Assembly: GCF_031624635.1 (NCBI RefSeq)
Contig: NZ_JAMQOQ010000002.1
Location: 496,001-560,000, forward strand
DNA length: 64,000 nt
Direction: 5' to 3'
Origin: Halogeometricum sp. S3BR5-2
GTDB lineage: Archaea > Halobacteriota > Halobacteria > Halobacteriales > Haloferacaceae
In this document: positions 1-64,000 of the stretch, one piece after another
Layout: each line of letters begins with the position of its first letter
Position numbering within the stretch: position 1 is the first letter of the stretch
Notes under the pieces: model-generated
What the model was told of the DNA's origin: nothing
Database searches by the model: none
What the model saw: the letters and a program-made list of their open reading frames with translations, nothing else
Made by a program: the position numbers and the translations under genes

Positions 1-641
1 GCGTTGTTCTCGTTGTGCGCGCCGAACTGGACGTTCTCCTCGCCGTAGTCGACGCCGCAGAGGACCCACTCGGGCGGGGACTGGTCCGTGTAGTAGCCGC
101 AGAGGTCGAACAGGTGGGTCCCGAAGTCGTAGAGGTTCGGTCCGCCTATCTCGACGCGTTCGAGCGATCCGATGGCGCCGTCGTCGAGCAACCGCTTGGC
201 CTCGCGGAACGGGCGGCCGAACCGCCGCTGGTGGTTGAACGTGAGTCTGACGCCCGCCTCCTCGCAGGCGGCGACCATCCGCTTCGCGTCGTCCCACGTC
301 TTCGCCATCGGCTTCTCGCAGTGGACCGCTTGCACCGAGTCGCTCTCGGCGCACTGAAGCACCACGTCGGCGTGGACCGAGGGCGGCACCGTGACGCTCA
401 CGATATCCGGCTGTACTTCCTGCAGCATCCGTTCGACGTCCTCGTAGACGGTGCTCTCCGCGAGACCCCACGTCTCCGCGAACGCCTCGGCGTTCGGCCG
501 GATGATGTCCACGCAGGCGGCGAGTCGGCAGTCGTCGAGTCGGTTGTAGGCGGATGCGTGTCGATACCCCATCGCGAAGCCGTCGGTGTCCGGGTCCTCG
601 GGGTCGGGACCGGTGCCGACGATGGCTACGTCGTACGTCAT
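1..641 (-). CDS. Gfo/Idh/MocA-family NAD(P)-dependent oxidoreductase, C-terminus cut by window edge
   Basis: Only the N-terminal 213 residues are present; the gene runs off the left edge. The ATG at 639-641 starts MTYDVAIVGTGP, a Rossmann beta strand followed by a glycine-rich loop, and an EKP motif lies near residue 110, the usual lysine-containing signature of Gfo/Idh/MocA sugar or inositol dehydrogenases. A later segment (ERVEIGGPNLYDFGTHLFDL) fits the start of the C-terminal substrate domain. Family members oxidise or reduce sugar and polyol hydroxyls with NAD(P); the substrate here cannot be told. The glycine loop carries an acidic insertion of roughly a dozen residues (PDPEDPDTDGF). Family call firm, function open. 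Confidence 0.85.
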   Translation of the reverse strand, partial: MTYDVAIVGTGPDPEDPDTDGFAMGYRHASAYNRLDDCRLAACVDIIRPNAEAFAETWGLAESTVYEDVERMLQEVQPDIVSVTVPPSVHADVVLQCAESDSVQAVHCEKPMAKTWDDAKRMVAACEEAGVRLTFNHQRRFGRPFREAKRLLDDGAIGSLERVEIGGPNLYDFGTHLFDLCGYYTDQSPPEWVLCGVDYGEENVQFGAHNENN

Positions 642-799
642 CGTACGGACGTAGTGTCCTCGACATATCAGTAGTAATGATATAACCGCCCACGTTTCGA
701 AGGACGGCGTCCCCTACTCGGGGTCGGAGAACGAGAAGCGGCGAATCCGACCGGTTCGACCGGTCGTCCGGTTTCGGTTTCACGGCGTACCGGGTCCGC

Positions 800-2020
800 T
801 CAGGACTCGTTGTACCAGATGTCGACGTGAGTGTTCGGCTCGTAGGACTTGCCGACGATGTCGAGTCGGCCGTCGCCCGTCATGTCGACGGCCTTCGCCT
901 CGTGCGTCTCGACGCCGGTGGCGATGACGTGCTCCTCGAACGTCCCGTCGCCCATGTTCTCGAAGATGAGGTGCTGGGGGTCGTCGTTCGTGTCGAGACC
1001 CATCTCCGAGACGTAGATGTCGGGCAGTCCGTTCCCGGTGAAGTCCTCTATCTGGAGCGAGTGGGGGCAGTACATGTCGTCTCTGAGGGTGTGCTGTTCC
1101 CAGTTCGGCGGGTCGAACCACGCGACGCGACCGGGGTGGTTGCCGAGGAGGGGAGAGTCGCCCTCGGTGAACACGACCTCGAGTTCGCCGTCGCCGTCGA
1201 GGTCCGCGACGGCCACGCGCGTCCAGTCCCACCCGGAGACGACCGTCTCGCGCTTCCAGTCCCCGGCCTCGGTCTGTCGGTAGACGTGGGTGCCGGCGAT
1301 GAGTTCGTTCCGCCCGTCGCCGTCGAGGTCGACGATGCAGAGGCCTTCGAGGTCGACCCCAGACTCGATGACGTGCTTCGTCTCCGCGGGCCACGGCGTC
1401 CGCCGCGGGTCGTCGGGGACGTCGTAGTAGAACAGCGTCTCGCTCTCCTGTGAGACGCCGACCAGTTCCGGTTTTCCGTCGTTGTCGACGTCGCCGAAGG
1501 CGAGGTCGTGGTACTTCTCGAAGTCGCTCCGGAGGAGGCGTTTCGTCCACGTCTTCCGCGGGTCAGCGGGTCGCTCGAACCAGTAGATGTCCCCGAAGCC
1601 GAGACCCTGCCCGACGACGACGTCCTCGGAGCCGTCGCCGTCGAAGTCGACCAGCGTGCTCCCCAGCAGTCGGAGTTCGTCGTCGTCGGTCATGTCGTGG
1701 CGCTCCCACGTCGAGTTCTCGTACCAGAACAGGTCCGTCTCGAACCGCTTGAAGAAGTATCCGGGGATGGACGAGCGTTCGACCGTCAGTCCCGGGACGA
1801 ACGTCGAGACGTCCGTCGAACCCATGCCGCCGACGATGAGGTCGGGACGGCCGTCGCCGGTGATGTCCGTCGGGTGGCAGATGAACAGGCGACCGCTCGG
1901 CGGGTTCGCGTCGATTGTCTCGTGTCGGAACCGAAACTCCGTGTCGCTCGTCCCCGGTTCGACGAGCTCGCCCGTCGCCGTCTCGCGACCGTCCGCGGCC
2001 GGAGAGGCCTCGTCGCTCAT
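800..2020 (-). CDS. FG-GAP/VCBS repeat protein, probable beta-propeller
   Basis: A 406-residue protein with about seven repeats of the FG-GAP/VCBS type, each carrying a calcium-binding-like loop such as DITGDGRPDL, DFDGDGSEDV, DVDNDGKPEL, DLDGDGRNEL, DLDGDGELEV, DFTGNGLPDI and DMTGDGRLDI. Seven such blades are the layout of a complete beta-propeller. I chose the ATG at 2018-2020, preceded by GGAG; the reading frame stays open for another 124 codons upstream, but that stretch is Arg/Gly/Pro-rich and does not look like haloarchaeal protein. No signal peptide or membrane segment is visible, so its location is uncertain. Family members usually bind ligands or surfaces; no enzymatic residues are apparent. 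Confidence 0.85.
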   Translation of the reverse strand: MSDEASPAADGRETATGELVEPGTSDTEFRFRHETIDANPPSGRLFICHPTDITGDGRPDLIVGGMGSTDVSTFVPGLTVERSSIPGYFFKRFETDLFWYENSTWERHDMTDDDELRLLGSTLVDFDGDGSEDVVVGQGLGFGDIYWFERPADPRKTWTKRLLRSDFEKYHDLAFGDVDNDGKPELVGVSQESETLFYYDVPDDPRRTPWPAETKHVIESGVDLEGLCIVDLDGDGRNELIAGTHVYRQTEAGDWKRETVVSGWDWTRVAVADLDGDGELEVVFTEGDSPLLGNHPGRVAWFDPPNWEQHTLRDDMYCPHSLQIEDFTGNGLPDIYVSEMGLDTNDDPQHLIFENMGDGTFEEHVIATGVETHEAKAVDMTGDGRLDIVGKSYEPNTHVDIWYNES

Positions 2021-2518
2021 CGCTCCGCTCCCGTCCGGGTCGTCCGGGCGCTCTCTGTCCGTCGGTTCGACGCGGCCGCGCGGATTCGATCCATTGGTCG
2101 CTAGTCGTCCAATCGGTGCTTTGTTATCCGCCGCGGAACGGACGCGAAACCGCGGCTTCAGCCCGGTCGTTCTCCCACCGCCGCGGATTCGAACGCCGCC
2201 GCCGCGACCCGGGCCCGAGTTCACCCCGTCGTCGCTCGGTCGCGTCCGCTCGGACCGCGGCGGCGCGCCGGCGAGCGACCCGCGGACGGAGCGCGCCGAT
2301 GCTCCCGAACGTTTGGCTCGACCTCCTCTCTTCGGCCCTGTCGTCGGAAATTTCCCCGCGGTTCCCTGCTCGCTTCGAGGGGATGGAAACACCCTGAGCC
2401 TCCGTTAATGGGACATTAACGGCACTGAAACGGACGGAGCATCCTCTGCGTCGCTCGCGGTCCGCGGCGTTCGCTCGGAGCGAAACGAAATACGAATTCG
2501 AAAAGAGATTACCGCGCG
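2021..2518. other. Intergenic region between FG-GAP gene and winged-helix gene
   Basis: About 500 bases without a convincing gene. Open frames exist on both strands but encode Arg/Pro/Ser-rich sequence unlike the acidic proteins around them. The only clear structure is the perfect inverted repeat at 2402-2422. An AATTC-rich stretch near 2490-2515 lies just downstream of the regulator's stop codon. Confidence 0.6.
2402..2422. promoter_or_regulatory. Perfect 9-bp inverted repeat, operator or terminator candidate
   Basis: CCGTTAATG and CATTAACGG flank a three-base spacer (GGA). It lies between the winged-helix gene (stop at 2519) and the FG-GAP gene on the same strand. It has no T tract, so a protein-binding palindrome seems more likely than a terminator. 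The link to either neighbour is inference. Confidence 0.45.
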
Positions 2519-2803
2519 TTACACGAGGTCCTTCGCGTCGAGGGTTTCCCACACCGACCGTCCCTCGTCCGTGATGCCGTAGACGCGCCCCTTCTTTCTG
2601 TCTTCGGACACCAAGAGCGTCACGTGCGACTGCTCGCGGAGTTGCTGTAGCGCGCGAGAGACGTGCGTGATAGAGCTCTCCGAATCCGCCGCGATGAGCG
2701 ACGGCGTCGCCGGTCCCTCCATGAGTCGCTTGAGGACGAGAACTCTGTACCGCGAGCTGATGATGTAACCGACGTCGTCCCACCTGCTCTTGCTGACGCT
2801 CAT
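2519..2803 (-). CDS. Winged helix-turn-helix transcriptional regulator (ArsR/MarR-like)
   Basis: A 94-residue protein that is essentially one winged-helix DNA-binding domain. The region from about residue 17 (SSRYRVLVLKRL) through TPSLIAADSESSITHVSRAL reads as helix 1, helix 2 and the recognition helix. VSEDRKKGRVYGITDEG is the beta-hairpin wing followed by the typical YxLTxxG-like end. There is no ligand-binding domain or metal-binding cysteine pair, so the signal is unknown. Start is the ATG at 2801-2803. It stands alone between intergenic regions; the FG-GAP gene downstream on the same strand is a possible but unproven target. Confidence 0.8.
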   Translation of the reverse strand: MSVSKSRWDDVGYIISSRYRVLVLKRLMEGPATPSLIAADSESSITHVSRALQQLREQSHVTLLVSEDRKKGRVYGITDEGRSVWETLDAKDLV

Positions 2804-3153
2804 CGGGTCTCCCCTCCGACGACGGCACCGAGCGCGTTCGCTCCTCTATTTTTTTCCGACCCGCACTGTCCCACGGTGCGGCCCGAAAACAGGCGAGTCG
2901 CCCCCCGGCGACGCCTAACTGCTCCCCCAGTTCGATTCTCCGCGATTTCTGGCATCGTCCTATGTTTAGTGTATCGTTAAATAAGATTTTCGGACACATT
3001 CTTTTTTTATTGAATGTTCTGTATTTGTGAAGTTAATCTCTTTAGATAGTAAATTATCAAATAGAGTTTGTGTCCGGCGCTCGGCTCGACGGTACGGTCG
3101 AACCCGGTCGGTCGGCGACCCGGAAACAGCGACGAAAGGCGAATCGACGTCGG
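2804..3153. other. AT-rich intergenic region upstream of the winged-helix gene
   Basis: About 350 bases between two minus-strand genes. Positions roughly 2955-3070 are strongly AT-rich (runs such as TTTTTTTATTG), unlike the surrounding DNA, and probably hold the promoter of the winged-helix gene and the end of the nitroreductase transcript. No gene is visible in it. Confidence 0.5.
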
Positions 3154-3846
3154 TCAGTCGTCGGAGGCGGTCGCCTCGGCGGCCGCGTCGGGGAGTTCGG
3201 TCGACGTGACGGGGTCGAACTCGTCGTAGTGGACGATTTCGTCCACCGAGCGGCGGTACTTGCGCTCGCGGTCCACGTCGGCCGCCCCGTCGGCGGGGTA
3301 GCCCATGGTGACGAGCATCACGGGTTCGTACTGGTCCCCGTCGATGTCGAGCGCCTCGACGACGGCTTCGGGGTCGAACCCGCCTATCGGGCAGGTGGCG
3401 ACACCCTCGTCCCACGCGGCGTTCATCAGTTCCGTGGCGGCGATGGTCGTCGAGCGAACCGTCCAGACCCGCCGTTCCTCCTCGGGGAGTTCGGACATCG
3501 CGGCGACGTTCTCCATGACGGCGTCGCGGGCGTCGTTGTTCGGGAGGTAGCCCTTCGCGACCCAGTCGTCGAAGACGGCCTCGGCGTGCGCCGCCGGGTC
3601 TTTGTTCCCGAGAACGACGACGGCGACGGGGGCGTCGGCGACGTGTTCCTGCCCGTTGGCGGCCGCCCGGAGCGCCTCCCGGTTGTCGTCCTCCGTGAGC
3701 ACGAGAAACTCCCAGGGCTGGAGATTGTAGCTCGACGGGGCGTACCGGACGCGTTCGAATATCGATTCGACGACTTCGGCGGACAGGTCCTCGTCGGCGT
3801 ACTGGTGCACGGACCGTCGGGACGTGACGACTTCGGAGTATTCCAC
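3154..3846 (-). CDS. Nitroreductase-family flavoprotein
   Basis: A 230-residue protein of the FMN-dependent nitroreductase family. The N-terminal SRRSVHQYADED matches the family's RRSxRxF phosphate-binding motif. RYAPSSYNLQPWEFLVL is the conserved APSxxNxQPW flavin loop, and the C-terminal half has ACPIGGF- and GYPADG-like segments that contact FMN in relatives. Such enzymes reduce nitro groups, quinones or enones with NAD(P)H, usually as dimers; the physiological substrate is unknown. The last 25 residues are an acidic Ala-rich tail. Start ATG at 3844-3846. It is a monocistronic-looking minus-strand gene followed by the AT-rich spacer. Confidence 0.9.
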   Translation of the reverse strand: MEYSEVVTSRRSVHQYADEDLSAEVVESIFERVRYAPSSYNLQPWEFLVLTEDDNREALRAAANGQEHVADAPVAVVVLGNKDPAAHAEAVFDDWVAKGYLPNNDARDAVMENVAAMSELPEEERRVWTVRSTTIAATELMNAAWDEGVATCPIGGFDPEAVVEALDIDGDQYEPVMLVTMGYPADGAADVDRERKYRRSVDEIVHYDEFDPVTSTELPDAAAEATASDD

Positions 3847-3948
3847 GCCGGATACTCTCCCCGCGAGGGAAAAAGAGCGGGCGACACCGGCGGTGCCCTC
3901 CGGGACCGCCCCCGTGCTCGCACCCCTCGTGGCCGGCGCGTAACCCGG

Positions 3949-4413
3949 TTACACCGACGACACGCCGTTCGCCCCCTCGGCGTCGTCCACCGGCGCCCGA
4001 GCGATGGTCACGGGGATGGGCGACCGCCGCGCGACGGCCTCCGCGACGCTCCCGAGGAGGATGCGCGAGATACCCTCACGGCTGTGGCTGCCGAGGACGA
4101 CGTGGTCCACCTCCCCCTCCCGCGCCACGTCGAGGATGGTCGCCGCGGGACGACCGACCTCGACTCTCGTCCCGACGGTCGCATCCGGCGGGAGAACCGC
4201 CCGCGCCTCCTCGAGCAGCGATTCGGCTCGCTCCCTGGCGTCGTCGTACCACTCCTCGGACCCCGAGGGGACCGCGCTCGCGCGCGACCCGTTCACGGGG
4301 TCGATGACGTGCAGCAGGGTGACGCGAGCGTCTCCCCACTCCGAGGCGGCGAACCGGAGCGCTTCGACGGATTGCGGCGACCCGTCGACCGGTATGAGCA
4401 GGTGTTTAATCAT
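3949..4413 (-). CDS. Universal stress protein, UspA family
   Basis: A 154-residue single UspA domain. It starts MIKHLLIPVDGSPQSVEAL (first strand and the Asp-containing ATP loop) and has the nucleotide-binding signature GSHSREGISRILLGSVAEAV, that is G-x2-G-x9-G(S), followed by the last strand PIPVTIAR. This is the ATP-binding type. Haloarchaea carry many copies, and individual roles are mostly unassigned. It lies between the nitroreductase and herA genes on the same strand with small gaps; no operon link is obvious. Confidence 0.92.
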   Translation of the reverse strand: MIKHLLIPVDGSPQSVEALRFAASEWGDARVTLLHVIDPVNGSRASAVPSGSEEWYDDARERAESLLEEARAVLPPDATVGTRVEVGRPAATILDVAREGEVDHVVLGSHSREGISRILLGSVAEAVARRSPIPVTIARAPVDDAEGANGVSSV

Positions 4414-4461
4414 ACTCCTAGTATGCTACCAATAGCCAAAAAGCTCTGCTCTCGCAGACGC

Positions 4462-6309
4462 TCACTCGCCGTGTCTCGTCACGCACGTCGACAGGCCGAC
4501 GAGTTCGACCGGTTCGGAGTTGTCGGGCGAGTAGACCACCATCTGCCCCTTCTCCATGTACGGCACTTTGTCTTCGAGGTTCGGCGGGATGTTGACGCTC
4601 TTGATGGCGTCCTCGTCGCCGAGGTTCAACACCAGCTTCGTGTTCACCTGCTTGAACACCGGTTCGGCCACGTCCTGCGGGTCTTGCGTGATGAGGAAGA
4701 GACCGAGCCGTTCTTTTCGCCCCTGCTTGGCCGCCTCGGTGAACTTCGAGACGACCTTTCTCGCCTGCACGTTGTCCGCGTCCGCGAGGAAGTTGTGCGC
4801 CTCGTCCATCCCGAGGACGAGGGGCGTCTCCTTTATCCGCTCGGACCGGGGGGCGTTCGACAGTTTGTCGTCGATGAGCATGCTCGACACGGCGAGGACG
4901 AACATCTCCTTGGCGCGACTCGTCGAGAGGTGGTAGGTGGGAATCACCGTCAGACCGCCCGGCCGGACGAGTTGGTGGTCCAACTCCGTGATGGGGCGTG
5001 CGGACTGGTCGAACACGCCGTTCGGGACGCCGCGGACGCGGCGCTTCACGGCGTCGTACGTCGCCTCGTGGACGCGTCCGGCCTCGTGCAGTTCCTCCTT
5101 CAGCGCCGGGTCGTCGAGGAACGCCAGGAACTCCTCGTACGTGCCCGCGTTCCCGTACTCCCGGAAGAACCTGCGCAGAAGCTCTTTCAGCGCCGGGAAC
5201 TGGTTCTCGTTGAGGCTGCTGCCGGCGACCAACCACGGCCGGTCGCGCGCCATCGAAAAGGGGATGGTGAACTCCACCTGCTCGGCGCGGTGGTTGTCGC
5301 CGCCGTACGGGACGCCGTCCTCCTTCGGCACGAGACAGAGCGTGTCGTCGTGACCGCCGTGCGCGACCCCCTCGCGTTCGTACCGCCGGGCGACCGAGTC
5401 CGTCATCTCGGGGTTGTCGTCGTGCATCTGGGCGTACTCGTCCTGCGGGTCGAACTGCACGACGGCCATCCGGGCGTCGCGCCCGTCGTCCATCTCGTAG
5501 GTTCGCTCGGAGTCGAGGAGTTGCCGCAGGAGGTTCTTCGAGGCGTGCGTCTTCCCGGACCCGGTGCCCCCGGCGACGAGGGTGTGTCGGAAGACGAGGG
5601 GGTCGCCGTCGGCGTAGTCGTCCTTGAGGCGGTAGTCGATGGTCGGCGGTTGCGCCGCCGTCCGCACCTTCTCGCCGCCGACGGAGAGATGACCTAAGAA
5701 AACGCCCTCCGCGGGAATCTTCAGCCCCGTCTTTATCTGCTCGGGGTCGGTCGCCTCCGCGACGACGGCGCCCGGTTTCGGGACTCGGTCGACCATCCGG
5801 CGCTTGAGTTCGTCCTCCTGTTCGAAAAGAACGGCCACGGGGTCCAGCGACGCCACGAACTTGTAGTCGCGCTCTTCGAACTCCTGTCGTCGCATCGCGC
5901 GCCGGGCGTGAATCTCCGTCGCGTCGTCGGTTCGGAACTCCTGGGCGTACTCCAACGCGGTGATGCGACAGAACAGCAGTTCGTCGTCGGGGTAGGGAAC
6001 TAAGAGATACTTGCCGAGACGCACGTCGTCGCGGTTGCCCGTCGTGACGAACGCGCGGAGGGCGGTGTCGTCGCCGTCCTCGGCGACGCGGAGACCCTGC
6101 GAGACGGAGACGGCGCCGATGCCGCGGTCCTCGCCCGCGGGCGCCACGTCGAATCGCTCGAAGGAGACCCCCTCGTCCGCCGCGTCGGACCCGGTATCCT
6201 CGGATTCTCCGTTTCCCCCCCGCTCGGCGGCGGATTCGTCGGCCGTCTGTGACGACGAGTCCCGGTCGGACCCGGACTCGAAGTCGGTGAAGTCACCGAG
6301 GTCGGACAT
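4462..6309 (-). CDS. herA: HerA-type hexameric ATPase/translocase (DNA end resection)
   Basis: A 615-residue ATPase with an acidic low-complexity N-terminus (about 50 residues), a small beta-barrel-like domain (about residues 55-210), then the RecA-like core with Walker A GGTGSGKTH near residues 247-255 and Walker B PLVLGMDEAHNF. The SKFTEAAKQGRKERLGLFLITQDPQ segment is typical of HerA/FtsK-fold motors. HerA pumps DNA into the NurA nuclease during double-strand-break resection with Mre11-Rad50. A nurA gene follows on the same strand 460 bases upstream, supporting the name. The GTG at 6319-6321 is an alternative start four codons earlier; I prefer the ATG at 6307-6309. Confidence 0.88.
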   Translation of the reverse strand: MSDLGDFTDFESGSDRDSSSQTADESAAERGGNGESEDTGSDAADEGVSFERFDVAPAGEDRGIGAVSVSQGLRVAEDGDDTALRAFVTTGNRDDVRLGKYLLVPYPDDELLFCRITALEYAQEFRTDDATEIHARRAMRRQEFEERDYKFVASLDPVAVLFEQEDELKRRMVDRVPKPGAVVAEATDPEQIKTGLKIPAEGVFLGHLSVGGEKVRTAAQPPTIDYRLKDDYADGDPLVFRHTLVAGGTGSGKTHASKNLLRQLLDSERTYEMDDGRDARMAVVQFDPQDEYAQMHDDNPEMTDSVARRYEREGVAHGGHDDTLCLVPKEDGVPYGGDNHRAEQVEFTIPFSMARDRPWLVAGSSLNENQFPALKELLRRFFREYGNAGTYEEFLAFLDDPALKEELHEAGRVHEATYDAVKRRVRGVPNGVFDQSARPITELDHQLVRPGGLTVIPTYHLSTSRAKEMFVLAVSSMLIDDKLSNAPRSERIKETPLVLGMDEAHNFLADADNVQARKVVSKFTEAAKQGRKERLGLFLITQDPQDVAEPVFKQVNTKLVLNLGDEDAIKSVNIPPNLEDKVPYMEKGQMVVYSPDNSEPVELVGLSTCVTRHGE

Positions 6310-6399
6310 GTTCTCGGACACGGTAGGCTGTCGTTAAAAATACCCATGGCTCCGAACTTCCCGCGCGTCTTTTTACGCCGGAAGACGTATCGCAAGGAT

Positions 6400-6741
6400 A
6401 TGCTTCTGGTTCGCGGTCACGGCGGCGGTACGACCCTCACGGGCACGATATTCGAACGCGGCGAGGAGGCGCCGTCGTACAAGGGGGCGCCCGACGAGGA
6501 CGCGCCGTACGTCTGGGTCTGCGACGAGTTCTACGAGGTGGAGAGCGGCGGGTCGGAGACGACGATAGACGGCCGAACCATCAACGTGGCGTTCGACTCG
6601 CCGATGCCCCGCGGGTTCGACACCCGCGACCAGGCCCTCGGCGCGGCCAAAGAACACGTCAGGACGCAGTTCGCCCGAGTCGGCGTCGCCGCCGAGGACG
6701 TGCGCATCGAAGTCGTCAAGAGCGAACCGGGCGCGGTCTGA
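6400..6741 (+). CDS. Small conserved haloarchaeal protein between herA and nurA
   Basis: A 113-residue protein beginning MLLVRGHGGGTTLTGTIFERGEE at the ATG 6400-6402; an in-frame ATG 18 codons upstream gives a basic, atypical extension. It has a short beta-rich N-terminal half (KGAPDEDAPYVWVCDEFYEV, with one Cys) and an acidic C-terminal half ending in VRIEVVKSEPGAV. I recognise no catalytic motif; it resembles uncharacterised haloarchaeal DUF proteins (possibly DUF7113, from memory and uncertain). It is convergent with nurA and divergent from herA. Its position suggests, but does not show, a link to DNA-end processing. Confidence 0.75.
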   Translation: MLLVRGHGGGTTLTGTIFERGEEAPSYKGAPDEDAPYVWVCDEFYEVESGGSETTIDGRTINVAFDSPMPRGFDTRDQALGAAKEHVRTQFARVGVAAEDVRIEVVKSEPGAV

Positions 6742-6772
6742 CCGCGTCGGGCCCCACCGCAGCGCTCTCCGC

Positions 6773-8029
6773 TCACTCTCCGGGCGCCCACCGCAGGTCG
6801 TCGTACTGTCGCACCGCGTCGGAGTCGAGGTTCTCCTCCAGTTTCCGTCTCAGTGCCACCTTCTCGCGCGCGCTGATCCGCGCCAGTTCGTCCGCCTTGG
6901 CGACGGCGTCCGGCGGTCCGCGGTTCGCGGCGACGCCGCTCAGCATCTGCGTCGTGAGTCGGCGGCGAACGTCCTCGTCGCGAGCGAACGCGAGGGGTGC
7001 CTCCACCCGGTAGAGCACGTCCGTGCGCGGGTCGTAGACGACGAAGAACGCCACCTCGTACAGGTCGGCGTCGAGTTTCCGCTCCAGTCCGAACGCGTCG
7101 CCGCCGGCGGCGAACGTGCGGTCGCATCCGCCGCGGGAGACGAACCAGTTGGTGAACGTCAGTTCGCCCGTCTCCCGCCCCTCGGTGCCCCGGTTGCCGA
7201 CGGCGCGGCGTTCGAGCAGTCGCGTGAAGAAGGCGGTGTCGTCGGTCCACGGCGCTTCCATTCCCCGCTCTCGCACGGCGTTCACGAGGTGCTTCGACGC
7301 GGGGTTCTTCACGAATCCGCAGAGCGGCACGTCCCGCTTGACGAACCGCTCGACCAGGCGGAGGTAGTTCTCGACCACCTGCTTGGGTTTGGCCTCCCGG
7401 GAGAGGTCGCTGAGTTCGCCGTCCCGCCCCCGCCAGTTCAGCAGTTCCTTCGGGTAGAGCGGCCCGTCGAGGACGAGGAGGTCCTCGACTTCGTCGGCGT
7501 GTTCGAGGGCGTGCGTGCTCTCGGCGAGGTACAGCGAGAGGGCGTGAACGACACCCTCGGCGAACCGGCTCACCCGGGGGGCCTGGATGATCCGCCAGCG
7601 GCAGTAGCCCTCGTCGCGCTTGCGCCACGGTTGGTCGAACGCCGTCGTCGCGTCGTTCGTGTGCGTCGTCGCCACGATGCTCCGGTGTCGGTGTAAGTCC
7701 AAATCGGAGGGGACGGCCGCCATCGCGGCCTGCGCCACGTCGAGGACGATACCGTTCTTGAACGTCGTCGGGTTGATGGTCCCCGAATCGAGGCCGTGGA
7801 CCGTCTCGAACGGCGACTCGGCGAGGGCGACGTCGTCGACGTCGGCGGTGCGCAGGCGCTTCCGTCCCACGGGTTCGAGCACCGCGCCGCCCTCGGGGCC
7901 GTAGAGGGGGTCCAGATACTCCTCCCAGACGGTGCGCGCGAGGTCGACGTGCTCGTCGTCGTCGACGTTCCGGGCGAGGTAAGTCGCGAGGTCCGCGATT
8001 CCGTCCACGTGGACGGGGTCGAGCGTCAT
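6773..8029 (-). CDS. nurA: NurA 5'-3' nuclease
   Basis: A 418-residue NurA-domain protein. The key acidic strand GLDSGTINPTTFKNG (Asp near residue 81) corresponds to the D-G/S motif that binds manganese in NurA, and a second conserved acidic site occurs in LLVLDGPLYPKEL. CGFVKNPASKHLV and WFVSRGGCDR fit later family motifs. NurA forms a dimer that is capped by the HerA hexamer and digests 5' strands at broken DNA ends. Start is the ATG at 8027-8029; the frame stays open 40 codons further, but that segment is basic and overlaps the promoter of the divergent HAD gene. Confidence 0.88.
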   Translation of the reverse strand: MTLDPVHVDGIADLATYLARNVDDDEHVDLARTVWEEYLDPLYGPEGGAVLEPVGRKRLRTADVDDVALAESPFETVHGLDSGTINPTTFKNGIVLDVAQAAMAAVPSDLDLHRHRSIVATTHTNDATTAFDQPWRKRDEGYCRWRIIQAPRVSRFAEGVVHALSLYLAESTHALEHADEVEDLLVLDGPLYPKELLNWRGRDGELSDLSREAKPKQVVENYLRLVERFVKRDVPLCGFVKNPASKHLVNAVRERGMEAPWTDDTAFFTRLLERRAVGNRGTEGRETGELTFTNWFVSRGGCDRTFAAGGDAFGLERKLDADLYEVAFFVVYDPRTDVLYRVEAPLAFARDEDVRRRLTTQMLSGVAANRGPPDAVAKADELARISAREKVALRRKLEENLDSDAVRQYDDLRWAPGE

Positions 8030-8147
8030 GGCCCACCCGTCGGCGCGCGCGAAGAAAAACCCCCGCGTCGTCGTCCGGTCGCCGGTCGTCGCTCGCCGGG
8101 GTCGGGCCGACGCGGCCGCGGGCGTCGTTACGCGAACGCGAACGGTC

Positions 8148-8834
8148 ATGGTGCTCGACCCCGTACGGGCGAGCGTGACTATCCGGGCGGTCGGGTTCGA
8201 CCTCGACTACACCCTCGCGATACCGACGCGAGACCGAGAGACGATTCTACGGGACGCCGCGACCGCCGCGGGTGCGCCGCCGCTCTCCAGAGACGCCTAC
8301 CTCGACGCACACAGCGAGCACCTGACGGGCGAGACGCGAGCGCCGATATTCGAGACGCTGCTCGACGCGCGCGGCTCGGACGCCGACCCCGACGCCGTCG
8401 CCGCGTCCTACCGCGAGCACATCGCCGACGCCCTCGTCCCCGTCGACGGGGCGGAGGCGTTCCTCGCGGACCTGCGCGAGCGCTACCCCGTCGGACTGCT
8501 TACCAACGGGCCGCGCGTCGCCCAGCGGGACAAACTCGCCACGCTCGGCTGGGAGGACGCCTTCGACGTGGCGCTCGTGACCGGCGAACTCGCCGCCGGC
8601 AAACCGAACGCGGCCGCGTTCGAGTCGCTCTTGGAGGCGTTGGGCAGCGAGGCGGGCGAGACGGCCTACGTCGGCGACGACGTGAACGCCGATATCGGCG
8701 GAGCGAGGGGGGCCGGCCTCGTCCCGATTCAGGTCGTCTTCGAGGGCGGTCCCGACCCCGACTCGCGCGCGGCAGCGCACGTCGACCGCGACGAACTGGT
8801 CGACCGACTGCCGGCGGTCCTCGACGCTCTCTGA
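8148..8834 (+). CDS. HAD-superfamily hydrolase (phosphatase)
   Basis: A 228-residue haloacid-dehalogenase-fold protein. Motif I is FDLDYTLA (nucleophile and acid Asp), motif II is the LLTNG segment, the conserved Lys is in AAGKPNAAAF, and motif III/IV is YVGDDVNADIGGARGAG. A helical cap of about 70 residues lies between motifs I and II, as in subfamily IA phosphatases. The substrate cannot be deduced. The ATG at 8148-8150 is chosen because it puts motif I close to the N-terminus; it is divergent from nurA with a 118-base spacer. Confidence 0.9.
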   Translation: MVLDPVRASVTIRAVGFDLDYTLAIPTRDRETILRDAATAAGAPPLSRDAYLDAHSEHLTGETRAPIFETLLDARGSDADPDAVAASYREHIADALVPVDGAEAFLADLRERYPVGLLTNGPRVAQRDKLATLGWEDAFDVALVTGELAAGKPNAAAFESLLEALGSEAGETAYVGDDVNADIGGARGAGLVPIQVVFEGGPDPDSRAAAHVDRDELVDRLPAVLDAL

Positions 8835-8888
8835 GTACGCTCTTCCAAGAGTACTTCTTCAAAAAGACGGGACGCGTGTCTCGAACGT

Positions 8889-9314
8889 CTACGCACGGAA
8901 CGCCCTCGTGACGCCGCGGCGGGCCACGCTGATGAGGAACAGCGCGAACACCGCCACGGCCAGCCACCGGCCCGTCTGCGAACTGAGCGCCTCGGCGAAC
9001 AGTCCGAGCAGGTCGAGGCCGACGGCCTGCCCGAGGGCGAACAGGAACAGAACGAACCCGGTGATACCGATTCCCCAGCGCACGGCGGCGCCGGCGAAGA
9101 CCGCTCCCAGTCCGGAATCGGAACGCTCGGTGTTCCCCCGCTCCCCCGCCGGTCGCTCGTTCACGACCTGCTGGGTCTGCTGGGGTTGGTCGCCGGTCCG
9201 TCCCTGCGGTTGCCCGCCGGACTGCTCCCGGGACCGTTCGTTCGGCTCCTGCGGATTCGCGTCGTTTGCACGCTGTGCGCGCCGTGAGTCCGCATCTTCG
9301 CCTTCGTGGGTCAT
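8889..9314 (-). CDS. Small membrane protein with Gln/Asn/Arg-rich hydrophilic N-terminus
   Basis: A 141-residue protein of unknown function. Residues 1-67 are hydrophilic, rich in Gln, Arg, Glu and Asn (EQSGGQPQGRTGDQPQQTQQ), probably disordered. Two hydrophobic segments follow (VRWGIGITGFVLFLFALG and WLAVAVFALFLISVARRG), separated by a short loop, so it should be an integral membrane protein with two spans. The ATG at 9312-9314 is the only reasonable start. It is convergent with the HAD gene, and no neighbour suggests a role. Confidence 0.7.
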   Translation of the reverse strand: MTHEGEDADSRRAQRANDANPQEPNERSREQSGGQPQGRTGDQPQQTQQVVNERPAGERGNTERSDSGLGAVFAGAAVRWGIGITGFVLFLFALGQAVGLDLLGLFAEALSSQTGRWLAVAVFALFLISVARRGVTRAFRA

Positions 9315-9400
9315 AGTGTGACCCCGACGGGAGGAGGCGCGGACGGGGTTTTGTTACGAAGTCAATAGATTCGGGTTAATCTGACAGTCTCGGGAGGCGT

Positions 9401-9772
9401 TCACCGCTCGGCGACGGCGCGGAGCGCCGGTAAGAGCCGCTTTACCTGCGCGCCGTCCTCGACGAACACGAGGGTCCGCGGCGGCCGGACCGCCTTCGGG
9501 CGGACGCGGAGGCCCTCCGCCTCGGCCGCCTCGGCGACGGCGTCGGGGGCGGCGAGGAACTCGACGCGCGCGCGGTCCGCGTGGATGTACACCTCGGCGA
9601 CGCGTTCGCCGTCGCGGTCGACGGCGTAGGCGAACGCGCCGTCGGCGGTCGGTTCCGCGTCCCGTTCGGAGTCCGCGACGGACAGCGACGCGAGCGACCG
9701 CTCGTGGCCCGTCACCTCGCTGGCGAGGAGTTGGGCGATGCGCTTCCCGTCGGTGAGTCGGTCCTCGACCAT
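9401..9772 (-). CDS. Conserved haloarchaeal protein of unknown function
   Basis: A 123-residue acidic soluble protein, MVEDRLTDGKRIAQLLASEV at its start. It has alternating charged helices and strands, with a central YAVDRDGERVAEVYIHADRA that looks like a beta hairpin and a C-terminal PPRTLVFVEDGAQVKRLL. No catalytic or metal-binding motif is visible and I do not recognise the family. It lies 90 bases upstream-to-downstream from the DUF2240 gene on the same strand and could be cotranscribed with it. Confidence 0.7.
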   Translation of the reverse strand: MVEDRLTDGKRIAQLLASEVTGHERSLASLSVADSERDAEPTADGAFAYAVDRDGERVAEVYIHADRARVEFLAAPDAVAEAAEAEGLRVRPKAVRPPRTLVFVEDGAQVKRLLPALRAVAER

Positions 9773-9862
9773 GCCGGTCGTTGCCCGTCCCGCCGTTTAG
9801 ACCGCGCGGTTCGAGGGCGCGCACGGGGACCCCGTCCCGCCGGTCCTGCCCCGTCCCGCGGG

Positions 9863-10303
9863 TTACAGTTCCTCGCGGGCCGCCCGCGCGGCGTCGCCCA
9901 CGTCGACGCCGCGGCGCTTCGCGTAGAGGGCGGCGGCCGCCTCCACGCTGACGCCGAGTCGCCGCTGGAGGTCGTTGACGGCCGCGACGGCCTCCCGCTT
10001 GTCGTGGCCGGCGGCGACGAGGGCGTCGAGCATCCGCTCGAACGCCGACTGCTCGCGCAGGATGGACTGGTCGGGTTCGTAGTCCTCCGGCACGGCGACG
10101 TCCGCGGGGTCGAACGAGGCGACGACCTGTCCGTCCTCGCGCGCGACCAGTCCGCGGCCGGCGGCGACGTCGATGAGGCGCTTCGCCTGGTCGGGGGAGA
10201 ACCAGTCCCGGTCCAACGAGAGGGCGACGACGAACTCCCCCTCGCCCAGGCGGTCGGTTCCGCGCTGTTTGAACGGCACCGCCACCGCCACCTCGAGGCT
10301 CAT
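9863..10303 (-). CDS. DUF2240 family protein, winged-helix-like
   Basis: A 146-residue protein starting MSLEVAVAVPFKQRGTDRL at the ATG 10301-10303. SLDRDWFSPDQAKRLIDVAAGRGLVAREDG reads like a winged-helix segment, followed by a helical C-terminal half with RLGVSVEAAAALYAKRRGVDV. This arrangement matches the archaeal DUF2240 family, conserved in euryarchaea but functionally uncharacterised; a nucleic-acid role is only a guess. It lies divergent from ribosomal protein eS8 with a 160-base spacer that should hold both promoters. Confidence 0.78.
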   Translation of the reverse strand: MSLEVAVAVPFKQRGTDRLGEGEFVVALSLDRDWFSPDQAKRLIDVAAGRGLVAREDGQVVASFDPADVAVPEDYEPDQSILREQSAFERMLDALVAAGHDKREAVAAVNDLQRRLGVSVEAAAALYAKRRGVDVGDAARAAREEL

Positions 10304-10463
10304 ACTCTCTGTTCGGACGACCGCGGCACAAGGAGTTCTCGGTTCGGCCTCGCGCACTCCGATGGCCGCTCTCGGCGCGGCCGGGCGCCGGGCGAGTGCC
10401 GCGCACGCACACCTCGCGGCCCGATTCGAGCGATTCAAGTAGCTACCGGGATTTTCCTCCCCT

Positions 10464-10841
10464 ATGAAGGACCAAGGACGCTCCAAGCGGAAGCGCACCG
10501 GCGGGCGGCTCAAACCCTCCCACAAGAAGAAGCGACACCAACTCGGCCGCCAACCCACCGAGACCACCGTCGGCGAACCCCGGTTCCGCGTCGTCGACTC
10601 CCGCGGCAGCAAGAAGAAGGTCCGCGCGCTCTCGACCAACGTCGCGCAGGTCGCCGACGGCGGCGAGGTCAGCGAGGCCGACATCGAGAACGTGGTCGAC
10701 AACCCCTCCAACGTCAACTACATCCGCCGGAACATCATCACGAAGGGCGCCATCATCGACACCAGCGAAGGCCGCGCCCGCGTCACCTCCCGCCCCGGTC
10801 AGGACGGGCAGGTCAACGCCGTCCTCGTCGACGAGGAGTAA
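10464..10841 (+). CDS. rps8e: Ribosomal protein eS8
   Basis: A 125-residue archaeal small-subunit protein eS8. The basic N-terminus KDQGRSKRKRTGGRL followed by HKKKRHQLGR is the family hallmark, and the C-terminal part (NVNYIRRNIITKGAIIDT) matches the archaeal core. It binds 16S rRNA in the 30S subunit. As usual in haloarchaea it stands alone, outside the main ribosomal operons. The ATG at 10464 follows TATA-poor sequence and a CCTCCCCT stretch; length is normal for the family. Confidence 0.97.
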   Translation: MKDQGRSKRKRTGGRLKPSHKKKRHQLGRQPTETTVGEPRFRVVDSRGSKKKVRALSTNVAQVADGGEVSEADIENVVDNPSNVNYIRRNIITKGAIIDTSEGRARVTSRPGQDGQVNAVLVDEE

Positions 10842-10958
10842 TCTCGAACGCTCTTTCGTTTCTCTTCCCCGCCGAGCGACGCCGTCGCTCCGGTTCGAGT
10901 CGGTCCGAACGGTGTCGAGTAGCGGAGCGTCGAACGAGTGCGGGAGACGGTCGGCGCT

Positions 10959-11960
10959 TCAGGGCGTCGGCGCCGCCTTCTGCAGCGCCGTCTCGGCGAT
11001 GTTGCCGCCGTAGTCGGCGCTCCGGGAGACGGAGTCGACGATGAGACCGAGCAGTTGCGCGCGCGCCGGGTCGAGGTCGCGGAGCAGTTCGTCTATCTTG
11101 CGCGCGCTCTCGTCGATGTCCTGGACGGCCTCGCGGGCCTCGTTGGCCAACCGGGAGGCCTCGTCGGGGTCGTCGGTGAACAGTGCGTCCATGCCGTCGT
11201 CGACGACCTTCCGCGCGTCGACGTACAGTTCTTCGAGGGCCGTGACGACTTTCTCCGGAACGGGTTCCTCGAAGTTGAGCGTCAGGTGGGCTATCTTCGT
11301 CGCGTGGTCGCCGATGCGTTCGAGTTGTCGCGCCGCGGACTGGTAGTCGAAGCACACCTCGCGCGGGAGGCCCAACTCTTCGGCGGCCTTCGGCGTCCGG
11401 AGCGTCGCGCGGAAGATGCGCGAGACGACCATCCAGAGGCGGTCGACGTCGTCGTCGCGTTGGATGACGTCCCGGGCCATGTCGTCGTCGAGTTCGGCGA
11501 TGGCGGCGATGGCGTCCTCCAGCATCGACATCGAGATGAGCCGCATCCGCGTGACGGCGTTGTGGATGGACAGCTCCGAGGAGTCCAAGAGGTCGCGGAT
11601 GACGACCCGGTCGCGGGTCTCTTCGAGCACTTCGAGACCGACGAGGCTCTGGGTCGCCTCGCGGATGGTTCGGCGTTGTTCGGTGCTGATGCGTCCGCTC
11701 TCCAGGGCGATGATGTCGAAGCCGCTGACGTACATCGTCATCACCGCGCGCATGAGTTCGTCGCCGTCCAAGTTGGCGATGTCGAGCGTTCCCTCCGTCC
11801 GCTCGTCCTCCGAGCGCGGCGTCAGGAACAGGGAGTCGCCCTCGGGGTAGAACTCCACTTCGGTCCCCGCGGAGACGCTGTTCTCGGTCGCCCACTCCTT
11901 CGGGATGGAAACGGTGTACGTCGATCCCCCCGTCACCTGCACCTTGCGCGTCTCGACCAT
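10959..11960 (-). CDS. AbrB-PhoU regulator of phosphate uptake
   Basis: A 333-residue protein with an N-terminal SpoVT-AbrB swapped-hairpin domain (KVQVTGGSTYTVSIPKEWA, about residues 6-45) and two PhoU three-helix repeats behind it, the second with RQLERIGDHATKIAHL, the E/DxxxD metal-site pattern of PhoU. Such haloarchaeal proteins combine DNA binding with a PhoU sensor and are thought to control the pst operon. It is divergent from pstS1 across a 310-base spacer containing TATATAG-type promoter sequence. Whether it represses or activates is not visible. The ATG at 11958-11960 starts MVETRKV. Confidence 0.9.
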   Translation of the reverse strand: MVETRKVQVTGGSTYTVSIPKEWATENSVSAGTEVEFYPEGDSLFLTPRSEDERTEGTLDIANLDGDELMRAVMTMYVSGFDIIALESGRISTEQRRTIREATQSLVGLEVLEETRDRVVIRDLLDSSELSIHNAVTRMRLISMSMLEDAIAAIAELDDDMARDVIQRDDDVDRLWMVVSRIFRATLRTPKAAEELGLPREVCFDYQSAARQLERIGDHATKIAHLTLNFEEPVPEKVVTALEELYVDARKVVDDGMDALFTDDPDEASRLANEAREAVQDIDESARKIDELLRDLDPARAQLLGLIVDSVSRSADYGGNIAETALQKAAPTP

Positions 11961-12274
11961 ATCCGAAGGTACGAGACTGACACCATAAATCTATTCGTAT
12001 CTATATACTACTCCGGGCTGTGCCGGATATCGGGCGGGTGCGTTACCGTTGATGTCGCGTTCGCGCCGTGTCGCCGTCCCGCTACTCTTTTCGACCAGCT
12101 CTCGTTTCGGTCGGCGAGCGGAGCGCAAACGCGAAGAAGGGAGGTATACTCGGAGGTAACGGTCCCAAACAGTGGGGAGCGTTCGGGTCGTATAGTGTGA
12201 CAACTACAGACACGGTCGAGGAGATATACATCTCATAGCAGATTACATAGTCGAGTGGGAATTTCAATCGGGTG
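11961..12274. promoter_or_regulatory. Divergent promoter region between AbrB-PhoU gene and pstS1
   Basis: About 310 bases with lower GC. On the regulator side, read on the minus strand, AGTAGTATATAG precedes the start by about 45 bases. On the pstS1 side, AGATATA (12222-12228) and CATAGCAG (12234-12241) precede the start by about 35-50 bases. Similar elements precede pstS2 and phoU, so this is probably a shared phosphate-responsive promoter type. Confidence 0.55.
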
Positions 12275-13426
12275 ATGACGCGGAACCCATCGAAGGCGTC
12301 GAACGGTGTGTCGAGGCGGAAGTTCGTGGTCGCCGCCGGGGCGGCGGGGCTCGCCGGACTCGCGGGGTGTAGCGGCGGTACGGGCGGCGAACAGGCGTCG
12401 GCCACGTCCGGAGGCGAAGGAACCGAGCAGTCGATGGAGCAGGCCACTCAGTCGTCCAGCGGAAGCGGGGGCGATACGTCGACACCGCTGACGGCCGACG
12501 GGTCGTCGACGGTGTATCCGGTGACGAACCTCGCGGGGTCGTACTGGAACTCGAACCCTCCGGCGGACGACCAGGAGTACTGGGGACCGGGACAGTACGA
12601 CATCGACACCGACCAGAACCTCGCGGACTACTGGGCCGGACTGTACGGCTTCGAGTCGGGCGACGAGGGGTCGCCGCCGTTCCCGACCAGCATCGGCCTC
12701 AGTCACAGCGGGGTCGGTCTGGAGAAACTCAGACAAGGGCAGATCGATATCGGCGACTCCAGCGCCCCGGTCAGCGCCGAGTTCCCCGAGGCCTCCGAGA
12801 GCGAACTCGAATCGTTCACCAACCACGTCGTCGCCGTCGACGCCCAACCCGTCGTCGTCAGTAAGGCGATATACGAGGCGGGCGTGACGAAACTCACCAT
12901 CGAGCAGCTCCGGAGCATCTACCAAGGAGAGATTACGAACTGGTCAGAGATCGACGGCTACAACGGAGAAGACAAGGAGATTCAGGTCGTCGGTCGCGCC
13001 GTGGGGTCTGGTACCGACACGTCGTTCCGTCTGAACGTCCTCGGCGACCCCGAGGCGTCGATGAGCGGCGTCGACGTTCGGAAGGGGCAGAATCAGCAGG
13101 TTCAAACGTTGGTATCGAAGTCGAACAACGCCATCGCGTACCTCGCGCTGGCGTTCGTCGACGAGCAGTCGGTGCCGCCGGTGTCGCTCGTTATCGACGG
13201 TACCACCTACACCTACGGCGAGAACCTCGGCGCCGAGGATTACCCCCTCTCCCGCGACCTCCACGCGTACACGTGGGAGGGAACCTCGAAGAAGGAGGCG
13301 GCGTTCCTCGGAATGATCCTTTCGGACTTCGGGCAGCAGACGTTCGTCGAGCCGAACAACTACGTGACGCTGACCGACGAACGGTTGTCGAACGAGCAAT
13401 CGAATCTCCCAGAAACCGAACAGTGA
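12275..13426 (+). CDS. pstS: Phosphate ABC transporter substrate-binding lipoprotein PstS (first copy)
   Basis: A 383-residue secreted lipoprotein. SRRKFVVAAGAAGLAGLAGC is a twin-arginine signal with a lipobox ending in Cys, so it should be exported folded and lipid-anchored. The mature part begins with a Gly/Ser/Glu-rich linker, then GSSTVYPVTNLAGSYWNS and RAVGSGTDTSFR, which are PstS phosphate-ligand loops. The product captures phosphate for PstCAB. A GTG three bases upstream (12272) is an alternative start. It is followed by a second PstS with its own promoter, 213 bases downstream. Much of the mature sequence (DQNLADYWAGLYGFES) is shared with that copy. Confidence 0.95.
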   Translation: MTRNPSKASNGVSRRKFVVAAGAAGLAGLAGCSGGTGGEQASATSGGEGTEQSMEQATQSSSGSGGDTSTPLTADGSSTVYPVTNLAGSYWNSNPPADDQEYWGPGQYDIDTDQNLADYWAGLYGFESGDEGSPPFPTSIGLSHSGVGLEKLRQGQIDIGDSSAPVSAEFPEASESELESFTNHVVAVDAQPVVVSKAIYEAGVTKLTIEQLRSIYQGEITNWSEIDGYNGEDKEIQVVGRAVGSGTDTSFRLNVLGDPEASMSGVDVRKGQNQQVQTLVSKSNNAIAYLALAFVDEQSVPPVSLVIDGTTYTYGENLGAEDYPLSRDLHAYTWEGTSKKEAAFLGMILSDFGQQTFVEPNNYVTLTDERLSNEQSNLPETEQ

Positions 13427-13584
13427 GGTAACCTGGATTATATACCCGCTCACGACTCGCTATAGTCGCGGTGATAGGCCGCAGACGAGAGCCAATCGTT
13501 ACGTCCCCGGGTTCTCGAACCTCCGATAGCTGATGTTTCGGGCCCTCTACCCTGGCGCCGTTTTTGCCGGCCGGCCGTACGTAC

Positions 13585-13606
13585 AGATATATAGAAATCA
13601 TAGTAG
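13585..13606 (+). promoter_or_regulatory. Promoter element upstream of pstS2, shared with pstS1
   Basis: AGATATA at 13585-13591 and CATAGTAG at 13599-13606, 33 bases before the pstS2 ATG, repeat the pattern seen before pstS1 (AGATATA, then CATAGCAG). The spacing differs by two bases. The elements probably include the TATA box and an adjoining regulator site. Confidence 0.5.
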
Positions 13607-13639
13607 GGTATTTACTGCCGAATCGGGAACCTACGGTCG

Positions 13640-14740
13640 ATGTCTGAGTATCCTGTCCATCGACGCTCGCTGTTGGCCGGTGGCGCCGGACTCGTGGCTT
13701 CCGTGGTGACGGCGGGATGCGTGAGTACGAGTGCGACACCACCGGGACAGAGCGAGGGGTCAGACGGGAGCGGCGACGGCGACTCGTCCGGGTCGACGGA
13801 ACTGTTGAAGTCGGGCGGTTCCTCGACCGTGTACCCGATCGCCAACAAGGCCGGGTCGTACTGGAACTCGAACCCCCCGGCGGACGACGAAGAGTACTGG
13901 GGGCCGCAAGAGTACAACATCGACACCGACCAGAACCTCGCGGACTACTGGGCCGGACTGTACGGCTTCGAGTCGAGCGACGAGGGGTCGTCGGTACCGT
14001 TCACCGTCAGCGTCGGCCTGAGCCACTCCGGAACGGGACTGGAGAAGCTCAGGAATAATCAGCTGGATATCGGAAACGCCAGCGCGCCTGTCAGCGCGGA
14101 ACTCCCCGAGGCCTCCGAGGAGGAACTGGACGAGTTCGTCAACCACGTCGTCGGCGTCGACGCCCAGCCTATCGTCGTCAGCAGCGAAATTTACGAGGCG
14201 GGCGTGACGCAACTCACCGCGGAGCAGGTCCGCGGAATCTACAGAGGCGAGATAACGAACTGGTCACAGATAGACCGTTACAGTGGCCCCGACCGGGAGA
14301 TACAGGCCATCGGCCGGTCGGTCGGATCGGGAACTGACACCGCCTTCCGGGCGAACTTCCTCGGCGACCCCGAGGCCGAGATGCCCGGCGTCGACATCCG
14401 GAAAGGGCAGAACCAGCAGGTGAAGACCACGGTATCGAAGTCGAACAACGCCGTCGCGTACATGGCGTTGGCGTTCGTCGACGACTCCGTGCCTGCCGTC
14501 GCGCTCAACGTCGACGGCACGGTGTACGAACGGGGAGAGAACCTCTCGGACCCGAGCTACCCGCTCGCGCGTGACCTCCACTGCTACACGTACGGGGGCA
14601 CCTCGGAGATGGAGGCGGCGTTCCTCCGGATGATCATCTCCGACTTCGGGCAGCAGACGTTCGTCGAACCGGTCGGCTACGCGAAGCTCACCGAAGAGCG
14701 GCGTCAGAACCAACTGGAGAAACTCCCGGAGACGGCCTGA
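13640..14740 (+). CDS. pstS: Phosphate ABC transporter substrate-binding lipoprotein PstS (second copy)
   Basis: A 366-residue paralogue of the preceding gene. The signal is VHRRSLLAGGAGL followed by a lipobox TAGC, again a twin-arginine lipoprotein. The ligand loops GSSTVYPIANKAGSYWNS and RSVGSGTDTAFR are conserved. Its stop codon overlaps the pstC start by one base (TGATG), so this copy is translationally coupled to the permease genes, whereas copy one is separated by its own spacer. The two proteins diverge mostly in the signal and linker, which suggests tandem duplication; different affinities are possible but not shown. Confidence 0.95.
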   Translation: MSEYPVHRRSLLAGGAGLVASVVTAGCVSTSATPPGQSEGSDGSGDGDSSGSTELLKSGGSSTVYPIANKAGSYWNSNPPADDEEYWGPQEYNIDTDQNLADYWAGLYGFESSDEGSSVPFTVSVGLSHSGTGLEKLRNNQLDIGNASAPVSAELPEASEEELDEFVNHVVGVDAQPIVVSSEIYEAGVTQLTAEQVRGIYRGEITNWSQIDRYSGPDREIQAIGRSVGSGTDTAFRANFLGDPEAEMPGVDIRKGQNQQVKTTVSKSNNAVAYMALAFVDDSVPAVALNVDGTVYERGENLSDPSYPLARDLHCYTYGGTSEMEAAFLRMIISDFGQQTFVEPVGYAKLTEERRQNQLEKLPETA

Positions 14741-15795
14741 TGTCGACCGGCAATCGGCTCGAAGCGTTCGGCGAGATAGACCGGGGAACGCGGCTCGTCG
14801 GGGCGACCAGCGGACTGGCGCTTCTGGGCGTCCTCGTCGCCTTCCTCGTGGCGGCTCAGTACGCCGTCTACCCGCTCGCCGCCTTCGTCGCAGTCGTCGC
14901 CTACGGCTGGTACGCCTACCAGGAGAACACGGCCGCGGTGCTGATGTTCTTCACCACGGTGTCGACCATCGTCATCCTCGGACTGATCACCGTCTACCTC
15001 TTCGTCAGGTCGGTGCCGGCGTTCGAGACGATGGGTCTCGACATCCTCCTGAAGACGAACCAGCCGCTCTGGGAGCGGGCCTCGAACACCTACTCGCTGA
15101 CGCCGATGATCTGGGGGACGATCCTGACGACGATCATCGCCATGGCCATCGCGGCGCCCCTCGGCGTCGCCGGCGCGCTGTTCATCAGCGAGATCGCACC
15201 GCGCTGGGCGCGCGAGATAATCAAGCCGGCCGTCGAGATGCTGGCCGGTATCCCCTCTATCGTCTACGGTTTCCTCGGCTGGGTCGTCGTCACCGAGTAC
15301 TTCTACCGCGAACTCCAGCTCTCGAATTTCAGTAGCCTCATGGTCGCCGGCATCATGATCGGAGTCATGGCGCTGCCGACGGTCGTCTCCGTCGCAGAGG
15401 ACGCGATAGCGAGCGTTCCGGGCGCGATGAAGGACGGGTCGCTCGCCCTCGGTGCGAGCGATTGGCAGACGATAAAGAGCGTCACCTTCCCCGCCGCCTT
15501 CTCCGGTATCTCCGCGGCGGTCATCCTCGGCGTCGGCCGCGCCGTCGGCGAGACGATGGCGGCGACGGTCATCCTCGGCCACCAGCAGGCGTTCCCCGAC
15601 CCCCTGTACGACGTGTGGGAGGGGACCGAGACGCTGACCAGCCTCATCGCCAGTCAGTACGGCATCGCGACGGGAACGCAACTCAGCGCGCTGTTCGCCG
15701 CCGGCGTCGTGCTGTTCATCACCGTGCTCGCGCTCAGTATCGGTTCGCAGGTGGTCGAGGCGCGGATGCGCCGCCGCCTCGGAGGTGAGCAATGA
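14740..15795 (+). CDS. pstC: Phosphate ABC transporter permease PstC
   Basis: A 351-residue inner-membrane permease with about six to eight hydrophobic spans. The EAA-type loop that docks the ATPase is visible as LALGASDWQTIKSVTFPAAFSGI. VEMLAGIPSIVYGFLGW is the family signature for the phosphate permeases. Compared with bacterial PstC it has a longer N-terminal membrane part. It starts one base before the end of pstS2 and ends with a four-base overlap (ATGA) with pstA, so the three proteins are made from one transcript. Confidence 0.95.
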   Translation: MSTGNRLEAFGEIDRGTRLVGATSGLALLGVLVAFLVAAQYAVYPLAAFVAVVAYGWYAYQENTAAVLMFFTTVSTIVILGLITVYLFVRSVPAFETMGLDILLKTNQPLWERASNTYSLTPMIWGTILTTIIAMAIAAPLGVAGALFISEIAPRWAREIIKPAVEMLAGIPSIVYGFLGWVVVTEYFYRELQLSNFSSLMVAGIMIGVMALPTVVSVAEDAIASVPGAMKDGSLALGASDWQTIKSVTFPAAFSGISAAVILGVGRAVGETMAATVILGHQQAFPDPLYDVWEGTETLTSLIASQYGIATGTQLSALFAAGVVLFITVLALSIGSQVVEARMRRRLGGEQ

Positions 15796-17432
15796 GCCTC
15801 GACACCCGGACCGCGAACGCGCTCGTCGACGACGAGTCCTCGGCGCTCGGGTACGTCGCCGGCGCCGCCACGGTGGTCTCGCTGCTCCTCGCCGTGGCGG
15901 GCGTCCTGACCGTCTTCGGCGTCGTCGGACTGACGAGCACCGTCGCCGGCCTCTCCGCGTTCGAACTGTTCGGCGTCGGGTTCGCCGGCGTCGGCCTCAC
16001 GCTCGTCGGCGTCGGCGTCGCCTCGCGTGCCGGCGTCGTCCACACGAAACCCGACGTGACGGCGGGAGCGCTCCCGATGGTCGTCTTCGGACTCGTCGGC
16101 GCTATCGTCGCCGGTCTCGTCGCCTCGCAGACACTCGGCTTCTCGACGCTGTGGCCGCTGTTCACCCTCCTCGGGGCCGTCGGCGTGGCGGCCGCGACGG
16201 TCCTCCCTCCCGAGGATATCGGCGTGACGCTCCCTGCGGGCGGCCTCGCGCTGCTCACCGGGGGGACGTTCCTCGCCGGTCTCATCACACCCTCGTGGAC
16301 CTGGGAACCGATAGCCGGGTCGGCGACGTACACCGGAACGTTCGCCATCCCGGTTCTCGCGCTGTTCGTCGGCGTCCTCGTCGCGTGGGTCGGCGCCGAG
16401 GCCTACGGCGGCTTCGGCACCCGCGGGCGACAGATGGGGGCGTACCTCCTCATCGGCGCCAACGCCGTCGGCATGCTCTCGCTTCTGGTCGTCCTCGTCG
16501 CGTACGTCGTCAGCAGGGGGTTCGCCCCGATGACTCGCGGCATCCAGTTCGGCCTGTTCTGGGAGCCGCTGACGTGGTTCTACTTCCCGCCCATCGAGGA
16601 GTACGTCGTCATCAACGGTCCGCTCGTGTGGTTCTACTGGCCGTTCGTCATGGAGGGCGTCGCGCTGATGAACGACGTGAACGGCATCTTCCCGGCCATC
16701 GTCGGCACCGTCTGGGTCGTCGCCGGCGCCGTCGCTTTCGCCATCCCGCTGGGCGTCGGTGCCGCCGTCTTCCTGACCGAGTACGCCGAACGCGGCCGGT
16801 TCACCCAACTCGTCGAGATATCGACGAACGGGCTGTGGAGCACGCCCAGCATCGTCTACGGGCTGTTCGGACTGGCCTTCCTCGTCCCGCGGCTCGGTAA
16901 CACGACCTCGCTGCTCTCCGGCATGCTGGTGCTCGGAATTATGATGCTCCCGTTAGTGGTCATCACGAGTCGGGAGGCGCTCAAGAGCGTCCCCGACGAC
17001 TACCGCGACGCCAGCGCGGCGCTCGGCGTCGGCAAGTGGGAGACGATAAAGAGCGTCGTCCTCCCGGCGGCGATGCCGGGCGTCATCACGGGCGTTATCC
17101 TCGGCATCGGCCGCATCGCGGGCGAGACGGCGCCCATCCTGCTCGTGATGGTGAGCGACCCGTTCCCGTCGCGGGCGACGGACGTGCTCGCGCCGCAGTT
17201 CTCCTTCGTCTCGAACTTCCCCTTCGTCCACGCGCAGCTGATAGACACGAGCGCGCTGTTGCAGCCGACGAGCGCGCTGCCCTACCAGCTGTACGCGATA
17301 ATCACCGCGGGCGTCGGACAGCGCGAGTCGTTCGCGTGGGGGACGGCGCTCGTCCTCCTCCTCGTCGTTCTGTCCTTCTACGCGGTCGGTATCGGCTCGC
17401 GGATGTACTTCCGACGGAAACTAGACCAATGA
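15792..17432 (+). CDS. pstA: Phosphate ABC transporter permease PstA, with long N-terminal membrane extension
   Basis: A 546-residue permease. The C-terminal part, from about residue 300, is a standard PstA with [20 protein letters not shown] and the ATPase-docking loop [21 protein letters not shown]. The first 250 residues add several hydrophobic segments (for example [20 protein letters not shown] and [15 protein letters not shown]), making it nearly twice the length of bacterial PstA (about 290). Long PstA proteins occur in other haloarchaea; the role of the extra spans is unknown. It overlaps pstC and pstB by four bases each. Confidence 0.93.
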
Positions 17433-18343
17433 GCAACACGACACAGACGAACCCGAACGCCGAGGCAGCGAGCGAGAACGAACAGACGACGGTCGTCGGC
17501 GAGACGAGCGAGGAGCTCAAAGCGGAGTGGGTCGACTATCAGTTCGAGGGCGACCCGAAGTTCGCCGTCGAGGACCTCAACGTCTGGTACGGCGACGACC
17601 ACGCGCTCCACGACATCTCGATGGACATCCCGGAGAACAGCGTCACCGCGCTCATCGGCCCGTCGGGCTGCGGGAAATCGACGTTCCTCCGGTGTCTCAA
17701 CCGGATGAACGACCGCATCAAGGTCGCCAGCGTCGACGGCTCGGTGCGGTTCGACGGTCGGGAAATCTATCAGGACGGCGTCGACCTCGTGGAACTGCGA
17801 AAGCGGGTCGGACAGGTGTTCCAGTCGCCGAACCCGTTCCCGAAGTCCATCCGCAAGAACATCTCCTACGGACCCCGGAAGCACGGCGACGTCAACACCG
17901 GGCTGCTCGCGCGCCTCACCGGCCGCGACGACAGCGAGAAGGAGGACGAACTGGTCGAGCGGTCGCTCAAACAGGCCGCACTGTGGGACGAGGTGAAAGA
18001 CCGCCTCGACGACAACGCCATCGGCCTCTCGGGCGGGCAACAGCAGCGTCTCTGCATCGCCCGCGCGCTGGCGACCGACCCCGAGGTCATCCTGATGGAC
18101 GAACCCGCCTCGGCGCTCGACCCCGTCGCCACCTCGAAGATAGAGGACCTCATCGTCGAACTCTCCGAGGACTACACCGTCGTCGTCGTCACGCACAACA
18201 TGCAGCAGGCCGCCCGCATCTCCGACCAAACGGCCGTCTTCCTCACCGGCGGCTACCTCGTCGAGTACGACGACACGGACAAGATATTCGAGAACCCCGA
18301 GAGCCAACGCGTGGAAGACTACATCACGGGTAAGTTCGGGTAA
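17429..18343 (+). CDS. pstB: Phosphate ABC transporter ATP-binding protein PstB
   Basis: A 304-residue ABC ATPase. Walker A is GPSGCGKST, the ABC signature [15 protein letters not shown], and Walker [14 protein letters not shown] with the switch His in [14 protein letters not shown]. Phosphate-type features include [12 protein letters not shown]. There is a haloarchaeal N-terminal tail of about 45 acidic residues and an insertion near [17 protein letters not shown]. The ATG at 17429 overlaps the pstA stop by four bases; a much longer open frame upstream is only pstA read out of frame. Confidence 0.96.
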
Positions 18344-18450
18344 CTCTCCGTTCGGCTCCTTTCGGCGGCCGCCGACTCGGTTGCGCAGCCAAATCTATAT
18401 AGTCTATTGTGACGACAATACTTATAGCGCCCCGTGTCGTTGATTGTTTC

Positions 18451-19128
18451 ATGCCCCGACAAGAGTATCAGAACTCCCTCGGCTCGCTTCGCGACGACGT
18501 GCTCTACATGAGCGAACTCGTCGCGGAACGCCTCCGCATGGGTCTGGACGCACTCGAACAGAAGGACGAAGAACTCGCACAGCAGGTCATCGAGGGCGAC
18601 GGCGAGATAAACCGGATGTACCTCGACCTCGAACAGGAGTGCATCGACCTCATCGCCCTCCAGCAACCGGTCGCCTCCGACCTCCGCTTCATCGCGGCGT
18701 CGTTCAAGCTCACGACCGACCTCGAACGCATCGGCGACCTCGCGACGAACCTCGCGGGGTACGCCACCGAGGCCGACCGCGACGTGTTCCCCGAGGTCGA
18801 CATCCAACAGATCGGCGACGCGACGCTGGACATGCTGGAGACCGCGATGGAGGCGTACGCCCAGGAGGACGCCGAACACTGCCGCTCGGTCGCGACCCGC
18901 GACGACGAAGTCGACGCCATGTGCGAGGCGGCCAGCGAGATGGTCGTCCGCGACCTCATCGAGGCCGACCCCTTCGGCGAGGAGAACCTCGACGCCGAGG
19001 CGTACATGACCGACATCTCCCGTCTGCTCCTGACGATTCGCGACCTCGAACGCGTCGGCGACCACGCGGTCAACATCGCCGCTCGGTCGCTCTACATGGC
19101 CGAGGACGACGACGAACTGCTGTACTAA
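18451..19128 (+). CDS. phoU: PhoU phosphate signalling protein
   Basis: A 225-residue all-helical protein with two PhoU repeats. Each repeat has the metal-site pattern: KLTTDLERIGDLATNLAGY (about residues 85-103) and TIRDLERVGDHAVNIAAR (about residues 199-216). PhoU binds iron or manganese clusters and damps Pst transport and phosphate-regulon signalling. It lies 107 bases after pstB and has its own TATATAG/CTTATAG-like promoter (18395-18425), so it may be transcribed both with and apart from pst. I start it at the ATG 18451; an earlier in-frame codon adds 14 untypical residues inside the promoter. Confidence 0.94.
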   Translation: MPRQEYQNSLGSLRDDVLYMSELVAERLRMGLDALEQKDEELAQQVIEGDGEINRMYLDLEQECIDLIALQQPVASDLRFIAASFKLTTDLERIGDLATNLAGYATEADRDVFPEVDIQQIGDATLDMLETAMEAYAQEDAEHCRSVATRDDEVDAMCEAASEMVVRDLIEADPFGEENLDAEAYMTDISRLLLTIRDLERVGDHAVNIAARSLYMAEDDDELLY

Positions 19129-19133
19129 GCCCA

Positions 19134-19207
19134 CGAGCTTTTTGCTGACTCGGATTTCCTCGCGAGCCTTCGGCTCGCTGCGGGAACCACTCGTTGCAAA
19201 AAGCTCG
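19134..19207. repeat. Nested inverted repeats after phoU, probable terminator or palindromic element
   Basis: CGAGCTTTTTGC (19134-19145) is the exact inverse of GCAAAAAGCTCG (19196-19207). Inside lies a second hairpin, GCGAGCC/GGCTCGC (19162-19178). Another stem follows at 19220-19249 (CCGCGAGGC/GCCTCGCGG). Six bases after the phoU stop, this cluster could end the pho transcript; such GC-rich palindromes are common between haloarchaeal genes. Confidence 0.5.
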
Positions 19208-19408
19208 ACCAAAAAGATTCCGCGAGGCTCGCGTTCGCTCGCCTCGCGGCGCAACTGGTCAACACTACGAACGTAGCTGATGTAGCCGGTTCGGAGTCCG
19301 TCTCTGTCGACTGATTCTGCCGAACACCAATCGAAACAGCCGTTCAGTAGCGCGTGCGAACATAGCAGAACTACTTTGTTGATGTCTACTATTTGAACAC
19401 TCGTCTAT

Positions 19409-19592
19409 ATGGATAAGACAGATTTCTTTCAAGCACTGACGCTCTGGTTCGTCATCGCAATCTTCCTCCAAACTGCTCCGGGGAACGTCGGTGGCCCCAT
19501 AGACCCGGTTATCGCCATTATCGCTATCCCGAGCATATCTGATTCCACTGTATCTTCTCATCGGAATCGATACAGAGCTGATCGGTCGGTGA
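19409..19592 (+). pseudogene. Frameshifted gene for a small hydrophobic protein
   Basis: The ATG at 19409 opens MDKTDFFQALTLWFVIAIFL, a plausible membrane segment, continuing NVGGPIDPVIAIIAIP up to about 19530. In that frame the remainder is uncharacteristic Ser/Arg-rich sequence ending at 19606. One base further, however, the DNA reads AYLIPLYLLIGIDTELIGR and a stop at 19590-19592, which continues a hydrophobic protein naturally. A single-base change near 19530 would rejoin the two, giving about 60 residues with two membrane spans. Either a recent frameshift or a sequencing error explains it. Function is unknown; its GC content is lower than its neighbours. Confidence 0.55.
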
Positions 19593-19742
19593 GACCCCTC
19601 TACTGAGCGTTTTCGACTTCACTACTCGCCGCTGATGGCGTGAACTCATTCACAAGCGGTTGTGCCGCGACGAGCGAAGCGAGTCGCGGGCCGAGAAGCG
19701 AACGGAGCGGAGCGAAGTGAGCGACGAGCGCTTTTGATGAAG

Positions 19743-19783
19743 CTTTTGCCGAGGGCGCGCTACGCGCGCCCGCAGCGCAAAAG
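19743..19783 (-). terminator. Hairpin directly after cdc48, candidate terminator
   Basis: GGGCGCGC (19753-19760) and GCGCGCCC (19764-19771) form a perfect stem with a TAC loop, nested within CTTTTGC (19743-19749) and GCAAAAG (19777-19783). It starts three bases beyond the cdc48 stop, and on the minus strand a CTTTTGC run follows the stem, as in an intrinsic-like terminator. Confidence 0.5.
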
Positions 19784-19785
19784 GT

Positions 19786-22011
19786 TCATTGGAAGCCGAT
19801 CCGACCGCCCCGACTGTCGTCGAGTTGGTCGCGGGCGCCGCCCTTGAACTGGTCCTGCATCTGCTCGTAGTAGTCCATCAGGTCCTCCGTGATGGTGGGC
19901 CGGACGGACTCCATCGCCTTGCGGAAGTGCCGCATCTCTATCTCCTGGGCGTCGTCGTCCTCGCGCAGGGCCTCGATGGCGGCCTCGCGCGCGATGGATT
20001 CGAGGTCGGAGCCGACGTAGCCGTCGGTTATCTCCGCGATTTCGCGCAGGCTCACGTCGGGCGCGAGCGGACTCGAATCAGTGTGGATTCTCAGAATCTG
20101 CTCGCGGCCCTCCTCGCCGGGTTGGCCGATGAGCACGAGGCGGTCGAACCGACCCGAACGGATGAGCGCCGGGTCGATCATGTCCGGGCGGTTCGTCGCG
20201 CCGATGACCATCACGTCGCCGTTCTCCTCTAAGCCGTCTAACTCCGTCAGGAGTTGGTTGACGACCCGTTCGGAGACGTTGTTACCCATCTCGTTACCGC
20301 GGGCGGGCGCGAGGCTGTCCAACTCGTCGAAGAAGATGATGGTCGGGCTGACCTGCCGCGCCTTGCGGAACGTCTGGCGGATGGCCTTCTCCGACTCGCC
20401 GACCCACTTCGACAGCAGTTGCGGGCCGCGCACCGAGATGAAGTTCGCGTTCGTCTCGTTGGCGACGGCCTTCGCCATGAGCGTCTTCCCCGTCCCCGGC
20501 GGGCCGTACAGGAGGACGCCCTTCGGCGGTTCGATGCCCATGCGCTCGAACTTGCCCCGGGAGGTGAGGGGCCATTCGACGCTCTCTTTGACCTGCTGTT
20601 TGGGGTTCTCCAGACCGCCGACGTCGTCCCACGATATCTTGGGCAGTTCGACGAGCACCTCGCGCATCGCCGAGGGTTCGACCTCCGTTAGCGCGCCCTC
20701 GAAGTCGTCGCGCTTGACGATCATGCGGTCGATGAGGCTCGGCGGGATGTCCTCCTCGTCGAGGTCGATTTCGGGGAGGTACCTCCTGAGAGCCTTCATC
20801 GCCGCCTCCTTCGTCAGCGACTCGATGTCGGCGCCGACGAAGCCGTGCGTCTCGTCGGCGAGGTGGTCCAGGGAGACGTCGTCCGAGAGCGGCATCCCGC
20901 GGGTGTGAATCTGGAGAATCTCCTTTCTTCCGCCCTCGTCGGGGACGCCGATTTCGATTTCGCGGTCGAACCGACCCGGACGGCGGAGGGCGGGGTCGAC
21001 GGAGTCGACCCGGTTGGTCGCCGCGATGACGATGACCTGCCCTCTGGTCTCCAGTCCGTCCATCATGGTCAGCAACTGCGCGACGACGCGGCGTTCGACC
21101 TCGCCGGTCACGTCCTCGCGCTTCGGGGCGATGGAGTCGAGTTCGTCGATGAAGATGATGGAGGGCGACTCCTCTTTGGCGTCCTCGAATATCTCTCTGA
21201 GTTGCTGTTCGGACTCCCCGTAGTACTTCGAGATGATTTCGGGGCCGGCGATAGAGAAGAAACTCGCGGACGTCTCGTTGGCGACGGCCTTGGCGAGCAG
21301 CGTCTTCCCGGTGCCCGGCGGGCCGTGCAACAGCACCCCCTGCGGCGGTTCGATGCCGAGTTTCTTGAATATCTGCGGGTGCTTCATCGGGAGTTCGACC
21401 ATCTCCCGGACCCGCTGAATCTCGCCTTGGAGGCCGCCGATATCCTCGTAGGTGATTCCGCCGCCGGTCTTCTCGAACCCGGAGATGGGCTCCTCGCGGA
21501 GTTCCACCTCGGTATCCTCCGTGACGAGACACACGCCTTCGGGTTCGGTCTCGACGGCGATGAGCGGAATCGCCTGTCCCGGTGACCGCATGAACGGGTG
21601 GTTCGTCGAGGACATCACGGGGACGATGTCGCGTTCGACGACGGGTCGTTTGAGAATCTGGCGCTTGACCATCCCGGCGGCGTCGGAGCCGAACTGCACG
21701 CTCGCCTCCTCCGGCGGCGCGAGGACGAGTTTCTCGGCCTTCGTCGCCTCCGCCTTCCGGATGGTCACACGCTCGCCGATGCCCACGTCGGCGTTCTGTC
21801 GGGTGAAACCGTCGATGCGGACCGTGTCGGTGTTCCAGTCCTGCCGGTCTGCGCGCCACACCTTCGCTGCCGTCGTCTCACCACCCTCAATCTCGATGAT
21901 GTCGCCCGGTGAGAGTTTGAGATGAAGCAACGTGTCCGGGTCAAGACGGGCGATACCGCGCCCCGAGTCGTTCGGGTACGCTTTCGCCACTTCGAGTTGC
22001 ACTTCGTTCAT
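19786..22011 (-). CDS. cdc48: Cdc48/p97-type AAA ATPase (two AAA modules)
   Basis: A 741-residue protein with the archaeal Cdc48 (VAT) plan: an N-terminal double-psi barrel/beta-clam substrate domain (residues 1-180), then D1 with Walker A GPPGTGKT (about 230-237), Walker [13 protein letters not shown] and arginine finger region [13 protein letters not shown], and D2 with Walker A GPPGTGKT, Walker [13 protein letters not shown] and [12 protein letters not shown]. It forms a hexamer that unfolds proteins for the proteasome. The ATG at 22009-22011 starts [10 protein letters not shown], normal for the family. Transcription is divergent from larC. Confidence 0.96.
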
Positions 22012-22203
22012 GATTTGATCGCGGGGATATGTCTGATTTCTCGTTCTCGATGCGGGTTAAGTCCTTCCCCAGATGGGACGCTCTGCGCCCGCCTCGCTGT
22101 GGGTGACACTCCGTAGCACAGTACGGGCTGGAACATACAAATCCCTACCGACCGCGTCCATCGATGCCGTGGAATTTTCACCTCCCACCGCCTCCTCGCG
22201 GAT

Positions 22204-23607
22204 ATGCGTACACTCGCGTTCGACGGGCGGATGGGTGCCAGCGGCGACATGATCCTCGCCGCTCTCCTCGCGGCCGGCGCCGACAGGGACGCCCTCTCCC
22301 CCGTCGAAGAGGCGCTCGACGTCCGCTACGAGGCGTCGACGACGGTGAAGAACGGTATCTCGGCGACGCGCGTTCGCGTGCTGTTGGACGGCGAAGACGA
22401 CGATGACAGGGAGGGTGCCGACGGCGAGAGCGAGGGAGACGCCGGTTCGTCGGACGAGGAAGACGAGCATCACCGCGCGCACACGCACGAGGGCGACCAC
22501 GGCCACGGACAGAGTCACGACCGAAATCACGGTCACGACCATCACGACCACGACCACACGCACGACCACGACCACGACACCGGCGATGCCCACGCGACGC
22601 CCGCGGAGGGGCACGGCCCCCACCGCGCGTACGCCGAAGTCGTCGAAATCGTCGAATCGATGGGCCTCCCCGGGTCGGTCGAACGCGACGCGAAGGCCGT
22701 CTTTCGGATACTCGGCGAAGCGGAATCGTCCGTTCACGGCACCGACCTCGCGGAGACGCACTTCCACGAGGTCGGCGCGGACGACGCCATCGCGGACGTG
22801 GTCGGCGCCTGCCTCCTCCTCGCGGACCTCGGCGTCGACCGCGTCGTCACCGCGCCCGTCGCGACGGGCGGCGGCGAGCAGACGATGGCCCACGGCACCT
22901 ACCCCGTGCCGACGCCCGCCGTGGTCGAGATAGCCGAACGCGCCGACTGGTCGCTGAAGGGCGGCCCCGTCGAGGCGGAACTGCTGACGCCGACGGGCGC
23001 GGCGATTCTCGCGCACGTCGCCGAGGGCGTCGAGACGCTCCCCGCCCTCCGCATCGACGACTCGGGGTACGGCGCCGGCGGCTACGACTTCTCCGACCAT
23101 CCGAACGTCCTGCGCGTCCTCGTCGGCGACGGCGCGGGCCGCCTCTCGCGCGACGAGATAACCGTCCTGGAGACGAACCTCGACGACGCCTCGCCGGAAC
23201 TCCTCGGGAACCTCCAGTCGACGCTGACAGAGGCCGGCGCGCGCGACGTGACGGTGCTCCCGGCGACGATGAAGAAGTCCCGCCCGGGTCACCTCGTGAA
23301 GGTCGTCGTCAAACCCGAGGACGCCGAGCGCGTGGCGCACCGCCTCGCCGTCGAAACCGGCACCTTGGGCGTCCGCGAACACGGCGCCGGCCACCGCTGG
23401 ATAGCCGACCGGACGTTCGAGACGGCGGAACTCGAAATCGGGGGAGAGACGTACCGAGTGGCGGTGAAAGTCGCCGCCGACGCGACGGGCGAGACGTACG
23501 ACCGGAGCGCGGAGTTCGACGACGCCGCCTCCGTCGCCGACGCGACGGACCTCCCCGTCCGCGAGGTGATGCGGCGCGCCGAGAGCGCCGTCGACCCCTC
23601 GGACTGA
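22204..23607 (+). CDS. larC: LarC, nickel insertion protein for the nickel-pincer cofactor
   Basis: A 467-residue LarC. The start MRTLAFDGRMGASGDMILAALLAAG is the family's FDxxxGxSGDM motif. The C-terminal half contains VLETNLDDASPELLG and MKKSRPGHLVKVV, typical of LarC, which uses CTP to put nickel into the pyridinium dithiocarboxylate nucleotide. Residues 63-88 are acidic and 89-140 are His-rich (HDHHDHDHTHDHDHD), an obvious metal-binding insertion. No larA, larB or larE is in the window, so the client enzyme is elsewhere. It is divergent from cdc48 with a 190-base spacer. Confidence 0.92.
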   Translation: MRTLAFDGRMGASGDMILAALLAAGADRDALSPVEEALDVRYEASTTVKNGISATRVRVLLDGEDDDDREGADGESEGDAGSSDEEDEHHRAHTHEGDHGHGQSHDRNHGHDHHDHDHTHDHDHDTGDAHATPAEGHGPHRAYAEVVEIVESMGLPGSVERDAKAVFRILGEAESSVHGTDLAETHFHEVGADDAIADVVGACLLLADLGVDRVVTAPVATGGGEQTMAHGTYPVPTPAVVEIAERADWSLKGGPVEAELLTPTGAAILAHVAEGVETLPALRIDDSGYGAGGYDFSDHPNVLRVLVGDGAGRLSRDEITVLETNLDDASPELLGNLQSTLTEAGARDVTVLPATMKKSRPGHLVKVVVKPEDAERVAHRLAVETGTLGVREHGAGHRWIADRTFETAELEIGGETYRVAVKVAADATGETYDRSAEFDDAASVADATDLPVREVMRRAESAVDPSD

Positions 23608-23731
23608 ACGCGGCGCTCGAACGCTCAGGCGAGCGTTTTTTGACGCCTCAGGAGGTCTAACTCAGCCGTTTAAAGAACATTAATATGCAACCAGTCCGGT
23701 AATTGAATACGGGCACTTGTTCCTGAATGCA

Positions 23732-24229
23732 ATGTCCGCTGACTCGCTCGAAGATCTGTTCGTGGATGGACTGCAGAAGATATACTACACCGAGCAACAG
23801 CTCGAAGACGCGCTCGAAGAACTCGAGAGCGGCGCGGAGGACGAGGAGATTCAGAGCGCGTTCTCCGAGCACCGAGAGGAGACGCGGACGCACATCGAGC
23901 GCCTCGAAGAGGTGTTCGAGGCGCTCGGTCAGGAGGCCGAGGGGAAGCAGGACCGCGTCGTCGACGCGATGATCGAAGAGCACGAGGAGTTCACCGAGCA
24001 GAACCCCGACGACAAGGTGCTCGAGCGCTTCAACCTCGCCGCCGGGCAGAAGTCCGAGCACTACGAGATAGCCGCCTACGGCAACCTCATCCCGCTGGCC
24101 GACCAGCTCGGGATGGAGGACGCGGCGGACACCCTCGAAGAGACGCTCCGCGAGGAGCAGGACGCCCTGGAGAAGCTCTCGAAGCTCGGCGAAGGCTACG
24201 ACTACGGCGAGATTCCGTCCGAAGCCTGA
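23732..24229 (+). CDS. DUF892 (YciE/YciF-like) ferritin-like stress protein
   Basis: A 165-residue all-helical acidic protein. DLFVDGLQKIYYTEQQLEDAL and the later SEHREETRTHIERLEEVF and AAGQKSEHYEIAAYG segments match the DUF892 family, a four-helix ferritin-like bundle with Glu/His positions that could bind two metals. Relatives are induced by osmotic or other stress; the activity is not known. The ATG at 23732 is chosen; an upstream TTG adds five residues. It follows larC after 124 bases that include AT-rich promoter-like sequence, so it is probably an independent transcript. Confidence 0.88.
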   Translation: MSADSLEDLFVDGLQKIYYTEQQLEDALEELESGAEDEEIQSAFSEHREETRTHIERLEEVFEALGQEAEGKQDRVVDAMIEEHEEFTEQNPDDKVLERFNLAAGQKSEHYEIAAYGNLIPLADQLGMEDAADTLEETLREEQDALEKLSKLGEGYDYGEIPSEA

Positions 24230-24315
24230 ACTGAACGTCCCGCGCCGAGCACCGTCCGCCACGACCGATTCGCTCTCACCCCGTTCTTCTTTCGATGCGT
24301 CGTGTGTCTGACCGT

Positions 24316-25161
24316 TCAGCCGTCGGCATCCGCGTCTTCCGTCGTATCCGCGTCCGCGGCTTCCCCCTCGTCGCCGCTCCGCTCGCGATGCTCGGTCAGC
24401 GCCTCGTCGACGGTCAGGTCGCCGGCGGCGACGCGCCGGGCGAGTCGCTCGTCGATGGTGCGGTTGTCCTCGCTCACGCGCCGCGAGTGGTCCTTGATGC
24501 GCTGGAGTTCCCCCTGCGTGGGTTCGATGTCCCGCGAGTCCACGGGTTCGCCGCGGCGCCGGGCGATATTCACCGCCGCGAGCACGTCGCCCATCCCGCG
24601 CGCGCCGGTGCCGAGGTAGGGGGTCGTCCCCGTCTCGTCGACGAGTTCGACGGTCACGCCCTCCAGTTCGTTCACGATTGTCGCCCCCTGTAGGCGGGCG
24701 CCGTCGCCGACGCGGACCAGGGCGTCGGGGCTGTCGGCGACCTCCTCCCGAATCGTCGTCACCGCGTCCGCGAGGGGGACGTTGAACGCGGCGACGACGG
24801 TGTCCCCCGCGAGGACGGCGATGCCGGGCCGCGTGCCGGGGTCGACGCCGACTATCGTCCGCCCGCCGTCGCCGCGGAGGAGGGCGACGGCCTCCTCGAC
24901 GGCGCGCCTGACCTCGTCCGTCGACGCGACGACCACGTCGATACTCGCGTCCGCGTCGCCGCCACCGCTGTCACCCCCGCCTCCGCCGTCGCCGCCGCCG
25001 GTCGGCAGGTCCACGTCGTCCGTCTCGGCGACCACGACCACGCTCGTCCCGTCGGGCAACTCGGCGCCGGGTTCGACCGTCGTGAACGCGACCCCTCGGT
25101 CGCGGAGTTCGCCGACGACGTCGTGGTAGAACTCGAAGTCCGCGGTGGCGACGACTATCAC
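24316..25161 (-). CDS. RuvC/RNase H-fold-like protein of unknown function
   Basis: A 281-residue protein. The N-terminal part (VIVVATADFEFYHDVVGELR) looks like a small alpha/beta domain, followed by a Gly/Asp-rich linker. The middle contains RTIVGVDPGTRPGIAVLAGDTVVAAFNVPL, which has the first-strand DPGxxxxG pattern of RuvC-like nucleases, and a later VGDGARLQGATIVNELEGV and GARGMGDVLAAVNIARRRG. The tail is acidic and helical. Nuclease activity is not proven because I cannot place all acidic residues. The GTG at 25159-25161 is preferred; a GTG at 25219-25221 adds 20 basic residues. Divergent from radB, which hints at a DNA-repair context. Confidence 0.75.
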   Translation of the reverse strand: MIVVATADFEFYHDVVGELRDRGVAFTTVEPGAELPDGTSVVVVAETDDVDLPTGGGDGGGGGDSGGGDADASIDVVVASTDEVRRAVEEAVALLRGDGGRTIVGVDPGTRPGIAVLAGDTVVAAFNVPLADAVTTIREEVADSPDALVRVGDGARLQGATIVNELEGVTVELVDETGTTPYLGTGARGMGDVLAAVNIARRRGEPVDSRDIEPTQGELQRIKDHSRRVSEDNRTIDERLARRVAAGDLTVDEALTEHRERSGDEGEAADADTTEDADADG

Positions 25162-25279
25162 GCCGCGGACGTTCGGGAGGGACCGAGTAAAGCGTGTCGC
25201 GCGCGGTGCGTCCGACCGCACCCCTCATCGGGGGACGGCGACCGGGGGGTTTTTCGGCGGACGCGACCCACCTCCTCTC

Positions 25280-25978
25280 GTGTCCGACCCAGTCACTACC
25301 GGGTGCCGGTCGCTCGACGACCTCTTGGGGGGCGGGTTCGAGCGCGGAACCGTCACGCAGGTGTACGGCCCGCCGGCGGCGGGGAAGACGAACCTCGCGC
25401 TGTCGGCCGCCGTGCGCGTCGCCGCCGCCGGCGGCACCGTCGTCTACATCGACACCGAGGGGCTCTCGGTTGACCGCTTCCGCCAACTCGCCGAACACGT
25501 CGCCGGCCCGGACCAGTCCATCGAGGACGTGACCTCCCGGCTCATCGTCTCCGAGGCGCACGACTTCGACGAGCAGGAGGAGGCCGTCCGCGACGCGAGC
25601 GAGTTCGCCGAGCGGGCGGATCTCGTCGTTCTCGACAGCGCAACGGGCTTCTACCGCCTCGAACGCACGATGGACAAAGACGACGGGGGCGAGTCGCTCC
25701 GCCGCGTCGCCCGGCAGGTGACGCATCTGCTCTCCCTGGCGCGGAAGCACGACCTCGCGGTGGTCATCACGAACCAGGTGTTCTCGGACCCCGACACCGA
25801 CCGCGTCCGCGCGCTCGGCGGCCACACCCTCGAACACTGGACCGGCGCGGTGCTCCGCATCGACCGCTTCCGCGGCGGCAACCGCCGCGCGACGCTGGAG
25901 AAACACCGGGCGAGAGCGGCCGGCGAGACGGCCACCTTCGAGATAACCGACGGCGGCCTCGCGGCGACCGACCTGTAG
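25280..25978 (+). CDS. radB: RadB, RecA-family recombinase paralogue
   Basis: A 232-residue single-domain RecA-fold protein, the right size for archaeal RadB and lacking the N-terminal domain of RadA. It begins VSDPVTTGCRSLDDLLGGGFE, with Walker A GPPAAGKTN (about residues 33-41) and Walker B LVVLDSATG, and ends VITNQVFSDPD...LGGHTLEHW, the RecA-type core. RadB assists RadA in recombination. The start is the GTG at 25280; the upstream extension of the frame is rich in Arg and Gly and implausible. It is divergent from the RuvC-like gene. Confidence 0.92.
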   Translation: MSDPVTTGCRSLDDLLGGGFERGTVTQVYGPPAAGKTNLALSAAVRVAAAGGTVVYIDTEGLSVDRFRQLAEHVAGPDQSIEDVTSRLIVSEAHDFDEQEEAVRDASEFAERADLVVLDSATGFYRLERTMDKDDGGESLRRVARQVTHLLSLARKHDLAVVITNQVFSDPDTDRVRALGGHTLEHWTGAVLRIDRFRGGNRRATLEKHRARAAGETATFEITDGGLAATDL

Positions 25979-26061
25979 CGGTCGGTCGGCACCCGTTACC
26001 CGACGGCCGACGGTCTGCGGACGACCGTATCTTTCTCGGCGGCCACGGTTGAAGGCGACTC

Positions 26062-27150
26062 GTGACCAGCGTATCCCACATCGCGGAGACCGGCAAGCGG
26101 GTTCTCACCGAGGCGTCGGAGAAGAACGTGACGTTCATGGCGGCGGGGATAGCCTACAACGCCTTCGTCTCGCTCGCGCCGATGCTGTTGCTCCTCTTCT
26201 TCGTCGTCTCGGTCGTCGGCGGCGGCCTCGAGGCGCGTATCGTCGACCTCGCGTGGACGTCGCTGCCCCGACCCATCGCCGACGTCGTCGCGCAGATATT
26301 CCTCGGCGAGTCGACCGTCACCGGCGCGTCGCTCGTCGGCGTCGTCGCACTCGTCTGGGGGACGCTCAAGATATTTCGGGGGCTCGACACGGCGTTCTCC
26401 GAGATATACGAGACGACGGCGGAGAACTCGTTCGTCGACCAACTCCGGGACGGCGCGGTCGTATTCGTCGCGTTGGTGGTCGCGGTCGTCTCCATCGTCG
26501 GGGCCAGTTCCGTCTTCGCCCGGTTCTCAGACGCGGTTCCGTTCGTCGGGTACCTCCTCCCGGCGGGACTCGTCGCCGGCCTCGTCGTCGCGTTCCTCCC
26601 GATGTACTACGAGTTCCCGGACGCGGACGTCGACTGGCGGAACGTGCTCCCGGGGGTCGTCTTCGCGGCGGTCGGCTGGGCCGCCCTCCAGGCGCTGTTT
26701 CAGGTCTATCTGACGTTCAAAGGCGGCGGGTCGGGAAGTTTCTTCGGCGGCGTCATCGTCGTCGTCACGTGGCTGTACTTCTCGGGCATCGTCCTCCTCG
26801 TCGGTGCGGTCATCAACGCGGTGGTCGGCGGCTACGCCACCGGAACGCCCGGTGGGGTCGGGACCGGAGCCACCAGTTGGGAGACCGAGCACGAGAAGTC
26901 CATGACCCGCGACGAGTTCGACGACTACCTGCAGGGGCTCAGAGCGAGAACCACGGGACGCTACGAGACGTCCTCCTCGACGCTCGCCCCCGACGACGGA
27001 CGGGAGACCCGCGAGATGCGTCCCGAGGGGGCAGTCGAAGTGAAAGAACACACCGTCCACGCGGACGACGAGGAGGAGTTGGTCGTCCGGTGCGAGTGGC
27101 GGACGGAGGCGTCCGGCGCCGACGCGTCGCGCGAGGCCGGGTCGGACTGA
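26062..27150 (+). CDS. YihY/BrkB-family membrane protein
   Basis: A 362-residue integral membrane protein with about six hydrophobic spans, beginning KNVTFMAAGIAYNAFVSLAPMLLLLF, which contains the family's A-x-AYxxFxSLxPLL motif. The IVVVTWLYFSGIVLLVGAVINAV segment is the last conserved part; after residue 275 the protein is hydrophilic and acidic, with EVKEHTVHADDEEELVVR. Family members were once called RNase BN but the name was withdrawn; an osmotic or transporter role has been suggested. The GTG at 26062 is the start, 84 bases after radB. Confidence 0.9.
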   Translation: MTSVSHIAETGKRVLTEASEKNVTFMAAGIAYNAFVSLAPMLLLLFFVVSVVGGGLEARIVDLAWTSLPRPIADVVAQIFLGESTVTGASLVGVVALVWGTLKIFRGLDTAFSEIYETTAENSFVDQLRDGAVVFVALVVAVVSIVGASSVFARFSDAVPFVGYLLPAGLVAGLVVAFLPMYYEFPDADVDWRNVLPGVVFAAVGWAALQALFQVYLTFKGGGSGSFFGGVIVVVTWLYFSGIVLLVGAVINAVVGGYATGTPGGVGTGATSWETEHEKSMTRDEFDDYLQGLRARTTGRYETSSSTLAPDDGRETREMRPEGAVEVKEHTVHADDEEELVVRCEWRTEASGADASREAGSD

Positions 27151-27245
27151 GGCGGGGGTTTCGGGGGGACGTGCGCTCTCGAACCCGTCGCTGGCGGGTC
27201 GGACCGGCGAGAAAATGTGATCGAGTTTCGTCGAGGCGAGTCCGC

Positions 27246-28388
27246 TTACAGGTCGCCGAGCTTTCGCATGACCTGCCCCTGGTACTTCTCGTCGGCGTTG
27301 ACGCCCTTCAGTTCGAGCACGTTGCGTTCGAGTTTGTCCAGCGCGACGTGGAAGGCGTGTTCGGCGCCGTAGCCCTCGCCGCTGCCGGCCACCTGTCCGT
27401 GGCTGGTGCGGAGACGCACCTGCGACTGGATGAGGGGCGTCCCGCGGAGCTTCTCTTTGTGCTCGTGGAAGCGCACGTGCGCGTGGTGCACCTGCATCTC
27501 CTGGTACTTGTCGACCACCTTCGTGATGGAGTCGACCACCTCGTCGCGGGTGAGCGTCTCCAGGAGACCGATGTTGGTTATCTGCACGTCCATGCGCTCC
27601 TCCTCGGTGAACGTCAGCGCGCGGAGCACGTCCGTCTTCGTGACGATGCCGAGCACCTCGCTGTCGCTCTCCGTCGGCGTCACGATCAGCCCCTCGATGT
27701 CGTTCTCGAACATCCGTTCGACGGCCTCTCGGACCGTCTCCCCGGGCGAGGCGGCGATGACCGGCGAGGACATCAGGTCGTACACCGGCAGGTCGAGCAT
27801 CCGGTCGATGTCGCCGCGGCGGTCGCCGCGGCCCTGTCGGTCGGTGTTTCGCACCGAGAACTCGATGATGTCGTGCGTGGTCAACACGCCGGTGAGCTTC
27901 CCGTCGTCGCCGATGACGGGCAGCCGCGAGACGCCGTTCTCGCGCAGGAGATTGATGGCCTGTCCGACGTGGGACTTCTCGCCGATGGTGACGACGTCCT
28001 CGGTCAGGATGTCGTCGACGGTGATGGCGTCGAGGTTCTCCAGCACGGCTTCGAGGATGTCGTTCCCCGTGATGATGCCGTACAGCTTCTCGCCCTCGTA
28101 GACGGGCGCGATTCGAGTGTCCCCCTCGACGAGCATCCGGGCGGCCTCTCGGATGTCCTCGTGGCGGTCGATGCGGGGTGCGGACTTCATCACGGCGGAC
28201 GCCTTGGTGTCGTCCTCCATGCGGGAGCGGACGAGCTGCTTCTGGCCGATGACGCCGACGTAGTCCCCGTCCTCGGTCACGACGATGCCGCGAGAGTTCT
28301 CGCGCTCGAAGATGGACCGGACTTTACCCAGGCGTTTGTCTGCATCAACCTCGACGAAATCGGGAGTGGCAATATCAGCAATATCCAT
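27246..28388 (-). CDS. Four-CBS-domain protein with C-terminal ribosome-hibernation (HPF/RaiA)-like domain
   Basis: A 380-residue protein with four CBS motifs in two pairs (about residues 1-120 and 126-270), for example KVRSIFERENSRGIVVTEDGDYVGVI and RLPVIGDDGKLTGVLTTHD, which usually bind adenine nucleotides. The C-terminal 100 residues (VQITNIGLLETLTRDEV ... HAFHVALDKLERNVLELK) have the beta-alpha-beta-alpha pattern of HPF/RaiA (sigma-54 modulation) proteins. It may tune ribosome dormancy to adenylate levels; this is inference. I start at the ATG 28386-28388; an ATG six codons earlier (28406) is possible. Confidence 0.88.
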   Translation of the reverse strand: MDIADIATPDFVEVDADKRLGKVRSIFERENSRGIVVTEDGDYVGVIGQKQLVRSRMEDDTKASAVMKSAPRIDRHEDIREAARMLVEGDTRIAPVYEGEKLYGIITGNDILEAVLENLDAITVDDILTEDVVTIGEKSHVGQAINLLRENGVSRLPVIGDDGKLTGVLTTHDIIEFSVRNTDRQGRGDRRGDIDRMLDLPVYDLMSSPVIAASPGETVREAVERMFENDIEGLIVTPTESDSEVLGIVTKTDVLRALTFTEEERMDVQITNIGLLETLTRDEVVDSITKVVDKYQEMQVHHAHVRFHEHKEKLRGTPLIQSQVRLRTSHGQVAGSGEGYGAEHAFHVALDKLERNVLELKGVNADEKYQGQVMRKLGDL

Positions 28389-28585
28389 AGTCCGAGTAAC
28401 CTCCATTGCTAACGTACTCCGCCCCTGCTCTTGAAGGTTCGCGCTGGTCCCGGCCGATGAGCATCGCACATCCGCACCCGGTTCCCGACGCACGGGGCGG
28501 TACAGTCCCCGGAACGCCTCCGTCCCGCCCGCTCCGACGGACCCCGGACCGAAAGGGACTCAAAGGACGACACCCCTTCACCGGT

Positions 28586-28834
28586 ATGACAAGCGGACTA
28601 CTCGCCTTGATTCCCGAACTCGTCGAGGTAGTACTGTTCGGTATCGGAACCGTTCTGCTGTCGGGGGTCGGCCTCTACGTCGAGCGATTCGCGCTGTCGA
28701 TGGTCGAGAGCGGGCAACTCGAACTCGGCGCGTGGGCGGCCGTGATGGGCGCCGTCGCCTTCGGCTTCGCCTACCTGCTCGCGACAGACCAGTTCCGACC
28801 GCGCGTGGTGGAACTCCTCGCCTCGGACGCGTAG
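28586..28834 (+). CDS. Small two-span membrane protein
   Basis: An 82-residue protein starting MTSGLLALIPELVEVVLFGI at the ATG 28586. Two hydrophobic segments (PELVEVVLFGIGTVLLSGVG and AWAAVMGAVAFGFAYLLATD) are separated by a helical acidic loop (YVERFALSMVESGQLELG). No known motif is seen. The frame extends upstream into the divergent promoter of the CBS gene, but that part is Arg/Pro-rich and not credible. It may be a small regulatory or structural membrane protein. Confidence 0.65.
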   Translation: MTSGLLALIPELVEVVLFGIGTVLLSGVGLYVERFALSMVESGQLELGAWAAVMGAVAFGFAYLLATDQFRPRVVELLASDA

Positions 28835-28975
28835 TACGAACGCCGAGCGCGGACGTTCTGCGGCCCGCCGTTCGCTCGCCGCCGTCGCCCCCACCTCGCC
28901 GGTCTTCGCGCCGCCCGCGCGGTTTCGTTGATCCCCACCGAGTAAATTACGCGCTTCTCGAAGAGAAACTAATAC

Positions 28976-28998
28976 CCCTCCGGAGTCCGAAGGGAGGG
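28976..28998 (+). promoter_or_regulatory. Hairpin covering the ribosome-binding site of the downstream HTH gene
   Basis: CCCTCC (28976-28981) pairs with GGAGGG (28993-28998), leaving an 11-base loop. The GGAGGG is the likely Shine-Dalgarno, one base before the ATG at 29000. The stem would block ribosome access, giving possible translational control. Nearby TAAATTAC at 28943-28950 may be the promoter. Confidence 0.45.
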
Positions 28999-28999
28999 T

Positions 29000-29317
29000 A
29001 TGGACAGCTACGACCCGGATACACTCTCGAAGGACGAGGCGTACGAGTTCGCGTCGAACGGACGCCGGCGGAGCCTCATCCGCACGCTCATCGCGGACGG
29101 CGCCCAACCGCTCTCGCGGGTCGTCGAGGAAGTCGTCGCCGACGCGCGCGAGGAGTCGTCCGGGGACTCGTCCGCGGACGCGCGTCGAAACGTCCGCGTC
29201 GCCCTCGGACACACCGATATCCCGAGACTCGCCGCCGGCGACGTTCTCGACTACGACTACGCCGACGAAGTCGTCGCCCCCGGCGACCGCATCGAGGAAC
29301 TCGAACCCCTCGTCTGA
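29000..29317 (+). CDS. Haloarchaeal HTH-like domain protein (DUF7344-like)
   Basis: A 105-residue acidic protein. LSKDEAYEFASNGRRRSLIRTLIADGAQPLSRVVEEVV looks like the opening helices of a winged-helix domain, with RRNVRVALGHTDIPRLAAGDVLDYDYADEVV as recognition helix and wing. This is the layout of the common haloarchaeal DUF7344 regulators, often found singly; the assignment is from memory. No ligand domain exists. The start ATG at 29000 has GGAGGG immediately upstream within a hairpin, which could regulate its translation. Confidence 0.78.
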   Translation: MDSYDPDTLSKDEAYEFASNGRRRSLIRTLIADGAQPLSRVVEEVVADAREESSGDSSADARRNVRVALGHTDIPRLAAGDVLDYDYADEVVAPGDRIEELEPLV

Positions 29318-29433
29318 GCGACGTTTCGGGCCGCATTCGCCTCGTGACGACGAAAAGTCAGGTCTAGTGGCTATTATTTCACAGAATATTTAATTGGATT
29401 ATTTGTTCCGTGGCGGAGTGCGTCCGACATAGA

Positions 29434-31056
29434 ATGTCCCGGCTGATAGTACTCGGAATCGTACTTATCTTCGTCACGACCGGCTGTATCGGCGTGGGCC
29501 CGTCGGAGTCACCGCCCGGCGAGATCGTATCGGAGGTAGAGAGCGTGCAGACCCCTGACAGGCCCGGCCCCTCGACTGCGACCACCGACGACGGCGAGTC
29601 GACCGACACGGCCACCGCGACGGATACGCCGTCGAACGCCGACGCGAACGATGACGGAGACGAACCGAACGCCAACGCGGAGTCGAATTCGGACGAACCG
29701 AACGCCGATTCGAGCGACTCGGGCGAGTCGAACGCCGACTCCGGTGACTCGGACGACTCGAGCGACGAGTCGGACAGTTCCCGAGACTCGGACGACAGTT
29801 CGAGCGACTCTGACGACTCCAACTCTGACGACTCTGACGACTCCAACTCTGACGACTCCAACTCTGACGACTCTGACGATTCCGACTCGGACGACCCGAA
29901 CGACGATTCGGACGATTCCGACTCGGACGACCCGAACGACGATTCGGACGATTCCGACTCGGACGCCGGTTCGGACGGAAACGCGACTGAAACGGCGACC
30001 GATACGGAGACGGAGACCGAGACGGCGACCGATACGGAAACCGAAACGAACGCGTCCGCGGCGGTTAACGCGGAGTCCGACGACGGGGACGAGGCGAATG
30101 CCGATACTGATACCGAGACGGACGCGCCGTCGAACGCCGACGCGAACGATGACGGAGACGGAGACGAACCGAACGCCGATGCGGACACGGAGACGCCGGT
30201 CGCCGCAGAGACGGAGGCTCCGACCGACACCGACGCACCGACTGAGACGGAGACGGACGGCGGCACCCTGTCGGCGCTGCTGACGACCGCGGCGTCTATC
30301 GCCGGCGGCGCGGACCGAGCGCAGAACCCGACGCAGTCCGAGACGCGGCGCAGGACGGAGACGGCGAACCCGACCGAGACGCAGACCGACGAGTCGACGG
30401 CCACGCCGACCGACGAACCGACCGCCACACCGACCGACGAGCCAACGGCTACACCGACCGACGAACCGACCGCCACACCAACTGACGAGCCAACGGCTAC
30501 ACCGACCGACGAACTGACCGCCACACCGACTGACGAACCCACGGAGACGGAGACCGAAACTCCGACCGAGACGGCTACGAGGACTGAATCCGCCACGGCG
30601 ACCGACACTGCGACTCGAACCGCGACCCCGACGGAAACGGCCACTGAGACGCCGACGGACACGTCGTCACCGACCGCCACGGCGACCGATACGGCGACTC
30701 GTACCGACACGGCCACCGAGCAGGAGACGGCAACTCGGACGGAAACCAGCACCGAGACGGACACTGCGACCGCGACCGAAACCGAAGCGGCGACGGAAAC
30801 GGCGACCGAGACGGCGACCGAGGGCGACGAACCGAACGCCGAGGCCGCTCCCCCGGCGGAGAGCACGGACGACGGCGGACTCGTCGAGACGGCGCTCGGC
30901 CTCGGGAACGACGAGGAGGCCGAGAGCGACTCGGCGCCGAACGACAACGCCGCCGCCGCGGCCTCGAGCAACGAATCGGACGAGGGTAACTCGGCTGGGG
31001 ACGACGAAGGAAACGGCAACGGGAACGGGCCCGAGAACGCGGGTCTCCTCGGATAA
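29434..31056 (+). CDS. Large low-complexity secreted lipoprotein with Ser-Asp and Thr-Pro repeats
   Basis: A 540-residue protein. [18 protein letters not shown] is a signal peptide with a Cys lipobox. The mature chain is almost wholly low complexity. Residues about 50-200 are Ser/Asp/Asn repeats (the 36-base unit encoding [12 protein letters not shown] occurs twice in tandem), then Glu/Thr-rich segments, then six copies of TATPTDEP (30421-30540 region), then Thr/Glu/Ala repeats ([10 protein letters not shown]). The tail is acidic and Gly/Asn-rich. Such proteins are extended, highly glycosylatable surface chains, and length should vary by repeat slippage. No folded domain is visible. An AT-rich promoter region precedes it. 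Confidence 0.85.
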
Positions 31057-31210
31057 CTCCGACCGCCTTCGGTAGCGAGAACTTGCAGTTCGCTGTTCTT
31101 CCGCTCGTGCGTTCGGGGGCTTCTCGATACGTATGCTCCGTCGAGCGTCCGGAGAAACTGATTCCGTTACGAAAGAAGAGCGCTTCGCTCGTTGGTAACG
31201 CCGAAGAGAA

Positions 31211-31290
31211 GTGAGTTCAGGCGGATTTGAACCTCACTCGCAAATCAGAGAGTTGCTCGCGGGTTCAAATCTCCCGGACCATTTTCGATT
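31211..31290. repeat. tRNA T-arm-like inverted repeat and flanking duplication
   Basis: GATTTGAACC (31224-31233) and GGTTCAAATC (31262-31271) are exact inverses, each resembling the T loop of a tRNA. The sense copy ends TCCCGGACCA, as if at a tRNA 3' end with encoded CCA. No full tRNA can be folded here, so it looks like a remnant or a duplication of tRNA ends, lying 70 bases from tRNA-Val. Confidence 0.5.
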
Positions 31291-31352
31291 TCACGGCACC
31301 TCGCTCCGCTCACATCCGTTTGCTCCGCTCGTCGTTGCGAGGAATCAGAAAA

Positions 31353-31427
31353 TGGGTTGGGGCAGATTTGAACTGCCGGCCTCCTCCATGTCAAGGAGGT
31401 GTCATAACCAGACTAGACCACCAACCC
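31353..31427 (-). tRNA. tRNA-Val (anticodon GAC)
   Basis: A 75-nt tRNA on the minus strand. The acceptor strands GGGTTGG and CCAACCC pair perfectly with discriminator A. The anticodon arm is CCTCC-TTGACAT-GGAGG, with anticodon GAC (Val). The T arm GGCAG-TTCAAAT-CTGCC is canonical. No intron is seen. CCA is not encoded after the discriminator on this strand. It reads the GUC and GUU codons. Confidence 0.95.
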
Positions 31428-31604
31428 GGTGTGCTGCGTGCAGTGCGCCCGTCTGAGCGCATTACCTCGTTTTCCGGGGATACAATTAAGGGTTGCGAAT
31501 CGGAACGCGGTCGTTCGATTCCGAGGGACGGCGCGGGGACGCGGAAGTCGCCGGTGCCCCCTGAACTTCTTCCGTCCACCCTCGCTCCGACCCGCCCCGA
31601 CAGC

Positions 31605-31650
31605 CTTATACCGGTGTACTCATTTGTACATTATAACCCGAACACGTACA
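31605..31650 (+). promoter_or_regulatory. trp promoter and TGTACA-type operator candidate
   Basis: TGTAC (31615-31619) and GTACA (31626-31630) form an inverted repeat with a six-base spacer, and an exact TGTACA lies at 31625-31630. TTATA (31606-31610) precedes it and ATTATAACC (31630-31638) follows; the trpD ATG is at 31664. TGTACA is the binding box of the archaeal TrpY repressor in Methanothermobacter. The location suggests tryptophan-responsive repression. Confidence 0.5.
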
Positions 31651-31663
31651 TCGGTGTCTCACC

Positions 31664-32698
31664 ATGACGCTCCAAACATACATCGAACGCGCGACGGAGG
31701 GAACGGACCTGACGCAGGAGGAGGCCCGCGAGGCCGCGAGCGCCGTCTTCGAGGGCGCGACGGACGCGCAGATCGGCGCGCTGTTGGCCGCCCTGCGGGC
31801 GAAGGGCGAGACGGAAGCCGAGATAGCCGGCTTCGCGCAGGGGATGCGCGACGCCGCGCGGACTATCTCACCGGACCGGACGCCGCTGGTCGACACCTGC
31901 GGCACCGGCGGCGACGACTACGACACCATCAACGTCTCGACGACCAGCGCCATCGTCGCCGCCGGCGCGGGCGCGGCCGTCGCCAAACACGGCAACTACT
32001 CGGTGTCCTCCTCGTCGGGGAGCGCCGACGTGCTCGAAGTCGCCGGCGCCGACGTGGAGGCCGAACCGGCGGCCGTCGAGGCGGCCATCGACCGCGACGG
32101 CATCGGCTTCATGCTCGCGCCGGTGTTCCACCCGGCGATGAAGGCCGTCATCGGCCCGCGGAAGGAACTCGGCATGCGGACCGTCTTCAACGTTCTCGGC
32201 CCCCTGACGAACCCCGCCGGCGCCGAGGCGCAGGTCGTCGGCGTCTACGACCCGGACCTCGTCCCGGTGCTCGCCCGCGCGCTGACGAAGATGCCCGTCG
32301 AACGCGCCCTCGTCGTCCACGGCTCCGGCATGGACGAGATAGCGCTCCACGACGAGACGCTCGTCGCGGAGGTCAGGGGAGAGGAAATCGAGGAGTACAC
32401 GCTCTCTCCCGACGATATCGGTCTGGACTCGGCGCCCGTCTCAGAGGTGGCGGGCGGCACGCCGCAGGAGAACGCCGAGGACCTCCGCAGCATCGTCACC
32501 GGCGAGGTGACGGGACCGAAGCGGGACATCATCCTCGCCAACGCGGGCGCGGCGATATACGTCGCGGGGCTGGCCGAGGATATCGAGGCGGGCGTCGAAC
32601 GCGCCGCCGAGGCCATCGACTCCGGGGCGGCCGCCGACACGTTCGCGGCCCTCTGCGGCGCCGAGGAGGCACCCGACGCGGAGTCGGCGGAGGTCTGA
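31664..32698 (+). CDS. trpD: Anthranilate phosphoribosyltransferase
   Basis: A 344-residue TrpD, second step of tryptophan synthesis (anthranilate plus PRPP). The PRPP-binding motif DTCGTGGDDYDTINVSTT and the HGNYSVSSSSGSADVLE segment (with KHGN motif) are intact, as are later KEL, NVLGPLTNPAG and GSGMDE motifs. Length is typical. It opens the trpDFEG operon behind a candidate TGTACA operator. trpF follows after a single base. Confidence 0.96.
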   Translation: MTLQTYIERATEGTDLTQEEAREAASAVFEGATDAQIGALLAALRAKGETEAEIAGFAQGMRDAARTISPDRTPLVDTCGTGGDDYDTINVSTTSAIVAAGAGAAVAKHGNYSVSSSSGSADVLEVAGADVEAEPAAVEAAIDRDGIGFMLAPVFHPAMKAVIGPRKELGMRTVFNVLGPLTNPAGAEAQVVGVYDPDLVPVLARALTKMPVERALVVHGSGMDEIALHDETLVAEVRGEEIEEYTLSPDDIGLDSAPVSEVAGGTPQENAEDLRSIVTGEVTGPKRDIILANAGAAIYVAGLAEDIEAGVERAAEAIDSGAAADTFAALCGAEEAPDAESAEV

Positions 32699-32699
32699 G

Positions 32700-33359
32700 A
32701 TGGTCCGAGTGAAGATATGCGGGGTGACGAACGAGGAGGACCTCCGCGCCGTCGACGAGGCGGGCGCGGACGCCGTCGGCTTCATCGCCGGCGTCCCCGT
32801 GGACACGCCGCGCGAACTGTCGCTCGTCCGGGCGGCCGAACTCGCCGCCGCCAGTTCGCCGTTCCTCGCGGCCACGCACGTCACCATGCCGGAGACGGTC
32901 AGCGAGGCCATCGAGGTCGGAAACCGGGTGAAACCCGACGTGCTCCAGATTCACGGCGAGTTCGACGCCGAGGAGTACCGCGCCGTCCGCGCCGCGGTGG
33001 ACGCCTGCGTCGTCGCCGTCGTCGACGCCGAGGACCCCCAACGGGCCCGCGCCATCGACGCGGCCGTCGACGGCGTCGTCGTCGACTCCGTGAGCGAGGA
33101 CGGCGCGGGCGGCACCGGCGAGACGCACGACTGGCAGCAGACGGCCAAAGTGGCTTCGACGCTCGACGCGCCCGTGATTCTCGCGGGCGGATTGACGCCC
33201 GACAACGTCGCCGAGGCCATCGAGACGGTCGACCCCTACGCCGTCGACGTGGCCAGCGGCGTCGAGTCCGAGGGCGGCGTGAAGGACCCCGACGCCGTCC
33301 GGGCGTTCGTCGAGAACGCCAAGGCCGCGGCCGCCGACGCCGCGGAGGTGCGGACGTGA
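32700..33359 (+). CDS. trpF: Phosphoribosylanthranilate isomerase
   Basis: A 219-residue TIM-barrel enzyme. It starts MVRVKICGVTNEEDLRAVDE, the family's KICG catalytic Cys region, and contains ILAGGLTPDNV and a late DVASGVES phosphate-binding motif. It isomerises phosphoribosylanthranilate in tryptophan synthesis. It starts one base after trpD ends and overlaps trpE by four bases (GTGA), so translation is coupled. Confidence 0.95.
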   Translation: MVRVKICGVTNEEDLRAVDEAGADAVGFIAGVPVDTPRELSLVRAAELAAASSPFLAATHVTMPETVSEAIEVGNRVKPDVLQIHGEFDAEEYRAVRAAVDACVVAVVDAEDPQRARAIDAAVDGVVVDSVSEDGAGGTGETHDWQQTAKVASTLDAPVILAGGLTPDNVAEAIETVDPYAVDVASGVESEGGVKDPDAVRAFVENAKAAAADAAEVRT

Positions 33360-35005
33360 CGCCCGCGGACGGGGTCACCGACGCCGACGTCGACGCCTCC
33401 CTGTCGCTCTCGCGCGCGGAGTTCGTCTCGCTCCTCGACGGCGAGGACCGTCCGGTCGTCGCGCACGTCACCGCCGACCTGCCGGCGACGACGCCGATGG
33501 CGGCGTACGCGGCGCTCGCGGACCGCAGCGACTACGGCTTTCTCTTGGAGAGCGCCGAGAAGACCGCCTCCAGCGACCCCGACGGCGCGTTCGCCCCGGA
33601 CCACGCGACGGCGGACCGACACGCCCGCTACTCGTTCGTCGGCTACGACCCCGAGGCCGTCGTCACCGTCGGCCCCGACGGCGCCTCGATGAAGTCGCTC
33701 GGCGGCCGCGCCGCGCGCTATCTCGACCCCGGCGACGGCGACGTACTGGACCGACTCCGCGGGGCGCTCCCGGACCTCCCGCGCGTCGGCTTTCCCGACG
33801 ACGACCGACAGCGACTGCGCGGCGGTCTGGTCGGCTTCCTCGCCTACGAGGCCGTCTACGACCTCTGGCTCGAAGAGGTAGGCGTCGAACGTCCCGAGAC
33901 GGACACCCCGGACGCGGAGTTCGTCCTCACGACGCGGACCCTGTCGTTCGACCACGCGGAGGGGACGGCGACGCTCGTCTGCACGCCCGTCGTCGGCCCC
34001 GACGACGACGCCGGCGCGGTGTACGACGAACTGGTCGCGGAGGCCCGTGACGTGGTTTCGACTCTCCGAGGGACCGAGGCCCCAGACACCGGCGGTTTCG
34101 TCCGCACGGGCGAGACGGCCGGCCCCAGGGACGAGTACGAAGCGGCCGTCCGCGAGACGAAAGAGCGCGTCCTCGACGGCGACATCTATCAGGGTGTCAT
34201 CTCCCGCGTGCGCGAACTCCGCGGGGAGGTGGACCCGATGGGTCTGTACGAGGCCCTGCGGGCCGTCAACCCCTCGCCGTACATGTATCTGCTCCGCCAC
34301 GACGACCGGCACGTCGTCGGCGCGAGTCCGGAGACGCTCGTCTCCGTCCACGGCGACCGGGTGGTCTCGAACCCCATCGCGGGCACCTGCGAACGCGGCA
34401 CCAGCCCCGTCGAGGACCGCCGCCTCGCGGGCGAGATGCTCGCCGACGGGAAGGAACGCGCCGAGCACACGATGCTCGTCGACCTCGCGCGAAACGACGT
34501 GCGCCGGGTGAGCGAGGCCGGCAGCGTCCGCGTCGAGGAGTTCATGAACGTCCTGAAGTACAGCCACGTCCAGCACATCGAGTCGACGGTGACGGGGACG
34601 CTCGCGGCCGGGAAGGATTCCTTCGACGCGACGCGGGCGACGTTCCCCGCCGGGACGCTCACCGGCGCGCCGAAGGTGCGCGCGATGGAGATAATCGACG
34701 AGTTGGAGTGCACGCCCCGCGGCGTCTACGGCGGCGGCGTCGGCTACTACTCGTGGTCCGGCGACGCCGACTTCGCCATCGTCATCCGCACGGCGACGGT
34801 CGACCGGTCGGGCGCGGAGGACACCGTTTCGGTCCGTGCGGGCGCCGGCCTCGTCGCTGACAGCGACCCCGCGGCGGAGTACGAGGAGACCGAACAGAAG
34901 ATGGGTGGCGTCCTCGCCGCCGTCGAACGAATCGAGCGGGCACCCGCGGACGGTACCGGCGGCGGAGAGGACTCGGAGGCCGCCCCCGAGGAGGCCGGCC
35001 GATGA
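33356..35005 (+). CDS. trpE: Anthranilate synthase component I
   Basis: A 549-residue chorismate-using enzyme. The conserved catalytic block is present: LDGDIYQGVISRVRELRG, GASPETLVSVHGDRVV, NPIAGTCERGTSPVEDRRL, HTMLVDLARNDVRRV, PAGTLTGAPKVRAMEII. It makes anthranilate with the TrpG amidotransferase. The GTG at 33356 starts inside the trpF stop codon (GTGA); the frame is open further upstream but that is trpF out of frame. Feedback inhibition is expected from the N-terminal region but not shown. It ends with a four-base overlap with trpG. Confidence 0.95.
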   Translation: MTPADGVTDADVDASLSLSRAEFVSLLDGEDRPVVAHVTADLPATTPMAAYAALADRSDYGFLLESAEKTASSDPDGAFAPDHATADRHARYSFVGYDPEAVVTVGPDGASMKSLGGRAARYLDPGDGDVLDRLRGALPDLPRVGFPDDDRQRLRGGLVGFLAYEAVYDLWLEEVGVERPETDTPDAEFVLTTRTLSFDHAEGTATLVCTPVVGPDDDAGAVYDELVAEARDVVSTLRGTEAPDTGGFVRTGETAGPRDEYEAAVRETKERVLDGDIYQGVISRVRELRGEVDPMGLYEALRAVNPSPYMYLLRHDDRHVVGASPETLVSVHGDRVVSNPIAGTCERGTSPVEDRRLAGEMLADGKERAEHTMLVDLARNDVRRVSEAGSVRVEEFMNVLKYSHVQHIESTVTGTLAAGKDSFDATRATFPAGTLTGAPKVRAMEIIDELECTPRGVYGGGVGYYSWSGDADFAIVIRTATVDRSGAEDTVSVRAGAGLVADSDPAAEYEETEQKMGGVLAAVERIERAPADGTGGGEDSEAAPEEAGR

Positions 35006-35622
35006 GCCTCCGCGTCGTCGTCGTCGACAACTTCGACTCGTTCACGTACAACCTCGTAGAGTACCTCTCCGAACAGCGGGTGGACGGCGAGGAAGTCGAG
35101 GTGCTCGTCCGGAAGAACACGGCGTCGCTCGACGAGATTCGCGGTCTCGACCCGGACGCCCTCGTCGTCAGTCCGGGGCCGGGACACCCGAAGAACGACC
35201 GCGACGTGGGCGTGACCAACGAGGTGTTGACGACGCTCTCCGAATCCGTCCCGACGCTCGGGGTCTGTCTCGGCCTCGAAGCCGCGGTGTACGCCTACGG
35301 CGGCAGCGTCGGCCACGCGCCCGACCCCGTCCACGGCAAGGCCTCGCCCGTCGACCACGACGGCCGGGGAGTGTTCGAGGGATTGGAACAGGGCTTTCAG
35401 GCCGGTCGCTACCACTCGCTGGTCGCCACGGAGGTGCCCGACTGCTTCGAGGTGTCGGCCACGACCGACCACGCCGGCGAGGAGTTGGTGATGGGCGTGC
35501 GTCACCGCGAGTTCCCCATCGAGGCGGTGCAGTTCCACCCCGAGTCGGTGCTGACGGGCGTCGGTCACGACGTGGTGCGGAACTTCCTCGACACGGTCGT
35601 CGACGAACGCGTCGTCGCCTGA
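35002..35622 (+). CDS. trpG: Anthranilate synthase component II (glutamine amidotransferase)
   Basis: A 206-residue class I glutamine amidotransferase. It starts with VVVDNFDSFTYNLVEYLSE. The nucleophile loop reads GVCLGLEAA, with Cys but Leu-Glu where most relatives have His-Gln. The later HPESVLTGV supplies the His-Glu pair. SPGPGHPKN is the typical oxyanion loop. It supplies ammonia to TrpE. It is the last gene of the operon, with the next gene 106 bases away. Confidence 0.94.
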   Translation: MSLRVVVVDNFDSFTYNLVEYLSEQRVDGEEVEVLVRKNTASLDEIRGLDPDALVVSPGPGHPKNDRDVGVTNEVLTTLSESVPTLGVCLGLEAAVYAYGGSVGHAPDPVHGKASPVDHDGRGVFEGLEQGFQAGRYHSLVATEVPDCFEVSATTDHAGEELVMGVRHREFPIEAVQFHPESVLTGVGHDVVRNFLDTVVDERVVA

Positions 35623-35728
35623 GCGCCTCGACCCAGCCCGGTTTGTACCTAACGGCGGATACGCCGTTCCGGGGCCGAAAACTGCCGTCAGGTACATTTG
35701 GCTCTCGGTTCTCAGATGTGCCGTACAC

Positions 35729-36277
35729 ATGGTCGATATCATCGGTCACATCGGGATGGGACTGATATGGCTCACCGTCGTCGGGTGGCTCGCGTACGAC
35801 GGTCGAACCTCGCTGGGATTCGTCGCTCTCGGGATTCCGTTCTCCCTGCTACCCGACATCGACCTCTGGCTATCGCAGGCGTTCGCGGGTGTCAAACACC
35901 ACGGCGCCGTCCACACGGTGCTGTTCGTGAGCGTCGCCGCCATCGTCATCGGTGCGATTCTCGGCAAGTGGGTCGTCCCGTGGCTCCAGAAGCAGTATCT
36001 GTCGGGGTCCGGCGTCGGCAATCGGTACGCCTACGCCATCGGCGCGGTGTGGGTGGGTGGCCTCGCACACCTCTCCGCCGACATCCTCTCGGCGCCCGAC
36101 ATCGCGGACTCCATCGAACCGTTCTGGCCCATCTACCGACAGTCGCTCGGCATCGACGTGCTCTGGTACAACAGCCCCCTCGCCAACTGGGGACTGTTCC
36201 TCGCCGGACTGGCGCTGACGGCCGTGCTCTGGTGGCAGATGAACGACGACGACGCTCGCTCGACGAGTAGAGCGTAA
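35729..36277 (+). CDS. YdjM/DUF457-type membrane-bound putative metal hydrolase
   Basis: A 182-residue membrane protein of four or so spans. FSLLPDIDLW, KHHGAVHTVLFV and GGLAHLSADIL carry the His/Asp positions (P-D-I-D, H-R/H-G-x-x-H, H-L-x-x-D) of the LexA-binding/YdjM family, which may bind metal at the membrane face. The enzymatic role is not established. The start ATG at 35729 follows TATA-less but AT-containing spacer. It follows trpG by about 106 bases and is probably a separate transcript. Confidence 0.85.
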   Translation: MVDIIGHIGMGLIWLTVVGWLAYDGRTSLGFVALGIPFSLLPDIDLWLSQAFAGVKHHGAVHTVLFVSVAAIVIGAILGKWVVPWLQKQYLSGSGVGNRYAYAIGAVWVGGLAHLSADILSAPDIADSIEPFWPIYRQSLGIDVLWYNSPLANWGLFLAGLALTAVLWWQMNDDDARSTSRA

Positions 36278-36349
36278 CCGTCCGCCGAGCGCCGCCGCTG
36301 ACTGCTGACAGCTTCCTTTCTCGGCGGCCGACCGCGCCGCGCGGCCGCC

Positions 36350-36577
36350 TCAGATGCCCATACCGAAGAAGGAGAGCAGCAGCAGCACGCCGATGACGAG
36401 GGCCGCGATGGTGATGAGGCGCCACGCGATGTTGAGGACGATGCGCCCGACGACGACGACGACGGCGAGGGCGACGACGACGGCGAACGCCTGTCCGAGT
36501 TGCGTCTCAAGCAATCCGCCGAGTTGCATCGGGAGGGTGAGCAGCGCCCCCAGAACGCTGCCGAGTGCGAGGTGCAT
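36350..36577 (-). CDS. Small hydrophobic membrane protein
   Basis: A 75-residue protein almost all hydrophobic, starting MHLALGSVLGALLTLPMQLGG at the ATG 36575-36577 and containing the segments AFAVVVALAVVVVVGRIVLN and LITIAALVIGVLLLLSFFGM. Two or three spans are likely. No motif is recognised. The ATG is preceded by GTAT and the frame upstream is basic and unlikely. Confidence 0.65.
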   Translation of the reverse strand: MHLALGSVLGALLTLPMQLGGLLETQLGQAFAVVVALAVVVVVGRIVLNIAWRLITIAALVIGVLLLLSFFGMGI

Positions 36578-37050
36578 ACGTGAACTATCAACCTCCGAGA
36601 GTATAACCTTGTGGGATAGATGTCCACCCGACGAACCCGAACGCCCGCCCCCGAGCGGGGCCCGCATCTCGGCTTCCGAACGCGGCGCGAGAGGGCTCGC
36701 GGACCCTCGGTTCCGCCACCATATTATTTCTGATAGTTCTGTCGAGCACCAACGGCGCGTCGCGTTCAAATACCTCGGACCGTCGTCGCAACCGGTCGTT
36801 GGGTCCTCGAACCGCCGCCGTTCGACCCCCCTTCGGTTCTCCTGCACACCGAATCGCCGTCGGCGGATTGGGTGTCTCGAAACACCACTTTCACCGCGCT
36901 TCAGCCACGGTTATTGAGCGACGGCACGTAGTCGGTACCGACGCCGTCCGACCTGCAGCGGTGTGGGGTCGGCGGTAGGTATCGAATCTGACAGTTCGGA
37001 CGTGAGTCACCGATACCGAAGCCTTAACGGACGCACCCGTACTCGCAGGA
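36578..37050. other. Long intergenic stretch upstream of nrdJ leader
   Basis: No credible gene; open frames here are short and of poor composition. Around 36720-36740 lies AT-rich ATATTATTTCTGAT, a possible promoter for the small membrane gene. A GGTATCG/CGATACC inverted repeat (36977-36983 and 37010-37016) closes a 26-base loop near the start of the structured leader. Confidence 0.5.
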
Positions 37051-37083
37051 GGTGTGATATCGGTCACACCGGGTCTAACAAGC
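37051..37083 (+). ncRNA. Hairpin A with conserved 13-base tail, nrdJ leader region
   Basis: GGTGTGA (37051-37057) and TCACACC (37064-37070) form a perfect stem with a six-base loop (TATCGG), followed at once by GGGTCTAACAAGC (37071-37083). The same tail follows hairpin B at 37287-37299. It precedes the 33-codon ORF by about 60 bases. The conserved stem-plus-tail unit suggests a structured RNA or protein-binding module. Confidence 0.5.
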
Positions 37084-37144
37084 ACGGTCGCCCGATTTCA
37101 CAGGCACAGAATGCGCGAACGAACCAGGTCAAAGGAGGTGATCA

Positions 37145-37246
37145 ATGACCGAGATTGCAATTAGCCTGCAATTGGACACAAGCAGCATGCTCATCGTGTT
37201 GCTACTCCTAGCAGGACCTAAGCCGGAGATATCACTCAGCGTCTGA
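37145..37246 (+). CDS. 33-residue hydrophobic ORF with an exceptionally strong ribosome-binding site
   Basis: The ATG at 37145 opens MTEIAISLQLDTSSMLIVLL, followed by LLAGPKPEISLSV and a stop at 37244-37246. Its middle is a short membrane-like segment (SMLIVLLLLAG). AGGAGGTGATC (37133-37143) complements the 16S rRNA 3' end over 11 bases, with ideal spacing. Most genes in this window have no such site. It uses codons such as CTA, TTG, ATT and GCA that are rare in this GC-rich genome, so it may be foreign. It resembles neither any protein I know nor an ordinary leader gene. Homology and expression are untested. Confidence 0.55.
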   Translation: MTEIAISLQLDTSSMLIVLLLLAGPKPEISLSV

Positions 37247-37251
37247 GACTG

Positions 37252-37299
37252 GGTGTGGCCCCCGGACAAACACGGGTGGCCACACCGGGTCTAACAAGC
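37252..37299 (+). ncRNA. Hairpin B with the same 13-base tail, immediately after the mini-ORF
   Basis: GGTGTGGCC (37252-37260) pairs with GGCCACACC (37278-37286); an inner CCCG/CGGG stem continues it (37261-37264 with 37273-37276). Then comes GGGTCTAACAAGC (37287-37299), identical to hairpin A's tail. It begins six bases after the mini-ORF stop, so it could act as a terminator or a processing site. Confidence 0.5.
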
Positions 37300-37359
37300 G
37301 TTCGGTGTAACTCAGTCCCTGCATTTATGAGTAGCGGACTAGCTCCCACCTGAACAGCG

Positions 37360-37378
37360 CATTCTCGCTAAGAGAATG
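37360..37378 (+). promoter_or_regulatory. Perfect 7-bp hairpin in the nrdJ leader
   Basis: CATTCTC and GAGAATG flank a five-base loop. It lies between hairpin B and the nrdJ start (37551). It may be RNA structure or a DNA-binding palindrome; no partner is visible. Confidence 0.35.
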
Positions 37379-37429
37379 TCGTTGTGAAGGGCGGATAGCC
37401 ATTGCTACCGAGATTCAATTACAGGTTCG

Positions 37430-37456
37430 TCAATATCAAGAGTTAACCCATATTGA
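37430..37456 (+). promoter_or_regulatory. TCAATAT/ATATTGA inverted repeat, nrdJ operator candidate
   Basis: Arms TCAATAT (37430-37436) and ATATTGA (37450-37456) are separated by 13 bases containing GTTAAC. About 95 bases before the nrdJ ATG at 37551. Repeats of this shape often bind dimeric regulators. A link to nrdJ control is inference from position only. Confidence 0.35.
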
Positions 37457-37550
37457 GTCCTCACAAACCATCGTTACTATGCCTGGAACTGAGCACGCTA
37501 TCCGATCCGAAATCGCCCGGTGCGGGGACGCTGGGCGGGAGGAACAGTAG

Positions 37551-40500
37551 ATGAGCGGCGCGGACCTATCGGCGGACGAACTCGTCCTGCCAATCAAGCG
37601 CACGGAGGGGGAGACGCTGGCGGACCGACTCACCTCGAACGCCTACAACAACATCCTGCCGGCGCGGTACCTGCGCAAGGACGCCAACGGCGACCTGACG
37701 GAGACGCAGGAGGAACTGTTCGCCCGCGTGGCGAAGAACATCTCGCTCGCGGAGGCCGTCCACGAGGCCGAACGGCGCGATATCGACGTGACGGTGACGC
37801 CCGAGCAACTGAAACCCGACCACCCGCGGCGAGACGAACTCGCCGCCGAGGTGTTCGGAAAGGGGACCACCGCGGAGGACGAGGCTGAGACGACGCTGTC
37901 CGTCTACAACGTCAACAAGTTCGCCTACGACACCGTCGTCCCCGAACTCCCCGAAGAGGTTCGGTCCGTCGTCGAGGAGAAGCGCGAGACGTTCCAAGAG
38001 ATGATGGAGTCGCTCTCCTTCATGCCGAACTCGCCGACGCTGATGAACGCCGGCGACGAACTCCAACAGCTCTCGGCCTGTTTCGTCGACTCGCCCGAGG
38101 ACGACATCACCGACATCCACCAGACGGCCAAGGAAGCCGCCGAAGTGTTCCAGTCCGGCGGCGGGATGGGATACGCCTTCTGGCGACTGCGCCCCTACGG
38201 CGACGCCGTGGGTTCCACGGGCGGAATCGCCTCCGGTCCCATCACCTTCATGCGGACGTACGACCAGATGTGCGAGACCATCGCGCAGGGCGGCGCGCGC
38301 CGCGGCGCCCAGATGGGGGTCATGCGCGTCTCGCATCCGGACGTCATCCAGTTCATCCACTCGAAGAACAAGGACGTCTCCCTGGCCCACTCGCTGCGTC
38401 TGAACGACCCCGACGACTTCACGCACAACTCCTTCGCCGACGCTCTCGACGAGGCGCGCGAACTCATCGACGAGGAGGGGCGCGTTCCGAAACACCTCCG
38501 CAACGCCGTTGAGGGCCACCTCTCGAACTTCAACATCTCCGTCGGCGTCACCGACGACTTCATGGAGGCCCTCTACGAGGACGAGGAGTTCGTCTTCACG
38601 AACCCGCGCACGGAGGAACCCCACGTCGCCACGCCCGAGACCAAGGAGATATACGACATGTTCGGCCTCGGCGAGCACGTCGAGGTGGGCGAGGTGCTGT
38701 CCATCCCCGCACAGAAGCTGTGGGACCAGATGGTCGACGGCGCCTACGAGAACGGCGAACCCGGCGTCATCTACCTCGAACGGGTGAACAAGGAGCACTC
38801 CTTCGACGTCGAGAAACACCCCGAACACCGCATCCTCGCGACGAATCCCTGCGGCGAACAGCCGTTGGAGGAGTACGAGGCCTGCAACCTCGGGCACATC
38901 AACCTCTCGACGCTCGCGGCGACGGACGCCCCCGACTGGCGCGTCTGGCACGACGAGCACGGCGACGAGTACGCCGACACGGCGGCGGCCGTCGACGCCT
39001 TCCTCGAGGAGGCCATCGACTGGGAGGCGTTCGACCACCGCATCGACGAGGGGACGCGCTTCCTCGAGAACGTCGTCACGATGTCGGACTTCCCCGTCGA
39101 GAAGATAGAGGAGAAGGTCCGCGCGATGCGGAAGATAGGCCTCGGCGTGATGGGACTCGCGCAGTTGTACATCCAACTGGGCATCCGCTACGGCAGCGAC
39201 GAGGGCAACGAAGTCGCCGGGAAGCTGATGACCCACATCAACCACCAGTCGAAGTGGGCCAGCCACGAACTCGCAGAAGAGCGCGGCTCCTTCGAGGACT
39301 GGGGCGACTCCAAGTTCGCGGAGCCGACGGAGTACCGCGAGTGGTTCGAGCACCACACCGGACTGGACGCCGACGAGTGGGCCGACGGCTTCCCCGTCCG
39401 CAACCACAACACGACGACCATCGCCCCGACCGGAACCACGTCGATGATCGGTAACACGACGGGCGGCTGCGAGCCCATCTACAACGTCGCCTACTACAAG
39501 AACGTCTCCGACGACGTGCAGGGCGACGAGATGCTCGTCGAGTTCGACGACTACTTCCTCCGCGTCTTAGAGGAGAACGACATCGACGTCGAGGAGGTCA
39601 AGCGAGAGGCCCAAGCGCAGATGTCGAACAACGAGTTCGACGGCGTCGAGGGACTCGACACCGTTCCGGACGCCATCGGCGAACTGTTCGTCGTCACCTC
39701 CGACCTCTCGGGCAAGGACCACGCTGCGGTCCAGACGGCCTGTCAGACGGGCGTCGACTCGGCCATCTCGAAGACCTGCAACTTCCCGAACTCGGCCTCC
39801 AAAGAGGACATGGACGAGGTGTACCGCTACATCTACGACAACGGCGGGAAGGGCGTCACCGTCTACCGCGACGGCACGCGCTCGAAGCAGGTGCTGACGA
39901 CGCGCGCGAAGAACGCCGACTTCGCCGACGAGGGCGAGGCGGCCGAGACGCTGGTCGACCAGATGGAGGAGGTGTTCGGCGGCCTGCAGGGCTTCCTCGA
40001 CAACGAGGACGTCCGCGCGGCGCTTGACGGCGAAGTCGAGCGCCTGCTGGCGGCGGCCGACGGCGAGCGCAACCTCGGCAAGAAGCGCCCGCGCCCGGAC
40101 GTGCTCCACGGCGTCACCCAGCGCATCGACACCGGCTACGGGAAACTGTACGTCAACATCAACGAGGACCCCGAGACGGGCGACCCCTTCGAGTTGTTCG
40201 CCAACATCGGCAACTCCGGCGGCTTCACCGCCTCGTTCACCGAGGCGCTGGCGAAGACCATCTCGACGGCGCTGCGCTCGGGCGTCGACCCGAGCGAGAT
40301 AGCCAGCGAACTGCAGGGCATCCGCAGCCCGAAGGTCGCTTGGGACAAAGGCGAGCAGATAAACAGCATCCCGGACGCCATCGGCACCGCGATGCGCCGC
40401 TACCTCGACGGCGAGATAGACAAGGGCTACCCGCAGCAGCAGAGCCTCACCGAAGTCTCCGAGGAGGCGGTCGGCGAGAGCGTCGATGCGCCCGAACCGG

Positions 40501-40766
40501 ACGGAGGTCGGAAATCGCAGAGCGATTTCCGAGCACGCCAGGACTCGCAGAGTTCTGGGGATGGAGCGACCGTCGACGGGCCGAACGTCGACGCCGGCGT
40601 CGACGTCGACTCCGCGTCCGCGTCCCCCTCGTCCGCGTCGGACGACGCGGTGGACGACCTGCTGGCGGCGGGCGAGAGCCCCGAGTGTCCCGACTGCGGC
40701 AACATGACGCTGTACTACTCCGAGGGCTGCAAGACGTGCGAGTCCTGCGGCTGGTCGGAGTGTTGA
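37551..40766 (+). CDS. nrdJ: Adenosylcobalamin-dependent (class II) ribonucleotide reductase
   Basis: A 1071-residue class II RNR. The thiyl/substrate site SACFVDSPEDD and the catalytic NPCGEQPLEEYEACNLG motif are intact, as is APTGTTSMIGNTTGGCEP. The C-terminus has CPDCGNMTLYYSEGCKTCESCGWSEC-like cysteine pairs that re-reduce the active site. It converts ribonucleotides to deoxyribonucleotides using vitamin B12. Residues about 985-1040 form a variable linker that contains two inserted palindromes (see repeat entry). No intein is present. The upstream leader is unusually structured. Confidence 0.96.
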   Translation: MSGADLSADELVLPIKRTEGETLADRLTSNAYNNILPARYLRKDANGDLTETQEELFARVAKNISLAEAVHEAERRDIDVTVTPEQLKPDHPRRDELAAEVFGKGTTAEDEAETTLSVYNVNKFAYDTVVPELPEEVRSVVEEKRETFQEMMESLSFMPNSPTLMNAGDELQQLSACFVDSPEDDITDIHQTAKEAAEVFQSGGGMGYAFWRLRPYGDAVGSTGGIASGPITFMRTYDQMCETIAQGGARRGAQMGVMRVSHPDVIQFIHSKNKDVSLAHSLRLNDPDDFTHNSFADALDEARELIDEEGRVPKHLRNAVEGHLSNFNISVGVTDDFMEALYEDEEFVFTNPRTEEPHVATPETKEIYDMFGLGEHVEVGEVLSIPAQKLWDQMVDGAYENGEPGVIYLERVNKEHSFDVEKHPEHRILATNPCGEQPLEEYEACNLGHINLSTLAATDAPDWRVWHDEHGDEYADTAAAVDAFLEEAIDWEAFDHRIDEGTRFLENVVTMSDFPVEKIEEKVRAMRKIGLGVMGLAQLYIQLGIRYGSDEGNEVAGKLMTHINHQSKWASHELAEERGSFEDWGDSKFAEPTEYREWFEHHTGLDADEWADGFPVRNHNTTTIAPTGTTSMIGNTTGGCEPIYNVAYYKNVSDDVQGDEMLVEFDDYFLRVLEENDIDVEEVKREAQAQMSNNEFDGVEGLDTVPDAIGELFVVTSDLSGKDHAAVQTACQTGVDSAISKTCNFPNSASKEDMDEVYRYIYDNGGKGVTVYRDGTRSKQVLTTRAKNADFADEGEAAETLVDQMEEVFGGLQGFLDNEDVRAALDGEVERLLAAADGERNLGKKRPRPDVLHGVTQRIDTGYGKLYVNINEDPETGDPFELFANIGNSGGFTASFTEALAKTISTALRSGVDPSEIASELQGIRSPKVAWDKGEQINSIPDAIGTAMRRYLDGEIDKGYPQQQSLTEVSEEAVGESVDAPEPDGGRKSQSDFRARQDSQSSGDGATVDGPNVDAGVDVDSASASPSSASDDAVDDLLAAGESPECPDCGNMTLYYSEGCKTCESCGWSEC
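40508..40558 (+). repeat. Two adjacent palindromes inside nrdJ linker coding sequence
   Basis: TCGGAAATCGC and GCGATTTCCGA (40508-40532, AGA loop) pair over 11 bases. CCAGGACTC and GAGTTCTGG (40538-40558, GCA loop) pair with one mismatch. Both encode the low-complexity linker GRKSQSDFRARQDSQSS, so they are in-frame insertions tolerated between domains. Confidence 0.5.
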
Positions 40767-40923
40767 CCTAACCGCCGAAGCACGGGAGCGCAACGGCGAC
40801 CTCACGCCGTCCCCTCGCTCCCCTACGAGGCCGACAGACTCCCAGTACGGCGAACTCGCCAGCGTCGGCGTCGGTGCGTACGAGGGCCGGTCGACCGTCG
40901 CGACGGGGCGGTGAGAAACAGTG

Positions 40924-41073
40924 ATGGCACTCTGGGTTCCATCTCGACTCGTGAGCGAGGCACGAGGCGGTCGGCCCTGTCCGCTGTGCGAGGAACCGAT
41001 GCACCGCCGCCACTGCAAGTACGTCTGCCCGAATCACGGCGTCGTCTACGACTGCAGCGACACCTTCTGGTAA
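40924..41073 (+). CDS. Small zinc-finger protein beside nrdJ
   Basis: A 49-residue protein with two metal-binding pairs, CPLCEEPM and CKYVCPNHG, and a Cys near the end (DCSDTFW). Small haloarchaeal zinc-finger proteins of this form are common and mostly uncharacterised. The ATG is at 40924 (GTG at 40921 also possible; a GTG at 40951 would give 40 residues). It lies 157 bases after nrdJ; an association with the reductase is possible but unproven. Confidence 0.7.
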   Translation: MALWVPSRLVSEARGGRPCPLCEEPMHRRHCKYVCPNHGVVYDCSDTFW

Positions 41074-41265
41074 CTCTCCCACACGTCGGAGACGAACTGC
41101 ACCGTACCGCTGTCAGCCGGTTTACTCGGCGAAACCACGGTGTAGGACTGTGCTGTGTTAAAGTTTCGGGACGAACGATTATGTCCGTGCGAGTACTAGA
41201 GTTGTTCAGTAGATGCGTGGTCGCGTCGTCACCGCTCGAAGCGTGCCGCCACTGAATCTCTCACA

Positions 41266-42279
41266 ATGGTAAGACAGGAGCAGGTCCAACGTAGCAAGGC
41301 TATCCAGCGACAGACCGGCAAAACCTTCCACCTCGCGACGAGGGTGCTTCCCCGCCGGGTCCGACACGCGACGTACGTGCTTTACGCGTTCTTCCGCGTC
41401 GCGGACGAAGTCGTCGACGCCGAGGACACCGCCGAACCGGCGGTCCAGCGCGAGCAGTTGGAACGCCTCCGCGAGGAGGCGCTCGGCGAACGCGAGACGG
41501 ACGACCCGGTGCTCTCGGCGTTCGCCGAACTCCGCGAGGAGCACGGTATCGCCGACGAGGACGTGAACGTCTTCGTCGACGCGATGCTCGCGGACATCGA
41601 CAAGAGCGAGTACGAGACGTACGAGGAGTTGGAGGCGTACATGGACGGGTCGGCCGCCGCCGTCGGCCGGATGATGACGGCCATCATGCAGTCGCCGGAC
41701 GCCGAGAAGGCGCTCCCACACGCGACGGCGCTCGGCGAGGCGTTCCAGATGTCGAACTTCCTGCGCGACGTGCGCGAGGACATCGTCGACCGCGACCGAG
41801 TGTACCTCCCGCAGGAGACCCTGCGCGAACACGGCGTCACCGACGAGCAACTGCGCTCGTTCCGCGTCGACGAGAACTTCCGCGCGGCGATGCGCGCGGA
41901 GATGCGCCGGACGGAGGCGCTCTACCGCGAGGGCGTGCGCGGCATCCGGTACCTCCCGAAGGACTGCCAGTTCGCCGTGTTGCTGTCGGCCGTGCTGTAC
42001 GCCGACCACCACCGCGCGATTCGCCGCCGGAACTACGACGTGCTGTCGGCGACGCCCTCGCTGTCCACCTCGCGAAAGCTCCTCCTCCTGGCGAAGACGC
42101 GGGCGTACTGGGCGTTCGAGAAGGACCCCGAGACGGTGTTCCGCAAGGTGAGCGTCGTCCCGTACCCCGAGGACGAAGAGCCCTCCCACCGCGAGCACTC
42201 GGGTATCCGGCGCGCCCCCACCGGGCGAACCGTCGGCCGTCTGTCGAGTTGGGTCCGCAGTTTCACCCGCGGCGAGTAG
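41266..42279 (+). CDS. crtB: Phytoene synthase
   Basis: A 337-residue squalene/phytoene synthase. The first aspartate-rich motif DEVVDAED lies near residues 48-55, the second DVREDIVDRDRVYLPQE near 165-180. These bind the pyrophosphate-magnesium complexes of two geranylgeranyl-diphosphates. It begins carotenoid (bacterioruberin) and possibly retinal synthesis. The crtD, lyeJ and cruF genes lie 600-3,800 bases further on the opposite strand. The ATG at 41266 gives the usual length. Confidence 0.93.
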   Translation: MVRQEQVQRSKAIQRQTGKTFHLATRVLPRRVRHATYVLYAFFRVADEVVDAEDTAEPAVQREQLERLREEALGERETDDPVLSAFAELREEHGIADEDVNVFVDAMLADIDKSEYETYEELEAYMDGSAAAVGRMMTAIMQSPDAEKALPHATALGEAFQMSNFLRDVREDIVDRDRVYLPQETLREHGVTDEQLRSFRVDENFRAAMRAEMRRTEALYREGVRGIRYLPKDCQFAVLLSAVLYADHHRAIRRRNYDVLSATPSLSTSRKLLLLAKTRAYWAFEKDPETVFRKVSVVPYPEDEEPSHREHSGIRRAPTGRTVGRLSSWVRSFTRGE

Positions 42280-42391
42280 CGCCGCGACACCACCCTATCT
42301 CCGTCCGACGCGTTCGTGGTATCCGTCGGAACGTTGTTTGTTTTGTGTAGTTTGCCAAATCATTTAACGACACACAGCAGCAAACACAGGT

Positions 42392-42898
42392 GTGGAACCT
42401 TCTCCACCACGCCGACGCGTTCTACAGATGGGAACGGTAGCGGTGACGGGGGCGCTCGCCGGATGCGCCCTCGACAACGAGACTGTGAGCGGCAATCACA
42501 TCTTCATCGAGAACCGAGATACCACGGCGCACACGGTCACGATATCGGTTCGCGAGGCGTCCGGCGGCCGAGAAACCGTCCTCCAGAACAGGTACCGGGT
42601 CCCGAGTCAGCACGCGCTTCAGTTCGAGGGCGTCCTGCAGAGCGGCACCGGCTATCAGATCGACGTCGAACAGACGCGAGCGGACGTCGAACCGCAGCAA
42701 GACGGCTTAGACGTCGGGATACAGACGTGCAGCGAGGGGGACTCCTCCGCCAGGATGGACGTGAGCGTCATCCTCGACGAGTCCGGCCCCGGGTTCGTCA
42801 CGTGGCCCTGCAACCGGACGTACACGTACCGCGAGCGGTTGACGTACGAGGACCCGGGGGCGTACACGGTGGACGGCGGAAACACGACCGCGCAGTAG
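42392..42898 (+). CDS. Twin-arginine lipoprotein of unknown function
   Basis: A 168-residue protein. PRRRVLQMGTVAVTGALAGC is a twin-arginine signal and lipobox. The mature domain begins NETVSGNHIFIENRDTTAHTVTI, with alternating strands through DVSVILDESGPGFVTWPC; it looks like an immunoglobulin-like beta sandwich, with two further Cys (TCSEGDS, WPCNRTY) that could form a disulfide. No known family is recognised. The GTG at 42392 is the start. It is convergent with cruF, whose stop lies 14 bases downstream. Confidence 0.78.
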   Translation: MEPSPPRRRVLQMGTVAVTGALAGCALDNETVSGNHIFIENRDTTAHTVTISVREASGGRETVLQNRYRVPSQHALQFEGVLQSGTGYQIDVEQTRADVEPQQDGLDVGIQTCSEGDSSARMDVSVILDESGPGFVTWPCNRTYTYRERLTYEDPGAYTVDGGNTTAQ

Positions 42899-42912
42899 CC
42901 CGAACGGCGTGT

Positions 42913-43782
42913 CTACCCCCGGATGCGGAGCAGCCGCGAGTCGAACCGCTCCGTCGAGACGAGTCCGAGACCGAACAGCGCCGCGACGGCGACGGGTATC
43001 CAGTTGCCGAACCAGGCGTTGATTCCCCCCCAGAGGATGACGAACGAGACGAGGTCGTCCAGCATGAACTCGCAGTCGTCGAGGCGTTCGAGGAGGCGAC
43101 GGCGGTCGTACCCCCAATCGAGGAGGGCGACGGCCACCGTCGCGCTCACCACCCACCCCGCGTAGTTCGACCACGGGACGCCGTAGAACGGGCCGGCCGG
43201 GTCGTACGTCCAGAAGCCGAGGGCCACGGCGCCGGGGTCCAACACCACGTCCATCGCCAGCACGGCGGCGACGACGGTGGCGAGGCGGACGGCCGCGCTC
43301 TCGGCCCTGTCGCCGAGCAGGAGGACGCAGAGCAGGTAGGCGTTCATCACGAGGGGGACGAAGAACACCGGGAGGCCGAGCGGAACGCCGCCGACGGTGG
43401 GGCCGAGGTCGACGCCGTACGAGAAGCTCCCGTAGGGAAAGCCGGTGTGGACGCCGGTGTACTCGATGGCGTAGGCGTACAGCGTCAGCAGACCGACGCC
43501 CGTCGCCGCCCGCCGCGTCGTCCGCGGCAGGACGCCGACGACCAGCGGCGAGCGCATCACCATCGTCCCGAACAGGATGAACAGGCCGTTGAACGTCAGC
43601 GGGGCGAGGAGGGTGCCGTCGAACACCCCCTCGGCGCTGGCGAGGAGGACGAGGAGGCCGTTCAGCGGGAAGAACACCGAGATGGTGAATCGGTTCTCCC
43701 GCACCAGGCGGTCCAGCCGCCGCTCCCACTCCTCGCGCGTGGCGGGGAGTCGTTCCTGAACCGAGAAGCCCGACTCAGCCAC
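42913..43782 (-). CDS. cruF: Carotenoid hydratase CruF-like (bisanhydrobacterioruberin hydratase)
   Basis: A 289-residue membrane protein with about seven hydrophobic spans. It has the DUF422 carotenoid-hydratase features such as GVHTGFPYGSFSYGVDLGP, NAYLLCVLLLGD and AMDVVLDPGAVALGFWTYD. In haloarchaea this enzyme adds water to the C50 carotenoid in the last step to bacterioruberin. It overlaps the end of lyeJ by eight bases and so is translated with it. The ATG is at 43780-43782. Confidence 0.9.
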   Translation of the reverse strand: MAESGFSVQERLPATREEWERRLDRLVRENRFTISVFFPLNGLLVLLASAEGVFDGTLLAPLTFNGLFILFGTMVMRSPLVVGVLPRTTRRAATGVGLLTLYAYAIEYTGVHTGFPYGSFSYGVDLGPTVGGVPLGLPVFFVPLVMNAYLLCVLLLGDRAESAAVRLATVVAAVLAMDVVLDPGAVALGFWTYDPAGPFYGVPWSNYAGWVVSATVAVALLDWGYDRRRLLERLDDCEFMLDDLVSFVILWGGINAWFGNWIPVAVAALFGLGLVSTERFDSRLLRIRG

Positions 43783-44635
43783 GGACCAGCCTCCAGAGCG
43801 CCCCCACCGTGAGGGCCATGCCGACCAGCGTGTTCAGCGCCGGATACCACCAGTACGCGCGCTCGACGTCGACGTTCGAGCGGACGACGGCGAAGACGGC
43901 GAGGGGGTACGCGAGCATCAGGGCACCGAGTCGCGGGTCGACGAGGGCGAACCCGGCCGCGGCGCCGAGCCAACACAAAGCGCAGTAGGCGTACGTGCGA
44001 CGCTCGCCGAGGAGCGTCGCCGTCGTGCGGATGCCCGCCTCCCGGTCGGGTTCGATGTCGGGAATCGCCGAGAACGTGTGCATCCCCATCGTCCACAGCC
44101 ACGCGCCGACGACGGCGGCCGCGGGCGGATGGCGACCCGCGACGGCCGCGAACGCCGCCGCGCCCGGCATCACGTACAGGCCGTTCGAGACGGAGTCGAG
44201 GAACGGCGTCGTCTTGAATCGCAGGGGCGGGGCGCTGTACTCGATGCCGAGGAGGAAGAAGCCCGCGAGGTACGGCCACGCGAGCGTCGGGGTGACGGCG
44301 AAGACGACGACGCCGAGGAGCCCCGAGGCGACGACGACGGCGGCGACGACGGGGTCCTCGTCCCCCCGCCAGCGCGCCTCTTTGTCCTCCTTCTTCGGGT
44401 TCCGCTCGTCAACGTCGACGTCGAAGGCGTCGTTGACGCCGTAGACGAGCACGTTTGCCGGGAGGAGGAAGTAGCCCGCGAGGACGAGAGTGGGGAGAGC
44501 GTACAGGTCGCTCACGGCGTCGGCGGCGAAGGCGGCGCCGACGAAGACGGGACCGGCGAGGTAGAGCCAGAAGCGCGGCCGCGACAGCGTGAAGAGATAT
44601 GAGAGGCGGCCGCGGGCGGACGCGGCGGGCGTCAC
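43775..44635 (-). CDS. lyeJ: Lycopene elongase / UbiA-type prenyltransferase
   Basis: A 286-residue membrane enzyme of the UbiA family. YGVNDAFDVDVDERNPKKEDKEA is the first aspartate-rich magnesium motif; SAIPDIEPDREAG is the second. It attaches C5 units to lycopene to make C50 carotenoids. The GTG start at 44633-44635 lies inside the crtD stop region (GTGA overlap) and cruF follows with an eight-base overlap, so the three are one operon. The frame is open far upstream but that is crtD out of frame. Confidence 0.92.
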   Translation of the reverse strand: MTPAASARGRLSYLFTLSRPRFWLYLAGPVFVGAAFAADAVSDLYALPTLVLAGYFLLPANVLVYGVNDAFDVDVDERNPKKEDKEARWRGDEDPVVAAVVVASGLLGVVVFAVTPTLAWPYLAGFFLLGIEYSAPPLRFKTTPFLDSVSNGLYVMPGAAAFAAVAGRHPPAAAVVGAWLWTMGMHTFSAIPDIEPDREAGIRTTATLLGERRTYAYCALCWLGAAAGFALVDPRLGALMLAYPLAVFAVVRSNVDVERAYWWYPALNTLVGMALTVGALWRLVRG

Positions 44636-46131
44636 GCGACTCGCTCTGCCATCTCTTCGGCCGTCAGCCGACCGCTGATGAGACACATCGGGACGCCGAT
44701 GCCGGGCGTGGTGAACGACCCCGTGAAGTAGAGGCCGGGCACCTCCTCGGAGTGGTGCGGCGGGCGGAGCAGCGCCGTCTGTCTGAGCGTGTGTGCGAGG
44801 CCCAGCGCCGTCCCGCGCGTGCTGTTGTAGCGCTCGGCGAAGTCGTTCACGCAGAAGGACTCCTCGAAGACGATGCGGTCGCGTAGGTCCTCGCCGGTGT
44901 GTTCGGCGATGTCGTCTAGCACGAGATTCCGATACTCTTCTCTGCGCTCCGGGGTGTCGTCCAGTCCGGCGGCGATGGGGACGAGGGCGAACAGGTTCGA
45001 GTGCCCGTCGGGGGCGACGTCGTCGTCCGTCTTCGAGGGAACGCAGAGGTAGTAGGCGGGGTCGTCGGGCCACGCGGGGTCGTCGAATATCTTCTCGAAG
45101 TGGTCGTTCCAGTCCGTCGGGAGGACGAGCGTGTGGTGTTCGAGGTTCGGCACGTCGCCCTCGACGCCCAGGTAGAGCAGGTAGGCGGAGGGGGCGTACG
45201 TCCGGGTGTCCCAGTAGTCCTCGTCGTACTGCCGTTTGCCCTCGGGCAGGAGGTCCATCTCCGTGTGGCGGTAGTCGGCGTCGCTGACGACGTAGTCCGA
45301 GTAGAACTCTTGATTCTCCGTGCGGACGACGAACCCGCCCTCGCGCCCGCGAATCTCCGTGGCGGGCGCGTTCACGCGGAAGTCGACGCCGAGTTCCTCG
45401 CCGAGTTCGACCATCGCGTCGACGACGCCGCCGAGTCCGCCGTCGGGGTAGTAGACGCCCATGTTGAAATCGACGTGGCTCATGAGGTTGTACAGCGCCG
45501 GGGTGTTGTTCGGCGCGCCCCCGAGGAAGACGAGAGTGTACTGCATGATTTGCTGGAGTTTCGGGTGCGAGAAGTAGCGCTCGACGTGGTCCTGCATCGA
45601 CCCGACGAGCGAGAGGCCCCGCGCGTTCTTCATCACGTCCCAGGTGGCGAAATCGGAGAGTTCGGTCCGGTCGGTGTAGACGAAATGCTCCATCCCCACT
45701 TCGTAGTTCTTCTCCGATTTCTTCAGGTACTTCTCGAACTGCTCGCCCGCGCCGGGTTCGTACGACTCGAACGTCTCCTTGTTCGCCTCCACGTCGGGAA
45801 CCATGTCGACGCTGTCGCCGTCCTTGAAGAAGATGCGGTAGTGGGGGTCCAGTCGCGTCAACCCGTAGTAATCGGAGGGCGTGCGGTCGAAGTGGCCGAA
45901 GAAGTCCTCGAACACGTCGGGCATGAGGTACCACGAGGGCCCCATATCGAAGCGGAATCCGTCCCGTTCGAGGCGACTCGCCCGCCCGCCCAACTGTTCG
46001 TTCTTCTCGAGGAGGGTCACGTCGGCGCCGGCGCCCGCGAGGTAGCACGCCGTCGAGAGGCCGCCGAACCCGCCGCCGACGACGACCACGGACGCCCCGT
46101 CGACCGCGGAGAGATCCGAGACAGATTTCAT
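44632..46131 (-). CDS. crtD: Carotenoid 3,4-desaturase, phytoene-desaturase family
   Basis: A 499-residue FAD-dependent desaturase. The N-terminal dinucleotide fold VVVVGGGFGGLSTACYLAGAG and LGGRASR follow the CrtI pattern, and the C-terminal FAD motif is FTTPGIGVPMCLISGRL. In the haloarchaeal order crtD-lyeJ-cruF this enzyme desaturates C50 intermediates of bacterioruberin. It could be the phytoene desaturase CrtI, but the neighbours favour CrtD. The ATG is at 46129-46131 and the gene is divergent from an SDR gene across a short spacer. Confidence 0.88.
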   Translation of the reverse strand: MKSVSDLSAVDGASVVVVGGGFGGLSTACYLAGAGADVTLLEKNEQLGGRASRLERDGFRFDMGPSWYLMPDVFEDFFGHFDRTPSDYYGLTRLDPHYRIFFKDGDSVDMVPDVEANKETFESYEPGAGEQFEKYLKKSEKNYEVGMEHFVYTDRTELSDFATWDVMKNARGLSLVGSMQDHVERYFSHPKLQQIMQYTLVFLGGAPNNTPALYNLMSHVDFNMGVYYPDGGLGGVVDAMVELGEELGVDFRVNAPATEIRGREGGFVVRTENQEFYSDYVVSDADYRHTEMDLLPEGKRQYDEDYWDTRTYAPSAYLLYLGVEGDVPNLEHHTLVLPTDWNDHFEKIFDDPAWPDDPAYYLCVPSKTDDDVAPDGHSNLFALVPIAAGLDDTPERREEYRNLVLDDIAEHTGEDLRDRIVFEESFCVNDFAERYNSTRGTALGLAHTLRQTALLRPPHHSEEVPGLYFTGSFTTPGIGVPMCLISGRLTAEEMAERVA

Positions 46132-46235
46132 AGCCGACCTTAGGACGTAGAACGCATAAATCGACTGACTGTGGCGGGACGGCGCCCGGGTTCCGCCGAC
46201 GGAGCGCTTACGTTCCGCGCGTCCTCACCGGGGGC

Positions 46236-46937
46236 ATGGACGTAGACGGTCGGACGGTCGTGATTACGGGCGCGAGTCGAGGAATCGGGGCGGCCCTCGC
46301 GGCGGCGTTCGCCGCCGAGGGCGCGCGCGTCGTCGCCTGCGCCCGCGACGAGGGGTCGCTCTCGGACGTCGTCGCGGACGCCAAGGGCGCGGCGGGGTCC
46401 GTCGAGGCCATCCGCGCCGACGTGCGCGACGAGTTCGACGTCGAGCGGTTGATGGAGACGGCCGCGCGCGGCGCCGGCGACGGCATCGCGGTCCTCGTCG
46501 CCAGCGCCGCGGTGAACCACGCGGCGCCGGGCGAGGCGCCGATGGGCGAGGAGTCGTACGCCCGGTTCGACGACACCCTCCGCACGAACGTCCGCGGCGT
46601 GTTCGCCGCCGTGCGGGAGTTCCTGCCCCACGCGAGCGACGACGCGCGCGTCCTCGTCCCCTCGGGCTCTATCGCCGCGGACGCGAAGCCGGGGATGGGC
46701 GCCTACGCCGTCTCCAAGGCGGCCGTCGAGGGTCTCGCCCGGCAGTTCGCGGCCGACGCCGACCCCGCCGTCGGCGTCGTCGACCCCGGACTCGTGGCGA
46801 CGGACCTCTCCGGCGGGGCGGGCCGCGACCCCGCCGAGGTCGCACAGATGTTCGTCTGGGCCGCCGCCGAACTCGACCGCTCGGACCTCGACGGCGCCCG
46901 CCTCGACCTGCGCGCGTGGAAGGACGCGACGCGCTGA
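46236..46937 (+). CDS. Short-chain dehydrogenase/reductase
   Basis: A 233-residue SDR. Residues 4-25 are TVVITGASRGIGAALAAAFA, the TGxxxGxG cofactor motif, and the catalytic Ser and YxxxK occur in LVPSGSIAADAKPGMGAYAVSK. NHAAPGE lies near the usual active-site Asn. It oxidises or reduces an alcohol or ketone with NAD(P)H; the substrate is unknown. Its start ATG at 46236 is 105 bases from the crtD start, sharing a divergent promoter. Confidence 0.9.
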   Translation: MDVDGRTVVITGASRGIGAALAAAFAAEGARVVACARDEGSLSDVVADAKGAAGSVEAIRADVRDEFDVERLMETAARGAGDGIAVLVASAAVNHAAPGEAPMGEESYARFDDTLRTNVRGVFAAVREFLPHASDDARVLVPSGSIAADAKPGMGAYAVSKAAVEGLARQFAADADPAVGVVDPGLVATDLSGGAGRDPAEVAQMFVWAAAELDRSDLDGARLDLRAWKDATR

Positions 46938-47058
46938 GACCGAGAACTCCTCCGGCGTCCCCGTCGAACGGCACCCGCGCTCCACCGACTCGGTTACTAA
47001 TCCGATGCCCAGAACCAACATCGTGACCCATATTAACCGCGGCATCGGAGTTAACAGC

Positions 47059-47880
47059 GTGTCCCGAATCTCCTGGCTCGGCGTCGGCGCCACCGCCGTC
47101 TTCGTCGCGCTCTCGGCCTACGCGGCGAGCGTCGGCGCGTGGAAACTGCTCGGGATAACGTGGGTCGCGTTCGCGGCGATGGCGCTCGCCGCCCCTCTCG
47201 GCGCCCGTCACCGCGACGAGGGTGCCAACGCCCTCGTGTGGGGCTACGGCCTCGCCAGCGGCGCGATGGTAACGAGCGCGGCCGTCTTCTTGGTGCCGCA
47301 GGCCATCGGCCACCACCCGCAGTACGGCGGGTTCGGCATCGCGGCGGGTCTGCTCGCCGGGTTCGGTTCCCACACCGTCGGTCACCGACTCGCGCACATG
47401 GAGTTACCCGTCGACCGGACCGTCGCCGAACTCGCCGCCCACGCCTTCTCGGCGGGTCTCATCATCGGCATCGTCTACGGCAACATGCCGGGCCTCGGCC
47501 CGACGCTCGGCCTCGCCATCGTCTCGCACAAGGGGCCGGCGGGCTACGCCGCCGCGCGCCGCCTCGCCTCGAAACGGCGCGCCGTTTCGGCGCTCCTGCT
47601 CCCGGCGTCGGCGCTCGGCGTCGCCGCCATCCTCGCCAGCGTCGTCGTCCTCCCCGAGTCGGCGCCGTTCCGCGGCGTCGTCTTCGGCTTCGCCGCGGGC
47701 GTGTTCCTCCACGTGGCGATGGACTTCCTGCCGCGCTGTGAGATAGGGAGCGAGATTCACGAACATCTCTCCGTCGAGGGCGACGCCCACGACCTGCTCG
47801 ACGAACTCCGCGCCCACGCCGTCGCCAGCACGTTCCTCGGCGGTCTGGCGGTGTTCCTCGCGTGGCTGTTCGTCGTTTGA
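47059..47880 (+). CDS. ZIP-family metal transporter
   Basis: A 273-residue membrane protein with seven or eight hydrophobic spans. ELAAHAFSAGLIIGIVYG and LAIVSHKGPAGYAAAR carry the His-containing TM4 and TM5 motifs of the ZIP family, which import zinc or iron. The later HVAMDFLPRCEIGSEIHEHL contains more metal-binding residues. The GTG at 47059 is preferred because CATATTAACC around 47028-47038 fits a leaderless start; an ATG at 47005 would add 18 residues across it. Confidence 0.82.
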   Translation: MSRISWLGVGATAVFVALSAYAASVGAWKLLGITWVAFAAMALAAPLGARHRDEGANALVWGYGLASGAMVTSAAVFLVPQAIGHHPQYGGFGIAAGLLAGFGSHTVGHRLAHMELPVDRTVAELAAHAFSAGLIIGIVYGNMPGLGPTLGLAIVSHKGPAGYAAARRLASKRRAVSALLLPASALGVAAILASVVVLPESAPFRGVVFGFAAGVFLHVAMDFLPRCEIGSEIHEHLSVEGDAHDLLDELRAHAVASTFLGGLAVFLAWLFVV

Positions 47881-47883
47881 TGC

Positions 47884-48249
47884 TTACCCCTCTTCCGACC
47901 CCGACAACCGACGCAGTTGCAGCGAGATTCCGAGCGCCGCGAGCAGCAGGACGGCGAGGTTGAACGCCACCATCAGCGGCGCGCGGTACTCGTAAGTGAC
48001 GAACGTGGAGATGGTCCGTCCGACCGCGAGGTACAACTGCACCGCCGAAATCGCCGCGAGGAGGAGCAGTCCGCCGAGGACGGCGTAGTTCAGCGTCGTC
48101 CGCAGTCGGTCGACGGCGCTCTCCTCGTCCGCGCTCGCTTCCCGCGTCGGTGCTCCCGTCTCGGTCGTTGGTTCGGTGGTCATGGCTGTGTCTCCGTCCG
48201 CGTCCGCCGCGTCGTTCCCGGCGCCGTCCCCTCCCGTCCGGTCCGTCAT
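47884..48249 (-). CDS. Two-span membrane protein paired with PGF-CTERM gene
   Basis: A 121-residue protein starting MTDRTGGDGAGNDAADADGD, an acidic disordered stretch of about 50 residues, followed by two hydrophobic spans (YAVLGGLLLLAAISAVQLYL and PLMVAFNLAVLLLAALGISL) and a short basic end. Function unknown. Its ATG at 48247-48249 overlaps the preceding PGF-CTERM gene stop by four bases, so the two are translationally coupled and probably act together. Confidence 0.72.
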   Translation of the reverse strand: MTDRTGGDGAGNDAADADGDTAMTTEPTTETGAPTREASADEESAVDRLRTTLNYAVLGGLLLLAAISAVQLYLAVGRTISTFVTYEYRAPLMVAFNLAVLLLAALGISLQLRRLSGSEEG

Positions 48250-49268
48250 CGCCCTCGCCTCCGCGCGAGAAGCGCCGCCGCGAGGAGGGCGACGGCGGCG
48301 ACCGCGACCCCGAATCCGGGGGCACCGCCGTCCGTCGCGCCGGCGGCCGTCGCCTCCGGCGCCTCCGTCGACCGCTCTCGTTCCCCGTCGCCGGACTCGA
48401 AGTCCTCGACGCGGAACTCGACCTCCTCTTCGGTCTCGTTGACGGCGATGCGCCTCGTCGGGTCGAGGTTCGCCGCCGCGCGGGCGGTGTCGACGACGAC
48501 GCCGTCCTTCGTCAGCACGGCGTCGAGGTAGTAGTTGTAGCCCGCCGGCACCGTCGCCGACGCCGTCGTCGTGGCGGTTCGCCCGGGGCGGATCGTCCCC
48601 ACGTCGCTCGTCGTCCGCGCGGCGACGACGTTCGAGTCGGCCTGTCGGAGCACGAACGTCACCGCGAGGTCCTCGGAGGGGGCGTCGCCCGCGTTCGTCA
48701 GCGACGCCGCGAGGTCGAGCGTCGTCCGGTTCCCGCCGCCCTCCGCGACCGAGAAGGAGAGGGACGGGAGCGCCTCCCGGTCGCTGAACGCGACGGTCGT
48801 CCGCGCGTACGCCGGCGTCAGCGCCTCCAGTCCGCGGACCGTCTTCGAGGCCTCGTCGACGCGTTCGTCGTCGCGGAACAGGACCGCCTCGATGCGGTAG
48901 CCGCCCTCGCGTTCGACCGTGAGGTTCGTCGCGACGGCCGTCTCGCCGTCGTCTTCGAGCGTTCCGACCTCGACCGTCTCCGTCGTCGCCACGAGTCCGG
49001 AGTCGGCGTCGACGGCGCGGACGAGAAGAGTCACGTTCGGCGTCGGGTCCCCCCGGTGGCGAACGCGCGTCTCCACGCCGAGCGTCACCGTCTCGCCGCG
49101 GACCGCGGCCTCGTCGTAGCCGATGTTCATCTCCGCTACGTCCACGGGACCGGGGCGGGTCACCTCCTCGGCGGGGTCGGCGAGCACCCCGGGGACGGCC
49201 AGCACCGCGAGGAGGGCGACGGCGACGACGGCGACGGCGGCCGCCGCGAGGGCGGCGTCTCGGTTCAT
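48246..49268 (-). CDS. Surface protein with PGF-CTERM anchor and beta-sandwich repeats
   Basis: A 340-residue exported protein. It starts with a signal-like AAAAVAVVAVALLAVLAVPG and ends GAPGFGVAVAAVALLAAALL followed by RRRGR, which is a PGF-CTERM sorting signal cleaved by archaeosortase. The mature part has Ig-like or CARDB-like beta strands (for example VTLLVRAVDADSGLVATTE, TLDLAASLTNAGDAPSEDL). It resembles the haloarchaeal DUF7490 type, recalled from memory. The partner membrane gene overlaps by four bases. Role at the cell surface is unknown. Confidence 0.82.
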   Translation of the reverse strand: MNRDAALAAAAVAVVAVALLAVLAVPGVLADPAEEVTRPGPVDVAEMNIGYDEAAVRGETVTLGVETRVRHRGDPTPNVTLLVRAVDADSGLVATTETVEVGTLEDDGETAVATNLTVEREGGYRIEAVLFRDDERVDEASKTVRGLEALTPAYARTTVAFSDREALPSLSFSVAEGGGNRTTLDLAASLTNAGDAPSEDLAVTFVLRQADSNVVAARTTSDVGTIRPGRTATTTASATVPAGYNYYLDAVLTKDGVVVDTARAAANLDPTRRIAVNETEEEVEFRVEDFESGDGERERSTEAPEATAAGATDGGAPGFGVAVAAVALLAAALLARRRGR

Positions 49269-49379
49269 ACGTCAGAGGATAGAACTGTTCGGTATAGGCT
49301 TTGTGCTCGGGCGGGGTCGAATCGACCGGCCGCGCACCGGGGACGGCGGATTTTTGTCGCGCGCCGCGAATCGTGTGGT

Positions 49380-49784
49380 ATGACAACGTACGTGCTGGCG
49401 ACGAATCACGTCGACACGAGCGCCGCCCTCTGCGATTACCTCCTCTCGCGTCTCGACGACGGCGACGGCGTCCACGCGGTGAACTCCCTGCCCGGCGGCG
49501 ACGACACGTCGGGCGAGGACGCGCGCGACGGGGAAGACGCCCTCAACGTCGTCGCCTCCCGCCTCGGCGGGTTCGCGGACGTGGAGACGCACCAGTTCGT
49601 CCGCGGCAACGACCCGGCTACCGACGTCCTCGACTACGCCGACGACATCGACGCGGACGAACTCGTGATGGGGATTCGGAAGCGCAACCCGACGGCGAAA
49701 GTCGTCTTCGGGAGCACGGCGCAGAAGATTCTGCTCAACTCGAACCGGCCGATGGCGGTCGTTCCGCTCGAACGCGTGGAGTGA
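49380..49784 (+). CDS. Universal stress protein, UspA-like
   Basis: A 134-residue single-domain protein starting MTTYVLATNHVDTSAALCDY. It has a beta/alpha architecture with the C-terminal segments MGIRKRNPTAKVVFGSTAQKILLNSNRPMAVVPL, matching the UspA G-x2-G-x9-G pattern only in part (GIRKRN...GSTAQ). It is shorter than the first UspA, with an acidic insertion (GDDTSGEDARDGEDA). The start ATG 49380 is 111 bases from the divergent PGF-CTERM gene. Confidence 0.8.
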   Translation: MTTYVLATNHVDTSAALCDYLLSRLDDGDGVHAVNSLPGGDDTSGEDARDGEDALNVVASRLGGFADVETHQFVRGNDPATDVLDYADDIDADELVMGIRKRNPTAKVVFGSTAQKILLNSNRPMAVVPLERVE

Positions 49785-49793
49785 GGTCGCGAC

Positions 49794-51101
49794 TCAGTTG
49801 TCGTCGCCGGCGGCGTCTCCCTCGGCGGCGTCCGCGTCCTCGCCGCCGTCCGTCACGGAACTGTCGCCGGTCAGCACCTCGTCGGCCAGCGTCGGCACGA
49901 ACGTCCCGATGTCGGTCACCATGCCGATGGCCTGCGAACTCCCGCGGTCGAGCAGTTGCGTCACCGTCGCGGGGTTGATGTCGACGCAGGCGACGCGCGT
50001 CGTCGAGGGGAGGCAGTTGCCGACGGCCACCGAGTGCAGGAGCGTCGACAGCATCAACACCATGTCGGCCTCGTGGGCCTGTTCGCGGATGGCGTTCTGC
50101 GCCTCGACGGCGTCGGTGATGGTGTCCGGAAGGGGACCGTCGTCGCGGATAGAACCGGCGAGGACGTACGGCACGTCGTTTTTCACGCACTCGTACATGA
50201 TTCCGCTGCCGACGAGACCCTCCTCGACGGCCTCCTCGATGCCGCCGGCGCGGATGACCTCGCTGATGGTGTAGATGTGGTGTTTGTGTCCCTTCCGGGG
50301 GTGCTCCATCGTCTCCATGTCCATCCCGAGGGAGGTGCCGTACAGGCCGCGTTCGATGTCGTGGGTGGCGAAGCCGTTGCCCGCCGAAATCATGTCGACG
50401 TAGCCCTCGCGGACGAGGCGGGCCAGGTCGTCGCCCGCGCCGGCGTGGATGAGGGCCGGACCGGCGACGACGAGCACCTTCCCCCCCTCCCGTTTGGTCT
50501 CCTCCAGGGCCTCGGCGACCTGCTTGATGAGCGACTCGGAGGGGCGCTCCGAGGAGACGCCGCCCTGCATGAACCCGAACGGGCCGGAGGCGTCGCGGGG
50601 GCGTTCCGGCGGGTCGACGCGAACACCCGCCTCGTCGGTCACGACGAGGTCGCCCTCGTCGATGGCGTTCAGCACCTTCGTGTACGCGCGGACGCCGTCG
50701 TCATCCTCCTCGACAACGATGGCGCAGTCCATCTCGATGTTCTCGACGTCGATCCACTCGCCCTCGTAGCGGACGCGCGTCGGGTGGTTCGTCGTGGAGT
50801 AGAAGCCGTTCGGGACGACCTGGTCGGCCGGAGCGGGGACGACGCGAGCGTCCACCGGGTCGATGAGGTTCGCGCCGATCTGGTGCAGTTCGTGCAGAAT
50901 CTCCTGGAGGTCGGCGTCGTCCTCGTCGGGGCCGGCGCTGACGGCCATTCGGCAGTGCGACGTCTTGTCCTTGTGTTTGCCGACGACGAACTCCTCGACC
51001 TCGAAGTCGCCGCCGAGGTCCATCACGAGTCCGAACGCCCGCTGCATCATCCCGGAGTCGATGATGTGTCCCTCCAACTCGACGGTTCGCGTGGCGGTCA
51101 T
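49794..51101 (-). CDS. LOR/SDH-domain protein, archaeal ornithine cyclodeaminase-like (TIGR00300)
   Basis: A 435-residue protein starting MTATRTVELEGHIIDSGMMQRAF. The N-terminal half is the LOR/SDH bifunctional-enzyme conserved domain (ELHQIGANLIDPVDARVVPAP, VPNGFYSTTNHPTRV). The C-terminal half is a Rossmann-like NAD-binding domain with VLVVAGPALIHAGAGDDL and LMLSTLLHSVAVGNCLPST. A member of this archaeal family (in Methanococcus) converts ornithine to proline. The same reaction is likely here. The start ATG at 51099-51101 is the best; 12 codons further upstream exist. Confidence 0.85.
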   Translation of the reverse strand: MTATRTVELEGHIIDSGMMQRAFGLVMDLGGDFEVEEFVVGKHKDKTSHCRMAVSAGPDEDDADLQEILHELHQIGANLIDPVDARVVPAPADQVVPNGFYSTTNHPTRVRYEGEWIDVENIEMDCAIVVEEDDDGVRAYTKVLNAIDEGDLVVTDEAGVRVDPPERPRDASGPFGFMQGGVSSERPSESLIKQVAEALEETKREGGKVLVVAGPALIHAGAGDDLARLVREGYVDMISAGNGFATHDIERGLYGTSLGMDMETMEHPRKGHKHHIYTISEVIRAGGIEEAVEEGLVGSGIMYECVKNDVPYVLAGSIRDDGPLPDTITDAVEAQNAIREQAHEADMVLMLSTLLHSVAVGNCLPSTTRVACVDINPATVTQLLDRGSSQAIGMVTDIGTFVPTLADEVLTGDSSVTDGGEDADAAEGDAAGDDN

Positions 51102-51395
51102 CGTCGGATGTGCGCGGTGCCGTCCTAAGAAGGTCACGCACGCGTCCGAGCGGGGCCGACGCGGGGTCCGGCGGTCGGGAGCCGGGAACCGCGCGGCGCG
51201 AGTCGCGGGTCGCGGACCGGCGGAGGCGGGCCCGTCTACGCGGACCCCTCCGACGACGCGGCGACCGAGAGGATCAACAGTACGGCGACGGCGGCTCTGC
51301 GCGCGCGACCGGTCGGACGGGGCATGATATCACAGCGGGGAACCGAGAACGGATAACGCTGCCGCACCGGGTATCCGATTTGATATTCTGAAGCG

Positions 51396-52499
51396 TCAGC
51401 GGTCGGCGTCGCCGACTTCGCTGTCGAGGAACGCGAGGCCGTGGCCGACGACCGACTCCAGACCGCGGCCCTCGTAGACGTCGAAGTGGCCGGTCGGCAG
51501 GCGGAGGAACGTGGCGTTCGAGAGGGCGTCCGCCGCCGATTCGACGCCCTCGACGGGCACCACGTCGTCGCGCGTCCCGCCGACGACGAGGACGGGGCAG
51601 GCGACGCTCTCCAAGTCGTCGCCGGCCGAGAAGCGGACGAGGTTGAGGAGCGACCGGGCGGGCGTCTCGTTGTCCCAGTCGCTATCGGAGGGGACGGTGT
51701 CGAGGTAGCCCCGGCGCGCGCCGGCCGTCGAGACGAGGGCGAATTCCTCGGGGTCGCCGGCGACGGGGACGGTGTGCGGGTCGGTGAGAAGCGACTGAAG
51801 TCGGTCGCGGACGCCCGACAGCACCGACTTCGCGACGAAGCCGAGGCCCCGCGTCGAGAGCAACCCCCGCCCGGAGAGGACGGGCGTCTGCGCGACGACG
51901 GCGCGCACGCGCGGGTCGTCCGCGGCCACGTCGAGGGCGTGCCCGCCGCCGAGGTCGGTGCCCCAGAGGACGAGGCGGGTGTCGTCGAGGCCCTCCCGGC
52001 CCCGCACGCTCTCGACGGCCGCCTCCCAGTCGGTCCGCTGGCGCGACGGCGAGACGAGGTTCCGCGGGTCGCCGTCGCTGTCGCCGTGGTTGCGGTAGTC
52101 GAACAGGAAGACGGCGTAGCCCGCCTCCGCGAGTCGTTCGGCGTAGGCGGGCAGGCCGAACGAGCGCTCGCCCGCGAGACCTCCGGCCATGACGACGACC
52201 GGCGGTTCCGTGGGTCTGTCGGGGCGGTAGAGCCACCCCGAACAGCGCTCGCCGCCGCTCTCGAAGCCCATCGTCACCTTCGAGAACGACTCCCGCGAGG
52301 GTCGGTCGGCGTCCCGTCCGTCGGTCCGGTAGCCGTCGCCCTCCCGTTCGGCGTGCTTGGCCCGCTTCCACTCGCCCCTGCCGGAGGGTCGGGTCACGCG
52401 GGCACCCCCGACCGGCGCGTCGACGTCGGGCGGACGCCGGCGCTGTTGGTTCGGGGACGACGCTGCGCGCTCCTGGTCGCGTCGGACATACAGACCCAT
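51396..52499 (-). CDS. Alpha/beta hydrolase
   Basis: A protein of up to 367 residues. The core (from about residue 76) begins MGFESGGERCSGWLYRPDR and has the lid-and-nucleophile architecture: PVVVMAGGLAGERS, AVFLFDYRNHGDSDGDP, the nucleophile elbow region LVLWGTDLGGGHAL, and late GTRDDVVP and PTGHFDVY with His. The elbow has Asp (G-T-D-L-G-G) rather than Ser, so it may be a dehalogenase/epoxide-hydrolase-like or inactive member. The start is uncertain: ATG 52499, GTG 52397 or ATG 52271; the first 76 residues are Arg-rich. Confidence 0.8.
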   Translation of the reverse strand: MGLYVRRDQERAASSPNQQRRRPPDVDAPVGGARVTRPSGRGEWKRAKHAEREGDGYRTDGRDADRPSRESFSKVTMGFESGGERCSGWLYRPDRPTEPPVVVMAGGLAGERSFGLPAYAERLAEAGYAVFLFDYRNHGDSDGDPRNLVSPSRQRTDWEAAVESVRGREGLDDTRLVLWGTDLGGGHALDVAADDPRVRAVVAQTPVLSGRGLLSTRGLGFVAKSVLSGVRDRLQSLLTDPHTVPVAGDPEEFALVSTAGARRGYLDTVPSDSDWDNETPARSLLNLVRFSAGDDLESVACPVLVVGGTRDDVVPVEGVESAADALSNATFLRLPTGHFDVYEGRGLESVVGHGLAFLDSEVGDADR

Positions 52500-53128
52500 A
52501 CCGCGGCGACCGTCTAAACGCTTGTCGCGAGACGCGTCCGGGACTCGGGTATCGAAGGAGAAACCAATCGCCGCCGCACGCGGGCGGTCCATCAGTGTTG
52601 ACCGTCGCACGCACGTGATATCGGCCGGTTCGGCGGTTCGGTGCGCGCCGTCCGAGGGGTAGGCAGTCTCGAACGGCGCGCGGCGACCCGGTAGGGGGGT
52701 AGGCAGTCCCGTCCCGGGCCGACCGAACGTCGGCGGGGCCCTTCGGGGGAGCCCCGTCGGGTGGGAACCGGTCGCGCGAGCGACGGTCCGCCGGCGCGGC
52801 CGACAGCGGCGAGTTGGGTTACGTGGCGTTGTTGAATGTGCGCGAACGTCGCGTCGAGCGACCCGCACACGTCGGCCCGCCGCGGGTTTCGGGGGGACCG
52901 CGCCGCGCGCCGACAGTATCACCGGAGATACGCAGAAGCATAAATTTTCCCGGGACAATATCAAATTTGATACCAAAAGTTCGCAGGGAACTACATCCGG
53001 CCGAATCGACAACGAGAGGTCGATGCCGTCGACGAACTCGACGGACGGAAGTACGACTACGACGACGCGCGACGTTCGTCGAGAAGACCGAACCCGACGG
53101 CTGAGAGGAATGGAACCCGACCCGCCCG
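52500..53128. other. Intergenic region between alpha/beta hydrolase and GH15 genes
   Basis: About 630 bases without a convincing gene. It contains the perfect palindrome TATCAAATTTGATA at 52959-52972. From about 53016 the frame reads EVDAVDELDGRKYDYDDA, and one base out of frame near 53070 gives TFVEKTEPDG and a stop near 53103, which looks like the broken end of a small acidic gene. The rest is GC-rich and shows nothing definite. Confidence 0.5.
52959..52972. promoter_or_regulatory. 14-bp perfect palindrome
   Basis: TATCAAATTTGATA reads the same on both strands and sits in an AT-rich patch (52935-52985), away from any known start. A regulator binding site is likely. Confidence 0.35.
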
Positions 53129-55051
53129 TCAGTCGCCGCCGTGTTGCGGCGCGTCGGCCGCCGCCGTCTCGTCCGCGTCCGCGTCGCCGTCCTCCTGTCG
53201 CTCCCGCTCTTGGATCAGCGTCGCCTGACCCAGCGGGCCGACCGTCGCCCAGTCGTACTCGGCTTCGCGGAGGAACAGCGCGCTGTTTATCAGTCCGATG
53301 TGGCTGAACCCCTGCGGGAAGTTCCCTATCTGCCGCCCCGACTCGGGGTTTATCTCCTCCGCGAACAGGCCGAGCGGACTCGCGTGCTCGAGGACGCTCT
53401 CGAAGACGTCCCACGCCTCTTCGACCCGGCCGGTGGCGACGAGGGCGTTGACCAGCCAGAACGAACAGAACACGAACGCACCCTCCTCGCCCGGGAGGCC
53501 GTCGTCCTCGTAGCGGAAGACGAGGCCGTCGTCGGTGGTCAGGTGCTCGCGGACGGCGTCGACGGTGCCGACGATGCGCTCGTCGTCGAACGGCAGGATG
53601 CCCGAGAGCGCGATGAGCAGGCTCGACGCGTCCAACTCCGCGCCCTCGAACGACTGCGTGAAACTGTTCAGGTCCTCGTCGAACCCCTTCTCCAGGACGG
53701 TCTCCTTTATCTCCTCGCGGCACTCCCGCCAGTGGTCGACGGGCCCCTTCCGTCCCGTTCGGTCGGCGAGTCGGACGCTCCGGTCCAGCGCCACCCAGCA
53801 CATCACCTTCGAGTAGACGAGGTGTCTGGGCTCCCCGCGCAGTTCCCAGATGCCCGCCCCCTCGTCGTCCCAGTGCTCGCAGACGTACTCGGCGATGTCG
53901 CAGAGCGCCTTCCAGTCCTCGTTTGTCACGTCCTGTCCGTCGCTCCAGAACCGCTGGTACATCGCCAACACCAGGTCGCCGTACACGTCGAGTTGCCGTT
54001 GGTCGGCCGCCTCGTTGCCGATGCGGACCGGTCGCGAATCGCGGTAGCCGCGCAGGTGGTCCAGTTCCTCCTCCTCTAACTCGCCGTCGCCCTCGACGCC
54101 GTACAGCGGCTGGACCCCCGCGGAATCGCCCATCCGACTCAGCTTCAGGAAACGGTGCACGTAGTCGTTCGCCTCCTCGACGTGGCCGAGGTTCGTCAGC
54201 GCGCGGACCGTGATGCCGCCGTCGCGTATCCACGAGTAGCGGTAGTCCCAGTTGCGCATCCCGCCGACGTCCTCCGGTAGCGACGTGGTCGGCGCGGCGA
54301 TAAGCGCCCCCGTCTCGCGGTAGTTGAGCAGTTTGAGCACTAACTCCGAACGGACGACGTACTCGTGGGCCTGGCCGCCGAACAGGCACTCCGACTCGAC
54401 GCAGGAGTGCGCCCACTCCCGCCAGTACTGCGCCGTCTCCTCCAGCAGTCGCTCGCAGTCCTCCGCGTCCGTCGGCGAATCCATGTCGTACTGGAGGACG
54501 TACCACTGCGTGTCGTGGGCGTCGAGACGGTACGTCCCGCGGGCCGCGCCGCCGTCGGTATCCAAATCGGTCGGCGTCGAGAGATAGAGATGGCTGTCGT
54601 CGCCCGTCGCGGTGACGCCGTCGGTCACCGGATTCACCGCGGTGTCGGCGCGCCCGTAGTCGAACTGCGGGTCGAACTCGACGTCCACCTCCACCGACCC
54701 CTCGGTGCAGGTCACCTTCCGGTAGAGCCCCCGGACCTCCGGTTGCTCCTCGTTGTTCGCCTCCACGACCGGCATGAAGTCGGTGACCGTCATCGTTCCC
54801 GACGCCGTCTCGAACGTCGTCTGGAGCACGTTCGTCCGGGAGAGGTACGCCTGCTCGGACTCGTACTCATCGGCGGGTCCGATTGCGAACCGTCCCCCGA
54901 CGTCGGGGTCGAGTATCGCGGCGAACGCGCTCGGCGAGTAGACGTGCGGCAGGCAGCACCAGTCGACGGCGCCGTCCCGACCGACGAGCGCGCACGTCTC
55001 GAGGTTTCCGATCACCCCGTAGTGTTCGAGCGGCTTGAAGTCGGTTTGCAT
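53129..55051 (-). CDS. GH15-family glucan hydrolase (glucoamylase or trehalase-like)
   Basis: A 640-residue protein with the GH15 plan: an N-terminal beta-sandwich (DFKPLEHYGVIGNLETCALVG at the start) and a C-terminal alpha6/alpha6 catalytic barrel with GGMRNWDYRYSWIRDGGITVRAL, the family's W-D-Y-R-Y-x-W-x-R-D signature with the general base/acid region, and a later ESGRQIGNFPQGFSHIGLINSAL. It should cleave alpha-glucosidic bonds, probably glycogen, maltose or trehalose. No signal peptide is visible, so it is intracellular. The ATG at 55049-55051 is chosen; the secY gene lies 94 bases beyond it on the same strand. Confidence 0.92.
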   Translation of the reverse strand: MQTDFKPLEHYGVIGNLETCALVGRDGAVDWCCLPHVYSPSAFAAILDPDVGGRFAIGPADEYESEQAYLSRTNVLQTTFETASGTMTVTDFMPVVEANNEEQPEVRGLYRKVTCTEGSVEVDVEFDPQFDYGRADTAVNPVTDGVTATGDDSHLYLSTPTDLDTDGGAARGTYRLDAHDTQWYVLQYDMDSPTDAEDCERLLEETAQYWREWAHSCVESECLFGGQAHEYVVRSELVLKLLNYRETGALIAAPTTSLPEDVGGMRNWDYRYSWIRDGGITVRALTNLGHVEEANDYVHRFLKLSRMGDSAGVQPLYGVEGDGELEEEELDHLRGYRDSRPVRIGNEAADQRQLDVYGDLVLAMYQRFWSDGQDVTNEDWKALCDIAEYVCEHWDDEGAGIWELRGEPRHLVYSKVMCWVALDRSVRLADRTGRKGPVDHWRECREEIKETVLEKGFDEDLNSFTQSFEGAELDASSLLIALSGILPFDDERIVGTVDAVREHLTTDDGLVFRYEDDGLPGEEGAFVFCSFWLVNALVATGRVEEAWDVFESVLEHASPLGLFAEEINPESGRQIGNFPQGFSHIGLINSALFLREAEYDWATVGPLGQATLIQERERQEDGDADADETAAADAPQHGGD

Positions 55052-55145
55052 GACGTGAACAAACCGCGAACGCCCGAAATAGCTTCGGGGCGGTGACGCC
55101 GCTGGCGGAGCGGTGCTCGGAAAAAATCGAACGCGAGTGTGGCGT

Positions 55146-56612
55146 CTAGCCGCCGAACATGTTGCGCATCATCGGATGCATCTCCATCAACTGCTCCTCT
55201 GCGATCTCCTCGTACAGTTTGTACGTGATGGAGACCGTCAGCAGCAGTCCCGTTCCGGAGACCTGACCGATGGTGCCCAGCATGTTCGCCGTGACCGCGA
55301 GCAGTCCGACCAAAGCGCCGCCGATGACGGTGACTTGCGGGATGTACCGCTCCATCACCTTCTCGATCACCTGCGGGTTGCGCCGGAAGCCGGGAATCTG
55401 CATCCCGGAGTTCTGAATCTGCTGTGCGGTGGACTCGGGACCCATCCCGGTCGTCTCGACCCAGAAGACGGCGAAGATGGCGCCGCCGACGATCATGAAC
55501 GTCAGGTCGATGAGCACGCGCAGGAGGATCTGCGCGGGTTCCTGGGAGGTGAGCCCGAGGAACCACATCCAGTCCTGTCGGGACTGGATGGGCGCGAGGT
55601 AGTAGAACAGGCCGCCGGTGACCTGTCCCTGACTGTAGGTCCCGGCCCACGCCGGCAGGCCGGTCCAGTTGTTCAGGATCTGCCCGAGGAACTGGATGTT
55701 CGCCTGCAGGGCGCGGACGAGGATCATCGGCAGGACGCTCGCGTAGATGAGCTTCACCGGGAAGCGGCCGCGGGCGCCCTTCACGCGGGCGTGCGACAGC
55801 GGAATCTCCACGCGGACGCTCTCGGCGTACACGACGATGCCGAAGATGAGCAGCGTCGTGAACAGCGCGAGCAGTTGGCCCTGGCCGAGGAAGATGTCGG
55901 ACAGTCCGCCCGGCGAGAGCGGCGAGCCGATGTCGACGGCTCCGGTGAGGATGCCGATCCACGTCGGGAACAGCCCCGAAGTGGCGCCGAGCGACTCCCA
56001 GCTGAACAGCCCGGCGACGAGCTGCTGGCTGACGCCCGCGATGATGAACAGCCCCACGCCGGACCCGACGCCCCACTTGCTCACGATCTCGTCCATGAAC
56101 AGGATGAGGATGCCTCCGACGAACATCTGCGCGAAGATGATACCCTTCACGCCGCCGACGCCGACGCCGAGCGACTGCGCGACCTGCTGGTTCGCGGGCA
56201 GATAGCCGCCGGCGAACACCATCGGCAACCCGGTGAGACAGATCATCACGACCACCAGCAGCTTCTGGAGGCCCTGATACAGCACCTGGTCACGCGGGTC
56301 GTCGGTGTCCAAGCCGAGCAGGTCGGCGCCGCCGAGCAGTTGCAGCACGATGCTCGCCGTGACGATGGGACCGATACCTAACTGGAGTATCGACCCCTGC
56401 GAACCCGCGAGCAGGCTCCGGAACCGTCCGTAAAAGTCGGTCCCCGGACCGCCCGTCTGCAGTCCGAACATCGTCACGTTCGTCAAGAAGAAATACATCA
56501 CGAGGATGCCTGCCGTCCAGCCGAGTTTTCGGCGGAACGGGACGTGCCCTTCCGGTCGGGCGACTGCAGGCATCCGCGTCAGCACCGGTTCGGCGGCCTC
56601 CTTCCATCCCAT
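55146..56612 (-). CDS. secY: Preprotein translocase subunit SecY
   Basis: A 488-residue SecY with about ten hydrophobic spans, beginning MGWKEAAEPVLTRMPAVARPEGHVPFRRKLGWT. It has the plug-region LLAGSQGSILQLGIGPIVTAS and the cytoplasmic loop ARVKGARGRFPVKLIYASVLPMIL conserved in archaea. It is the last visible gene of the spc operon and starts three bases from the stop of uL15. It forms the membrane channel with SecE and Sec61beta. Confidence 0.97.
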   Translation of the reverse strand: MGWKEAAEPVLTRMPAVARPEGHVPFRRKLGWTAGILVMYFFLTNVTMFGLQTGGPGTDFYGRFRSLLAGSQGSILQLGIGPIVTASIVLQLLGGADLLGLDTDDPRDQVLYQGLQKLLVVVMICLTGLPMVFAGGYLPANQQVAQSLGVGVGGVKGIIFAQMFVGGILILFMDEIVSKWGVGSGVGLFIIAGVSQQLVAGLFSWESLGATSGLFPTWIGILTGAVDIGSPLSPGGLSDIFLGQGQLLALFTTLLIFGIVVYAESVRVEIPLSHARVKGARGRFPVKLIYASVLPMILVRALQANIQFLGQILNNWTGLPAWAGTYSQGQVTGGLFYYLAPIQSRQDWMWFLGLTSQEPAQILLRVLIDLTFMIVGGAIFAVFWVETTGMGPESTAQQIQNSGMQIPGFRRNPQVIEKVMERYIPQVTVIGGALVGLLAVTANMLGTIGQVSGTGLLLTVSITYKLYEEIAEEQLMEMHPMMRNMFGG

Positions 56613-56615
56613 ATG

Positions 56616-57113
56616 TTACTCTTCGGAGCTTTCCTCGTCGTCCGAGTTATCTTCTTCGGATTGCGCCTCCTCTCCGCGCTCGGAGAGTTCGGCGCTGCCG
56701 CCGGCTTCTTCGATGAGTTCGACCGCGCCAGCGGTGAACGCGTCGGCGACGACGTGCAGTTCCTGTCGGACCTGCCCGCCGCCGAGCACTTTCACGACGT
56801 CCGCCTCGTAGCCGTCCTCGGCCACGTCGCGGGCGTCGAGGTGGTAGGCGTCGCCGTCCTTCTCGGCCACGTCGTCGGCCGCGAGCAGCGCCGCGTCCTC
56901 GTCGAGTTCCTGGACGCGGACCTCGACGACGGTGTCTTTCGCCTTCTCGGGGCGGTCGAAGCCGTGTTTGCCGAGCGGTTCGTAGTTGTGGAACTCGTGT
57001 TTGTCCCGTCCCGCGCGGCCGCGGCCGCCGCGGTGACCGGCGCCGCGCCGGTTCTTGTGCGTGCCGCCGCCGTGCGTGCGAGAGCCGCGCTGTCGTCGTT
57101 TCTTCGAGGTCAT
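56616..57113 (-). CDS. rpl15: Ribosomal protein uL15
   Basis: A 165-residue archaeal uL15. The basic N-terminus TSKKRRQRGSRTHGGGTHKNRRGAGHRGG is the family's glycine/arginine motif; the rest (GKHGFDRPEKAKDTVVEVRV) matches archaeal homologues. It has a four-base overlap with uL30 and is followed by secY. The C-terminal 20 residues are acidic. Confidence 0.97.
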   Translation of the reverse strand: MTSKKRRQRGSRTHGGGTHKNRRGAGHRGGRGRAGRDKHEFHNYEPLGKHGFDRPEKAKDTVVEVRVQELDEDAALLAADDVAEKDGDAYHLDARDVAEDGYEADVVKVLGGGQVRQELHVVADAFTAGAVELIEEAGGSAELSERGEEAQSEEDNSDDEESSEE

Positions 57114-57574
57114 CGCATGTCCTCCAGGAGTTCGTCGATCTGCTCGGTCTCGTGCTTTCCGAGCTGACCGCCCTCTTTGGTGACGTGCTTTTGGCCCTTG
57201 TGACCGCCGCGCGGCGGGTGCAGGCGAAGCACGGGGGAGAGACCCTGCTCGCGCAGCGTCGTCTCCTCGCCGACGACGGCCTCCGCGAGCGCGGAGACGT
57301 CGTCGTAGTCGGTGTGCTCTGCGATCCAGTCGTCGTCGACCGTCGCGGAACCCTCCTCGGGTTCGGCGCGCGTCCGCAGGAGCGTCTCGACCACGTCGGC
57401 GCTCGGTTCGCCGTGCGCGACGTAGTCGTTGACCTTCGTGATCATCCCGCGGTAGGTGTCCGTCTCGGGGACGAACGTGCAGTGGTTCACGCTGTGGATG
57501 TTGAGCATCTTCAGCGTGTCGTGGGTCGCTTCGCTCATGTTCACGTCGCCGCGAAGCTGAACGATGGCTTGCAT
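57110..57574 (-). CDS. rpl30: Ribosomal protein uL30
   Basis: A 154-residue archaeal uL30. The start [21 protein letters not shown] and MLNIHSVNHCTF match the family; the C-terminal extension with LRLHPPRGGHKGQKHVTKEGG is archaeal. Its ATG at 57572-57574 shares a base with the uS5 stop (overlap), and it ends with a four-base overlap with uL15. A much longer open frame upstream is uS5 read out of frame. Confidence 0.96.
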   Translation of the reverse strand: MQAIVQLRGDVNMSEATHDTLKMLNIHSVNHCTFVPETDTYRGMITKVNDYVAHGEPSADVVETLLRTRAEPEEGSATVDDDWIAEHTDYDDVSALAEAVVGEETTLREQGLSPVLRLHPPRGGHKGQKHVTKEGGQLGKHETEQIDELLEDMR

Positions 57575-58221
57575 CAGTCGCTCGCCTCCTGCTGCTTCTC
57601 GCGGGCGCGCCGCGGGGTGCGCGACTGCGAGGCGTTCTTCAGCGCGTTGTACGTCGCCTTCGCGAGGTTGACCGTCGTGCGCGTGTTCCCGTTCGAGCGG
57701 GTCCACGCGTCCTGCACGCCGGCCAGTTCGAGGATGTTCCGGACCGTCTCGGCGGCCGCGAGGCCCAGCCCCTGCGGGGCGGGCATGATTTCGACCGTCA
57801 CGGAGCCGGCCTTCCCCTCGGCCTTCCGGGTGAGAGAGTTCACGCCGCCGGCGGAGTCCTCCCACGAACCGGAGCCGCGGTCGACCTCGATGATGTTCAG
57901 TTTCGCCACGTCGATGGCCTTCTGGATGGCCGAACCGACCTGGTCGTCTCGGGCCTCGGCGTAGCCGAGGAACCCGTCGCGGTTCCCGATGGCGACGACA
58001 CAACGGAACTTCACGCGCCGACCGGAGTCGGTCATGCGCTGAACCATGTTGATGTCGAGCACCTCGTCTTCGAGTCCGGGCAGGAGCTGGTCGACGATTT
58101 CGGGCTCCTTGAGCGGAAGCCCCGTCTCCAGCGCCTGTTTCATCGAGGTGACGTCGCCGTCCTGTACCATGCGGCCGAGCCGCGTTCGCGGCTCCCAGCC
58201 GTTGCTGTTGCGTTGGCTCAT
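57574..58221 (-). CDS. rps5: Ribosomal protein uS5
   Basis: A 215-residue uS5 with the double-stranded-RNA-like fold and the S5 signature ([33 protein letters not shown]). It functions in decoding fidelity. The start at 58221 overlaps the uL18 stop, and uL30 overlaps its end by one base. Haloarchaeal extension at the C-terminus is short and charged. Confidence 0.97.
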
Positions 58222-58772
58222 GCGTCCTCCTGAAGTCGTTCGAGCACGTCGTCGAAGTGCTCGGGTAGGTTCGTGGCGTCGAAATCGCCGCCGTACAGCG
58301 GCTCGTCGAGCTGCTCGGCGTACTCGGCGATGTGCTCGCCGCGGTTACGCGACCAGTCCGCGAGTACCGACTCGTTGTGCGGGATTTCGAGGCCAGCGTC
58401 AATCGCTCCTTCCTGAACCGCGAACACCTTGTTGCCGGGCGTCGCCGTGTTCAGGCCGATATCGAGGACGGCCTCTTCGAGGCCGGCCTCCAGCGCCCGC
58501 GTCCCCGCGAGGAAACCCGTGAGGTACGCGCTGGGGAGGTTGCCCGTGGGGGCTTCCCAGCCGTACTCCGCGAGTTCCTCCGAGGAGGCGGCCGCGTGGG
58601 TCTCGTCTCCGCTCGGTCCGGGGGTAACCAGCTGCGCCCTGACGTGCTTGTTGCTCACGCGAGCAACGAGGCGGGGTTTGCCCGATTTCAGCAGGCGCAA
58701 CCTCTGGTGGTAATCCGTCCGGACTTCGCGGCGACGTCGCATCGGCACCTTGTAGCGTGGTCCTGTCGCCAT
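58218..58772 (-). CDS. rpl18: Ribosomal protein uL18
   Basis: A 184-residue uL18 that binds 5S r[34 protein letters not shown] is the family start; [18 protein letters not shown] and [17 protein letters not shown] follow. The ATG at 58770-58772 shares one base with the eL19 stop (TAATG). The upstream open frame is eL19 out of frame. Confidence 0.96.
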
Positions 58773-59227
58773 TATTCTATCTCCACGTTGTAGTTGTTCC
58801 GCGCGTACGCTTCGAGCCGGTCCACGCTGTCGAACTCGCCGCCGGACGCCTTGTTGTACAGTTCGCGGTACTGCGTCGGCGTCAGCGGCCCGTCGTCGCG
58901 AAGCTCCTTCAGGCGACGACGCTGCGCGCGGATTCGGCTGACCCATTCGTCCTTCGAGCTCTTCCGACCGCCGGACTTCCCCTTGCGGGAGCCGGGGCCC
59001 TTCCGGTGACCGTAGGAACGCTTCTCGGCGCGCTCGCGTGCGCGCCCCTTCGAGTTGCTCTTCGCGTCTTTGATGCGAATCGTTCCCTCGTCGGCGAGTT
59101 CGCGGATGTCCTCTCGGGTGATTGCTTCCGCGATTTCGGCCTGTTCCTCCGGGTCGAACCAGATGCGGCCCTTTCCGACGTCGAGGACGTCGGAGGCCAT
59201 GCGTCGCTGGGCTTTCAGATCGGTCAT
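58772..59227 (-). CDS. rpl19e: Ribosomal protein eL19
   Basis: A 151-residue archaeal/eukaryotic eL19, rich in Arg and Lys. [32 protein letters not shown] and [19 protein letters not shown] are family hallmarks. It lies between eL32 and uL18 with overlapping ends. The ATG at 59225-59227 overlaps the eL32 stop by four bases. Confidence 0.96.
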
Positions 59228-59937
59228 TCGTCTCCCTCCACTTCGACTTCGACGTAGGTGGGGTTGAGGACGCGAATCTGTCGGTCCTCGGCTTCCTCCT
59301 CGATGCGCTCGCGCTTGCGCGCGCCGACGGAGGAGGCGATTCGGACGGCCTCGGTGTCGCCGTCGACGCCCTCGAGGTCGTTCACGTTGTGGACGTGAAC
59401 CTCCTCGAAGCCGGACGGGTGGAGGCCGCGGGCGGCCTTCGGCGAGCGGTAGCCCGACTCGACTTTCGGCCCCTTGCCCTTGATTCCGCGGCGCTGCTTC
59501 GAGAGGTTGCCGCGGGGCTTGCGCCACGATTCGGGCGTCCGCTTCTTCTTGTGGTAGTCCTGTCGCCGGAAGGCGGGCTTGCCCTCGCGGTGCTTCTGTG
59601 CGAGCGCCGCCGCCGTGTCCGAATCGAGGTCGGGCGTCTTGTCCGCGTGCCCGCGGGGTTGGAGTTCCGTCTCCACGTCCGACTCCTCGTCGGCTTCCGG
59701 CTCTTCGGTCTCCTCTTCGACTTCCGCTTCGGTGTCTTCGGAGACTTCGAGGCCGCCGACGTCGGCTTTGATACGCGCGGCGAGCGCGTTCCCGACGCCG
59801 TCGACCTCGGCCAGTTCGGACTGGCTCGCGGCCTTCACGTCCTCGACCGACTCGTAGCCGGCCTCGCGGAGCGCATCGGCCTTCGAGGGACCGACGCCGC
59901 TGATGTCTTCGAGTTCTTGGATCTCTTCGTCAGCCAT
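59224..59937 (-). CDS. rpl32e: Ribosomal protein eL32 with N-terminal HhH extension
   Basis: A 237-residue protein. The C-terminal 130 residues are eL32 ([35 protein letters not shown]). The N-terminal 60 residues ([34 protein letters not shown]) form a helix-hairpin-helix domain followed by an acidic linker. This extension is a known feature of haloarchaeal eL32. It may contact rRNA or DNA. The uL6 stop is one base away. Confidence 0.95.
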
Positions 59938-60474
59938 TTAGACCGTCTCCTTCTCCGGTTTCTGCGTGATGTACACGCCGTCCTGGAAGACGCGCGTGTC
60001 CTTGTCGTTCACGCGGGTGAGCTGTTCGATATCGGCGGCGGTCTGCCCGACGTCCTCCTTGTTGGGGCCCGTCAGGGTGACCTCTTCGCCGTCGACCTGT
60101 ACTTGCGTGTCGCCGCGGACCTTCGCGTGCCGCGGCGCCTTCTCGCCGAGGAAGTTCTCGATTTCGACCTCGTCGCCCTGCACGTTCACCTGCATCGGGA
60201 AGTGGGCGTAGTAGATCTCCATCTTGTACTCCCATCCGTCGGTGACGCCGTAGAGCATGTTCTCCACGTGGCTCTCGAAGGTTCCGACGGTCGCGTTCGT
60301 CTTCGCGTCCTCCTTCTCGGACTCGATGACGATGTGACCGTCCTCCACCGCCACGCTGACGGCGGGGTACCAGAGCGTCTTCGTGACGCTCCCGTTGGGG
60401 CCTTCGATGGTGAGATCGAGGTTCTTGACCTCGGCAGAGACGTCGTCCGGAATTTCGATTTCTACTCGGTTCAT
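59938..60474 (-). CDS. rpl6: Ribosomal protein uL6
   Basis: A 178-residue uL6 with two repeated beta domains. It starts MNRVEIEIPDDVSAEVKNLDLTIEG and ends in a C-terminal repeat with EKAPRHAKVRGDTQVQVDGEEVTLTGPNKEDVGQTAADIEQLTRV. It lies near the sarcin-ricin region and helps bind translation factors. The ATG at 60472-60474 is four bases from the uS8 stop. Confidence 0.97.
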   Translation of the reverse strand: MNRVEIEIPDDVSAEVKNLDLTIEGPNGSVTKTLWYPAVSVAVEDGHIVIESEKEDAKTNATVGTFESHVENMLYGVTDGWEYKMEIYYAHFPMQVNVQGDEVEIENFLGEKAPRHAKVRGDTQVQVDGEEVTLTGPNKEDVGQTAADIEQLTRVNDKDTRVFQDGVYITQKPEKETV

Positions 60475-60478
60475 TGTC

Positions 60479-60871
60479 TCAGTACACGTAGGCGATTACT
60501 TGGCCACCGATGCCCTGTTCGCGGGCGTCGTAGTGGCTCATGACGCCGTGGCTCGTCGTGACGATGAGCGTCCCGTAGTCGCGGGCGGGGAGGTATCGCT
60601 TCTCCCACTTCTCGAACTCGTCGGCACCCGCGGAGTAGCGGGGCTTGACGACACCACATTCGTTGATAGCGCCGTTCAGTTCGACCTCGAACGTTCCGGC
60701 CTTGCCGTCGTCGACGAACTCGAAGCCGTCGACGTACCCGCGGTCGTAGAAGACCTCGAGGACGGAGCCGATGACGTTGGAGGCGGGCTGTATCTCGTGC
60801 GACAGATGCCCGACGCTCTCGGCGTTGTTCACGCCGGCGAGAGCGTTGGAGAGGGGGTCGTTTCCTGCCAT
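60479..60871 (-). CDS. rps8: Ribosomal protein uS8
   Basis: A 130-residue uS8. The start MAGNDPLSNALAGVNNAESVG and the end TLIVTTSHGVMSHYDAREQGIGGQVIAYVY match the family; the last block is the rRNA-contact motif. The ATG at 60869-60871 is preceded by a two-base gap to the uS14 stop. A longer upstream frame is uS14 out of frame. Confidence 0.97.
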   Translation of the reverse strand: MAGNDPLSNALAGVNNAESVGHLSHEIQPASNVIGSVLEVFYDRGYVDGFEFVDDGKAGTFEVELNGAINECGVVKPRYSAGADEFEKWEKRYLPARDYGTLIVTTSHGVMSHYDAREQGIGGQVIAYVY

Positions 60872-60873
60872 TG

Positions 60874-61050
60874 TTATCTGTACTTCTTGAATCCCATGTC
60901 GCGGGCGACCTCGCGGAAGCACTGCCGGCACAGGTTGATGTCGTACTTGCCGACGAGTCCCTGTTTGCGGCCGCAGCGACGGCACTCGTTCTCCTGCCCC
61001 GTGCGCCGTGTCGCGTGCTCGCCCGTCTGTTCGGTCTCTGATTCGCTCAT
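60874..61050 (-). CDS. rps14: Ribosomal protein uS14, zinc-binding type
   Basis: A 58-residue uS14 starting [24 protein letters not shown] and CRQC pairs (about residues 23-26 and 41-44) bind zinc; the end is [13 protein letters not shown]. It overlaps the uL5 stop by four bases. The short acidic lead is typical in haloarchaea. Confidence 0.96.
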
Positions 61051-61592
61051 TCTTCTGTGGCCTCCACGTCCACGTCGAAGTTCGATTCGAGGAACGGGAT
61101 GGCGTCCTCGGCGCTCATGCGGTGGGCCGAGGGGATGCTGCGCGACGCCTTGTCGCGCTTCTTCACGCGGTAGCCGGGGCGGACGAGGTTGACCGTCACG
61201 TCCAGCCCGTAGATACCGATCTGCGGGTCGTACTCCTGAGAGGGGAACTCGGTGTGCTCTTCGACGCCGAAGCTGAAGTTCCCGGTCTCGTCGAACTGCC
61301 GGTCCGAGATGTCCGCAAGCGGCAGCGCCGTCTCGAGGAACTCGACGGCGTTGTCGCCGCGGAGCGTGACCTTCGTCCCAATGGGGTCACCCTTGCGCGC
61401 GCCGAACTGCGTGGCCGCGCGCGTCGCGAGCGTCTGGACCGACTGCTGGCCCGTGATCTCTTCGAGGATGTCCTCGGCGTTCGCGAGTTCGCGACCGCCC
61501 TCGCCGACGCCCATGTGGACGACGACCTTCTCGATTTTGGGCTCGCGCATCTCGTGGAACTCGCCCTCGTTCTCGGGTTCGCTCTCACTCAT
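61047..61592 (-). CDS. rpl5: Ribosomal protein uL5
   Basis: A 181-residue uL5 that binds 5S rRNA and P-site tRNA. It starts [50 protein letters not shown] and [20 protein letters not shown] are conserved. It overlaps eS4 and uS14 by four bases on either side. Confidence 0.97.
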
Positions 61593-62335
61593 TCGTCGTC
61601 ACCTCCGGTCTCGACCGTCTCCTCGTCGTCGGCGTCGCCCGTGAAGTTCTCGTCGATGACGACGACGTACTGTTCGACCGTCTCGAACGTGTACTCGTCC
61701 GTCTCGACGGTGACGGAGTTGTTTCCGCTGCCGGGCGTGACGGTGATCTCGGTGACCTCGCCGATCTCGCCGGCGTGCGTGCCGTCGACGGCGGTGACCA
61801 GCGCGCCCTCCTCGTACGGGAAGTGCGCGACGATCTCCTTCGTCTCGTTGTCGACGACGAGCGAGTCCTTCGAGTGGTACTGGTCCGGGTCGTCGTCGGC
61901 CTCGACGCGGACGTTCGATCCGTCGTGCAGCGTGAGCTGCGTGGCGCCGCCCTTGACGCTCTGCTTGCCCGCGATCTTTCCGAGGCGGCTGTCGGCCGAC
62001 TCGGCGTCGATGGGCGTGAGCGCGAGGCGTCCGCCCTCGTCGGGGAAGACGCGGAAGTACTCTTCTCGCTCCGTGAACGCGAGGATGTCGAACATCCCGA
62101 TGGGACGGGCCTCGTCGGAGACGGCGTCCCCGTTGACGAGCACGGTGTCCTGGTTGAGCGCGTAGCGCGCCTCCTTCTTCGAGTCCGCGTAGCCGAGCAC
62201 GTCCCGCAGCAGGATGAGCAGGGGAACCCCCGCCTTCCCGTGCGGACCGGCGTCGGCCTTGACCGTGAACGTCTCCTCTTTGCGTTCTATCGGCCACGAG
62301 TTCGGTGCCGAGAGTCGCTTCTGGTGCTTCGTCAT
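61589..62335 (-). CDS. rps4e: Ribosomal protein eS4
   Basis: A 248-residue eS4. [34 protein letters not shown] is the archaeal N-terminus; an S4-like RNA-binding segment ([26 protein letters not shown]) and a KOW-like C-terminal part ([20 protein letters not shown]) follow. It lies between uL24 and uL5 as in other archaea, with four-base overlaps. Confidence 0.97.
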
Positions 62336-62703
62336 TCGTTGTCCTCCGAGTCGGAGTCAGATTGGAGACGCTCCTCGCGACGCTCGTCCTCGAGGTCGAG
62401 TTCGACGACGCGGACGTTGCTGGCGTCGAGGGGGCGAGGCACTTCCTCGCCGTCGGCCTTCGCGACCGTGACGTCCTCGACGTAGACGACCGCGTCCGTG
62501 AGGTCGACGCGGGCGACTTCGGCCTCGGTGCCCGCGGCGTCGCCGCGGAGCACTTCGACCGTGTCGCCGGCGTTGACGCGCACGTTCCGGCGGCCGTACT
62601 CGTCGCGCAGGTCGCCGGACAGCGTCGCGCGGACCTGCTTCTGTCGCTCGTGGAGCGGCGCGTTCTGCGTCTCGTTTCGCTGTTTGCGTGGTTGTTTGGT
62701 CAT
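62332..62703 (-). CDS. rpl24: Ribosomal protein uL24
   Basis: A 123-residue uL24 with a KOW motif ([26 protein letters not shown]). The basic N-terminus [20 protein letters not shown] and acidic tail fit haloarchaea. It nucleates large-subunit assembly. It starts 13 bases after uL14 ends. Confidence 0.97.
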
Positions 62704-62716
62704 GTGCGGTTCTACC

Positions 62717-63115
62717 TCAGACTATCATCGTCGCCGTGGAGGCGATGCTCCCGAAGCGCTCGGCGACCTCACGCGCGATGGGACCCTTGATCTCGGTCCC
62801 GCGAGGCTCTTCCATCTCGTCGATGATGACGGCAGCGTTGTCCTCGAACTTCACGCGCGTCCCGTTCGGCCGGCGGATGGATTTCCGCTGGCGAACGATG
62901 ACGGCCTGGAGCACCTGACGGCGCATCTCCGGCGTCCCCTTGGTCACCGAGACGGTGACCTGGTCGCCGATACCGGCCTTCGGGTGTCGGTTCTTGGTTC
63001 CTGAGTAGCCCTTCACGCTGATGACTTTCAGCTGACGCGCGCCGGTGTTGTCGGCGCAGGTGATGAGCGAGCCTCGTGCGAGGCCCTTCGTGACGTCGGC
63101 CTTCAGCGCCTCCAT
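62717..63115 (-). CDS. rpl14: Ribosomal protein uL14
   Basis: A 132-residue uL14 starting [34 protein letters not shown], ending [36 protein letters not shown] is the classic signature. It binds rRNA at the subunit interface. The ATG at 63113-63115 overlaps the uS17 stop by one base; a GTG one codon upstream is possible. Confidence 0.97.
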
Positions 63116-63441
63116 CACTCCTCACCTCCGAGCGTCTCGACGACGACGTGCGCCTTCGTCTTCGACAGCGGTCGGGTCTCTGCGATACGAACCGTGTCGC
63201 CCTCGGCGAGGTCCACGCACGGGGGTGCGTGGGCCGGGATGCGACTACGCCGCTTCATGTAGCGGTCGTACTTGGGAACGCGAACGTCGTATTCGCGTTC
63301 CACAACGACGGTTTTGTCCATGTCTGTGGAGGCGACCGTTCCTTCGAGCGTCTGTCCGCGAACGGCAAGGGAGCCGTGGAACGGACAGTTCTCGTCGGAG
63401 CAGGCCTCCTCCGGTTCTTCTACGTTCAGTCCTATCGCCAT
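63115..63441 (-). CDS. rps17: Ribosomal protein uS17
   Basis: A 108-residue uS17. [29 protein letters not shown] has a haloarchaeal Cys pair, and [28 protein letters not shown] followed by [21 protein letters not shown] is the S17 core. It binds the 5' domain of 16S rRNA. The start overlaps the RNase P component 1 stop by ten bases. Confidence 0.96.
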
Positions 63442-63899
63442 GTTGTGTCACCTGCCTTCTCTGTTCGCAAGGCGGGTCGTGAGAGCAGACGTGCGCCATC
63501 CACCGTAACGTAGGCCACGCCCTGGCAACGACCAGACTGACCGGCTTCGAATCTGCCGGCAGTTTCCGACCGAAGTTTGGACGCGGTCCCCGACGCCTTC
63601 TCGGCGTCGGCGGCTTCATCTGTGCGCTCGCGTGCGGATGTGGGTGCGGGAGCGTCGTCCCGCGACGGAATCTCGAACTGCAGGGTCGCGCCCTGCTTCG
63701 GCACCTGCAGCACCCGAGTCTCCCCGTCGTCTGAGTCGGACGCCTCTCCGGAGGCGTCGACGTCGACGTGGAGCGTCTGCATCGTCTCGACGACGACACG
63801 GCCGGCTATCCCGACGAGGTCGGGGTTGGCGGCGTCGACGACCTCCACTCGGAGGCCGTTGAGTTCGTGTCGCGTGAGGGTCTCGGGTGTCAGTGCCAT
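63432..63899 (-). CDS. rnp1: Ribonuclease P protein component 1 (Rpp29/Pop4)
   Basis: A 155-residue protein. The N-terminal [39 protein letters not shown] and the C-terminal [21 protein letters not shown] form the Sm-like core of archaeal Rpp29. Between them, residues about 75-110 are an acidic Ala/Ser-rich insertion ([17 protein letters not shown]) that is usual in haloarchaea. It assists the RNase P RNA in cutting 5' leaders of tRNAs. It lies between uL29 and uS17, as in other archaea. Confidence 0.93.
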
Positions 63900-63908
63900 G
63901 GGTTTCCG

Positions 63909-64000
63909 TTATTCGTCGTCGAAGTCGCCTTCTTCGCCCTGAATCGTCTTGATTCGGGCGATGGTCCGCTTCAGTTCGCCGACGCGACCGGGGTTCTCCG
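63909..64000 (-). CDS. rpl29: Ribosomal protein uL29, cut by window edge
   Basis: Only the C-terminal 30 residues are present, ENPGRVGELKRTIARIKTIQ followed by GEEGDFDDE and a stop at 63909-63911. The GRVGELKRTIARIKT helix is the uL29 signature, and the place before RNase P component 1 agrees. The N-terminus lies beyond the right edge. Confidence 0.9.
   Translation of the reverse strand, partial: ENPGRVGELKRTIARIKTIQGEEGDFDDE

What the first reader, a model, noticed from the sequence alone, without database searches (positions are those of the whole stretch)
37051..37299. A possible new leader/toxin-like module upstream of nrdJ: twin hairpins with identical tails around a 33-codon ORF with an 11-base ribosome-binding site
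Seen directly: hairpin A (37051-37070) and hairpin B (37252-37286), each followed by GGGTCTAACAAGC; between them the ORF at 37145-37246 encoding a hydrophobic 33-mer with AGGAGGTGATC six bases before its start region, an 11-base perfect match to the 16S 3' end. The stretch is richer in A/T than its flanks and uses rare codons. Established: small hydrophobic peptides with structured leaders and strong ribosome-binding sites are typical of bacterial type I toxins; leader peptides also regulate by translation. Inference: this could be an archaeal toxin-like or leader-peptide system, or a small mobile element. It does not resemble the usual cobalamin riboswitch, though the next gene needs B12.
Basis: partly seen in the sequence, partly recalled or inferred. 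Interest (0 to 1): 0.72.

Follow-up and report, generated by a model that had tools for sequence, protein, structure and literature searches.

The report
Insertion before haloarchaeal nrdJ's conserved uORF
The twin-hairpin stretch is part of a 415-base piece of foreign-looking DNA that landed in this species between the promoter and the start of an essential DNA-building gene, whereas the feature conserved across salt-loving archaea is a tiny reading frame next to it that probably hands ribosomes to that gene.

Summary
In detail: hairpin A (37051-37070), hairpin B (37252-37286), identical GGGTCTAACAAGC tails, a 33-codon ORF, an 11-base SD match, low GC and rare codons all check out. The interpretation mostly does not. 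Alignment with four congeners and other genera shows that 37045-37459 is a clean 415-bp insertion at GTACTC|ACAAGCC. It separates the native nrdJ BRE/TATA box (TTAAC at 37024-37028) from the conserved nrdJ leader. I found no relative of the insert, its hairpin-tail motif or its peptide, so there is no sign of a conserved toxin or leader-peptide module. It is most likely a solitary transposase-free mobile-element relic (PATE-like anatomy, membership unproven). The conserved feature lies just downstream, at 37460-37550: a 23-codon uORF (37479-37550) whose stop abuts the nrdJ start. A coupled ATG uORF is present in 90/97 Haloferacaceae genomes (27 genera) and 37/40 genomes of other haloarchaeal families, against 3/70 control genes. 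Its peptide is not conserved (pS about equal to pN), but start, frame and stop/start junction are. In some clades a covarying hairpin sits beside the nrdJ SD. The most likely role is translation of nrdJ by termination-reinitiation. No expression data were available.

The parts
37016..37028 (+). Native nrdJ core promoter: BRE-like CCGAAG and TATA-like TTAAC (37024-37028), now cut off from the leader
   Evidence: Aligned in congeners 32 nt before the uORF ATG; PWM score 15.5, above the training median of 11.9
37045..37459 (.). 415-bp insertion, flanked by CTC on both sides (37042-37044 / 37460-37462)
   Evidence: Empty site contiguous in G038-G041 and in other genera; GC 52%; no relative found
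37051..37070 (+). Hairpin A
37071..37083 (+). Tail copy 1, GGGTCTAACAAGC (3' part of the 22-nt direct repeat 37062-37083)
37133..37143 (+). AGGAGGTGATC, 11-base match to the 16S 3' end
37145..37246 (+). 33-codon ORF inside the insert, rare codons, no homologue
37252..37286 (+). Hairpin B (strong)
   Evidence: z -5.1
37287..37299 (+). Tail copy 2 (3' part of the direct repeat 37278-37299)
37324..37328 (+). Strongest TATA-like site inside the insert (TTTAT)
   Evidence: PWM score 10.3; promoter activity inferred only
37360..37378 (+).
   Evidence: Seen directly
37443..37447 (+). TATA-like TTAAC at the right end of the insert, 31 nt before the uORF ATG (native spacing 32)
   Evidence: score 5.7, chance 0.012 at that position, so suggestive only
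37479..37550 (+). Conserved nrdJ uORF, 23 codons (MPGTEHAIRSEIARCGDAGREEQ), stop TAG directly before the nrdJ ATG
   Evidence: Coupled ATG uORF in 90/97 and 37/40 genomes; shuffle mean 13.9 of 97; gene control 3/70
37514..37537 (+). Leader hairpin next to the nrdJ SD (CGCCCGGTGCGGGGACGCTGGGCG), conserved in g1/g15/g19 with compensatory changes
37538..37542 (+). SD-like GGAGG inside the uORF end, before nrdJ
37551..40766 (+). nrdJ, adenosylcobalamin-dependent class II ribonucleotide reductase
   Evidence: TIGR02504 E 1e-219, above cut-off

Best explanation
Two things lie side by side. (1) The reported twin-hairpin/33-codon stretch is the left part of a 415-bp species-specific insertion (37045-37459) that landed near the predicted transcription start of nrdJ. 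It parts the native BRE/TATA from the leader. Most likely it is a solitary, transposase-free mobile-element relic with PATE-like anatomy: no terminal inverted repeats, two near-identical palindromes forming a 22-nt direct repeat, at most 3 bp of target duplication. Its ORF shows no sign of being a conserved gene. The displaced promoter would now read into the insert, and nrdJ would depend on read-through or on TATA-like sites that the insert carries (37324, 37443). (2) The conserved nrdJ leader is the next 91 nt. A near-leaderless transcript would start about 7-10 nt before a short uORF; ribosomes would translate 12-26 codons of unconserved sequence, terminate on the nrdJ start codon, and re-initiate on nrdJ with help from an SD inside the uORF end. 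In some clades a covarying hairpin beside that SD could hide the nrdJ start until a ribosome opens it. Shown: the insertion, conservation of uORF start, frame and stop/start junction, lack of peptide conservation, covariation. Inferred: mobile origin, promoter use, translation of the uORF, coupling.
For: Clean insertion against all four congeners and other genera. No second copy in the genome or homologue elsewhere. Low GC and CAI. 22-nt repeat with palindromes; PATE description incl. HqIRS46, 390 bp with a 22-bp repeat of its near-terminal palindromes (PMC3119063). Coupled uORF in 90/97 genomes, 27 genera, against shuffle mean 13.9, max 27. In every frame class the stop sits at the matching position: frame 0 with a stop directly before the ATG, frame 1 with a stop ending at -1, frame 2 with ATGA overlap. 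37/40 in nine other families. 3/70 in annotated haloarchaeal genes with at least 100 nt upstream. pS 0.31 / pN 0.33. Hairpin 92.8% paired, 18 double-change cells, 0/500 shuffles, collapses when slid. SD-like motif before nrdJ in 120/137. H. volcanii: overlapping gene pairs translated by termination-reinitiation (PMC6728339), SD not used for de novo initiation at 5'-UTRs (PMC3986360).
Against: PATEs are normally multi-copy and end close to the palindromes; here there is one copy, hairpin B is 160 nt from the right edge, and the ends do not match the hairpin-GGAGGATGTCA ends of the resident IS605-type elements. The substitute TATA at 37443 is weak (P = 0.012). No RNA or ribosome data are available. 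The hairpin is clade-restricted, 49/137 against 22.6 expected. uORF lost or different in most of genus g17. Because nrdJ nearly always starts ATGAG, a +4 stop is available by default; the shuffles keep this and still give only about 14%.
Confidence: 0.74

Rival explanations
1. The insert is a small toxin or leader-peptide module: a hydrophobic 33-mer translated from a strong SD and controlled by flanking hairpins.
For: ORF, SD and hairpins are really there. The displaced native promoter points into it.
Against: No homologue of peptide or motif anywhere searched. CAI 0.22. SD not used at 5'-UTRs in H. volcanii. The antitoxin side was not shown.
Confidence: 0.06
2. The 415 bp is not a mobile element but a fragment of plasmid or virus DNA captured by illegitimate recombination (CTC microhomology), with the 22-nt repeat arisen inside it.
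For: Low GC, single copy, no terminal inverted repeats, no defined ends, only 3 bp shared at the edges.
Against: No match in plasmid, phage or viral collections. Two structured repeats with one close to the left edge look element-like.
Confidence: 0.4
3. nrdJ leader conservation is a protein-binding or RNA-structure constraint, and the open frame is incidental.
For: Peptide not conserved. Conserved CGTYAC-like motif just before the uORF ATG. Covarying hairpin in some clades.
Against: Stop position switches with the frame of the uORF across genera. uORF is present in genera with no hairpin and no alignable leader. Gene control 3/70.
Confidence: 0.12
4. The region is an integron-like cassette (GTCTAAC resembles the attC R'' box).
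For: GTCTAAC fits RYYYAAC at both tails (read; consensus from memory).
Against: I found no GTTRRRY partner at 50-130 nt and none at the insertion edges (read). No homologous cassette was found.
Confidence: 0.01

Closest known systems
PATEs of haloarchaea (Haloquadratum, PMC3119063), esp. HqIRS46
   Same: Size about 400 bp, no terminal inverted repeats, two near-identical palindromes forming a 22-bp direct repeat, no clear target duplication, strain/species-specific insertion
   Different: Single copy, no sequence relative, one palindrome 160 nt from the edge, ends unlike the resident IS605-type elements
Termination-reinitiation at ATGA/TGATG gene overlaps in Haloferax volcanii (PMC6728339)
   Same: Stop/start overlap or abutment, SD inside the upstream frame, haloarchaeal host
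   Different: Upstream frame is 12-26 codons with no conserved peptide, i.e. apparently only a ribosome-delivery device; conserved across haloarchaea at nrdJ
uORFs in long 5'-UTRs of H. volcanii (PMC4983044)
   Same: 15-31-codon uORFs upstream of normal-sized genes in haloarchaea
   Different: That list covers 5'-UTRs of 150-250 nt and does not include nrdJ; the nrdJ leader is only about 80-90 nt
B12 riboswitch / uORF leader of ppe2 in Mycobacterium tuberculosis (PMC11260477)
   Same: A translated uORF whose termination-reinitiation is needed for the downstream gene, in a B12-linked setting
   Different: No cobalamin riboswitch here; unrelated gene and domain of life

Membership tests
PATE (palindrome-associated transposable element) | No terminal inverted repeats, too short for a transposase | tested here: met
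   415 bp, no terminal inverted repeat found, longest ORF about 60 aa without family match
PATE (palindrome-associated transposable element) | Near-terminal palindromes at both ends | tested here: not met
   Hairpin A is 6 nt from the left edge, but hairpin B is 160 nt from the right edge
PATE (palindrome-associated transposable element) | No target duplication | tested here: inconclusive
   3-nt CTC on both edges, could be duplication or shared target
PATE (palindrome-associated transposable element) | Palindromes related to IS605-type elements or other copies | tested here: not met
   No similarity to 16 resident TnpB loci; their ends read hairpin-GGAGGATGTCA; no other copies
Type I toxin-antitoxin | Small hydrophobic toxin conserved or related to a known family | tested here: not met
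   No Pfam, PHROG or tblastn match
Type I toxin-antitoxin | Antisense or divergent antitoxin RNA | not testable with these tools
   Needs RNA-seq
Cobalamin riboswitch | Match to a cobalamin riboswitch covariance model | tested here: not met
   No such match at gathering or at E up to 1
Translationally coupled uORF (nrdJ leader, 37479-37550) | uORF stop overlaps or abuts the downstream start | tested here: met
   90/97 and 37/40 genomes
Translationally coupled uORF (nrdJ leader, 37479-37550) | More frequent than chance and than at other genes | tested here: met
   Shuffles 13.9/97; other genes 3/70
Translationally coupled uORF (nrdJ leader, 37479-37550) | uORF is translated and needed for the downstream protein | not testable with these tools
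   Needs Ribo-seq and reporter mutants

The most novel reading that the evidence does not exclude
Haloarchaeal nrdJ is under a class-wide translational control device: a peptide-independent mini-ORF on a near-leaderless mRNA feeds ribosomes to nrdJ by termination-reinitiation, in some clades gated by an SD-proximal hairpin that could respond to a metabolite or protein. In this one species an insertion has displaced the promoter in front of it.
Probability: 0.45. Interest if true: 0.62.

Novelty: new variant of a known kind. Interest (0 to 1): 0.42.

Why it matters
The reported module itself is a one-species insertion and of modest interest. Its value is as a natural experiment: it marks the border between promoter and leader of nrdJ, the AdoCbl-dependent ribonucleotide reductase that supplies DNA precursors. 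The neighbouring coupled uORF occurs in nearly all haloarchaea examined although its peptide is free to change. That makes a direct test possible of why a haloarchaeal gene would keep a 'useless' mini-gene: SD-led initiation at 5'-UTRs does not work in Haloferax volcanii, and reinitiation may be the way round.

Tried and rejected
Integron attC site: tails fit RYYYAAC, but I found no GTTRRRY partner at the right distance; rejected. IS605 end of a resident element: compared with 16 TnpB loci, whose 3' ends read hairpin-GGAGGATGTCA, no match. Search for the tail/hairpin in genomes, viral contigs, plasmids and phages: only chance matches, e.g. L056 in a Methanohalobium MAG and L057/L058 in viral contigs, the 17-18-mer lying in apparently coding DNA with no hairpin. 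Rfam: no match but one sub-threshold C/D snoRNA-like chance hit. Peptide-sensing leader (attenuator type) for the nrdJ uORF: rejected because pS and pN are equal. A 'perfectly placed substitute promoter' in the insert was my first idea; the PWM test gave only P = 0.012 for 37443 and a better site at 37324, so it is kept as suggestive.

Full report
Observation. The repeat is longer than stated: 22 nt, GGTCACACCGGGTCTAACAAGC / GGCCACACCGGGTCTAACAAGC, 216 nt apart. Hairpin B is far more stable than shuffles (z -5.1); hairpin A is not (z -1.1). The 13-mer occurs exactly only twice in the 4.66-Mb genome, both here. GC of the stretch is 52% against 67%, among the lowest 0.3% of equal windows. The ORF uses rare codons, CAI 0.22 against 0.78 for nrdJ. 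AGGAGGTGATC occurs once in 64 kb.

It is an insertion. Searching the family with 37030-37560 returned, in every congener, only the last ~100 bases (37457-37560), not the reported stretch. Aligning the congeners and other genera shows GGACGCACCCGTACTC|ACAAGCCATCGTTAC contiguous elsewhere and interrupted here by 415 bases, 37045-37459, with CTC on both edges. The left flank up to the native promoter (CCGAAGCCTTAAC) and the right flank are both orthologous, so nothing was lost. The insert parts this promoter from the leader.

No relatives of the insert. A DNA search of 392 genomes of the order gave nothing above chance and no second copy in the own genome. The hairpin-tail pattern was found only at this locus in 392 genomes. 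An 18-mer of the motif in 85k genomes gave one chance hit in a methanogen MAG; viral contigs gave two chance hits, also in apparently coding DNA. Plasmids and phages gave nothing relevant for DNA or peptide. No Pfam or PHROG match. The anatomy resembles palindrome-associated transposable elements described in Haloquadratum, above all HqIRS46 (390 bp, 22-bp repeat of its near-terminal palindromes; PMC3119063). But hairpin B is 160 nt from the right edge, there is one copy only, and the resident IS605-type elements (16 TnpB loci, one broken TnpA) have other ends. I therefore call it PATE-like, not a PATE.

The conserved leader. The next 91 nt (37460-37550) are the real nrdJ leader. They hold an ATG-started frame of 23 codons, 37479-37550, whose TAG touches the nrdJ ATG (one search shows this frame). 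nrdJ is a class II ribonucleotide reductase (TIGR02504). I fetched nrdJ upstream regions. A coupled ATG frame, with its stop ending between -3 and +4 of the nrdJ start, is present in 90 of 97 Haloferacaceae genomes, 27 genera, and in 37 of 40 genomes of nine other families. Dinucleotide shuffles give 13.9 of 97 (largest 27 in 200 runs), and random ATGA anchors 7%. Of 70 annotated haloarchaeal plasmid genes with at least 100 nt of upstream gap, 3 have one. The stop position goes with the frame: frame-0 uORFs have a stop directly before the ATG, frame-1 uORFs a stop ending at -1, frame-2 uORFs the ATGA overlap.

The peptide does not matter, the frame does. Within the alignable group (19 sequences) pS is 0.31 and pN 0.33; in genus g21 0.17 and 0.22. 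So start, frame and stop are kept while the amino acids drift. The start sits after a CGTYAC-like motif. The TATA-like box lies mostly 36-38 nt before the uORF ATG (66 of 81), which by the usual archaeal TATA-to-start distance (own knowledge) implies a 5'-UTR of roughly 7-10 nt.

Hairpin. In genera g1, g15 and g19 a stem directly before the SD is supported by compensatory changes: 92.8% of cells paired, 18 cells with both sides changed, 0/500 shuffles, and it collapses when slid. It is clade-restricted: found in 49/137 against 22.6 expected, and in all sampled members of g1, g5, g9, g10, g15.

Mechanism. Haloferax volcanii does not use SD for initiation at 5'-UTRs (PMC3986360) but does translate overlapping genes by termination-reinitiation (PMC6728339). 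A near-leaderless mini-ORF ending on the nrdJ start would deliver ribosomes to nrdJ, with SD-like sequence inside its end (120/137). This is inferred; translation was not measured. The literature that I could search names uORFs in longer H. volcanii leaders but not nrdJ (PMC4983044), and describes an analogous B12-linked uORF in Mycobacterium tuberculosis (PMC11260477).

What the insertion does. The native TATA (score 15.5) would now read into the insert. TATA-like sites at 37324 (10.3) and 37443 (5.7, native spacing, P = 0.012) could take over nrdJ. The coupled uORF is intact. The 33-codon ORF may be transcribed from the captured promoter, but nothing shows that it is a gene.

Noticed in passing
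window 37479-37550 and loci L059-L147, L151-L190: Coupled short uORF upstream of nrdJ in nearly all haloarchaea examined; it became part of the main result.
   Followed up: yes
genus g17 loci L095, L096, L115, L142, L143: Most g17 genomes lack the ATG uORF at the usual place; two (L120, L138) have a longer one. May be loss or a non-ATG start.
   Followed up: no
L198-L206 (own genome, TnpB 3' flanks): Several IS605-type elements end in a short hairpin followed by GGAGGATGTCA, a recurrent right-end signature in this genome.
   Followed up: partly
own genome G000:C3:530179-530379 (L191): The only IS200-type TnpA found carries an in-frame TGA, so IS605-type movement may now lack its transposase.
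   Followed up: no
window 37360-37378: Third perfect 7-bp hairpin in the insert (CATTCTC GCTAA GAGAATG), just downstream of the strongest TATA-like site at 37324.
   Followed up: no
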